32,269 nucleotides of DNA from a virus, in the IMG/VR virus record IMGVR_UViG_3300030430_002607, positions 1 to 32,269 of that record; one strand, 5' to 3'. Both the position numbers and the translations under genes were made by a program. Each line of letters begins with the position of its first letter. Position 1 is the stretch's first letter. Of the stretch, positions 1-32,269 are shown piece by piece. Under the pieces are notes generated by a model. The model ran no database searches. It was given only the letters and a program-made list of their open reading frames with translations, and was not told the DNA's origin.

Positions 1-2
1 AG

Positions 3-1598
3 AACCAAGCAAAGGAACTGCTTCGTGAGGCTTCTTTGATGTCGCAAGGTGATGTTGAAGGTTTCGCTGCTGTTGCTTTCCCTATCGTGCGTCGTGTATT
101 CGGCTCACTTATCGCTAACGATCTTGTTAGTGTACAGCCAATGTCTTTGCCATCTGGGCTGATCTTCTTCTTGGATTTTAAATTCCATGGTTCTGGAGCA
201 AGTGATACTGTTGGAACAGATCGTCTTGGATATGAAGCATCTGCTTCAATCTATGGGCAAGGAGTATTGGGTAGCCAGTTGACTGGTGGTGTGAACATTG
301 ATGAAGATGTTCAGCCATACGGCTTTCAGTCTGGTTATTCTAGCCCAACTGGTTCTGTAACCGGTTCTAATGTAACTGTTGCTCATGAAGTCTCTGGGCA
401 AGCAGGCGACGGTGGAGCCATGGATAAACTTATTCAGTTTGATCCAGATATCGCTTCTGGTACTCACATTACAGTTTATAAACTTACACTTAGTGAACTT
501 CCACAAGTTGACGATTCAGAAAGAGGCATTCGCCATATCGTTGCAATTGACAGCGCTAGTGCAGAGCACGGTTTGCTTGGAACTAATGGTTCTAACGGCA
601 CTGCTCTTAGACAAGTAAAAAGATTGACTCGCTTGTCTGGTACTGCCCAAGCACATGCTCTTCTTTTCTTTACTTCTTCTACATCAGAAGGTTCTGTATA
701 CAATGATCATGCTAGCATTTCTCACAGTTATAGAATGGCTGATAACTTCGGTGGAACTGCCACTGCACTCGGATCTGTTGTTCCTACAACTAGTTGGGGA
801 CTTGAAAACTCAGAAAGAATCCCAGAGATCGAAATCAAAGTAGACTCAATCAGTGTAACAGCACAAACCAAAAAGTTGAAAGCAAAGTGGAGTCCCGAAT
901 TAGGACAAGACTTGAACGCTTACCACAACTTGGATGCTGAGGTTGAGTTGACTTCTATCCTTTCTGAGCAAATCGCTCTTGAATTGGATCGTGAGATTCT
1001 TGGTGATCTTATTGGCGGCGCTAAGGCTGCTACTTATTACTGGAGTCGTTCTCCCGGTTTGTTTGTGAACAGAGAAACTGGTGCTGAAATTGGTGCTTCT
1101 TCTGCTGCTCCTGACTTCACTGGTACAGTGTCTGAATGGTATGAGACTTTGATCGAAACCATCAATGACGTATCTGCTCAGATCCACAGAAAGACATTGC
1201 GTGGCGGTGCTAACTTCTTAGTTTGCGGCCCTGAAGTTGCAAACATCTTGGAATTCACTTCTGGCTTCCGTGCTAATATCTCACATGCTGATGATAAAGG
1301 TACTGTTGGTGCTGTGAACGTTGGTTCTATCTCTAAGAAGTTTGACGTTATGGTTGATCCATACTTCCCACGTAACGTAATCTTGGTTGGACGTAAAGGT
1401 AACTCATTCCTCGAAAGTGGATATGTGTATGCTCCTTACGTGCCACTACAAGTCACTCCTACCATCTTCGGTACAGAGGACTTCGTACCTAGAAAAGGCG
1501 TCATGACTCGCTATGCGAAGAAAATGGTTCGCCCTGATATGTACGGACTCGTTATTTGCCGTGGACTTTTAGGTGAGGCTGGCTCTACCGGTGCTTAA
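3..1598 (+). CDS. 23: Major capsid protein, T4 gp23-like (5' end cut by window)
   Basis: Forms the hexameric shell of the prohead. The reading frame is open to the left edge (NQAKELLREASLMSQGD...), so the N-terminus, including any scaffold-interacting propeptide, lies outside the window; the TTG/ATG pair at 36-41 is internal. Two blocks align by eye with T4 gp23: an early block RRVFGSLIANDLVSVQPM followed by a short PSG turn, and a central block KKLKAKWSPELGQDL followed by DAEVELTSILSEQIALELDREI. The C-terminal region with YVYAPYVPL, then a TRYAKKMVRP stretch, also fits the family. It is followed by a strong intrinsic terminator, as expected for a very highly expressed late gene. The identification is family-level recognition and I regard it as secure. 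Confidence 0.95.
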   Translation, partial: NQAKELLREASLMSQGDVEGFAAVAFPIVRRVFGSLIANDLVSVQPMSLPSGLIFFLDFKFHGSGASDTVGTDRLGYEASASIYGQGVLGSQLTGGVNIDEDVQPYGFQSGYSSPTGSVTGSNVTVAHEVSGQAGDGGAMDKLIQFDPDIASGTHITVYKLTLSELPQVDDSERGIRHIVAIDSASAEHGLLGTNGSNGTALRQVKRLTRLSGTAQAHALLFFTSSTSEGSVYNDHASISHSYRMADNFGGTATALGSVVPTTSWGLENSERIPEIEIKVDSISVTAQTKKLKAKWSPELGQDLNAYHNLDAEVELTSILSEQIALELDREILGDLIGGAKAATYYWSRSPGLFVNRETGAEIGASSAAPDFTGTVSEWYETLIETINDVSAQIHRKTLRGGANFLVCGPEVANILEFTSGFRANISHADDKGTVGAVNVGSISKKFDVMVDPYFPRNVILVGRKGNSFLESGYVYAPYVPLQVTPTIFGTEDFVPRKGVMTRYAKKMVRPDMYGLVICRGLLGEAGSTGA

Positions 1599-1631
1599 TC
1601 TTTGATTGAGTAAGTGACGTTAAATCACACC

Positions 1632-1663
1632 AAGCCCCCTTCTCTTTGAGTTGGGGGTTTTTT
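1632..1663 (+). terminator. Intrinsic terminator after the capsid gene
   Basis: A stem of AAG-CCCCC paired with GGGGG-TTT around a 13-nt loop, ending in six T residues (1658-1663). It lies 33 bases after the capsid stop codon and separates the capsid transcript from the next late gene. Confidence 0.85.
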
Positions 1664-1686
1664 ATTGCCATTAGATCCTGAGCAAA

Positions 1687-1695
1687 CTACTTATA
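1687..1695 (+). promoter_or_regulatory. Candidate late promoter motif (CTACTTATA)
   Basis: One of eight copies of ACTA(T/C)TTA(T/C)(A/T) in this window, all in short intergenic gaps and on the same strand. It sits 23 bases after the capsid terminator. The leader to the next gene is about 100 bases and contains a GGTAGA/TCTACC hairpin (1725-1742). A GATCCTG/CAGGATC inverted repeat (1674-1680 with 1770-1776) encloses the motif. Confidence 0.5.
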
Positions 1696-1802
1696 GATGA
1701 ACGAAAAGTTCAACCAAGTTATTGGGTAGACATCGATCTACCTCCTAGTATTACTGAAATAAACTAATACAGGATCATGATTACAAAAGGAGGGATCTTA
1801 AC

Positions 1803-2213
1803 ATGGGTACAAAGAGAATCGGGCTTGCAAGAATGGAAGCCTTAGTAGAAAACTTAAAGAGAGAAATAGTATTGGGTGGAACAACACTCAATGATCTTCG
1901 TGTTGCCGTAGAGGCGTCACAAGAAGGTGGTGCTAATAGTGGCGGCGCAACTGCACTGTCAGCAACAATTCCAATGTCATTGTGTGCTACTGACACCAGT
2001 AAGACACACTTTAGTCTTGCTGCTGGTAACGCTGGGCAGATTAAAATCATTGTTCATGCGACTCGTGCAAACGCCGCAGACTGTATTGTCACTCCAGCAT
2101 CATTCGCCGGCGGCTCAACTTTAACTTCTGATGCTAACGGAAGAATTTTGGTTTTAGTTTCTGATGGCACTAACTGGCATGCAATTGAAAGTGCAGGCTG
2201 GGCTATTGCATAA
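1803..2213 (+). CDS. Small late virion protein, probable capsid or structural accessory protein
   Basis: A 136-residue protein of unknown function. The first 30 residues are charged and helical (MGTKRIGLARMEALVENLKR); the rest is rich in Ala, Gly, Ser and Thr with alternating hydrophobics, ending in a beta-type segment (ILVLVSDGTNWHAIESAGWAIA). That composition suits a beta-rich virion surface or decoration protein. There are no catalytic motifs, signal peptide or membrane segment. The start is set by AAGGAGGGA about 9 bases upstream of ATG. The gene stands alone between two terminators directly behind the major capsid gene and has its own late motif, so high late expression and a head-associated role are inferred from context only. 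Confidence 0.7.
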   Translation: MGTKRIGLARMEALVENLKREIVLGGTTLNDLRVAVEASQEGGANSGGATALSATIPMSLCATDTSKTHFSLAAGNAGQIKIIVHATRANAADCIVTPASFAGGSTLTSDANGRILVLVSDGTNWHAIESAGWAIA

Positions 2214-2237
2214 TACGGCAAAAACTGAAATTTGCAT

Positions 2238-2270
2238 AAACCCCCCTTTCTTCGGATTGGGGGTTTTTTT
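2238..2270 (+). terminator. Intrinsic terminator
   Basis: AAACCCCC pairs with GGGGGTTT around TTTCTTCGGATT, followed by seven T residues (2264-2270). It resembles the capsid terminator in stem sequence, loop length and spacing from the following late motif. Confidence 0.85.
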
Positions 2271-2280
2271 GTATAAAACA

Positions 2281-2289
2281 CTACTTATT
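2281..2289 (+). promoter_or_regulatory. Candidate late promoter motif (CTACTTATT)
   Basis: A copy of the repeated late motif, preceded by A, 11 bases after the terminator T-run and 21 bases before the ATG of the next gene. AAGGAG lies between the motif and the start codon. Confidence 0.5.
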
Positions 2290-2309
2290 ATATCAAAAAG
2301 GAGTATATA

Positions 2310-2660
2310 ATGGGCAAAAAAAGAAGAACTATGTTTAATCCAAAGTTTAAGAATGTTCGTCCGGATCGTTGGAAACTAGGAAGAAAGATATTGGGAATTC
2401 CCACGGAAGAGGAGTTAGAGGCAAAGAGACTTGAAGAAGCCAGACTCAAGGCAGAACAAGAAGCCAAATTAAAAGCAGAGCAAGAGGCTAAACTCAAGGC
2501 TCAGCGAGAAGCGAAATTAAAGGCTGAACAGGAAGCAAAGTTAAAGGCAGAGCAGGAAGCCAAACTTAAAGCAGAGCAAGAAACAAAGAAAAAGACTACT
2601 GCCAAAAAGACAACTAGAAAACGACGTACCACCACTAAAAAGGCAAAGAAAGAAGATTAA
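2310..2660 (+). CDS. Lysine-rich octad-repeat protein with basic tail
   Basis: A 116-residue protein, extremely charged. Residues 1-30 are basic (MGKKRRTMFNPKFKNVRPDR). Residues 44-91 are six near-identical 8-residue units of the type A-K-L-K-A-E-Q-E, predicted to form one long charged helix like the linker of TolA-type proteins. Residues 92-114 are a Lys/Arg/Thr tail (TAKKTTRKRRTTTKKAKK) resembling histone-like DNA-binding tails. No enzyme motif is present. The start has AAGGAG about 7 bases upstream. It is a single late gene between capsid and neck genes with its own motif. DNA binding inside the head is a guess from composition; an alternative is a structural spacer or scaffold-like protein. 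Confidence 0.75.
   Translation: MGKKRRTMFNPKFKNVRPDRWKLGRKILGIPTEEELEAKRLEEARLKAEQEAKLKAEQEAKLKAQREAKLKAEQEAKLKAEQEAKLKAEQETKKKTTAKKTTRKRRTTTKKAKKED
2439..2582 (+). repeat. Six tandem 24-bp coding repeats
   Basis: Six in-frame units encoding ARLKAEQE, AKLKAEQE, AKLKAQRE and three more AKLKAEQE. The DNA copies differ at synonymous positions (gcc/gca/gct Ala, aaa/aag Lys), so the array is under protein-level constraint or is old rather than a recent slippage product. Confidence 0.9.
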
Positions 2661-2680
2661 ACCTTTTCTCCCTACACTAA

Positions 2681-2689
2681 CTATTTATA
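2681..2689 (+). promoter_or_regulatory. Candidate late promoter motif (CTATTTATA)
   Basis: A copy of the late motif, 20 bases after the stop of the repeat-protein gene and 19 bases before the next ATG, with GGAGG at 2696-2700. A short TCCCT/AGGGA pairing (2669-2673 with 2698-2702) encloses the motif and overlaps the ribosome binding site. Confidence 0.5.
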
Positions 2690-2708
2690 GAGAATGGAGG
2701 GACTTTAA

Positions 2709-3998
2709 ATGTCAAAGCCTACGCTTACGCCAAAACAACAGACATCTGTGATTATATTGCCATCAACTGGTACTATATCAAGTGTGTCCGCTGAACTGCC
2801 TTTGGGCATATATGCTTCGGAGAATGATTTCTTATCAGGAGCCGCTGATCAAGTAGCCTACACTTTTAAAAAGTTAGGTGGGGATATTCTAGATATCGAG
2901 ATTACAGAAGGCAATGTTTATGCCAACTATGAAGAGGCAGTATTAGAATATTCTTATATTGTTAACAGTCATCAAGCAAAGAATGTACTTTCTGATTTAC
3001 TTGGGACAACAACGGGATCTTTTGATTCAGATGGTACACTAAAAGATGGCGATCTGAAATCATCTCTTTCCGGGACAGGTGTCCAGCAACGCTTTCCTAG
3101 GTTTGAATTTGCATATGCTCGTCGTATTGCAGATGGTGTAGGTGTTGATGCCGGAGTTGGAGGAAACGTTCCAATTTATTCAGCATCATTCAACGCTGTG
3201 GCTGAACAACAAGATTATGATTTGCAGAGCATTCTCTCTGCTTCGTCTGTTTCGGGTAAAGATCAAGGATCAGGTAATAGTGTACCTTGGGCTGGACTGG
3301 TAGGAAACAAAAAAGTTGAAATTAGAAAAGTATATTACAAGACACCAAATGCCATGTGGAGATTCTACGGCTACTACGGCGGACTAAACGCTGTTGGGAA
3401 CCTCTCTAGTTACGGACAATATTCAGATGATTCAACATTTGAAGTAATCCCCACTTGGCAAAACAAAATGCAGGCAATAATGTTTGAAGATGCAATATAC
3501 ACAAGAAATTCACACTTTTCATATGAATTGAGAAACAATCATCTTAGATTATTTCCTACTCCAAACAATGTAACAGCAGAAAAGTATTGGTTCGAGTTTA
3601 CAATTCCGACAGAGCCTTATCTTCAAGAGTCTCCCGATATTGGAATCAAGGGTGTCAACAACATGAACACACTACCTTTTGAGAATATACCATATGTCAA
3701 CATCAACGCTGTTGGGAAGCAGTGGATTAGAAGATATGCTTTGGCTTTGACAAAGGAGACTCTAGGACAAGTGAGATCAAAGTTTAATAATGCTATACCT
3801 ATTCCGGGAGAATCTGTTAGTCTTAATGGTGATGCACTCTTATCGCAAGCGAAAGAAGAGCAAAACTCTCTCAGAGACGAACTAATCAAACTTCTAGATG
3901 AAATGACTTATACTAAGTTGGCAGAAGATGATAAGAACTTTGTTGAAAACGCTGGATCATTACAGAAAGCAATTCCTTTGACTATATTTGTAGGATAA
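2709..3998 (+). CDS. Conserved structural protein, probable neck/head-completion component
   Basis: A 429-residue soluble protein with no membrane segment. The N-terminal third has a conserved-looking block (PLGIYASENDFLSGAADQVAYTFKKLGG, then DILDIEITEGNVYANYEEAVLEYSYIVN). The middle has Gly/Ser-rich and Tyr-rich segments (residues around 205-240, YYKTPNAMWRFYGYYGG). The C-terminus is helical. It heads a run of four genes that ends with a gp15-like protein just before the tail sheath, the interval where head-tail connector proteins (T4 gp13, gp14, gp15) are expected. The T4 gp13 assignment is inference from position; I recognise the block as recurrent in marine T4-like phages without a proven function. 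ATG follows GGAGG. Confidence 0.6.
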   Translation: MSKPTLTPKQQTSVIILPSTGTISSVSAELPLGIYASENDFLSGAADQVAYTFKKLGGDILDIEITEGNVYANYEEAVLEYSYIVNSHQAKNVLSDLLGTTTGSFDSDGTLKDGDLKSSLSGTGVQQRFPRFEFAYARRIADGVGVDAGVGGNVPIYSASFNAVAEQQDYDLQSILSASSVSGKDQGSGNSVPWAGLVGNKKVEIRKVYYKTPNAMWRFYGYYGGLNAVGNLSSYGQYSDDSTFEVIPTWQNKMQAIMFEDAIYTRNSHFSYELRNNHLRLFPTPNNVTAEKYWFEFTIPTEPYLQESPDIGIKGVNNMNTLPFENIPYVNINAVGKQWIRRYALALTKETLGQVRSKFNNAIPIPGESVSLNGDALLSQAKEEQNSLRDELIKLLDEMTYTKLAEDDKNFVENAGSLQKAIPLTIFVG

Positions 3999-4003
3999 TA
4001 AAA

Positions 4004-4663
4004 ATGAAACATAAATTAATAATGGAAAATTGGAGACGTTTTGTAAATGAAGATTACAGAAAGGGAAATATAGGTACCGATAGTTCTCCTGAAAAAGAGA
4101 AACTGCGTCAGCGATTTTCGTCTGCATTTAGTGATGCAATAGATTCAGATATTAATCAGTTTTTGTCTGTAGTGTTGGGTGAAAAACCAATGTTTTATGA
4201 TGTAGTGAAAGGAGATGGCGTAAACGACGGAATCAACCTCAAAGACGAAAAGTTAAAACGTATGATTGATGGCAATCCAAATCTAAAATATGCGTACGCC
4301 CCTCACACAGAGATTGGGCGAGCAGATAATACTGTATTATTTTTTGGAAAGCCCGAAAATGTTAACGCTGCTGTAAAACTTAGCAAATCTCCATTGATCG
4401 GGAAAGAACAGTATGGCTTAGAAGATGAGTTTTGGGAATTTGTGCATCCTAGGTACTTTAAAGTAACTCCAGAGTGGAATAAGCAACTAGGTATTCTTTT
4501 GGGGTACGGAGAAGAAAATGCAGAAACCTTTGCCAAGAATAAAGAAAAAAATCTAATGTATTATTATAGCGAATGGAAAAAAATGGAAGCAGAACATAGT
4601 GATTTCGAGGGCGTGGAGACAGTAGCATTACAGGAAAGAGAGAGATATGTCAAAGAAAGATAA
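4004..4663 (+). CDS. Unknown late protein with capsid-targeting-like N-terminus
   Basis: A 219-residue protein, mostly charged and soluble. It begins MKHKLIMENWRRFVNEDYRK. The ENWRxFxNE segment recurs at the N-terminus of the acetyltransferase starting at 31533, although the two proteins share nothing else visible. Short basic-amphipathic leaders ending in hydrophobic-x-Glu are what T4 uses to target internal proteins to the prohead, where the gp21 protease cuts after Glu; the possible cut here is after Glu16. The remainder is not recognised. It starts 5 bases after the upstream stop codon and overlaps the next gene by 17 bases, so it is translationally coupled within the neck-gene run. A virion or internal-head protein is my best guess. 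Confidence 0.55.
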   Translation: MKHKLIMENWRRFVNEDYRKGNIGTDSSPEKEKLRQRFSSAFSDAIDSDINQFLSVVLGEKPMFYDVVKGDGVNDGINLKDEKLKRMIDGNPNLKYAYAPHTEIGRADNTVLFFGKPENVNAAVKLSKSPLIGKEQYGLEDEFWEFVHPRYFKVTPEWNKQLGILLGYGEENAETFAKNKEKNLMYYYSEWKKMEAEHSDFEGVETVALQERERYVKER

Positions 4664-5144
4664 TAAATGGACACAACCAACAGCACCACCTCCTCCCTTG
4701 TTTACAGGGAAGAAGGAGCGAGATCTTGTCAAGCAAGTCAACGATGAGATTATCGAAAGGGTTATTGGGCAAACAGTTGTTTATTATCCAATCGACTATA
4801 ACACAACAGACTTTCACCCAATATATGGAGAAGCACTAGAAAAGAACTTCCTCCCTCCCGTCAGGGTTCAGGCTTTGATCGAATGGGAAGGTATTCAATC
4901 AGCATATACAGATAAAATTGGAATCGACAAGCAATCAACAATTACAATTCATTTTCACAAGAAAAGACTAACTGAAGATCAAGATCTATTTGTAAGAGAA
5001 GGAGACTTTATTTTGTATGGTGACTTGTTTTATCAAATAGTTACACTTCAAGAGCCGAAAAGACTTTTTGGGCAAATAGAACACAGACTAGAGATTAGTG
5101 CTAAATGTGTGAGAGCAAGAGAGGGAGTATTCAATGCAGAATGA
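4647..5144 (+). CDS. Probable neck / head-tail joining protein
   Basis: A 165-residue protein. After a Pro-rich start (TQPTAPPPPLFTGKKE), residues 20-160 alternate short strands: VIGQTVVYYPID, FLPPVRVQALIEWEG, STITIHFHKKRL, LFVREGDFILYGDLFYQIV, RLFGQIEHRLEISAKCVRAR. This predicts a small beta-barrel like head-completion (stopper) proteins of tailed phages, and its place before the gp15-like gene agrees. T4 gp14 is the positional counterpart, but sequence support is weak. The ATG overlaps the upstream gene by 17 bases and the stop overlaps the next gene by 11 bases. Confidence 0.55.
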   Translation: MSKKDNKWTQPTAPPPPLFTGKKERDLVKQVNDEIIERVIGQTVVYYPIDYNTTDFHPIYGEALEKNFLPPVRVQALIEWEGIQSAYTDKIGIDKQSTITIHFHKKRLTEDQDLFVREGDFILYGDLFYQIVTLQEPKRLFGQIEHRLEISAKCVRAREGVFNAE

Positions 5145-6057
5145 ACAAGAAGGGTTAAATTTTCAACCATCAACAATTGAGACAATAGACTCGGCGCTTT
5201 TAAAGTTTGTTGAGTCTTTAAACTTGCATGCGAAAACAAATAAGGGATTTATACCAGTGCCAATTATATGGGTTGGTGCAGAGAGAACGTATCAATTAAA
5301 AAATGATCTAACTCTAAGAGATTCAGAAGGGCTTCTGAAGTTGCCCTTAATCACTATTGAGAGAAAGGATATAGTAAAAGATCCATCAAAATCTATAATA
5401 CCGGCAAATGTCCCAGATGCTCCAATGGGTGGGCTCATACCTATTAGGCAAAAGATACAGCAAGACAAGACAAACACTTTTATATCTGCTCAAAATGTAA
5501 AAAAGACTGGTGCAGACAGCGATGTAGGGCAAAACCAAGAGAAGGTGCCATACCATAGGGTTAAGAGTCAGGCTCCTATTGCTAGTATGTTCGATGTCCG
5601 TCCTAGGGCTTCTAAGGCTAAGGTTGTATATGAAACCACTTATATTCCAGTTCCAGTGTACGTAACTGTTAAATATGAAGTTCACTTAAGAACTGAGTAT
5701 CAACAGCAAATGAATACTCTATTGACACCTTTTATATCTGCTCATTCGCCTCTAGGCAGAAATCATAAATATTTTACAATGAGGCATGATAATCACTTGT
5801 TTGAAGGATTTATCGATGGCACATTTTCTAATGATAACAATGCAGCAAAATTAGATGAAGAAGAAAGAATGTTCAACACTGTGGTTAATATTGAAGTGCT
5901 TGGGTATTTAATTGGTGGATCAGAAAATGAGAATGCCACCATAGAGAGAAAAGTGGAAAGTCTCGTAGAAGTCAAGATTCCAAGAGAAAGAGTAATCATA
6001 GGGGATTTCTTTGAAAGGGATAATAAAACAGGTACAGATCCTTTTTATAAAGAATAA
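5134..6057 (+). CDS. 15: Tail completion / sheath stabiliser protein, T4 gp15-like
   Basis: A 307-residue protein that caps the tail and joins it to the head neck. Recognisable features shared with T4 gp15 are an N-terminal segment with IPVPIIWVGAERTYQLKND, then LPLITIERKDI, then the block PVPVYVTVKYEVHLRTEYQQQMNTLLTPFIS, matching the gp15 pattern of a beta strand followed by R-Y/T-x-x-D/Q-M helix, and a final strand VVNIEVLGYLIG. It is slightly longer than T4 gp15 (272 residues). It lies immediately before the sheath gene, whereas in T4 it lies before the terminase genes. The gp15 call is family-level and reasonably firm. Confidence 0.7.
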   Translation: MQNEQEGLNFQPSTIETIDSALLKFVESLNLHAKTNKGFIPVPIIWVGAERTYQLKNDLTLRDSEGLLKLPLITIERKDIVKDPSKSIIPANVPDAPMGGLIPIRQKIQQDKTNTFISAQNVKKTGADSDVGQNQEKVPYHRVKSQAPIASMFDVRPRASKAKVVYETTYIPVPVYVTVKYEVHLRTEYQQQMNTLLTPFISAHSPLGRNHKYFTMRHDNHLFEGFIDGTFSNDNNAAKLDEEERMFNTVVNIEVLGYLIGGSENENATIERKVESLVEVKIPRERVIIGDFFERDNKTGTDPFYKE

Positions 6058-6089
6058 TTTTGTATCATTTCTTTTGACGAAAAGTTAAA

Positions 6090-6098
6090 CTATTTACT
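6090..6098 (+). promoter_or_regulatory. Candidate late promoter motif (CTATTTACT)
   Basis: The most divergent copy of the late motif, in the 89-base gap before the sheath gene and 48 bases upstream of the ATG. The gap is AT-rich and holds AAAAGGAG at about 6131-6138 as ribosome binding site. No terminator is visible before it. Confidence 0.4.
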
Positions 6099-6146
6099 AT
6101 GAACATTTTTTATTAAACTGTTGATTGTTTAAAAGGAGAAATACAT

Positions 6147-9077
6147 ATGTCAATTGATAAATACAGATTTGTATCACCGGGCGTACAAATTAAAGAAATC
6201 GATCAATCTCGAAGAACTGAACCTGCAGCGGATCCCGGCCCTGTAATCATTGGTAGATTCCAGAAAGGAGTCACAATGCGCCCTGTAAAGGTTGATTCTC
6301 TTAGTGAGTTGCAAGAAATTTTTGGAAACACTATTACTGGTAGAGAAACTGTAGATGCTTCTCGTAACGGAAACTATTCTGCACCTTCTTATGCTGGGTT
6401 TGCAGCAAATGCATGGCTAGCCAACAACGGTGGAGCAACCATCATTCGTCTGGCTGGTAAACAAAATATTAATGCCACTGCAGGCACAGGAGAGGCAGGG
6501 TGGACTAACGCTGCGCTTAGCCCTTCTATCGGTAGAGGTGGTGCATGGGGACTTTGGGTTATCCCATCTGGATCAAGCAAAGAAATGACTGGAACACTAG
6601 GAGCCATTTTTTACTGTGAAGGAGACACTGGAGTTGTCCTTTCTGGTGCCTTGGCAGGTAATTCCTCAGTAAACGTACAGGCTGGTATGGTTGGTGTCAA
6701 ATCCACAACTGGAAATTTGAGAGCCAAAGTAATCACAAGTATTTCTGAGAACTCATCTTCTGTTGCTGGAACAGAGGACGAAGACGTCAGTTTTAACTTT
6801 AATCCGTCGTCTAGAAACTTTATTCGTAAAGTATTCAATACTACGCCACACAACACCAACTCTGAAGTGATCGCAGCCACTGCCGCTGAAAGCAAAAAGT
6901 ACTGGCTAGGAGAAACATTTGAAGATAGCGTACAAGAATTAATGTCCTCAGTTAGCAGCACTACTGACATTATTGCATTCACTGCGCCTCTTTTTTCTGG
7001 ATCACACTATTATTATGATCATTCGTATGACGCACAGTCAGCAAAAACTGGATGGATATTTAGTCAAGACACCTCAACAGATCATGCGTCTTATCTCGCT
7101 ACTAACATGCAGAAACTATTCCGCTTCAGATCTCTTGAAGAAGGAGAATGGACTCAAAGAAATCTAAAAGTTTCTATACAAAACATTAGAGTGCCAAACT
7201 TAAATGCTAATCCAAATGCATATGGATCTTTTGATGTCGTGATCAGAAGCATGAAAGACACTGATGCGAATCCTCAAGTTGTTGAGATATATCCAAATTG
7301 TAATTTAAATCCTGCTTCTCCAAATTTCATCGCTGCACAAATCGGCGATCAAAGGGCAGTATGGAATGACAATACAAAAAGATATCAATACTACGGAACA
7401 TATCCAAACATGTCTAAATACTTCTATGTTGAAATGGCTTCAGCAGTTGAAGAAGGAACAGTCTCGAATGAACTAGTTCCATTTGGATTCTACGGTTTGC
7501 CAAAGCCTGCATCTGTTACTATTAGTGGTAGAGGTACTGGCGATGCTGGAAAAGCGGCATATATTGGCTCTTTCAATGGAACCGCACTCAGAACTCATGA
7601 CGCTACCGTAATTGATCCTACTAATAATTTTCAAATATTTTTAGGCTCGGATGCTGGTACAGGCGCAAGTGCATTAACAGCATCCCTTCAGTGGCCGGAT
7701 CCAAAGTTGGTTATCTCTGCATCTAGTAACACTCAGTTGGCAGATCCAACAGATATTTTCTTTGGCTATGAGTTTACCAGACACGGTACATCGACATTGT
7801 TTGATGAATCAACATATGATCTTTTGAAATCTCGCAACAAAAGCCTTTCAAGTAACAACTGGGATACAACTGGAAACATGATTTACTCTCACTACTTCTC
7901 TTTGGACGACGTGTCAGGATCTAGCACCACAACAATTACAGCCGGAGGTGCAGGCTTTATTTACAAGGCAGGCTCAAGGGCTCTTGGTACTTCTTGGACG
8001 AAGGTTTCTGGAACTCAAGGACTCATAGACGCTGGTTATGATAAGTTTACTCTTCCATTCTACGGTGGATTTGACGGACTTGAGGTAAAGGAAATGGAAC
8101 CTTTAATCAATAACCGTGCATCAACTCCTGTAATTGGGACTACAGTTGAGGCTTCATATGAGTTAAACACACTTCGTCGTGCGATCGACACAGTTGCGGA
8201 TCCTGAATTGGTTGATATGAATCTTTTGGTTTTGCCGGGTGTAACAAACACTTCAGTTACTGATCATATGATTAACACATGTGAGGCTAGAGCAGACTCT
8301 ATGGCTATTATTGACATTCCTAACGCTTGGACTCCAAGACACGAAAGTAATGATGGATCACAATCTGAAAGAAATGTTAGTAACACTGTTGCTAGAGCAG
8401 TCTCCGATGTCAGAAGAAAAGGATACAACTCTTCATATGCTGCAACTTACTATCCATGGGTACAAATCAGAGAGCCTATTTCTGGGCTTCCTACATGGTG
8501 TCCACCGTCTGTTGTTGCTTTAGGAGCCATGTCATATGGCGACAGAACTCAAGCGCCTTGGTTTGCCCCTGCTGGCTTCACAAGAGGTGGTTTATCTGAA
8601 GGTAGAGGTGGAGTTCCTGTTATTGCTGTATCTCAACGTTTGACTTCTAAGCAAAGAGATTCGTTGTACGAAAACAACATTAATCCAATTGCACACTTCC
8701 CTGCAGAAGGTATTGTGATCTTTGGGCAGAAGACTCTTCAAGCAGATCCAACTGCTCTTGACAGAATCAATGTTCGTCGTTTGCTTATCTTCTTGAAGAA
8801 AAGAATCTCTAACATTGCTGCTACACTGCTTTTCGAACCAAATGTTACAGCAACATTCGGTAGATTCTTATCTCAGGCTCGTCCATTGTTGACTAGTGTT
8901 CAGACTGGATTCGGTATTGAAGACTTCAAGATTGTTCTTGATTCTACTACCACAACACCTGACTTGGTTGATAGAAATATCATGTATGCTAAGATTTTCA
9001 TCAAGCCTACAAAAGCCATTGAGTTTATTGCGATTGACTTCGTAATCACCAATCAAGGTGCGTCTTTTGACGATTAA
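6147..9077 (+). CDS. 18: Contractile tail sheath protein, T4 gp18-like
   Basis: A 976-residue sheath subunit that contracts to drive the tube through the host envelope. The N-terminus (YRFVSPGVQIKEIDQSRR, then GPVIIGRFQKGVTMRPVKV) is the typical sheath start with the GPV(I/V)IG strand. A central block has NFNPSSRNFIRKVFNTTPHNTN and YWLGETFE. The C-terminal domain carries RINVRRLLIFLKKRIS, then FEPNVTATFGRF, and ends VITNQGASFDD, a stretch shared by gp18 homologues. It is much longer than T4 gp18 (659 residues); the extra mass lies in the central, externally exposed part (roughly residues 330-620). It precedes the tube gene as in T4 and has its own late motif and a downstream terminator. Confidence 0.95.
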   Translation: MSIDKYRFVSPGVQIKEIDQSRRTEPAADPGPVIIGRFQKGVTMRPVKVDSLSELQEIFGNTITGRETVDASRNGNYSAPSYAGFAANAWLANNGGATIIRLAGKQNINATAGTGEAGWTNAALSPSIGRGGAWGLWVIPSGSSKEMTGTLGAIFYCEGDTGVVLSGALAGNSSVNVQAGMVGVKSTTGNLRAKVITSISENSSSVAGTEDEDVSFNFNPSSRNFIRKVFNTTPHNTNSEVIAATAAESKKYWLGETFEDSVQELMSSVSSTTDIIAFTAPLFSGSHYYYDHSYDAQSAKTGWIFSQDTSTDHASYLATNMQKLFRFRSLEEGEWTQRNLKVSIQNIRVPNLNANPNAYGSFDVVIRSMKDTDANPQVVEIYPNCNLNPASPNFIAAQIGDQRAVWNDNTKRYQYYGTYPNMSKYFYVEMASAVEEGTVSNELVPFGFYGLPKPASVTISGRGTGDAGKAAYIGSFNGTALRTHDATVIDPTNNFQIFLGSDAGTGASALTASLQWPDPKLVISASSNTQLADPTDIFFGYEFTRHGTSTLFDESTYDLLKSRNKSLSSNNWDTTGNMIYSHYFSLDDVSGSSTTTITAGGAGFIYKAGSRALGTSWTKVSGTQGLIDAGYDKFTLPFYGGFDGLEVKEMEPLINNRASTPVIGTTVEASYELNTLRRAIDTVADPELVDMNLLVLPGVTNTSVTDHMINTCEARADSMAIIDIPNAWTPRHESNDGSQSERNVSNTVARAVSDVRRKGYNSSYAATYYPWVQIREPISGLPTWCPPSVVALGAMSYGDRTQAPWFAPAGFTRGGLSEGRGGVPVIAVSQRLTSKQRDSLYENNINPIAHFPAEGIVIFGQKTLQADPTALDRINVRRLLIFLKKRISNIAATLLFEPNVTATFGRFLSQARPLLTSVQTGFGIEDFKIVLDSTTTTPDLVDRNIMYAKIFIKPTKAIEFIAIDFVITNQGASFDD

Positions 9078-9087
9078 TTATAATTTG

Positions 9088-9124
9088 GTGGAAGGTGGAT
9101 CTTTTCTGTCACCTTCCACTATTT
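9088..9124 (+). terminator. Stem-loop terminator after the sheath gene, abutting a late motif
   Basis: A perfect 10-bp stem: GTGGAAGGTG (9088-9097) pairs with CACCTTCCAC (9110-9119) around a 12-nt loop. The tail is TATTTATT rather than a pure T-run, so termination may be incomplete. The last stem base is also the first base of the late motif that drives the tube gene. Confidence 0.7.
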
Positions 9125-9127
9125 ATT
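9119..9127 (+). promoter_or_regulatory. Candidate late promoter motif (CTATTTATT)
   Basis: A copy of the late motif overlapping the end of the sheath terminator stem and 29 bases upstream of the tube gene ATG. GGAGG lies at 9144-9148. The arrangement separates the sheath transcript from the tube transcript. Confidence 0.5.
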
Positions 9128-9156
9128 GAGAATACATTTTATTGGAGGAATATTAA

Positions 9157-9816
9157 ATGGCTTTTTGGAATGACAAATTATTAGAACCTAAAAGAAATTT
9201 TAGATGGATCTTAAAGGTTGATGGAATTGACTTTTATTATATTAAAGAGGTATCTCGTCCAAATTACGAGGTGTCTGTTTCGGAGCATAAATTTATCAAT
9301 CACACGTTCTACTTTCCCGGTAGAGTAACCTATAGCACTGTATCGTTTAAGTTGGTTGATGCTGCGAACCCAGATGCTGCAGAAACTTTGAGACAAATGC
9401 TTTTTGCCGGAGGTTATCGATTGCCAACAGATGAGAGAAAAGCATCTCAATCTATCACAAAACAAGGAGCCGTAACTGCTCTTGGAGATATCCAGATCAT
9501 GATGTTGAATGGTGGTGGTGTAGCCAATTCAGGTGCAAATAACCCTTCGCCAACACGCTCGCCAAGTGATAATAATCCGGGTGATGTCGTAGAGTTTTGG
9601 ACTTTGCACAATGCATTCATTACTAAGATTGAGTTTTCTCAGTTGTCTTATGAAAACGATGATCTTTCTGATATCACAGTTGAAGTTAGATATGACTACG
9701 CTATTCTTAACGATCCGCAAGGTTCACCTGCTAACGGTGGACGTGCAGTTGCCCAACCGAACAACAAACTAAGATACGATGTTGCCAGAGGAAGAAACCC
9801 AGCACGTCAAGACTAA
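9157..9816 (+). CDS. 19: Tail tube protein, T4 gp19-like
   Basis: A 219-residue protein that stacks as rings to form the inner tail tube on which the sheath assembles. It opens MAFWNDKLLEPKRNFRWILKV, then IDFYYIKEVSRPNYEVS, the gp19 start pattern (phage tube proteins begin with a strand bearing RW/F and a K-x-x-x-R-P motif). Further strands are HTFYFPGRVTYSTVSFKLVD and FITKIEFSQLSYENDDLSDITVEVRYDYAIL. T4 gp19 is 163 residues; the extra length is a Gly/Asn/Ser/Pro loop (about residues 110-145) and a C-terminal Arg/Gly/Asn tail. It has strong GGAGG, a late motif of its own, and sheath upstream. Confidence 0.92.
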   Translation: MAFWNDKLLEPKRNFRWILKVDGIDFYYIKEVSRPNYEVSVSEHKFINHTFYFPGRVTYSTVSFKLVDAANPDAAETLRQMLFAGGYRLPTDERKASQSITKQGAVTALGDIQIMMLNGGGVANSGANNPSPTRSPSDNNPGDVVEFWTLHNAFITKIEFSQLSYENDDLSDITVEVRYDYAILNDPQGSPANGGRAVAQPNNKLRYDVARGRNPARQD

Positions 9817-9833
9817 TCTCAATTGGAGGATAA

Positions 9834-10694
9834 ATGAGAAATAACGATGAAAGAGTCGGGGCTGTCAAACAACCTGCCAGCCCTGCCCCTACTCAACAAA
9901 CGGGGCAATTGAACTTTGTTTTACCAACAGAGTTTATTGAATTGCCTTCGAAAGGTAAATTCTACAAAGAAGGACATCCCCTTCGAAACCAACAAACGGT
10001 AGAAATTAAACAAATGACTGCGAAAGAAGAGGATATCTTAACATCTCAGTCGCTGCTTAAGCAAGGTGTTGCAGTTGATAGATTTATTCAGTCTATCTTG
10101 GTTCAAGATATCGATGTGGACTCTATTCTTGTCGGAGATAAGAACGCTATTCTTATTGCTGCTAGAATGTCAGGCTATGGAGATACATATGAAACAGGTG
10201 TTACCTGCCCAGCATGTGGTACAGTGTCAGAGATTCCCGTGTCCCTTAGTGAATCCAGAAAGCCTTCAGAAGGATACTTGGAGATGGAAGCACTTGAGCC
10301 ACTTGAAGGTGTTACCGGCCCTAATGATTTAGGAAACTTCATGATTACTTTGCCAGTTTCTAAGGCGGTATTTGAAGTTAAGATCATGGATGGAAAACTT
10401 GAGAAAGACTTCACAAAACGAATCGAGACTAGACGAAAGAAAAAGCAAGGCGAGGCACTCTTGACAGATCAATTTAAAGTATATACAGTATCAATCAACG
10501 GTGTAACTGATCTTCGTCAAGTATATAGATTCATTGATCAACTCCCAGTAAGAGATTCAAGATTCTTGAGAAATACATATACCAAAATCGTTCCTACAAT
10601 GGATTTGAAATACGACTTCTTCTGCACTAATTGCACTCATGAACAGGAGGTTTCGGTGCCAATCACGGCACAGTTTTTTTGGCCTGACGCCTGA
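9834..10694 (+). CDS. Baseplate hub / tail-assembly protein of the T4 gp26-gp51 family
   Basis: A 286-residue cytoplasmic assembly protein. The domain starts around residue 28 with FVLPTEFIELPSKGKFYKEG and continues EIKQMTAKEEDILTS and LLKQGVAVDRFIQSILV, a pattern I associate with the T4 baseplate family that includes gp26 and gp51. A C4 zinc ribbon is visible: CPAC (C125, C128) and CTNC (C264, C267). It lies between tube and tape measure, the usual place of a tail assembly chaperone. Near its end, seven T residues (10674-10680) precede an overlapping frame that continues to 10872, so a frameshifted longer product is plausible. It starts 18 bases after the tube gene with GGAGG. Confidence 0.75.
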   Translation: MRNNDERVGAVKQPASPAPTQQTGQLNFVLPTEFIELPSKGKFYKEGHPLRNQQTVEIKQMTAKEEDILTSQSLLKQGVAVDRFIQSILVQDIDVDSILVGDKNAILIAARMSGYGDTYETGVTCPACGTVSEIPVSLSESRKPSEGYLEMEALEPLEGVTGPNDLGNFMITLPVSKAVFEVKIMDGKLEKDFTKRIETRRKKKQGEALLTDQFKVYTVSINGVTDLRQVYRFIDQLPVRDSRFLRNTYTKIVPTMDLKYDFFCTNCTHEQEVSVPITAQFFWPDA

Positions 10695-10872
10695 GTATAT
10701 GGAGAATGTATACGAACAATTCTTTTTGATGAAATATCACGGAGGATGGAGTTTCATGGAAGCCTACAATCTTCCAGTTTCGCTGCGTAGTTGGTTCTTG
10801 GAGAGGCTCTCTAAGCAGTTGCAAGACGAGGCGGAAGCGAATAAAAGAGCAATGAGTAAAGCAAAGAGATAA
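10639..10872 (+). CDS. Overlapping C-terminal chaperone-like frame, possibly made by frameshift
   Basis: This frame overlaps the preceding gene by 56 bases in the +1 (equivalently -2) register. From 10681 it reads GLTPEYMENVYEQFF, then MKYHGGWSFMEAYNLPVSLR and SWFLERLSKQ, a compact helical domain typical of hub or chaperone C-termini. The only in-frame ATGs are 10639 and 10699; neither has a ribosome binding site at normal spacing (AGGAGG at 10645-10650 lies after the first). A change of frame in the run of seven T residues (10674-10680) would give one fused protein of about 345 residues. If translated separately, the product is 77 or 57 residues. Function and mode of expression are inference. 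Confidence 0.6.
   Translation: MNRRFRCQSRHSFFGLTPEYMENVYEQFFLMKYHGGWSFMEAYNLPVSLRSWFLERLSKQLQDEAEANKRAMSKAKR
10674..10680 (+). other. Candidate slippery site (seven T) for frameshifting
   Basis: The zero frame reads CAG TTT TTT TGG CCT GAC GCC TGA. Shifting +1 or -2 on the T-run enters the frame reading GGC CTG ACG CCT and continuing to 10872. Its place, just before the end of the first of two overlapping genes ahead of the tape measure, matches the classical tail chaperone frameshift position. Confidence 0.45.
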
Positions 10873-10875
10873 TTG

Positions 10876-10899
10876 AAGCAGTTGGAAACAACTGCTTTT
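10876..10899 (+). terminator. Intrinsic terminator with GAAA tetraloop
   Basis: AAGCAGTTG pairs perfectly with CAACTGCTT around a GAAA tetraloop (10885-10888), ending in four T residues. It begins 4 bases after the preceding stop codon and is followed at once by a late motif. Confidence 0.8.
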
Positions 10900-10900
10900 A

Positions 10901-10909
10901 CTATTTATA
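10901..10909 (+). promoter_or_regulatory. Candidate late promoter motif (CTATTTATA)
   Basis: A copy of the late motif immediately after the tetraloop terminator and 23 bases before the ATG at 10933. It should drive the small gene plus tape measure and baseplate genes, since no further terminator is visible until after 19000. Confidence 0.5.
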
Positions 10910-10932
10910 GGTGTATTAAGGGATATTTGACT

Positions 10933-11250
10933 ATGGATAAGATTGTTATTGAGTTTCCTCCAGAGGGAATGGTAAATGAAAGATTTATTGCAACGTTTGG
11001 GATCACGCTCAAGCAACTAATGAAAAAGATGTTTGGAGGCGAGAGAGTGCCTATTTTAGTCAAGGGAACTCCTAGGCAGGTAAAAGCATTCGCAAAGGCT
11101 ATGGTGAGGGAAAAAGACTATTATAAGACGTATAAGAAGTATGGATTGGATAACCCAAAAACATACAGATCAAAGTTTATGCTCAAGAGAGCAGTATCTC
11201 AGTTTGAAAAGAAAACAGGCATGAAGTGGCCTTTGAAGTTTAGGAATTGA
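10933..11250 (+). CDS. Small basic late protein of unknown function
   Basis: A 105-residue basic protein (MDKIVIEFPPEGMVNERF...). It has a short strand start, then Lys/Arg-rich amphipathic helices (VKAFAKAMVREKDYYKTYKKYG, RSKFMLKRAVSQFEKK). No recognised domain. I chose the ATG at 10933 because the longer frame from 10873 runs through the terminator hairpin and the late motif; AAGGGA lies about 10 bases upstream of 10933. It sits directly before the tape measure, a position suggesting tail assembly. Confidence 0.7.
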   Translation: MDKIVIEFPPEGMVNERFIATFGITLKQLMKKMFGGERVPILVKGTPRQVKAFAKAMVREKDYYKTYKKYGLDNPKTYRSKFMLKRAVSQFEKKTGMKWPLKFRN

Positions 11251-11256
11251 TAAGTT

Positions 11257-13755
11257 ATGGCAAATGAAACATCAGGAATAAAAAAGTTTATTGAGTCTAC
11301 GGCAGCGGATCCAGCAGAAAAGCAAAAGCAAATAGATGCTTTGAATAATCTACAAGACGCTATAACAGAGAAAAGGGCAGCAGCCGCCTCTGATATTGAG
11401 ACATTGTCTTCAATTACGAAGTCTGCATTGGATGCGATCAGTGTTAATATGAGCAATATTAAGGCTGACTTTAAACAAGCCGGTAAGGTACAAGCAGAAT
11501 ACAGAGAAGAGTTGGCTGAATTAAAGAAAGTAGAAGGCGAATTAACTGAGGAACAAAAAGAAAGAATAAAGACTCTAGAAAGAGAGATTGTACTGCTACA
11601 ACAAAAGCAACAAGAAGCAAAACAATCATTAATTATTGAAAAATCAAACAAAAAAGTCATTGAATCTACAAACACTCTACTTCAAAATAAATTAGGACTA
11701 GGGAAAGAAATGAATGATTCATTTTTGGGTGCCCTGTTCGCTAGTGATAATGCATTTAAAGGCATTAAAGCATCCGTTCAAGAAAATTTAAAACCTCAAA
11801 AACTTTTAGCATCCGCTTTGGCACAAGTTCAGAAAGCGACAATAGAATTTAACAAGACATTAGATACAGAAAACGTCAAACTTCAACAGGCATCTGGTGG
11901 TGCGCTTGGCATGAGTGACGGATTGGTGTCTGTCACGACGCAGAACAGAAGATTCAATGCAGATTTGAAAACTACTGGAGAAATAATGGCTGCTTTGAAC
12001 AATCAAATATCTTTGTTCAATCAGATGTCTCCAGAGCAACAAAAAAGATTAACTGAGACTTCCGTAAAGTTAAAAGCGATGGGCGTTTCTGCAGAAACTT
12101 CAGCGAAATCATTCGATGTAATGTTAAACAGCCTAGGGATGTCTCAAGACATGGCAGAAGCAACAACAGTTGAATTAGCAGCCTTGGCAAAAACAACCGG
12201 TATGTCTGCAGAAGCGATTATTGACGGATTTGGCTCGGCTTCTTCTGAATTGTCAAAATACGGAAAAGATATGGTTAGAGAGTTTAAGGCTATTGCTGGT
12301 GCAGCAGAAGCAACAGGAATATCAATTGACTCTTTGATGAATATCACAAAGCAATTTGACACATTTGAAGGCGCAGCAACACATGCAGGAAAACTTAATG
12401 CCATTCTTGGTGGTGGAGTTATTAACTCTATGGATCTTCTCAATGCGACAGAGGAAGAAAGAGTTAGATTACTAATTCAGTCTATTAAGGCATCTGGTAA
12501 GAATTTTGAAAACATGAATCGATTTGAAAAGCAGGCTATCATGAACGCTGCCGGTATCACAGACATGAACGAGGCTCAAAAACTATTCACACAAAGTCTC
12601 AGTGAATATGATATGCAAGTTGAAAAATCAAAAGCAGCCCAACAAACAAACGAAGAGTTTGAAGAAATGGCTAAGCAAATGGTTAGTATAAGTGACAAAT
12701 TAAAACAACTTGCGAAGTCTTTTGCAGTCGCTTTTGATTTTATGATCCCAATTGCTAGCAAGTTTTTAGACATTCTATTGTTTATAACGGATAATTTAGC
12801 CATTCTCACGACTGTTGGCATAGGCGGATTGATTGTCGGGACGATTGCTTTAGCGAAGGCATTTAATATTGCTCGTGTAGCCATAGGAAAGGGAGTAAAA
12901 GGCTTAACCAAAGACATAACAGAAGGCTTAGGAGAAGGATTGGCGAATGTATCAGAAGGTGTTGGAGAGTCCATAGAGTTCTTATCAGAAGGTGTTGCCA
13001 AAGGGGTAGAGGCAGTTGGAAAATCTTTTGGTAATGCCGCACCGGCGATATCTAGAGGGCTGACGTCTATTGGAGCAGGAGCCATGAAGGCAACACCCGG
13101 ATTGGCGGCAATTGGTGTAGCGCTGATTAAAGTCGGTGCAGGTGTTGCACTTATTGTATTGCCGATTGCTCTTCTGGTTGTGAGCATAGCAATGTTGATC
13201 GATTCTGTTGTTACTTTGGTAAAAGAAGTTGGAGGAGGACAGTTGGTTGAGATTGCAGGGGCATTTTACTTATTTGCTCTTGGGCTTGGACAAGGACTTG
13301 GACTAGTTTCTCTTGCATTTACAGCATTTGCAGCGACACTAGTAGCCGTATCATATACTTCTATAGGAGTGCTACCAATTTTGACTGCTGGTTTGCTAGG
13401 GGTTGCTGCTGTTGTTGCAGCATTGACAACTGCCCTACTGCTTCTTCCAAATCAAAAACTTATAAATCTCAGTGTGGCGTCAGAAGGCATCGCAAAAGTA
13501 ATGGAGGCGTCCGTAAAATTGACTCCTGAAGCCGTTGGGCACACTAAAGAGATAGTTACCGCCGCCGCTGATTATGTAAAGGTTCAGGCGGAAATGCTGA
13601 GCCCTGACATGGATGCTTTTGTGCAGGCTCTAAGAGGTGCCGCCGGTGGTGGCGGCGGTGGAGGACAGGATATTGTCTTAGTTCTAAACGATAGAGAGTT
13701 CGCTAGAGCAGTTAACGTTGCGCTCAATCGCTCTAATAATCTAGGCATAGACTAA
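11257..13755 (+). CDS. Tail tape measure protein
   Basis: An 832-residue protein that sets tail length and is probably released into the envelope on infection. Residues 1-150 are coiled-coil (repeated Glu/Lys/Gln heptads, e.g. VEGELTEEQKERIKTLEREI). Residues 150-480 are Ala/Met/Ser-rich helices with repeats of TGMSAEAIIDGF type. Residues 500-540 and 620-740 contain hydrophobic segments (LAILTTVGIGGLIVGTIALA; VALIVLPIALLVVSIAMLID) as in tape measures. A poly-Gly hinge lies near residues 792-801, followed by VLVLNDREFARAVNVALN at the C-terminus. Functional counterpart of T4 gp29 (590 residues), so the tail is probably longer than that of T4. Confidence 0.85.
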   Translation: MANETSGIKKFIESTAADPAEKQKQIDALNNLQDAITEKRAAAASDIETLSSITKSALDAISVNMSNIKADFKQAGKVQAEYREELAELKKVEGELTEEQKERIKTLEREIVLLQQKQQEAKQSLIIEKSNKKVIESTNTLLQNKLGLGKEMNDSFLGALFASDNAFKGIKASVQENLKPQKLLASALAQVQKATIEFNKTLDTENVKLQQASGGALGMSDGLVSVTTQNRRFNADLKTTGEIMAALNNQISLFNQMSPEQQKRLTETSVKLKAMGVSAETSAKSFDVMLNSLGMSQDMAEATTVELAALAKTTGMSAEAIIDGFGSASSELSKYGKDMVREFKAIAGAAEATGISIDSLMNITKQFDTFEGAATHAGKLNAILGGGVINSMDLLNATEEERVRLLIQSIKASGKNFENMNRFEKQAIMNAAGITDMNEAQKLFTQSLSEYDMQVEKSKAAQQTNEEFEEMAKQMVSISDKLKQLAKSFAVAFDFMIPIASKFLDILLFITDNLAILTTVGIGGLIVGTIALAKAFNIARVAIGKGVKGLTKDITEGLGEGLANVSEGVGESIEFLSEGVAKGVEAVGKSFGNAAPAISRGLTSIGAGAMKATPGLAAIGVALIKVGAGVALIVLPIALLVVSIAMLIDSVVTLVKEVGGGQLVEIAGAFYLFALGLGQGLGLVSLAFTAFAATLVAVSYTSIGVLPILTAGLLGVAAVVAALTTALLLLPNQKLINLSVASEGIAKVMEASVKLTPEAVGHTKEIVTAAADYVKVQAEMLSPDMDAFVQALRGAAGGGGGGGQDIVLVLNDREFARAVNVALNRSNNLGID

Positions 13756-13777
13756 TTAGATTAAAAGAGGTACCATT

Positions 13778-14602
13778 ATGGCAAAATCAGTAGAAGGGAG
13801 ACTACCCTCAGATGTGCATAGAAGTTTGGCTGAGGGAACATTCTCGGATCCCAGTCAGGCACTTGCTGAAAAGCGAGGACAGTACATTGACATATTTCAT
13901 ATTCCTTCCGGAGAAAGTGTTAGATTTAAAGCATACATCAAAGATTATTCAGATGACTATAGATCAGAATGGAGTGACGAAAAAGTGTATGGTAGAATGG
14001 ATCCAATCGTTCAATTTCAAGGCACTACTCGTGTCATATCTTTAGATTGGGATGTCATTGCTTCTTCTATAAGAGAAGGGGTATTGAACCACAAAAAATG
14101 TTCTCTTTTGTTTGCCATGTTGTATCCTAGTTATGAACCATCAAGTGGAGTGAATAGTAGTGCAACTCTAATAAACACTTCTCCACTTTTTAAAGTTAAG
14201 TTTGGAAACTTGATACAAACTGGTGATAGCAGGCATGGAGAATCGGTTGGTGTGGATGCTGAAACAAATGGGCTAGTAGGCACAATTACAGGTTTTACAT
14301 ATAAGCCAGATTTTGAGGCTGGATTTTTCGATGAAATAGGAGGTAGTGTTAATTTGCATTGGCTTCCCGGATTTGAAAGTTTTCAAGGTACGCCGGGTAC
14401 AATGTTGCCAAAAATACATTCTTTGTCAATGGAGTTTACAGTTTTGCACACTGAAAGGTTAGGGTGGGATCGATCTGCAGGAAAAAGATCTCCATCTTTT
14501 CCACACGGAGGATCTAGTAGAACATCCTCCAGCCAGAATCAATCAGCATCTCCTCCCAATGAACAAGCACAATCAGCACAAAACGAGGTATTAGGAACAT
14601 GA
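13778..14602 (+). CDS. Baseplate / tail-tube initiator-type protein
   Basis: A 274-residue beta-rich protein. Notable segments: SGESVRFKAYIKDYSDDYRSEW, VYGRMDPIVQFQGTTRVISLDWDV, PLFKVKFGNLI, GLVGTITGFTYKPDFEAGFF, SLSMEFTVLHTERLGWD. The order (R-MDPI followed by an I-S-L-x-W/F strand, then an internal P-L-x-K-V-K-F-x-N segment) is seen in several myovirus baseplate or tube-cap proteins, the role played by gp48/gp54 in T4, but I cannot match it to one T4 gene. The C-terminus is a low-complexity Ser/Gln/Asn tail. It follows the tape measure by 22 bases with AAGAGG, and its stop overlaps the next start by 4 bases. Confidence 0.6.
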   Translation: MAKSVEGRLPSDVHRSLAEGTFSDPSQALAEKRGQYIDIFHIPSGESVRFKAYIKDYSDDYRSEWSDEKVYGRMDPIVQFQGTTRVISLDWDVIASSIREGVLNHKKCSLLFAMLYPSYEPSSGVNSSATLINTSPLFKVKFGNLIQTGDSRHGESVGVDAETNGLVGTITGFTYKPDFEAGFFDEIGGSVNLHWLPGFESFQGTPGTMLPKIHSLSMEFTVLHTERLGWDRSAGKRSPSFPHGGSSRTSSSQNQSASPPNEQAQSAQNEVLGT

Positions 14603-14937
14603 GTAGATTTAGAAACAGAAGAATCATAAGAAACGATAACGATCTTTATGTTGAAGTCTTTGAAGAAAGAGACGTAAAATCAATCAATCACTATGCAACT
14701 CCAAATTTCAGGTACCCAAATCCGAAAGAAATTAGAGATTTGTCAATTCGTGAACATGTTTGGAAGAAAGGAGACAGATACTTTAAATTAGCGCATGAAT
14801 TTTACGGAGAACCAAAACTTTGGTGGGTTATCGCTTGGTACAACAAAAAACCTACTGAATCACACGCAAAATTAGGAGACGTAATTTATATACCAACACC
14901 AATAGGCAGGGTTTTGAAATATTTGAGGAATGAATAA
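14599..14937 (+). CDS. 53: LysM-domain baseplate wedge protein, T4 gp53-like
   Basis: A 112-residue protein. Residues about 50-105 form a LysM-type fold: HVWKKGDRYFKLAHEFYGEP, then KLWWVIAWYNKKP, then LGDVIYIPTPIGRVLKYL, with the characteristic Gly-Asp-x-x-x-x-Leu-Ala, Trp-Trp-x-Ile-Ala-x-x-Asn and Ile-x-Ile-Pro positions. T4 gp53 is a LysM-containing baseplate wedge protein of 196 residues, so this is a short version. Start and stop overlap both neighbours by 4 bases and 1 base respectively, so its synthesis is coupled to the surrounding baseplate genes. Confidence 0.75.
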   Translation: MSRFRNRRIIRNDNDLYVEVFEERDVKSINHYATPNFRYPNPKEIRDLSIREHVWKKGDRYFKLAHEFYGEPKLWWVIAWYNKKPTESHAKLGDVIYIPTPIGRVLKYLRNE

Positions 14938-17531
14938 TGGCTGAAGATTCAAAAAATGAAAATGGCGAAAAGAAGACATCTGGGAAGCCAACAGATCCTT
15001 GTTTGTTGATTGACTATGTTCAAGAATTGGCTCAAAAGTCTTTTGATGAGTATAACTCATTTGGATGGAGTAATTTTAAAACTATTGATGTGGATCCAAA
15101 AGTTACACCTGCTAGTATTATTTCTTCTATGACTTCTAGGGGAGGACTATCTGAATTTCTAGAGATGGATAACACCACATTGGGGCTTTTAGTTCCCAAA
15201 GTCAAACTTTTTAAACAATATTATGAAAGCGAAATGGATACTGTTGGTAAATCTGTAGAGTTCTTGTTTGATGATTCTTTTGATAGAGATAGAATTAATG
15301 CTATAACTTTATCTGGACTGGCGAGAAGTGGTGGAGCAGGTATAAAAGAAGTAAATTGGGAATTTAACGGAACAAACCCTGCTGAAGCGGAGAGAGTTAT
15401 AAGTGTGTCAATGAAACTGGTGTTCCAATCTGCGTATGATTTGCTAGGAGACAGATATGATCCTGCTGAAGGTAATATTTTAGCAATTGATCCAGAGTCA
15501 GATTTCCTAGGAGACGATGGAGTAAAATACACTAAAAACTATATTGATTTGATATTGCACCCTCCCAGCAAAACAGATGCTTTTGGCGGAAAAGCAATGG
15601 AAGATGAGGTAGGGAATAAATACGTACCTAAATTTTATCGATTGAAAATGGTTGTTGGATGGGCTGTGCCAGAGGGTAACTTCCCCAATCTACAAGACGA
15701 GCCAGACAGAGAGTATATCAGTGGACAACCACCAAAGCCCAGAGGAGAAAAACTAAAAGAAGAATTAAGAGCGATGGAACTGTCGATTTTCTTAAATCTT
15801 GTTAGCCATCAGTTGGATATTAGAGAAAATGGACAAATTGAATTAAGTATTGATTATGTTGGATCCTTTGAGGAGACAATAAACGGAAATAGTGCAAATG
15901 TATTGACTTTAGATAAATTAGTGTCAGAAGAAATATCTAATCAAGTGGCTGAGGATCAAGATCTTGCTGAGCAAACTAGAGGAATACAAGAAATGCACAG
16001 AAGAAGAATTCAAGATTTAAAAAATAAAATAGATTGTTTAGACTTAAGCAGCGAAGAGGGCAAAGAAAAAGCAAAAGATTATGAGTTAGGTATTAAAACC
16101 TCTGCAGAGTTTATCGGCAAACTTAAGAATGATATTGAGGCTTTTGATGACAATTCAAAAAGCACGATTTATCAACAATTTTTACTAAGAATAAACAGAA
16201 AAGTTAAATCATTTTCTTTGACGGAAGAGCAAGCAAAAGAATGGACAGATTCTCTTGAAACTAGCCTTCGTCCAAAATTTGAAGATCTTGTCAACATAAA
16301 AACAGCAGATCCTGCAGGTGCTGTGGCTACTGGGTTTTTTGATAGTTTTGGAGCAGAAGATCGAGAAGGCGGAGTCCTTAATAATGTTCAATCAGAAGCC
16401 GTTGACATAAGAGGTGACGCTGCAGATCAAGAATCAGAACTTAATGAAGCCATCGATGTTGCCAAAAAAAACTTAGAAGATCTTGAAATAAAGTTTTTGT
16501 ATCTAGGAGATATATTGGATCTAGCATGCGAGTTGTCTAATACTAACTACAACAAACAGATGGACTCAACAATGAAAATTCTATCAGGCCCGATTATGAT
16601 AACGCATCCTAGACAAAATGGTAGAAAAATACACATGAACTTGGCTGATCTTCCCATATCTTATGACGAGTTCCAATTATTTTTCTTTGAGACTGTGGTA
16701 AGGAAAGAACTAGCCTCGTATCCTTTGAGATCATTTATCAAAGATGTACTAGAGAGATTGGTTAAAAGAGTTTTGCAGCCTAGAGAATGTTTTGCAAAAG
16801 GTAGAGAGCAAAGAGAAATAGACATAGGAATGACTAATTTCACTGTTCGTTCTTCAGTTGCACAACAAATGAGACTACAAGTTACAAATCACAAAATTGG
16901 TGGACGCTTTGTGTTAGATCCAAGCGTTTTTAATTCTTTAAACCCAGAGCCTTCAGATCCAGACTCAGACTTTAATTGCATGCTGTTGTATATGACTAGT
17001 TACGCTTCGTATGATCTCAAAGGAGATGAGGGAGAAGACAAGAGCAAAGGAATATATCACTATTTCATTGGTGCAGAAAAAGGCTTGATTCAAAAAATAG
17101 AGTTTTCTCGCTCTGATGTGCAAGGACTTAGGGAGGCAAGACAGGCAGAAAGTAGAAACTTAGGACAGATCAGAGATGTCTATAACGCAAACGTCAGAAT
17201 GATTGGCAATACTTTGTACATACCGGGAATGAAGGTTTTTCTAAACCCTCCTATTGGATTTGGGCGTCCTGAAGCAGGTACGAAAAAGCCAGATGAGGCA
17301 TCAGGCAAGCAAGGCATGTATGGCTCTTTAGCAAATTTATTAGGAATCGGAGGGTATTATGATGTAATCAAAGTACAGTCTACAATTTCTAGAGGATCTG
17401 TATTCTCCACAGAACTAGATTGTGTTTTTGCTCAGTCTGGTGGAGAATCAGATAAACTCAAAGATTTGTGTTCTGGTGTCACCACAGACGCAGGACTTGA
17501 TGCTGAAACGAAAAAGGAGACAGGCTCATGA
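14937..17531 (+). CDS. Large baseplate hub protein (putative)
   Basis: An 864-residue structural protein. The N-terminal third contains folded segments (IKEVNWEFNGTNPAEAERVI, VSMKLVFQSAYDLL, RLKMVVGWAVPEG, LNLVSHQLDIRENGQIELSIDYVGSF) that look like tail-hub beta domains. Residues 350-420 are coiled-coil. The C-terminus has GNTLYIPGMKVFLNPP followed by LGIGGYYDVIKVQSTISRG and a strand ending LDCVFAQSG, the pattern of hub proteins in which an end domain reports a P-G-x-x-x segment and a G-Y-Y-x-V-I strand pair. No lysozyme motif is seen. Position among baseplate genes fits a hub (gp27-like) role; this is inference. Confidence 0.55.
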   Translation: MAEDSKNENGEKKTSGKPTDPCLLIDYVQELAQKSFDEYNSFGWSNFKTIDVDPKVTPASIISSMTSRGGLSEFLEMDNTTLGLLVPKVKLFKQYYESEMDTVGKSVEFLFDDSFDRDRINAITLSGLARSGGAGIKEVNWEFNGTNPAEAERVISVSMKLVFQSAYDLLGDRYDPAEGNILAIDPESDFLGDDGVKYTKNYIDLILHPPSKTDAFGGKAMEDEVGNKYVPKFYRLKMVVGWAVPEGNFPNLQDEPDREYISGQPPKPRGEKLKEELRAMELSIFLNLVSHQLDIRENGQIELSIDYVGSFEETINGNSANVLTLDKLVSEEISNQVAEDQDLAEQTRGIQEMHRRRIQDLKNKIDCLDLSSEEGKEKAKDYELGIKTSAEFIGKLKNDIEAFDDNSKSTIYQQFLLRINRKVKSFSLTEEQAKEWTDSLETSLRPKFEDLVNIKTADPAGAVATGFFDSFGAEDREGGVLNNVQSEAVDIRGDAADQESELNEAIDVAKKNLEDLEIKFLYLGDILDLACELSNTNYNKQMDSTMKILSGPIMITHPRQNGRKIHMNLADLPISYDEFQLFFFETVVRKELASYPLRSFIKDVLERLVKRVLQPRECFAKGREQREIDIGMTNFTVRSSVAQQMRLQVTNHKIGGRFVLDPSVFNSLNPEPSDPDSDFNCMLLYMTSYASYDLKGDEGEDKSKGIYHYFIGAEKGLIQKIEFSRSDVQGLREARQAESRNLGQIRDVYNANVRMIGNTLYIPGMKVFLNPPIGFGRPEAGTKKPDEASGKQGMYGSLANLLGIGGYYDVIKVQSTISRGSVFSTELDCVFAQSGGESDKLKDLCSGVTTDAGLDAETKKETGS

Positions 17532-19000
17532 GAAACGACAAACGATATCTTTTAAAAGAAAGGTTGGCTAAAAAGTTTGACACTAGATACGATGAGGCTC
17601 TAAATAAGTCTCCTGATCAACTTGAAGAAAAGCAAATTAACGAAATTGTAAATGAGATTACTTCATTAAAAGAAAAACTAACTCTTACTCCATATGAAAA
17701 ACAGGTAGTCCCGCTGGGAAAGAACAGTGACAAAACAAAAGTTTTATTTCACAGAAGAAAATATTATAGAGACTACGCCTTACCAGATACTACCAAAAAT
17801 CTTAATGAAATTGATGGCGAAGTGCCGGATGATACCACAAACTTTCAGGGTGAAAGGAATGCTATAGTTTCTCCTTTCGCCACAATTGACTTATTAAATC
17901 AAAAGTCTTTCTATGGCAAAATTGACACAAATAATCGCTCCATATATCCATCAGAAAAGTTTCTTAAGATGGTTAATACAGAAAAGACTGTAATGTTGAT
18001 TAATTTTGTTGCAGACGCAGCAAATGATATGATGGAAAAGATCGAGAGAATGACTCAGACTGGGAAAATTAAAAGCACCTCTACATATGCTCAATTTGAG
18101 CCAAAAACTGGATGGAGTAGTTTTACCTCGGTTCATCATAGTTTCATGAAAGGGGTGTTTGAGTTGTTTATATCAAAATATGCCACTTCTAGTGAGTTTT
18201 TTACTAAAATTGTCGATTTTAACTCATATGTAACACATTTTATTAAATTTTTAAATGCGTTTTTGCCTGTGCATCCCATAACTAGATCAAACATGCAACT
18301 GGCTAGCGTTGTTAATCCAAATATTACTGGTTTAGTGTTTGAAATCGAGTCAGATCCTCATGATAATGATGAAAAAAAATATAAGAAGTATATATTAGAT
18401 CCTCATTTTGAGGATATTACAAAAATAGCAAATGGTTTTGGATTTATGATAGATAAAAATGCTCCATGGAGGTTTATTGCGGATTTGGAATCACCGCAAA
18501 TGCAGCAAAGAATGCAGGATTTGGGATTTTTCACATTGCAAGATATGTTTTCTGCATACTACTACGATACTCATTTATATGAGATTAACGCAATTAGAGA
18601 CTACTTTTTATCTTTTTATGATTCTTATGTAGAGGCTTATCCGTTCTACACCAAAGTTGATGTTTGTGCTGCAGGTGCAAAAACTATTCTTCATCAAAGG
18701 AGAAAAAGAAATAAAAATCCGTTCACCGATTCTAAGTTACTTGAAGTGTATCTTTATATAAAAGCGAAAGAAGGAAACAAAGAATGGAATCAGTCCAACT
18801 TTGATCTCTGTCTAAAAGAAGCAATTTCTGTTTTTAATACGTATGGCTTCGTAAATGCTCTGCACTACATCAATGACAAAACAACCAACATAGTTGGAGA
18901 AGGTGCAAATCCGGGCATGAGAACAAAGATTGAAGAAAATTATCGAATATATTCTACTCGTCAAACGTATAATAATAGCACATATACAATTAAATTATAG
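17528..19000 (+). CDS. Conserved virion-module protein of unknown function
   Basis: A 490-residue soluble protein with a charged helical N-terminus. A distinctive central block reads VHPITRSNMQLASVVNPNIT, then GLVFEIESDPHDND, then a helix and GFMIDKNAPWRFIADLESP. I recognise this block from marine myoviruses but know no function for it. The start overlaps the preceding stop by 4 bases, so it belongs to the baseplate operon. Its last codons (STRQTYNN) contain the bipartite promoter at 18945-18973 that faces the polymerase gene, which may constrain the C-terminal sequence. Confidence 0.6.
   Translation: MRNDKRYLLKERLAKKFDTRYDEALNKSPDQLEEKQINEIVNEITSLKEKLTLTPYEKQVVPLGKNSDKTKVLFHRRKYYRDYALPDTTKNLNEIDGEVPDDTTNFQGERNAIVSPFATIDLLNQKSFYGKIDTNNRSIYPSEKFLKMVNTEKTVMLINFVADAANDMMEKIERMTQTGKIKSTSTYAQFEPKTGWSSFTSVHHSFMKGVFELFISKYATSSEFFTKIVDFNSYVTHFIKFLNAFLPVHPITRSNMQLASVVNPNITGLVFEIESDPHDNDEKKYKKYILDPHFEDITKIANGFGFMIDKNAPWRFIADLESPQMQQRMQDLGFFTLQDMFSAYYYDTHLYEINAIRDYFLSFYDSYVEAYPFYTKVDVCAAGAKTILHQRRKRNKNPFTDSKLLEVYLYIKAKEGNKEWNQSNFDLCLKEAISVFNTYGFVNALHYINDKTTNIVGEGANPGMRTKIEENYRIYSTRQTYNNSTYTIKL
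18945..18973 (+). promoter_or_regulatory. Bipartite early/middle promoter, copy 1 (inside preceding gene)
   Basis: GAATA at 18945-18949, exactly 13 bases, AAACG at 18963-18967, then TATAAT at 18968-18973. It is wholly inside the coding sequence of the last structural gene, 35 bases before the DNA polymerase ATG, and marks the switch from late to replication genes. Confidence 0.8.
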
Positions 19001-19008
19001 GAGGAAAT

Positions 19009-20190
19009 ATGCTGTTTCAAACACTCGATGACAAATCAGAGTGTGTCGGTGTGTATTCCAACGGCGAACTTCATTTCAAAGATATCCCAGAAGGATTGTC
19101 TAAGACTTGGGGCTATTCAAACTTTTTATATGGAATGCCTATCGATTATGCTCAACTATATGTTAACGGAAAAAGCCTTGATGATGTGTGTCCATCTCAT
19201 CTTTTAGAAGATTGGGAAAGGGTTACAAACAGACTAAAGGCTTTCATTCGTTCAAACCAACTAGCAAAGGTTAATCTAGCAGAGAACTGCTTTTTTGACT
19301 TAACGCCAGAGAGGTTTCTCAAAGAATACTGCAATATCAGAAATCAAATCTGTGAGTGGGTATTTGAGAAATATTCTCGCCCAGACAACTACGATCATTT
19401 GTTGCAAGTGCAGCAAGTTTTGTCTGATATCAAGTACCGTAAAGTGAATTTAGATACTAAAGTATTACAAGATTTTTGGACAGAACCAAAAGCAAAACTT
19501 CTTTACAAGAAATTTACAGGCAGAGATGCCTACTGTGATTATAATTTATTCGGCTCTAAAACAGGCAGGCTGAGCCTTTCAGGCAACTCCCTACCCCTAA
19601 TGAACATGAAGAAGGAATACAGGGCTTGTATCAAGCCTAACAACGATTTCTTTATTGAACTAGATTATAACGCAGCAGAAGCAAGAGTCGTACTTGCTCT
19701 ACTCGGATTAGATCAGCCTGATGAAGATATACACGACTATAACGCAAAAAATCTCTATCACAGTACCAGAGACGAAGCGAAGAAAAGATTCTTTGCTTGG
19801 TTGTATAATCCGAACTCAGATGATACAGTCTCTAATGGGCAATATGATAGAGATTTAATTTTGGGCAGATACTTTCTATACGGTTCAGTAGAGAATTTAT
19901 TCAAAAGAAAGATACAATGTGATGATTATCATGCTTTAAACTACCTTATCCAAAGCACATGTGCAGATATGGTACTCGATAGAATGGTGGCGATCTACAA
20001 ACTCCTACAGGGCAGAAAGAGTTATGTAGCGTTCACCCTTCACGACAGTGTTATTATTGACTTTGCTTCCGAAGATAAGGAACTTATAAAACCAATCATC
20101 GAAGAATACAGAAGTACTAAATTGGGCAGATTTGTTACGAATGTATCAGCAGGAAAGGATTTATATAATATTAATAAAATATGTATATAA
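19009..20190 (+). CDS. Family A DNA polymerase, polymerase domain only
   Basis: A 393-residue replicative-type polymerase. Motifs in order: TGRLS (185-189); motif A LDYNAAEAR with Asp219 as metal ligand; O-helix RDEAKKRFFAWLY with R254, K258, F262 and Y266 matching E. coli Pol I R754, K758, F762 and Y766; NYLIQSTCADMV (Q-x-T-x-A-D); motif C LHDS with His345-Asp346. The Glu usual after HD is Ser347. Residues 1-170 hold a thumb-like helical region but no DxE or other exonuclease motif, so proofreading must come from another protein or be absent. T4 itself uses a family B polymerase (gp43). AGGAGG precedes the ATG, and the bipartite promoter lies 35 bases upstream. Confidence 0.9.
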   Translation: MLFQTLDDKSECVGVYSNGELHFKDIPEGLSKTWGYSNFLYGMPIDYAQLYVNGKSLDDVCPSHLLEDWERVTNRLKAFIRSNQLAKVNLAENCFFDLTPERFLKEYCNIRNQICEWVFEKYSRPDNYDHLLQVQQVLSDIKYRKVNLDTKVLQDFWTEPKAKLLYKKFTGRDAYCDYNLFGSKTGRLSLSGNSLPLMNMKKEYRACIKPNNDFFIELDYNAAEARVVLALLGLDQPDEDIHDYNAKNLYHSTRDEAKKRFFAWLYNPNSDDTVSNGQYDRDLILGRYFLYGSVENLFKRKIQCDDYHALNYLIQSTCADMVLDRMVAIYKLLQGRKSYVAFTLHDSVIIDFASEDKELIKPIIEEYRSTKLGRFVTNVSAGKDLYNINKICI

Positions 20191-20300
20191 TTTATATAAT
20201 TGTTAATATATTATTAATAATATTATAAAAACACAATAAAATATTAATATTTGAGTATTAATAAAAGTTATAATAAGAATTAAAAATAAGGAGATAAGAA
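20191..20300 (+). other. Almost pure A+T intergenic tract
   Basis: About 110 bases with very few G or C, made of overlapping TTAATA, AATATT and TATTAATA words that can pair in several ways. It separates polymerase and FtsZ-like genes. It lacks the bipartite promoter seen elsewhere. A TATAAT at 20269-20274 is present without a well-spaced partner. It could be an easily melted origin-type or promoter region; I cannot decide from the sequence. Confidence 0.5.
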
Positions 20301-20305
20301 ATAAA

Positions 20306-21145
20306 ATGAATATTATTGGATTAGGAAAAGCAGGATGTAAAATAGCACAACTATTTAAAGAATATCCTCAGTATACTGTCTTTTTACTTGACTCAGATGA
20401 TAAGTATAAAAGAAAGAAAAATTGTTTTCACATACCTCAGCAACAATCAGCAGAACTTTATGATGCAAGTGCGATAGATTTAACAAAACTTGTAAAGTCC
20501 CTCGATGATGATGAGGAAGTGTATTTTATTGTCTGTGGATCAGGAAAGATATCGGCATGTTCTCTTTGGATTTTGCAGCAATTAAAACATAGAAAGATCA
20601 ACATTTTATATATCAAACCAGATGTTGACAAACTAGACAATAAATCTAGATTAAGAAATCGAGCACACTTTCATATTCTTCAGGAGTATACAAGATCAGG
20701 TGTTTTTGAAAAAATGTTTATATTTGACAATAATATGGTTTCAGATATAGTTGGAAAGTCTTCAATACTTAACTTTTACCCAAAGATTAACAGACTGGTT
20801 GCAACATCTATACATTGGCTTAACATATACATGAATACAGATCCCGTATTTGATACTTTTAGAGAAAAGTATATAAGTTCTAGAATAGGGACTATTGGAG
20901 TTATAGATCTCGAACAATATCAAGTTATGGATTGCTCTGGCATAAAAAATGCAAATCAGATTGAATATTTCTTTGGCATCAACCGTATAAGAATAGAGAA
21001 CGATGAAGAACTGTTTGATAAATTAAACAATATGGCTTCATCGGAATCAGAGCAAAAGTCTATCTCTTTTGGAGTTTATACTACAGATTTGGAAGAAGGC
21101 TTTTCGTTCGCTTTGAAAACATCATCTGAAATTCAATCTGAATAA
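20306..21145 (+). CDS. Divergent tubulin/FtsZ-like protein
   Basis: A 279-residue protein. Its order of elements follows FtsZ: N-terminal strand and Gly loop NIIGLGKAGCKIA (compare the FtsZ start V-I-G-V-G-G-G-G); second strand TVFLLDSDD; VYFIVCGSGKISACS at residues 72-86 where FtsZ has its GGGTG(T/S)G signature; ILYIKPD (FtsZ V-V-T-K-P-F); an Arg-rich helix followed by a strand and DNN (FtsZ I-P-N-D); then helix INRLVATSIHWLN. The Gly signature is reduced to CGSG, so nucleotide binding and polymerisation are uncertain. The C-terminal half is shorter than in FtsZ. The fold call is by-eye inference. It sits between the polymerase and gp32-region genes. AAGGAG precedes the ATG by 11 bases. Confidence 0.55.
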   Translation: MNIIGLGKAGCKIAQLFKEYPQYTVFLLDSDDKYKRKKNCFHIPQQQSAELYDASAIDLTKLVKSLDDDEEVYFIVCGSGKISACSLWILQQLKHRKINILYIKPDVDKLDNKSRLRNRAHFHILQEYTRSGVFEKMFIFDNNMVSDIVGKSSILNFYPKINRLVATSIHWLNIYMNTDPVFDTFREKYISSRIGTIGVIDLEQYQVMDCSGIKNANQIEYFFGINRIRIENDEELFDKLNNMASSESEQKSISFGVYTTDLEEGFSFALKTSSEIQSE

Positions 21146-21168
21146 AACACTGTTCTCAAACGTATAAA
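21140..21168 (+). promoter_or_regulatory. Bipartite early/middle promoter, copy 2
   Basis: GAATA at 21140-21144 (overlapping the Glu-stop codons of the upstream gene), 13 bases, AAACG at 21158-21162, then TATAAA at 21163-21168. It faces the SH3-like gene, whose ATG is 24 bases downstream. Confidence 0.75.
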
Positions 21169-21192
21169 AGATGTCAACAAAAGGAGATAAAA

Positions 21193-21474
21193 ATGACAAA
21201 CATTAAATACTATCGTGGAACTTTTTCCAAATCAAACGGAGAATTACGAACAATGTTCTTTGTTCGCTCTCAGGATCTACCTATCACCTTTGTGCAAAAC
21301 AATACCAAAGGCACAGGTAAACAACGCAATCTTAAAGAAGGCTTAGAAACCGTATGGGATCTTCAGGCTCAAGGATGGCGTACCTTCAATTGGCGTACTG
21401 CGAATACCGATGAAGTAGTTTCTTTTGAAGGAAATCAAGAAATTTTGAATAATTTCAACAACTCAAACGTATAA
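21193..21474 (+). CDS. Small SH3-like beta-barrel protein
   Basis: A 93-residue protein: MTNIKYYRGTFSKSNGELR, TMFFVRSQDLP, KGTGKQRNLKEGLETVWDLQ, then GWRTFNWRTANTDEVV. The short strands with F-x-R, K-R-N-L-x-x-G-x-E-x-V-W-D and F-N-W match a small family in T4-like phages usually labelled SH3-fold protein, of unknown job. Its placement before gp32 and under a bipartite promoter suggests early or middle expression. AAAGGAG lies upstream of the ATG. Its last codons and stop overlap the promoter for gp32. Confidence 0.7.
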   Translation: MTNIKYYRGTFSKSNGELRTMFFVRSQDLPITFVQNNTKGTGKQRNLKEGLETVWDLQAQGWRTFNWRTANTDEVVSFEGNQEILNNFNNSNV

Positions 21475-21475
21475 T
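21447..21475 (+). promoter_or_regulatory. Bipartite early/middle promoter, copy 3 (for gene 32)
   Basis: GAATA at 21447-21451, 13 bases, AAACG at 21465-21469, then TATAAT at 21470-21475. It overlaps the final codons and stop of the preceding gene and lies 74 bases upstream of the gp32-like start. Confidence 0.8.
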
Positions 21476-21482
21476 AAGATAG

Positions 21483-21506
21483 AGGGATGATAGATCAATC
21501 ATCTCT
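21483..21506 (+). promoter_or_regulatory. Hairpin at the 5' end of the gene 32 leader
   Basis: AGGGATGAT (21483-21491) pairs with ATCATCTCT (21498-21506), nine pairs including one G-T, around AGATCA. It should form at the extreme 5' end of RNA from the promoter just upstream. Downstream to the ATG the leader is A-rich and unstructured. T4 gene 32 mRNA has a 5' pseudoknot plus an unstructured operator for autogenous repression; the resemblance is architectural only. Confidence 0.5.
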
Positions 21507-21549
21507 ACTTTAGACAAAAAGTCAAAATTTAAACAAAGGAGAAAATATT

Positions 21550-22317
21550 ATGGCTATTGATTTTAATAAAATGAGACAAAAACTCAATGCATTGCAAGGA
21601 AATGGCAATGGAAACTCAACCCAAAACGCATTTTGGAAACCACAAGACGGTGATCAAACGATTCGCATTGTTTGTCCCGAAGACGGAGATCCGTTCAAGC
21701 AATATTACTTTCATTATAATGTAGGTAAGAATCCCGGATTTTTGTGTAATAAAAAGATGCACGGCGAAGATTGCCCTGTGTGCGACTTTGCATGGAGCAC
21801 TTATAATGACGCAAAGAAGGCAGGTGATACTGAAACACTCAAGTTCTGTAAAACCTTGTTTGCTAAAGAACGCTTTTTCTCACCTGTTGTAGTTCGAGGT
21901 GAAGAAGATCAAGGTATTAAATTGTGGGGCTACGGAAAGACGGCTTATGGCGAATTGATCGGACTGGTAACTAATCCCGACTATGGTGATATTACTGATG
22001 TTGATGGCGGTACTGACTTGTCAATCAACTATGGTAAACCACCCGGTGCGCAGTTCCCAGTAACTAAAATCACTCCACGTCGTCGCCCAAGTGCTTTGGC
22101 AGAAACCTCTGAAGACACAGTCCGCATCATGGATACAATGCCTTCATTCACAGAGAATTTCAACACCAAAACTACGGAAGAAATCGAAACTATGCTTTCT
22201 GAATTCTTGAACGCCGAAGCAGGTACATCGACTGCTGATAACTCTACTGGTACTACCAAGTATTCTAATTCAGAGACATCAGACGTTGATGCAGCATTCA
22301 AAGAGTTATTATCATAA
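21550..22317 (+). CDS. 32: Single-stranded DNA-binding protein, T4 gp32-like
   Basis: A 255-residue protein that coats ssDNA during replication and recombination and works with the polymerase, helicase and UvsX encoded around it. The N-terminal basic segment (MAIDFNKMRQKLNALQ) is the cooperativity region. The core has a zinc site: His55, Cys66, Cys75 and Cys78 (FLCNKKMHGEDCPVCDF), like the His-Cys-Cys-Cys site of gp32. The acidic, Ser/Thr-rich C-terminal tail ends SDVDAAFKELLS. T4 gp32 is 301 residues. Start: AAAGGAG then an A-rich spacer to ATG. Confidence 0.9.
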   Translation: MAIDFNKMRQKLNALQGNGNGNSTQNAFWKPQDGDQTIRIVCPEDGDPFKQYYFHYNVGKNPGFLCNKKMHGEDCPVCDFAWSTYNDAKKAGDTETLKFCKTLFAKERFFSPVVVRGEEDQGIKLWGYGKTAYGELIGLVTNPDYGDITDVDGGTDLSINYGKPPGAQFPVTKITPRRRPSALAETSEDTVRIMDTMPSFTENFNTKTTEEIETMLSEFLNAEAGTSTADNSTGTTKYSNSETSDVDAAFKELLS

Positions 22318-22334
22318 AATATCTCCTATGATAT

Positions 22335-22426
22335 GTGAGTTTGGTAGTTCTCACCAAAAACTGCTAGCGAGAAATGTTCACCTCGCTTATCGATAACCGC
22401 AGGTAGGCATGGGTTTACAGATGCCT
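22335..22426 (+). promoter_or_regulatory. Structured leader of uvsX: three stem-loops
   Basis: Three consecutive perfect hairpins, each with a 10-nt loop: GTGAG/CTCAC (22335-22354), AGCGAG/CTCGCT (22366-22387), AGGCAT/ATGCCT (22405-22426). The third is followed by TTATTTT and may be a weak terminator. No bipartite promoter is visible here, so uvsX is probably read from gene 32 through this region. A role in attenuation or translational control, or as a processed small RNA, is inference. Confidence 0.5.
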
Positions 22427-22450
22427 TATTTTACAAACAATGGAGAAAAA

Positions 22451-23587
22451 ATGCCTCGCAAAAAAACTATTAAGCCCGTTAGTGGCAAACTGTCCTTCAA
22501 GGATAAATTGAAAATGATTAATAAACTGGCAGGTGGTGACGTAGCACACGATCTGACAGAAGAGAACCCAACAGATGTATATGATTGGATTCCCACTTCT
22601 TCAACATGGCTAGACTCAATAGTCTGCAGAGGGAAGAAGGCAGGGATACCTGTTGGTAGGATTACAGAATTAGCAGGACTGAGTGGAACAGGAAAGTCTT
22701 ATATGGCTGCTCAGATCTCTGGTAATGCACAGAAAAAAGGCTACAATGTTTATTATTTCGATTCCGAGTCGGCAATTAGTTCTGAGTTTCTTGAAAAATG
22801 TGGTTGTGTGTTAGAAGAGTCAGAAGATTATGGTGACTTTGTGTATATTCAGGCTCAGAATGTCGAGTTTGTCCTAGAAACTATTGAGACGATCTTGGCT
22901 TCAGGAGAAGAGAACAATTTATTTGTTTGGGACTCCTTGGCTCTTACTCCTGCTATTGCAGATTTGGAATCGGATTTTAATCCACAGAGTACGATGGCAG
23001 TGAAGCCACGTATCCTGTCGAAAGGTTTGGCTAAATTATTGCAGCCAATCTCAAACTCCAACTCCGCTTTGCTGGTGCTAAATCAGTTGAAAGACAATAT
23101 CACTCGATCACCTGCAGAAGCAATGACTACTCCTTATTTCACTCCCGGTGGAAAAGCACTAATCTATTCATATTCCCTCCGCATTTGGCTTACAGGGAGA
23201 AAAGCAAAGGCATCCTTTGTTACAGATGATAAGGGCTATAGGATTGGTTCCGAAGTAAAATGTAAACTAGAGAAATCACGTTTTGGAACACATGGACGTA
23301 TGTGTAACTTCAAAATCCTATGGGGCGATGAAGTAGGTATTCAAGATGAGGAATCTTGGTTCGATGCAATTGCACCTTCTGAATACATCAGCAATAGTGG
23401 GGCTTGGTTTAATCTGAAAAAGGACGGCTATGAGAAGAAGTTCCAGAAGTCAAAGTTCGCAGATATGGCAAGAGAAGATGCAGAATTTAGAAAAGTAATT
23501 TTGGACATCATTGATGAAGAAGTCATCATGAAGTTCGACAAAAGATTGGGTGAGGCATCCCAGTACTACGAAGATAATGAAGCATAG
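22451..23587 (+). CDS. uvsX: UvsX, RecA-type recombinase
   Basis: A 378-residue strand-exchange ATPase of phage recombination-dependent replication. Walker A is GLSGTGKS (residues 76-83), Walker B LFVWDS with Asp161; YYFDSE follows the first ATPase strand. The L2-like region contains TTPYFTPGGKAL, preceded by LLVLNQLKDNI. The C-terminal region YYEDNEA is acidic. T4 UvsX has 391 residues. I chose the ATG at 22451 (MPRKKTIKP) because GGAG lies 8 bases upstream; the in-frame ATG at 22409 falls inside the third leader hairpin with no ribosome binding site. A strong terminator follows. Confidence 0.92.
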   Translation: MPRKKTIKPVSGKLSFKDKLKMINKLAGGDVAHDLTEENPTDVYDWIPTSSTWLDSIVCRGKKAGIPVGRITELAGLSGTGKSYMAAQISGNAQKKGYNVYYFDSESAISSEFLEKCGCVLEESEDYGDFVYIQAQNVEFVLETIETILASGEENNLFVWDSLALTPAIADLESDFNPQSTMAVKPRILSKGLAKLLQPISNSNSALLVLNQLKDNITRSPAEAMTTPYFTPGGKALIYSYSLRIWLTGRKAKASFVTDDKGYRIGSEVKCKLEKSRFGTHGRMCNFKILWGDEVGIQDEESWFDAIAPSEYISNSGAWFNLKKDGYEKKFQKSKFADMAREDAEFRKVILDIIDEEVIMKFDKRLGEASQYYEDNEA

Positions 23588-23627
23588 ATGTAGTACGAAA
23601 TGACTCCTTTGTTTGTTTGTGTTGTGG

Positions 23628-23661
23628 CTCCCTATCATTTATTTGGTAGGGAGTTTTTTTT
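23628..23661 (+). terminator. Intrinsic terminator after uvsX
   Basis: CTCCCTATC pairs with GGTAGGGAG (9 bp, one T-G) around an 8-nt loop, followed by eight T residues. It ends the gp32-uvsX transcript just before a late motif. Confidence 0.9.
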
Positions 23662-23665
23662 GCGA

Positions 23666-23674
23666 CTATTTATA
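23666..23674 (+). promoter_or_regulatory. Candidate late promoter motif (CTATTTATA)
   Basis: The only late motif inside the replication region, 4 bases after the uvsX terminator and 20 bases before the next ATG. It implies that the following gene is expressed late although its neighbours are replication genes. Confidence 0.55.
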
Positions 23675-23694
23675 ACAAAATCGGAGAATTATTG

Positions 23695-24384
23695 ATGAAT
23701 CCAAAAAGACAAGTTATTGAACAGGCAATCATGGATCTTGAAGAAAATAAAGAGACAGTTAGACAAATTTATGAGGATTGGCTAGACGCAGGGGTAGGAA
23801 AACACTCTGCTCCCCATGCCGACGCTATGCGTAAAGCACGAGAAGAACGTAGTAACATAGCAGTTAGGCTTTTTCGTGACTATGTGGATTTCCAAAGAAA
23901 TCCTGTTGTTGGTAATCCGAATGAACAATATTATGATCCCAATCCAACACCTGTTTTAAAACTCAGTGATTTCGGGTTAAGCGGCCCAATAATTACTGGA
24001 TACTCGACTCTGAGTCTTCCCCGTGCAGAGAGGACTATAGGAAGAATAGATAAATTTATTGGACAACTAAAGAGAAAATTAAACAAAAGAAAAGATTTAC
24101 AAGAGGAGAAAACTATCATGAAAATCGACAAAACTTACATCAGACAATTAGTAAAAGAAGCATTAGACGAGGCTAAATACGAAGATGATATTCTGGCTGG
24201 AGAAGAAGCATTAGAAAAGCACATGAGAAGCAAACAACGCTCTCCGTCTCCAAGTAAATCTTCGGCACCACGCAAGAATATGTCATCCGAAGAAATTGAA
24301 GATACTATGACGTCACTAGCAAAGCAATTGCAAGCACAAGGCTTCGGTGTCAGTTTAAAAATTAATGGCGAGAAGAAAGTATGA
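23695..24384 (+). CDS. Unknown late protein, two-part (possible internal start)
   Basis: A 229-residue charged protein. Residues 1-141 are helical with a central Pro/Gly region (NPTPVLKLSDFGLSGPIITG). Residue 142 is an internal Met that begins a segment reading MKIDKTYIRQLVKEALDEAKY, followed by a Ser/Pro/Lys linker and a C-terminal amphipathic helix. The internal Met has its own GAGGAG at 24103-24108. No domain is recognised. I start at the ATG at 23695, after CGGAGA; the TTG just before it is less likely. The late motif, isolated position and leader-like internal segment suggest a virion or head-internal protein. Confidence 0.6.
   Translation: MNPKRQVIEQAIMDLEENKETVRQIYEDWLDAGVGKHSAPHADAMRKAREERSNIAVRLFRDYVDFQRNPVVGNPNEQYYDPNPTPVLKLSDFGLSGPIITGYSTLSLPRAERTIGRIDKFIGQLKRKLNKRKDLQEEKTIMKIDKTYIRQLVKEALDEAKYEDDILAGEEALEKHMRSKQRSPSPSKSSAPRKNMSSEEIEDTMTSLAKQLQAQGFGVSLKINGEKKV
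24118..24384 (+). CDS. Possible in-frame internal translation product (88 residues)
   Basis: The ATG at 24118 is in frame with the longer gene and has GAGGAG 9 bases upstream, better than the ribosome binding site of the full-length start. The product would begin MKIDKTYIRQLVKEALDEAK, a stand-alone N-terminal leader type seen on many marine phage proteins, with a possible prohead-protease cut after Glu18 (L-D-E|A). The long form would then be a fusion of two formerly separate genes. Inference from ribosome binding site and leader only. Confidence 0.4.
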   Translation: MKIDKTYIRQLVKEALDEAKYEDDILAGEEALEKHMRSKQRSPSPSKSSAPRKNMSSEEIEDTMTSLAKQLQAQGFGVSLKINGEKKV

Positions 24385-24411
24385 ATAAATGATCCCTCTT
24401 AAACGTATAAT
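24383..24411 (+). promoter_or_regulatory. Bipartite early/middle promoter, copy 4
   Basis: GAATA at 24383-24387 (overlapping the stop codon of the upstream gene), 13 bases, AAACG at 24401-24405, then TATAAT at 24406-24411. The discriminator continues into TATACGGAGG, placing the ribosome binding site almost at the RNA 5' end. It drives the small ORF and RNase H. Confidence 0.8.
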
Positions 24412-24426
24412 ATATACGGAGGAAAT

Positions 24427-24555
24427 ATGGAACATTTAACAAATTGTCATGGCGAATGGAATGCTTTACTTGCCATGGGTTCGTCATTACCATTTATCGG
24501 ATTTTGGCTCAAAGCAAAAATAGGAGGTGGTTGTGAAAAAGATTCTAATCATTGA
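24427..24555 (+). CDS. Small protein (42 residues) with one hydrophobic helix
   Basis: The ATG at 24427 has an excellent CGGAGGAAAT ribosome binding site and lies 16 bases after the promoter. It encodes a short N-terminal part (MEHLTNCHGEWNALLAMG), a hydrophobic segment SSLPFIGFWL, then a basic/Gly/Cys tail. It overlaps the RNase H start by 23 bases, and the GGAGG within its codons serves as the RNase H ribosome binding site. It may be a small membrane-associated phage protein or a coupling leader peptide. Function unknown. Confidence 0.6.
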   Translation: MEHLTNCHGEWNALLAMGSSLPFIGFWLKAKIGGGCEKDSNH

Positions 24556-25501
24556 TGCACTTAACATGTTTTTTAGGTGCTATGCAAGGGATCCAAGTAT
24601 TAGCATACAGGGTAACCCTGCAGGCGGCTGTATTGGCTTTTTGAAGTCTTTACAGAAGTCCATAAGACTAACTAAGCCTGACGATGTTGTAATCGTTTGG
24701 GACGGCGGTGGTGGCTCCAGAAAGAGACGACAAATCAATGCCAACTACAAAGCAGGTAGAAAAGTTGTACACCTTCCAAAAGATATGGGCTACGACTTTT
24801 CTTTACAGCAAGAGAAAGATAACAAAGTTTGGCAGCAAGCAAGACTGTTAGAATATCTAGATCATTTACCAATATGTCAGTTCATGTTTGAAGATGTGGA
24901 AGCAGACGATGTTATATCAGCAATCGTGCAATCAAAGGGCGTCTCTGAAGATCAAAAAATTATTTTGTCGAACGACAAGGACTTCATGCAGTTGTGTGAT
25001 GATAAAACTATCTTAATGCGTCCTGCAAAGAAGCCTTGGGAAGTTCTCAATACAAATAGAATCCTAGAAGACTTAAAGATCCATCCAAAGAATATGGCGT
25101 TAGCCAGAGCAATGGTTGGTGATGCTAGTGATAATCTTCCGGGTGTTCCGGGTATTGGCTTTGGGCGTGTGGCAAAATTCTATCCTTTTCTTTCTAGAGA
25201 CGAGGAATACAGCGCTCAAGATCTATTTAATGCTACTACCAATCTCTTGCAAGAAAAGAAGAGCAAATATTTAGAGGCTGTACTGGAGCATAAGGACACA
25301 ATACATGAAAACTACAGGATTATGCAACTATATCAACCTTCAATTTCTTATCAGAGACGTCAGATGATAAACAATTGTCTAACGAACAGAGACAAGCACT
25401 TCAATCTTACAGGATTGAAATTGATGCTATCAGAAGATGGATTCATGTCATTGAAGTGGGAAGTCCTAGAACAAACAATGAGAAGAATAATCTCTGAATA
25501 A
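24533..25501 (+). CDS. rnh: RNase H / 5'-3' exonuclease (T4 Rnh-like, FEN family)
   Basis: A 322-residue nuclease that removes RNA primers from lagging strands. Metal-binding acidic residues are visible in order: ILIIDALN (Asp8), VIVWDGGG (Asp57), FEDVEADD (Glu123, Asp125, Asp126), LSNDKDF (Asp148, Asp150), GDASDN (Asp197, Asp200), followed by LPGVPGIGFGRV, the helix-hairpin-helix DNA-binding element. T4 Rnh has 305 residues. Start: GTG at 24533, 6 bases after AGGAGG; GTG at 24527 overlaps that ribosome binding site. Ends on a Glu-stop that overlaps the next promoter. Confidence 0.9.
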   Translation: MKKILIIDALNMFFRCYARDPSISIQGNPAGGCIGFLKSLQKSIRLTKPDDVVIVWDGGGGSRKRRQINANYKAGRKVVHLPKDMGYDFSLQQEKDNKVWQQARLLEYLDHLPICQFMFEDVEADDVISAIVQSKGVSEDQKIILSNDKDFMQLCDDKTILMRPAKKPWEVLNTNRILEDLKIHPKNMALARAMVGDASDNLPGVPGIGFGRVAKFYPFLSRDEEYSAQDLFNATTNLLQEKKSKYLEAVLEHKDTIHENYRIMQLYQPSISYQRRQMINNCLTNRDKHFNLTGLKLMLSEDGFMSLKWEVLEQTMRRIISE

Positions 25502-25524
25502 AACAGGCAACACAAACGTATAAT
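25496..25524 (+). promoter_or_regulatory. Bipartite early/middle promoter, copy 5 (for helicase)
   Basis: GAATA at 25496-25500 (the Glu-stop of RNase H), 13 bases, AAACG at 25514-25518, then TATAAT at 25519-25524. AAGGAGGG precedes the helicase ATG 21 bases further on. Confidence 0.8.
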
Positions 25525-25544
25525 AAAACAAACAAGGAGGGTTA

Positions 25545-26906
25545 ATGAATATGAAAAGAATGCCAGAAGATTTTTCCAGATTTGGAAAACACTTTCAAGA
25601 ATCGATGGTTCAATTAATGTTGGAGGATAGAAACTATTGTGATCAAATCACAGAGGTTTTAGACATCAACTTCTTTGAATTATCTTACTTACAGACATTC
25701 GTGTCTAAGATCTTGAAATATAGAGAGAAATACAAGGTTCATCCGACTTATAAGACGATGATAACGATATTAAGAACAGAATTAGAGAACGAGAACGAAG
25801 CACTACAACGACAGGTAAAAGAATACTTTGCTCGTATCCATGGCTCAGAAGTAGAAGATTGCGAATACATCATGGGTGTTAGTCTAGACTTTTGCAGAAA
25901 GCAGAAGTTGAAAGGTGCTCTAATGGAAACAGTAGAATTAATGCAATCCTCTTCATTCGACGAGATCAGCAAGATTATCAACAATGCTCTTTCACTAGGG
26001 CTAGGAAACGAAGCAGGCTATGAATACCTTACAGACTTTGAAGAAAGATATGAACTCAAGGCTCGTAATCCGCAATCTACAGGCTGGGAACACATAGATG
26101 ACATAACAGGTGGTGGACTTGGCATAGGCGAGTTAGGAGTCGTTGTAGCACCCACAGGAGCAGGTAAATCTATGGTTCTAACAGCGTTGGGCGCAGAAGC
26201 AGTTAAGGCTGGAAAAACAGTTGTGCACTATACTTTTGAACTTTCTGATAAAGTTATCGGTAGACGCTATGATTCATGTATCACAAACGTTCCACTGTCA
26301 GATTTGAACAGTTTTAAGGAACAAGTTTATGACGAAATCAGTCAATTAAATGGCTCCCTCATAATTAAGGAATATCCGACTAAATCTGCTTCAACACAAA
26401 CTCTAAGAAATCACTTAGAAAAGTTGAAGAAAAGAGGAGTTGAGATAGGTATGATTATTGTTGATTATGCTGATTTACTTAAGCCTGTGAGCATGACAAG
26501 GGAGAAAAGACATGATTTGGAGAACATATACGAAGAACTACGTGGTATGGCTCAGATGTTCGAATGTCCACTTTGGACAGCATCCCAAACAAATCGTTCA
26601 GGGCTTAATGCAGAGGTTGTTACAATGGAAGCAATCTCAGAGGCATTTAATAAGTGTTTTGTTGCCGATTTTATCTGTTCTGTGTCAAGGACAGCGCAAG
26701 ATAAGGTTAACAACACAGGTAGAATGTTTGTAGCCAAGAACAGAAACGGGGTTGACGGAATCGTATACCCAATCGTGGCAGACTGGAGCACTGTAAGCAT
26801 GCAAGTTCTAGCAGAGTCCACGGAGACAATGCAAGAAATGGAGGAAAGATCTCTCTCTGAGCACAAAGCGGATCTATACCAAAGATACAAGAACAAGGAG
26901 AAATAG
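25545..26906 (+). CDS. 41: Replicative DNA helicase, T4 gp41 / DnaB-like
   Basis: A 453-residue hexameric helicase. Residues 1-150 are the helical N-terminal domain. Residues 175-210 contain TGWEHIDDITGGGLGIGELG and Walker A APTGAGKS (202-209). TFELSDKVIGRR matches the DnaB-type E-x-S(D) helix, and MIIVDYADLL is Walker B with Asp307. The segment ASQTNRSG (near 350) is the sensor/H4 loop, and VAKNRNGVDG holds the finger region. T4 gp41 is 475 residues. A primase (gp61) is not in this window. GGAGG then ATG; a second ATG lies 6 bases later. The ribonucleotide reductase starts 2 bases after the stop. Confidence 0.9.
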   Translation: MNMKRMPEDFSRFGKHFQESMVQLMLEDRNYCDQITEVLDINFFELSYLQTFVSKILKYREKYKVHPTYKTMITILRTELENENEALQRQVKEYFARIHGSEVEDCEYIMGVSLDFCRKQKLKGALMETVELMQSSSFDEISKIINNALSLGLGNEAGYEYLTDFEERYELKARNPQSTGWEHIDDITGGGLGIGELGVVVAPTGAGKSMVLTALGAEAVKAGKTVVHYTFELSDKVIGRRYDSCITNVPLSDLNSFKEQVYDEISQLNGSLIIKEYPTKSASTQTLRNHLEKLKKRGVEIGMIIVDYADLLKPVSMTREKRHDLENIYEELRGMAQMFECPLWTASQTNRSGLNAEVVTMEAISEAFNKCFVADFICSVSRTAQDKVNNTGRMFVAKNRNGVDGIVYPIVADWSTVSMQVLAESTETMQEMEERSLSEHKADLYQRYKNKEK

Positions 26907-26908
26907 CA

Positions 26909-28765
26909 ATGGAAGTATCAAATCAAATACTATCGGACATCACAGTCCACATGAAATATGCACGTTATCTGGAAGACAAGCAGAGACGTGAGAACTGGAA
27001 TGAACTTGTCACTCGTAATATGGAGATGCATATTAAAAAATATCCTCAACTGAGGGATGAGATTATTGAAACGTATAAGATGGTATTTGACAAGAAAGTG
27101 CTTCCGTCTATGAGATCTATGCAGTTTGGCGGGAAGCCCATTGAGGTTTCCCCTAATCGCATCTTCAACTGCGCCTTTATGCCTGTTGACGATCTTCGTT
27201 CTTTTTCGGAAGCGATGTTCTTGCTTTTGGGAGGAACTGGAGTAGGCTTCTCAGTACAACGTCATCACGTCGAGAAGTTACCAGAGATCCGAAAGCCAAA
27301 CGAAAATAGAACTAGGCGATATCTAGTAGCAGACTCTATTGAAGGGTGGGCAGATGCAATCAAGGTACTTTTAAATTCTTACTTCAAAGGGACTTCCAAG
27401 ATCCGTTTCGACTTTTCTGATATCCGAGCAAAAGGAGCCAAATTGGTAACTTCAGGCGGTAAAGCACCCGGCCCACAGCCTCTTCGTGAGTGCATTGTAA
27501 AGGTTAAAGGTATTTTACGACAAAAAGAAGATGGCACTAAACTAACTACAATAGAAGCCCATGATATTATGTGTCATATCGCAGATGCAGTATTGGCAGG
27601 TGGTATTCGACGTGCAGCGCTTATCTCTCTGTTCTCTGCGGATGATATTGAGATGTTGACTGCTAAGTCTGGTAACTGGTGGGAACTCAATCCTCAACGT
27701 GGTAGAGCGAATAACTCTGTTGTTCTTCTGCGACACAAGATCAAGAAAGACTTCTTTATGGATATCTGGGAACGCGTCAGAGCATCAGGTGCTGGAGAGC
27801 CCGGATTCTACTTTTCTAATGATAAGGACTGGGGAACAAACCCTTGCTGCGAAATCGCACTTCGATCTTATCAATTCTGCAACTTAACAGAGATCAATGT
27901 GTCTGATGTTGCAGATCAGGAAGAACTAGAGAAGAGAGCAAGAGCAGCGTCTTTTATCGGCACACTACAGGCAGGATATACAGACTTCCACTACCTTCGC
28001 CCTGTGTGGCAACGTACAACCGAAAAAGATGCTTTAGTAGGCGTCTCAATGACTGGTATTGCTTCTGGCGGCGTGTTGGGGCTCGATATGAGCAAAGCAG
28101 CCCTTGAGGTTAAGAAAGAAAACCGTAGAATTGCAATGCAGATCGGAATCAAGCCTGCTGCTAGGACAACGTGTGTCAAGCCGGCAGGGACTACATCTTT
28201 GACTGTTGGTACCTCAAGTGGTATTCATGCGTGGCATAACGATTATTATATACGCAGATTGCGAGTAGGAAAGAATGAATCAATCTATAACTACCTTTTG
28301 CGGAACCATCCAGAGTTGGTTGAGGACGAATACTTCTCACCACATGACACTGCAGTCATTTCTGCACCTCAGAAGGCTCCTGAAGGCGCTATAACACGTT
28401 CTGAGAGTGCCATGGACATGTTGGAGAGGGTTAAGGCTGTAACGTCTTCTTGGGTGCGTGGTGGACACCAGAGAGGGCAGAATTCTCATAATGTTTCTGC
28501 CACTGTGACTATCAAAGATAACGAATGGGAAACAGTAGGAGAATGGATGTGGGAGAATCGTGATTCTTACAACGGATTATCAGTTCTGCCGTTCAATGAT
28601 CATACCTACAAGCAGGCTCCATTTGAAGACTGCTCAGAAGAAGAATATAATGAAATGTTGAAAAGTTTGAAAGCAATCAACCTAGACAACGTTTCAGAAG
28701 AAGAAGATCAGACAAATCTATCAGGTGAACTAGCCTGTGCAGGAGGATCTTGCGAAATCTTCTAA
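26909..28765 (+). CDS. nrdJ: Class II (adenosylcobalamin-dependent) ribonucleotide reductase
   Basis: A 618-residue monomeric-type RNR that makes deoxynucleotides for phage DNA. Active-site residues: Cys88 in NRIFNCAFMP; NPCCE (Cys313, Glu315) with Cys324 in CNLTEINV; C-terminal redox pair Cys610 and Cys615 in ACAGGSCEIF with CxxxxC spacing. This matches the Lactobacillus-type triphosphate reductase that uses B12 to make the thiyl radical. It is shorter than that enzyme (about 740 residues), missing part of the N-terminal region. T4 instead encodes class I NrdA/B. Cobalamin must come from the host or the medium. It is co-transcribed with the helicase, 2 bases downstream. Confidence 0.88.
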   Translation: MEVSNQILSDITVHMKYARYLEDKQRRENWNELVTRNMEMHIKKYPQLRDEIIETYKMVFDKKVLPSMRSMQFGGKPIEVSPNRIFNCAFMPVDDLRSFSEAMFLLLGGTGVGFSVQRHHVEKLPEIRKPNENRTRRYLVADSIEGWADAIKVLLNSYFKGTSKIRFDFSDIRAKGAKLVTSGGKAPGPQPLRECIVKVKGILRQKEDGTKLTTIEAHDIMCHIADAVLAGGIRRAALISLFSADDIEMLTAKSGNWWELNPQRGRANNSVVLLRHKIKKDFFMDIWERVRASGAGEPGFYFSNDKDWGTNPCCEIALRSYQFCNLTEINVSDVADQEELEKRARAASFIGTLQAGYTDFHYLRPVWQRTTEKDALVGVSMTGIASGGVLGLDMSKAALEVKKENRRIAMQIGIKPAARTTCVKPAGTTSLTVGTSSGIHAWHNDYYIRRLRVGKNESIYNYLLRNHPELVEDEYFSPHDTAVISAPQKAPEGAITRSESAMDMLERVKAVTSSWVRGGHQRGQNSHNVSATVTIKDNEWETVGEWMWENRDSYNGLSVLPFNDHTYKQAPFEDCSEEEYNEMLKSLKAINLDNVSEEEDQTNLSGELACAGGSCEIF

Positions 28766-28773
28766 TTTAGATT

Positions 28774-28802
28774 GAATATAATATCCTCCTCAAACGTATA
28801 AT
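28774..28802 (+). promoter_or_regulatory. Bipartite early/middle promoter, copy 6, inside a hairpin loop
   Basis: GAATA at 28774-28778, 13 bases, AAACG at 28792-28796, then TATAAT at 28797-28802. AAACG and TATAAT lie in the loop of the 28783-28820 hairpin. Initiation near 28809 would give a leader of about 17 bases with a free ribosome binding site. Confidence 0.8.
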
Positions 28803-28825
28803 ATATACAAAGAGGAGGATTTTTT
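28783..28825 (+). terminator. Terminator/ribosome-site-sequestering hairpin with embedded promoter
   Basis: ATCCTCCTC (28783-28791) pairs perfectly with GAGGAGGAT (28812-28820), followed by five more T residues (28821-28825). The 20-base loop holds the promoter core and can itself fold as GTATA-ATA-TATAC (28796-28808). The 3' arm is the ribosome binding site of the gene at 28826. RNA reading through from the reductase would terminate or be silenced; RNA starting in the loop lacks the 5' arm. Confidence 0.75.
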
Positions 28826-29095
28826 ATGAAACCAGTCAATAGACATTTATTGGTAGAGATACCAGTTGAAGAAAAAGAGGAAGTGGTAACGACTTTTATA
28901 TTGCCAACTTCTTTTAAACCACAAGAAGTGGAAAGATACACAAAAGTTAACATTGTGACATGTGCAGACGACTGTAAACAGAGATATTCTGGAGAAGCAT
29001 ATGTTGAGACTTCAATGATTGAAGATATATCGATAGAAGGGGAGGTATACCATATTGTTTCTGAGAACTATTTAGTATTACTACTGGGGGCGTAA
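28826..29095 (+). CDS. GroES-like co-chaperonin (T4 gp31-type)
   Basis: An 89-residue protein. It starts MKPVNRHLLVEIPVEEK, the GroES-type first strand (K/R-P-x-x-x-R-x-L-V), followed by a mobile-loop-like stretch (TTFILPTSFKPQEVERY), then strands VNIVTCADDCKQRY, EAYVETSMIEDI and the closing strand EVYHIVSENYLVLLL. T4 gp31 (111 residues) replaces GroES so that GroEL can fold gp23, and the presence of a gp23-like capsid protein in this window fits that role. The length is at the low end for the family. The stop overlaps the ThyX start by 1 base (TAATG). Confidence 0.65.
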   Translation: MKPVNRHLLVEIPVEEKEEVVTTFILPTSFKPQEVERYTKVNIVTCADDCKQRYSGEAYVETSMIEDISIEGEVYHIVSENYLVLLLGA

Positions 29096-29844
29096 TGAAT
29101 GAGGATAATATCAAAAATAATGTTAATAACAGAACGATTTTTACTTACGGAGACAATATTGGCTCAGTTAGCCTTGTTGATTATATGGGCAGCGACATCA
29201 GTGTTGTTAACTCTGCAAGGGTTTCTTTTGGTGTCGAGAAGTCCGAACTCGATAGAAGAGACAAGCGACTTATCAATTATCTTATTAGACATCGCCACAC
29301 ATCAACACTTGAGCATAATCTTATTACTTTTAAATTCGTCGTGCCTTTGTTTGTTCGTTCTCAGCACCATAGGCACCGCACTTGGAGTTACAACGAGATT
29401 AGTAGACGTTATACTGAGAAAAATCTACAGTTTTATGAGCCGTTAAGTTTCAGAACTCAGCATGAGAGTAACAGACAAGCATCTAATGAGAACGAATTAA
29501 AGAACCCTATTATCGCCCCACAATTTATCGATTCATACATCTGGGCTTCTCAGGCTGTGAAGGCTTGGCACATTCAGTCGCTAGACTTCTTCAACAAGTT
29601 AATTGATGCTGGGGTGTGCAGAGAACAGGCTAGAGGTGTGCTCCCACAAAACCTGTACACCGAGTACTATGGTACAGTGAATCTGAACAATCTTTTAAAG
29701 TTCATCGATCTGAGAACCCATGAAGGAGCACAGTGGGAGATACAGAAGGTAGCAGAAGCATGTCTAGAGATTGCAACAGATCTCTTCCCAGTTACTGTTG
29801 GGGCATATAGGAAGATAAAAAATGAAACCAAGCCCTCATCGTGA
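29095..29844 (+). CDS. thyX: Flavin-dependent thymidylate synthase ThyX
   Basis: A 249-residue homotetrameric enzyme converting dUMP to dTMP with FAD, NADPH and methylenetetrahydrofolate. The diagnostic motif RHRTWSYNEISRRY is at residues 93-106 (RHRxxSxNExSxRY). Other family segments: NSARVSFG, HTSTLEHNLITFKFVVPLFVRSQ, and CREQARGVLPQNLYTEYYGT, then LRTHEGAQWEI near the C-terminus. Length is normal for ThyX. It follows the co-chaperonin by stop/start overlap and complements the B12 reductase in supplying dNTPs. T4 uses the unrelated ThyA-type enzyme (Td). Confidence 0.95.
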   Translation: MNEDNIKNNVNNRTIFTYGDNIGSVSLVDYMGSDISVVNSARVSFGVEKSELDRRDKRLINYLIRHRHTSTLEHNLITFKFVVPLFVRSQHHRHRTWSYNEISRRYTEKNLQFYEPLSFRTQHESNRQASNENELKNPIIAPQFIDSYIWASQAVKAWHIQSLDFFNKLIDAGVCREQARGVLPQNLYTEYYGTVNLNNLLKFIDLRTHEGAQWEIQKVAEACLEIATDLFPVTVGAYRKIKNETKPSS

Positions 29845-30634
29845 CACAGATCTTTATTTTGAAAAGGTTATAATAGGTACATCAGTTCAAGCAATGGTGA
29901 CGGCTTTCAAGTATCAAATTCCGATATTTATTGATGAAAGGCACAAACCACTACCTTATTACCATTTGCCATATAACTTGGATCTATCAGGTATCCAAGT
30001 AGACAATAAAACTACAGAATATACCCTTCTTTCTGGCAAGAAAGAGCGAAGAGGTATTCAGAGGTTGGAACTTTGGAATATTATGGCTTATCGATTGGGA
30101 ATCATGGGCTTGATGCCAATGTACGGAAGGTACAAGAATACATTTACCGAGGCTATACCTCTTAAGAATAATTTACGCATGTTTGCTGTTGGTGCAGACA
30201 ATAAAGTCGTAAATGTGTATTCTGACAAAACCATATTGTTTGACTATCCGAAACACACGTTTAGAGAGAAAGTCTATATGGTTAATGATTACATAGAATT
30301 AGATAAGGTGTATGATTTCGAAGCAGATTTGTTTACCTCAAAAGACTGTGATTTTTTGGATACTCTAAACTTCGAAACTGTGTTTTTCAAAGACAAGGGC
30401 AGAAAGCATAAGGTATGTGCTAAATCTATAATTTCCGAGGAGAATCTAGATCAGTGGAGATTCAGCCAGACAGCGGTAAGACTAAAAGTACAAAATTCTA
30501 TATTCTGGAATATGGAAAAGAACTTTAATCTTATGCTAGGCAAGAGAGAGATATCGCCAATAATGAACAGGATGCAAGAATCCTTGGAAGAAATTATATA
30601 TTACGACACTATGGACAAAGACATATATGAGTAA
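29822..30634 (+). CDS. Conserved unknown with nucleotide-binding-like N-terminus
   Basis: A 270-residue protein. It opens with a strand-turn-helix-strand, YFEKVIIGTSVQAMVTAFKY followed by QIPIFIDE, resembling the first beta-alpha-beta of Rossmann or FAD enzymes but with only one glycine in the loop. RLELWNIMAYRLGIMGLMP is a hydrophobic helix in the middle. The C-terminal third is charged and helical (EENLDQWRFSQTAVRLK). Similar proteins occur in marine T4-like phages without an assigned function. It overlaps the ThyX gene by 23 bases and the next gene by 8 bases, so it belongs to the nucleotide-metabolism operon; function not assigned. Confidence 0.55.
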   Translation: MKPSPHRDTDLYFEKVIIGTSVQAMVTAFKYQIPIFIDERHKPLPYYHLPYNLDLSGIQVDNKTTEYTLLSGKKERRGIQRLELWNIMAYRLGIMGLMPMYGRYKNTFTEAIPLKNNLRMFAVGADNKVVNVYSDKTILFDYPKHTFREKVYMVNDYIELDKVYDFEADLFTSKDCDFLDTLNFETVFFKDKGRKHKVCAKSIISEENLDQWRFSQTAVRLKVQNSIFWNMEKNFNLMLGKREISPIMNRMQESLEEIIYYDTMDKDIYE

Positions 30635-31514
30635 CCTTAATTTTCATCTAGCAGGAATCATACCATTGTCATCGATCCCGTTGCAATACAACTTGCCTTA
30701 TCATCCATGTTTACTGCCTGTGAATGACAACTACCTTATGATTCACAGAGCAATCATGGAGTGTGCTTGGGCAGGCTGTGAGACGATATGGATTGTAGCA
30801 GATCCTGATATTCAGCCAATGTTCAAGAAGGTGATAGGTGATTACGTCTACGATCCTGTAAATTATCATCGCCCGATGGATCCGGACAGATTTGCAAAAA
30901 GATCAATGATTCCAATATATTTTACCTCGATTGACATTAAGAATAGAAACAAGCGTGATTCCTACGGATGGAGCATTATAGAGGGCGCTTATATGGCATA
31001 CAGAGTCTCTAATCAACTTTCTAAGTGGGTGGTGCCTAGCATGTACTACGTCGCATTTCCTTGGAGCCTGTATCCTCCTGAAATAGTGAGACAATACAGG
31101 AAGTCAATATCCACCCACAAAAGATTCAGAATCACTTCTCAAGGAGAGGGGATCAAGCAAGGGAAGATGCTGGGATTCACTTTCAATGAGGAAGATTTTA
31201 TAAACTGTCGTGCGTGGGTTCGAAAAGAAGGCACGGGCAGGTATGTTCCCGGCGGCAAGAAGAATGAAGAAGGGATTCCAAGAGAACTTCTACCTCCAGA
31301 AGAAAGGTGGAGTGGGAGGCACTTTCAACTTGAAGACGTTTTCTGTCAACTTGGAGAAGACGCCACAACACTTGATCTTCCTTATTATTTTGATTCTACT
31401 TCTTTTGATGGGTATCGACAGTGGGCAGAGTCAGGAGTCAAGATTGATAAGCCAGTGGTGGAGAGGTGGATAGAGCCATCTAAATATAAGAAATCTTTGT
31501 TAAAATTTGATTAA
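30627..31514 (+). CDS. Nucleotidyltransferase-like conserved protein
   Basis: A 295-residue protein. The N-terminal block FHLAGIIPLSSIPLQYNLPY, then HPCLLPVNDNYLMIHRAIMECAWAGCETIWIVADP, resembles the GT-A/sugar nucleotidyltransferase start: AGI strand, proline-rich loop, then a long helix followed by C-E-T-I-W-I-V. The later segment RAWVRKEGTGRYVPGGKKNEEG is basic and Gly-rich. The usual nucleotidyltransferase GxGTR loop is not seen, so activity is uncertain. It is widely present in marine T4-like phages in this neighbourhood as far as I recall, with no established role. The ATG overlaps the previous gene by 8 bases. Confidence 0.5.
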   Translation: MSNLNFHLAGIIPLSSIPLQYNLPYHPCLLPVNDNYLMIHRAIMECAWAGCETIWIVADPDIQPMFKKVIGDYVYDPVNYHRPMDPDRFAKRSMIPIYFTSIDIKNRNKRDSYGWSIIEGAYMAYRVSNQLSKWVVPSMYYVAFPWSLYPPEIVRQYRKSISTHKRFRITSQGEGIKQGKMLGFTFNEEDFINCRAWVRKEGTGRYVPGGKKNEEGIPRELLPPEERWSGRHFQLEDVFCQLGEDATTLDLPYYFDSTSFDGYRQWAESGVKIDKPVVERWIEPSKYKKSLLKFD

Positions 31515-31520
31515 AGAGGA

Positions 31521-31529
31521 CTATTTATT
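31521..31529 (+). promoter_or_regulatory. Candidate late promoter motif (CTATTTATT)
   Basis: A copy of the late motif between the stop at 31514 and the GTG start at 31533. No terminator is visible before it. The distance to the start codon is too short for a standard leader (motif end to GTG is 3 bases), so either the mRNA would be nearly leaderless or the true start is further downstream. Confidence 0.4.
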
Positions 31530-31532
31530 GGC

Positions 31533-32269
31533 GTGAAACTATTATTTGAAAACTGGCGAAAGTATCTTAACGAAGCAGATACGCCTACATTGAGTATGCC
31601 AACTCAAAGATTAATGCAATTATTGGTAAATTTGAAGAAGTTTGGCGGACTAGAACAGTTCTTATCTAGGGCTAAATTAGTAATAAACAGAGGCGCTCAG
31701 ATCGAAGAAGGATCTGTTGTCCAGTTCTTTTTGTTCATTGATGATGAAATGGCAGGGACTGTCAGTTATGAGGTGTTGCGATCTGATGAAAATTGCCGCC
31801 CTGCACCTTTTAGTGACAAAAAGACGTTTATGCTGATGACAGTAGCCAGATCAGGTAAATTTAAAGGATATGGAGTAGGAAAATTAATAAGTTTCTTGTC
31901 TTCTTGCTATATCACCGACATGGGCGGTGCAATAACCTCTGACAGAAATACCAGTGATAAGGCTGGCAAACAATTGGTTGGTGCTTTAAAGATGATGGGA
32001 GCAAAAGAATCTAATCAGTTTGACTATGTTGGATATTTTATTGAAGAATTAGAACTACGCTTTTTTAAAAATGGAAAATTCAATCCATCTGGAACTTCCC
32101 GAGTCACAACACAAAGCGCTAAGTCAGACACACCAGTGATTGGGGGCATCGCAGACAAAATTGAAAAGAGCAAATTCGATAAAGGATTTGAAGAGTTGGT
32201 AACAAAGGTGATCAACCACCTATCTCCGATAACAGCGCCAGAAGTAGATGATTGCTCTCCATCTATAAA
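31533..32269 (+). CDS. GNAT-like acetyltransferase with capsid-targeting-like leader (3' cut)
   Basis: The frame is open from GTG 31533 to the window end (at least 245 residues). It begins VKLLFENWRKYLNEADTP, matching the ENWRxFxNE leader of the gene at 4004; a cut after Glu14 (L-N-E|A) would fit a prohead protease. The body looks like a GNAT fold: strands QFFLFIDDEMAGTVSYEVL, then MLMTVARSGKFKGYGVGKLI with the acetyl-CoA loop G112-x-G114-x-G116, then AITSDRNTSDKAGKQLVGAL (S-D-R and following helix). The C-terminus after residue 190 is charged and not recognised. GAGGA lies 12 bases before the start. Injection with DNA, as for T4 Alt, is inference. Confidence 0.6.
   Translation, partial: MKLLFENWRKYLNEADTPTLSMPTQRLMQLLVNLKKFGGLEQFLSRAKLVINRGAQIEEGSVVQFFLFIDDEMAGTVSYEVLRSDENCRPAPFSDKKTFMLMTVARSGKFKGYGVGKLISFLSSCYITDMGGAITSDRNTSDKAGKQLVGALKMMGAKESNQFDYVGYFIEELELRFFKNGKFNPSGTSRVTTQSAKSDTPVIGGIADKIEKSKFDKGFEELVTKVINHLSPITAPEVDDCSPSI

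Follow-up and report, generated by a model that had tools for sequence, protein, structure and literature searches.

A promoter nested in a terminator-like hairpin: a candidate start-site-gated switch before a gp31-like gene of a distant T4-like phage

Introduction

In phage T4 genes e, soc, 49, I-TevI/II/III and segB, and in the Aeh1 gene mobE, early RNA folds into a structure that masks the ribosome binding site (RBS), which becomes accessible in late RNA that begins within that structure (PMC3014915, PMC2988022). Gating of an RBS by a nested promoter is therefore already known from T4. For comparison, e and I-TevI were folded here from the T4 record NC_000866, and soc, 49, segB, mobE and I-TevII/III were compared by description. 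The fold of gene e places one TATAAATA late promoter in the 5′ arm and a second in the loop. In the I-TevI fold, the Shine–Dalgarno (SD) sequence lies in the 3′ arm and the late promoter TAATAAATA lies within the 5′ arm. The initial annotation of the locus described here knew of no T4 promoter in a terminator loop and thereby underestimated T4, as one of the gene e late promoters sits in the loop of its RBS hairpin (PMC3014915; fold).

A comparable arrangement is found upstream of a gp31/GroES-like gene in a far relative of T4. Three features appear to be new: the arm lies between the −35 and −10 boxes, the layout is used repeatedly in front of replication genes, and it is fused with a terminator. 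The open papers searched contained no case of a promoter within a terminator loop and described none of these three features, which is not proof of absence.

Source sequence and gene setting

The window, meaning the whole stretch of DNA analysed, is a 32,269-base virus record (IMG/VR IMGVR_UViG_3300030430_002607, positions 1–32,269). It is assigned to a distant T4-like phage of a little-known marine T4-like family. Its major head protein matches phrog_138, and the closest matches to this protein, from named or uncultured phages that include Microcystis phage Mel-JY01, Rhodothermus phage RM378 and Flavobacterium phage immuto, share 30–50% identity at best. The contigs used for comparison (L numbers) are all metagenomic.

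The last gene 5′ of the element encodes a ribonucleotide reductase (RNR), and its stop codon lies at 28763–28765. The gene that follows the element had been annotated as a co-chaperonin, an identity that the sequence of its 89-aa product conveys only weakly. A distant homologue in L161, which has the same RNR-gene neighbour, matches phrog_3188 GroES (4.9e-5) and Cpn10 (8.6e-4, under Pfam's cut-off), and it is on account of this homologue and the shared synteny that the gp31/GroES name is retained. Among annotated phages, tblastn with the 89-aa protein gave no matches and near blastn with the element region gave no relatives. Distant blastn of the region returned one 28-base match, to a Staphylococcus phage, which was judged to be chance. 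An AlphaFold2 model from a seven-member alignment of the 89-aa protein reached a pLDDT of 42.7, too poor for use. An Rfam search assigned the element to no family, and its one miRNA match was attributed to chance.

Architecture of the element

The element proper comprises the whole 57 bp from 28772 to 28828 (+ strand), from the RNR stop side to the ATG of the gp31-like gene (Table 1). Direct reading confirms the perfect 9-bp hairpin followed by Ts that was described initially, together with the AAACG-TATAAT half of a promoter wholly inside the loop and a 3′ arm formed by the GAGGAGG RBS. The layout proposed for this ‘43-base element’ was correct and its extent was not, since the TTGAATA box also belongs to it. 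The loop spans 28792–28811 (20 nt), the −10 hexamer TATAAT at 28797–28802 lies 3′ of the 5′ arm, and the first T of the T6 run (28820) doubles as the final base of the stem.

Table 1. Coordinates of the element, its flanking genes and related features (window positions unless a contig is named).
Feature	Position	Strand	Basis
Ribonucleotide reductase (RNR) gene, 618 aa	26909..28765	+	phrog_367, E 6.5e-136; ORF
Upstream promoter element TTGAATA (−35 region)	28772..28778	+	constant 13-nt separation from AAACGTATAAT across 122 distinct family promoters
Variable promoter spacer, 13 nt, houses the 5′ arm	28779..28791	+	sequence; least conserved promoter positions
Hairpin 5′ arm ATCCTCCTC, anti-Shine–Dalgarno	28783..28791	+	perfect complement of 28812–28820; fold; kept in L001, L003, L004
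Downstream promoter element AAACGTATAAT (−10 region), entirely within the loop	28792..28802	+	family-wide motif
Transcription start, inferred	28809	+	about 7 nt past TATAAT, ±2; from promoter position
Hairpin 3′ arm GAGGAGGAT	28812..28820	+	sequence; pairs perfectly with ATCCTCCTC over 9 bp
Ribosome binding site GAGGAGG, inside the 3′ arm	28812..28818	+	sequence
T6 run between RBS and ATG, a terminator-like tail	28820..28825	+	sequence
Start codon ATG of the gp31-like gene	28826..28828	+	sequence
gp31/GroES-like gene, 89 aa	28826..29095	+	ORF; distant homologue L161 and synteny
Weaker second instance: TGAATA-N13-AAACGTATAAT, spacer CCTC(T) against GGAGG of the small MEHLTNCHGEW gene	24378..24429	+	duplex, sequence
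MKVTKSYI.QLVKEEL-type small ORFs	24119–24380; L003 279–650; L005 7723–8527; L007 7778–8694		

The element is predicted to fold at −17.3 kcal/mol, whereas shuffled versions average −6.9 (z −4.3) and none of 200 shuffles was as stable. Perfect 9-bp inverted repeats with a loop of at most 25 nt number four on the + strand of the window, against 4.15 in shuffles; only one, at 28783–28820, is T-tailed, against 0.02 expected per shuffle. A stable stem followed by a U tract, as in an intrinsic terminator, is thus present in the 9-bp stem and T6. Several of the nine stem pairs are A-T. The 20-nt loop is long for an intrinsic terminator, which is partly offset by an inner 5-bp helix (GTATA/TATAC) that forms within the loop and shortens it. 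A simple terminator scan, restricted to loops of 3–8 nt, did not list the element, and because its loop lies outside this range it is termed terminator-like rather than a canonical terminator.

A family-wide bipartite promoter

The promoter TTGAATA-N13-AAACGTATAAT occurs in 122 distinct copies and 62 gene clusters, with 13 bases between its boxes. GAATA, CGTATA and the spacing were set by the scan; the positions around them, left free or only partly fixed, are nevertheless conserved: GAATA is preceded by T and followed by AA, and CGTATA is preceded by AAA and followed by A(A/G). Consensus is lacking only in mid-spacer, the stretch occupied by the 5′ arm. The promoter is a real signal of the whole family. 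The window holds five exact copies of AAACGTATAAT, all on the + strand and from 18963 on (18963–28802), in its replication-gene part; its structural-gene half has no exact copy of the bipartite promoter. TTGAATA-N13-AAACGTATAAT is probably an early or middle promoter class of the family, with a presumed specificity factor.

Many family promoters, such as the helicase promoter at 25514, have neither an arm nor an adjoining terminator, and insulation is therefore not general. The promoter is absent from the farther RNR relatives (L063–L142) and from polymerase relatives beyond L168, so these sequences are uninformative on the element.

Several other features accompany these promoters. A family promoter lies directly 5′ of a tRNA-like gene in L032 (about 4753) and L045 (about −7088). 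The post-promoter leader at 21476–21540 of the window, and those in L022, L028 and L056, share a conserved stem, AGAGGGATGATAGATCAATCATCTCTACTTTAGAC, which would form the extreme 5′ end of the mRNA. Leaders of genes starting MNK.E (L025, L023, L047, L044) carry a terminator-like hairpin, AAGGGCAGRCTA...TTTTGCCCTTTTTT, which starts immediately 3′ of the −10 box and precedes the RBS, a possible attenuator or small RNA.

Arms or separate terminators before the gp31-like gene

The gp31-like gene lies 3′ of the same RNR gene in seven other contigs (L001–L007). The nested layout, which the initial annotation suggested seeking upstream of gp31-like genes, is present in four genomes, namely the window and L001, L003 and L004, the last three having 7–9-bp arms, in one case including a G-U pair, and 7–8 consecutive Ts. 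The L001 spacer is otherwise changed relative to the window, yet CCTCCTC is retained. The window and L003/L004 have a near-identical intergenic stretch, perhaps due to recombination.

The layout is missing from L002, L005/L006 and L007, which keep the promoter without an arm and with T2–T4. The initial annotation had named relatives with the promoter but without the complementary arms as a refutation, and taken literally these contigs answer that description. In all of them, however, a canonical free-standing hairpin terminator, CCCAATGAAG...CTCTTGGG-T(n), lies 3′ of the RNR stop codon and 5′ of the promoter, consistent with the nested hairpin acting as a substitute insulator. The L002 copy was missed by a stricter terminator detector, as CA separates its stem and T run, and appears at −18.0 in another listing. 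Stabilities are −12 to −19 kcal/mol for the free-standing terminators and −14 to −17 kcal/mol for the nested hairpins at the gp31-like gene. The interior of the free-standing terminator (GTTGCCTCTC) is conserved in L002, L005 and L007 beyond the needs of the stem.

The two states are interspersed in an RNR tree, in which the terminator-bearing L002 falls with the arm-bearing L003 and L004, and L001 falls with the window. At the gp31-like gene a genome thus has a terminator ahead of the promoter or one folded around it. The exclusivity of arm and terminator gives a Fisher p of 0.029 with kinship ignored; since the lineages are related, this value and that for the exonuclease gene below are optimistic. 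Matches to CCTCCTCAAACGTATAAT in L061/L062 lie inside unrelated sequence and were dismissed as chance.

Anti-RBS spacers before other genes

The same layout is found again at genes for a 5′–3′ exonuclease (PF02739) and a PHP-domain polymerase (PF02811), where the promoter spacer likewise encodes an anti-RBS. The exonuclease gene has no arm in genomes where the ssb terminator is kept and abuts the −35 box of its promoter, and anti-SD spacers are present where other genes precede it (Fisher p 0.002, kinship ignored). The exonuclease arms are TAATCCCTC/GAGGGATTA in L031, where the arm extends to the start codon, TTCCCTC/GAGGGAA in L144 and CCCTC/GAGGG in L143 and L146, and their register within the spacer shifts (L031 versus L001). 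As the arm-bearing exonuclease leaders are without a T run, these copies would be locks only.

Upstream of the polymerase gene, arms are found in all five closest relatives, in which the upstream genes differ, with 5–12 pairs and in some cases one mismatch or bulge. The arm tracks the SD, pairing as CCTCCC/GGGAGG in L166 and as CCTCTC/GAGAGG in L165. In L165 and L167 the arm is followed by T6; the other three have interrupted Ts only. Even in local RNA, the SD of the polymerase leaders is predicted to be no more than partly free (0.19–0.48). Single cases occur before MTTKFKTILLDPPW in L043 and before MENIQTLKEVL in L045, where pairing runs through ACAATG and includes the start codon. The weaker instance within the window (Table 1) has a spacer–RBS duplex of −7.4 kcal/mol.

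Two further observations were made. The terminator GGCTCCCTATCATT.ATTTGGTAGGGAG-T8 lies after the ssb gene; in the window (23626–23663) other ORFs intervene between it and the promoter that follows, and in L145, L147, L149 and L157 its T run directly adjoins the −35 box of that promoter. The small ORFs listed last in Table 1 have a common N-terminus and unrelated remainders, and are sometimes in tandem.

Pairing, RBS accessibility and T runs

Spacer–RBS duplexes of −12 kcal/mol or better are formed at 11 promoters, against a permuted mean of 1.2 and a maximum of 5 in 1000 permutations, and control 13-mers from just upstream of the −35 box formed none. Counted by cluster, the surplus shrinks: the median is −12 kcal/mol or lower in three clusters, where permutation gives a mean of 0.26 and no more than 3, so the device is confined to a minority of genes.

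Folding of both transcript forms, as proposed initially, gave the anticipated difference: the SD of the window element is predicted to be unpaired at 0.73 in RNA starting at 28809 and at 0.001–0.002 in read-through RNA. Across arm-bearing promoters, predicted SD accessibility is 0.68 in local and 0.19 in read-through RNA, compared with 0.69 and 0.61 for armless promoters.

A run of at least five Ts between RBS and ATG is present in six of 12 strong-arm leaders (−12 kcal/mol or better) and in none of the 112 others (p 2e-7, with common descent ignored and the six leaders coming from two gene families). Because the T run is tied to the arm and free-standing terminators are replaced, real termination before the gp31-like gene is favoured.

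A proposed start-site-gated switch and its alternatives

It seems likely that the element at 28772–28828 is a start-site-gated switch that combines termination, burial of the RBS in read-through RNA and expression from its own promoter. Polymerase arriving from the helicase and RNR genes would transcribe both arms, and the resulting RNA would fold into a hairpin ending in U6, at which much transcription would stop. In RNA that reads through, the hairpin would bury the GAGGAGG RBS of the chaperonin-like gene. RNA from the element's own promoter would start near 28809, lack the 5′ arm, escape termination and leave the RBS free. The gp31-like gene would then be expressed only from its own promoter and be insulated from the preceding operon. 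The initial annotation had reached much the same interpretation, and comparative evidence now backs its nested promoter, its RBS sequestration confined to read-through RNA and its terminator-like T run; how these act at the RNA level is predicted from sequence. The chances are even for a broader reading, in which promoter, terminator and translational lock form a three-in-one element, the free spacer of the promoter encodes the anti-RBS, and the design is reused gene by gene in place of free-standing terminators, each gene being translated only from own-promoter RNA.

The element might instead be a translational gate only, exactly like T4 gene e, with the T run as a spacer and negligible termination. 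This is a serious, if unlikely, contender: the exonuclease and other arm-bearing genes keep the arm without a T run, three of the five polymerase relatives have interrupted Ts, a T run is also missing from the hairpins of T4 e and I-TevI, and the long loop points the same way. However, runs of at least five Ts between RBS and ATG accompany arms only, in two gene families, and the armless gp31 relatives combine T2–T4 with a separate terminator. The converse, that the hairpin is solely an operon terminator whose 3′ arm coincides fortuitously with the purine-rich SD, with no role for RBS hiding, would explain the mutual replacement with canonical terminators at the gp31-like gene. It is improbable in view of the exonuclease anti-SD arm, which lacks a T run and reaches the start codon in L031, and of the L045 pairing through ACAATG.

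Two readings do without an RNA switch. The arms are symmetrical around the −10 box, as would suit a DNA operator at which a regulator brackets that box, yet the arm sequence varies by gene and tracks each SD, and the spacer register shifts, making an operator very improbable. Least credible is a chance encounter of a C/T-rich spacer with an AG-rich RBS. Some complementarity is expected, since TC precedes AAACG in the promoter consensus itself and every anti-SD can pair with every SD, and at the looser threshold of −8 kcal/mol the permuted mean rises to 9.1 of 122. Against this stand the excess at −12 kcal/mol, the empty control segments, and the retention and covariation across relatives, which already disfavour chance.

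Significance and comparison with known systems

If the switch operates as proposed, the T4 gene e trick would be a more general rule of design among distant T4 relatives, not a special case of late genes. The spacer, the only sequence-free part of the promoter, would carry the code for an RNA lock, and transcription of the preceding operon could be terminated within the same 40-odd bases as well. The insulation of operons in compact phage genomes would become directly testable, a spacer complementary to an RBS offers a signature that can be searched for elsewhere, and the element would be a ready-made insulated expression part.

Compared with the intrinsic terminators of the same phages, the element shares a stem followed by T6–T8 and a comparable stability, and differs in having a promoter in its loop, an RBS as its 3′ arm and a T run between RBS and ATG. 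The gating logic of I-TevI/II/III, segB, soc, 49 and mobE is the same; in I-TevI, however, the promoter lies in the 5′ arm rather than in the loop, there is no terminator, and nothing is inserted into a promoter spacer.

The closest likeness is to T4 gene e (lysozyme), a simpler version of the switch, in which read-through RNA hides the RBS and local RNA lacks the 5′ arm (PMC3014915). Here too, the SD is paired in the predicted folds of RNA from upstream promoters, and local RNA from the start inferred at about 28809 would be without the 5′ arm. In contrast, the T4 late promoter consists of a −10 element only, and the T4 arm is or adjoins this −10, whereas here the arm occupies the spacer between −35 and −10. 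The gene e hairpin has no T run (AGGAGGTATTATG), in contrast to the T6 found here. The T4 genes concerned are late genes inside early transcripts, whereas those described here are replication-region genes with one promoter type. As that promoter is the bipartite TTGAATA-N13-AAACGTATAAT and not the gp55-dependent TATAAATA of T4 late genes, the element would work like the T4 switch without being a copy of it.
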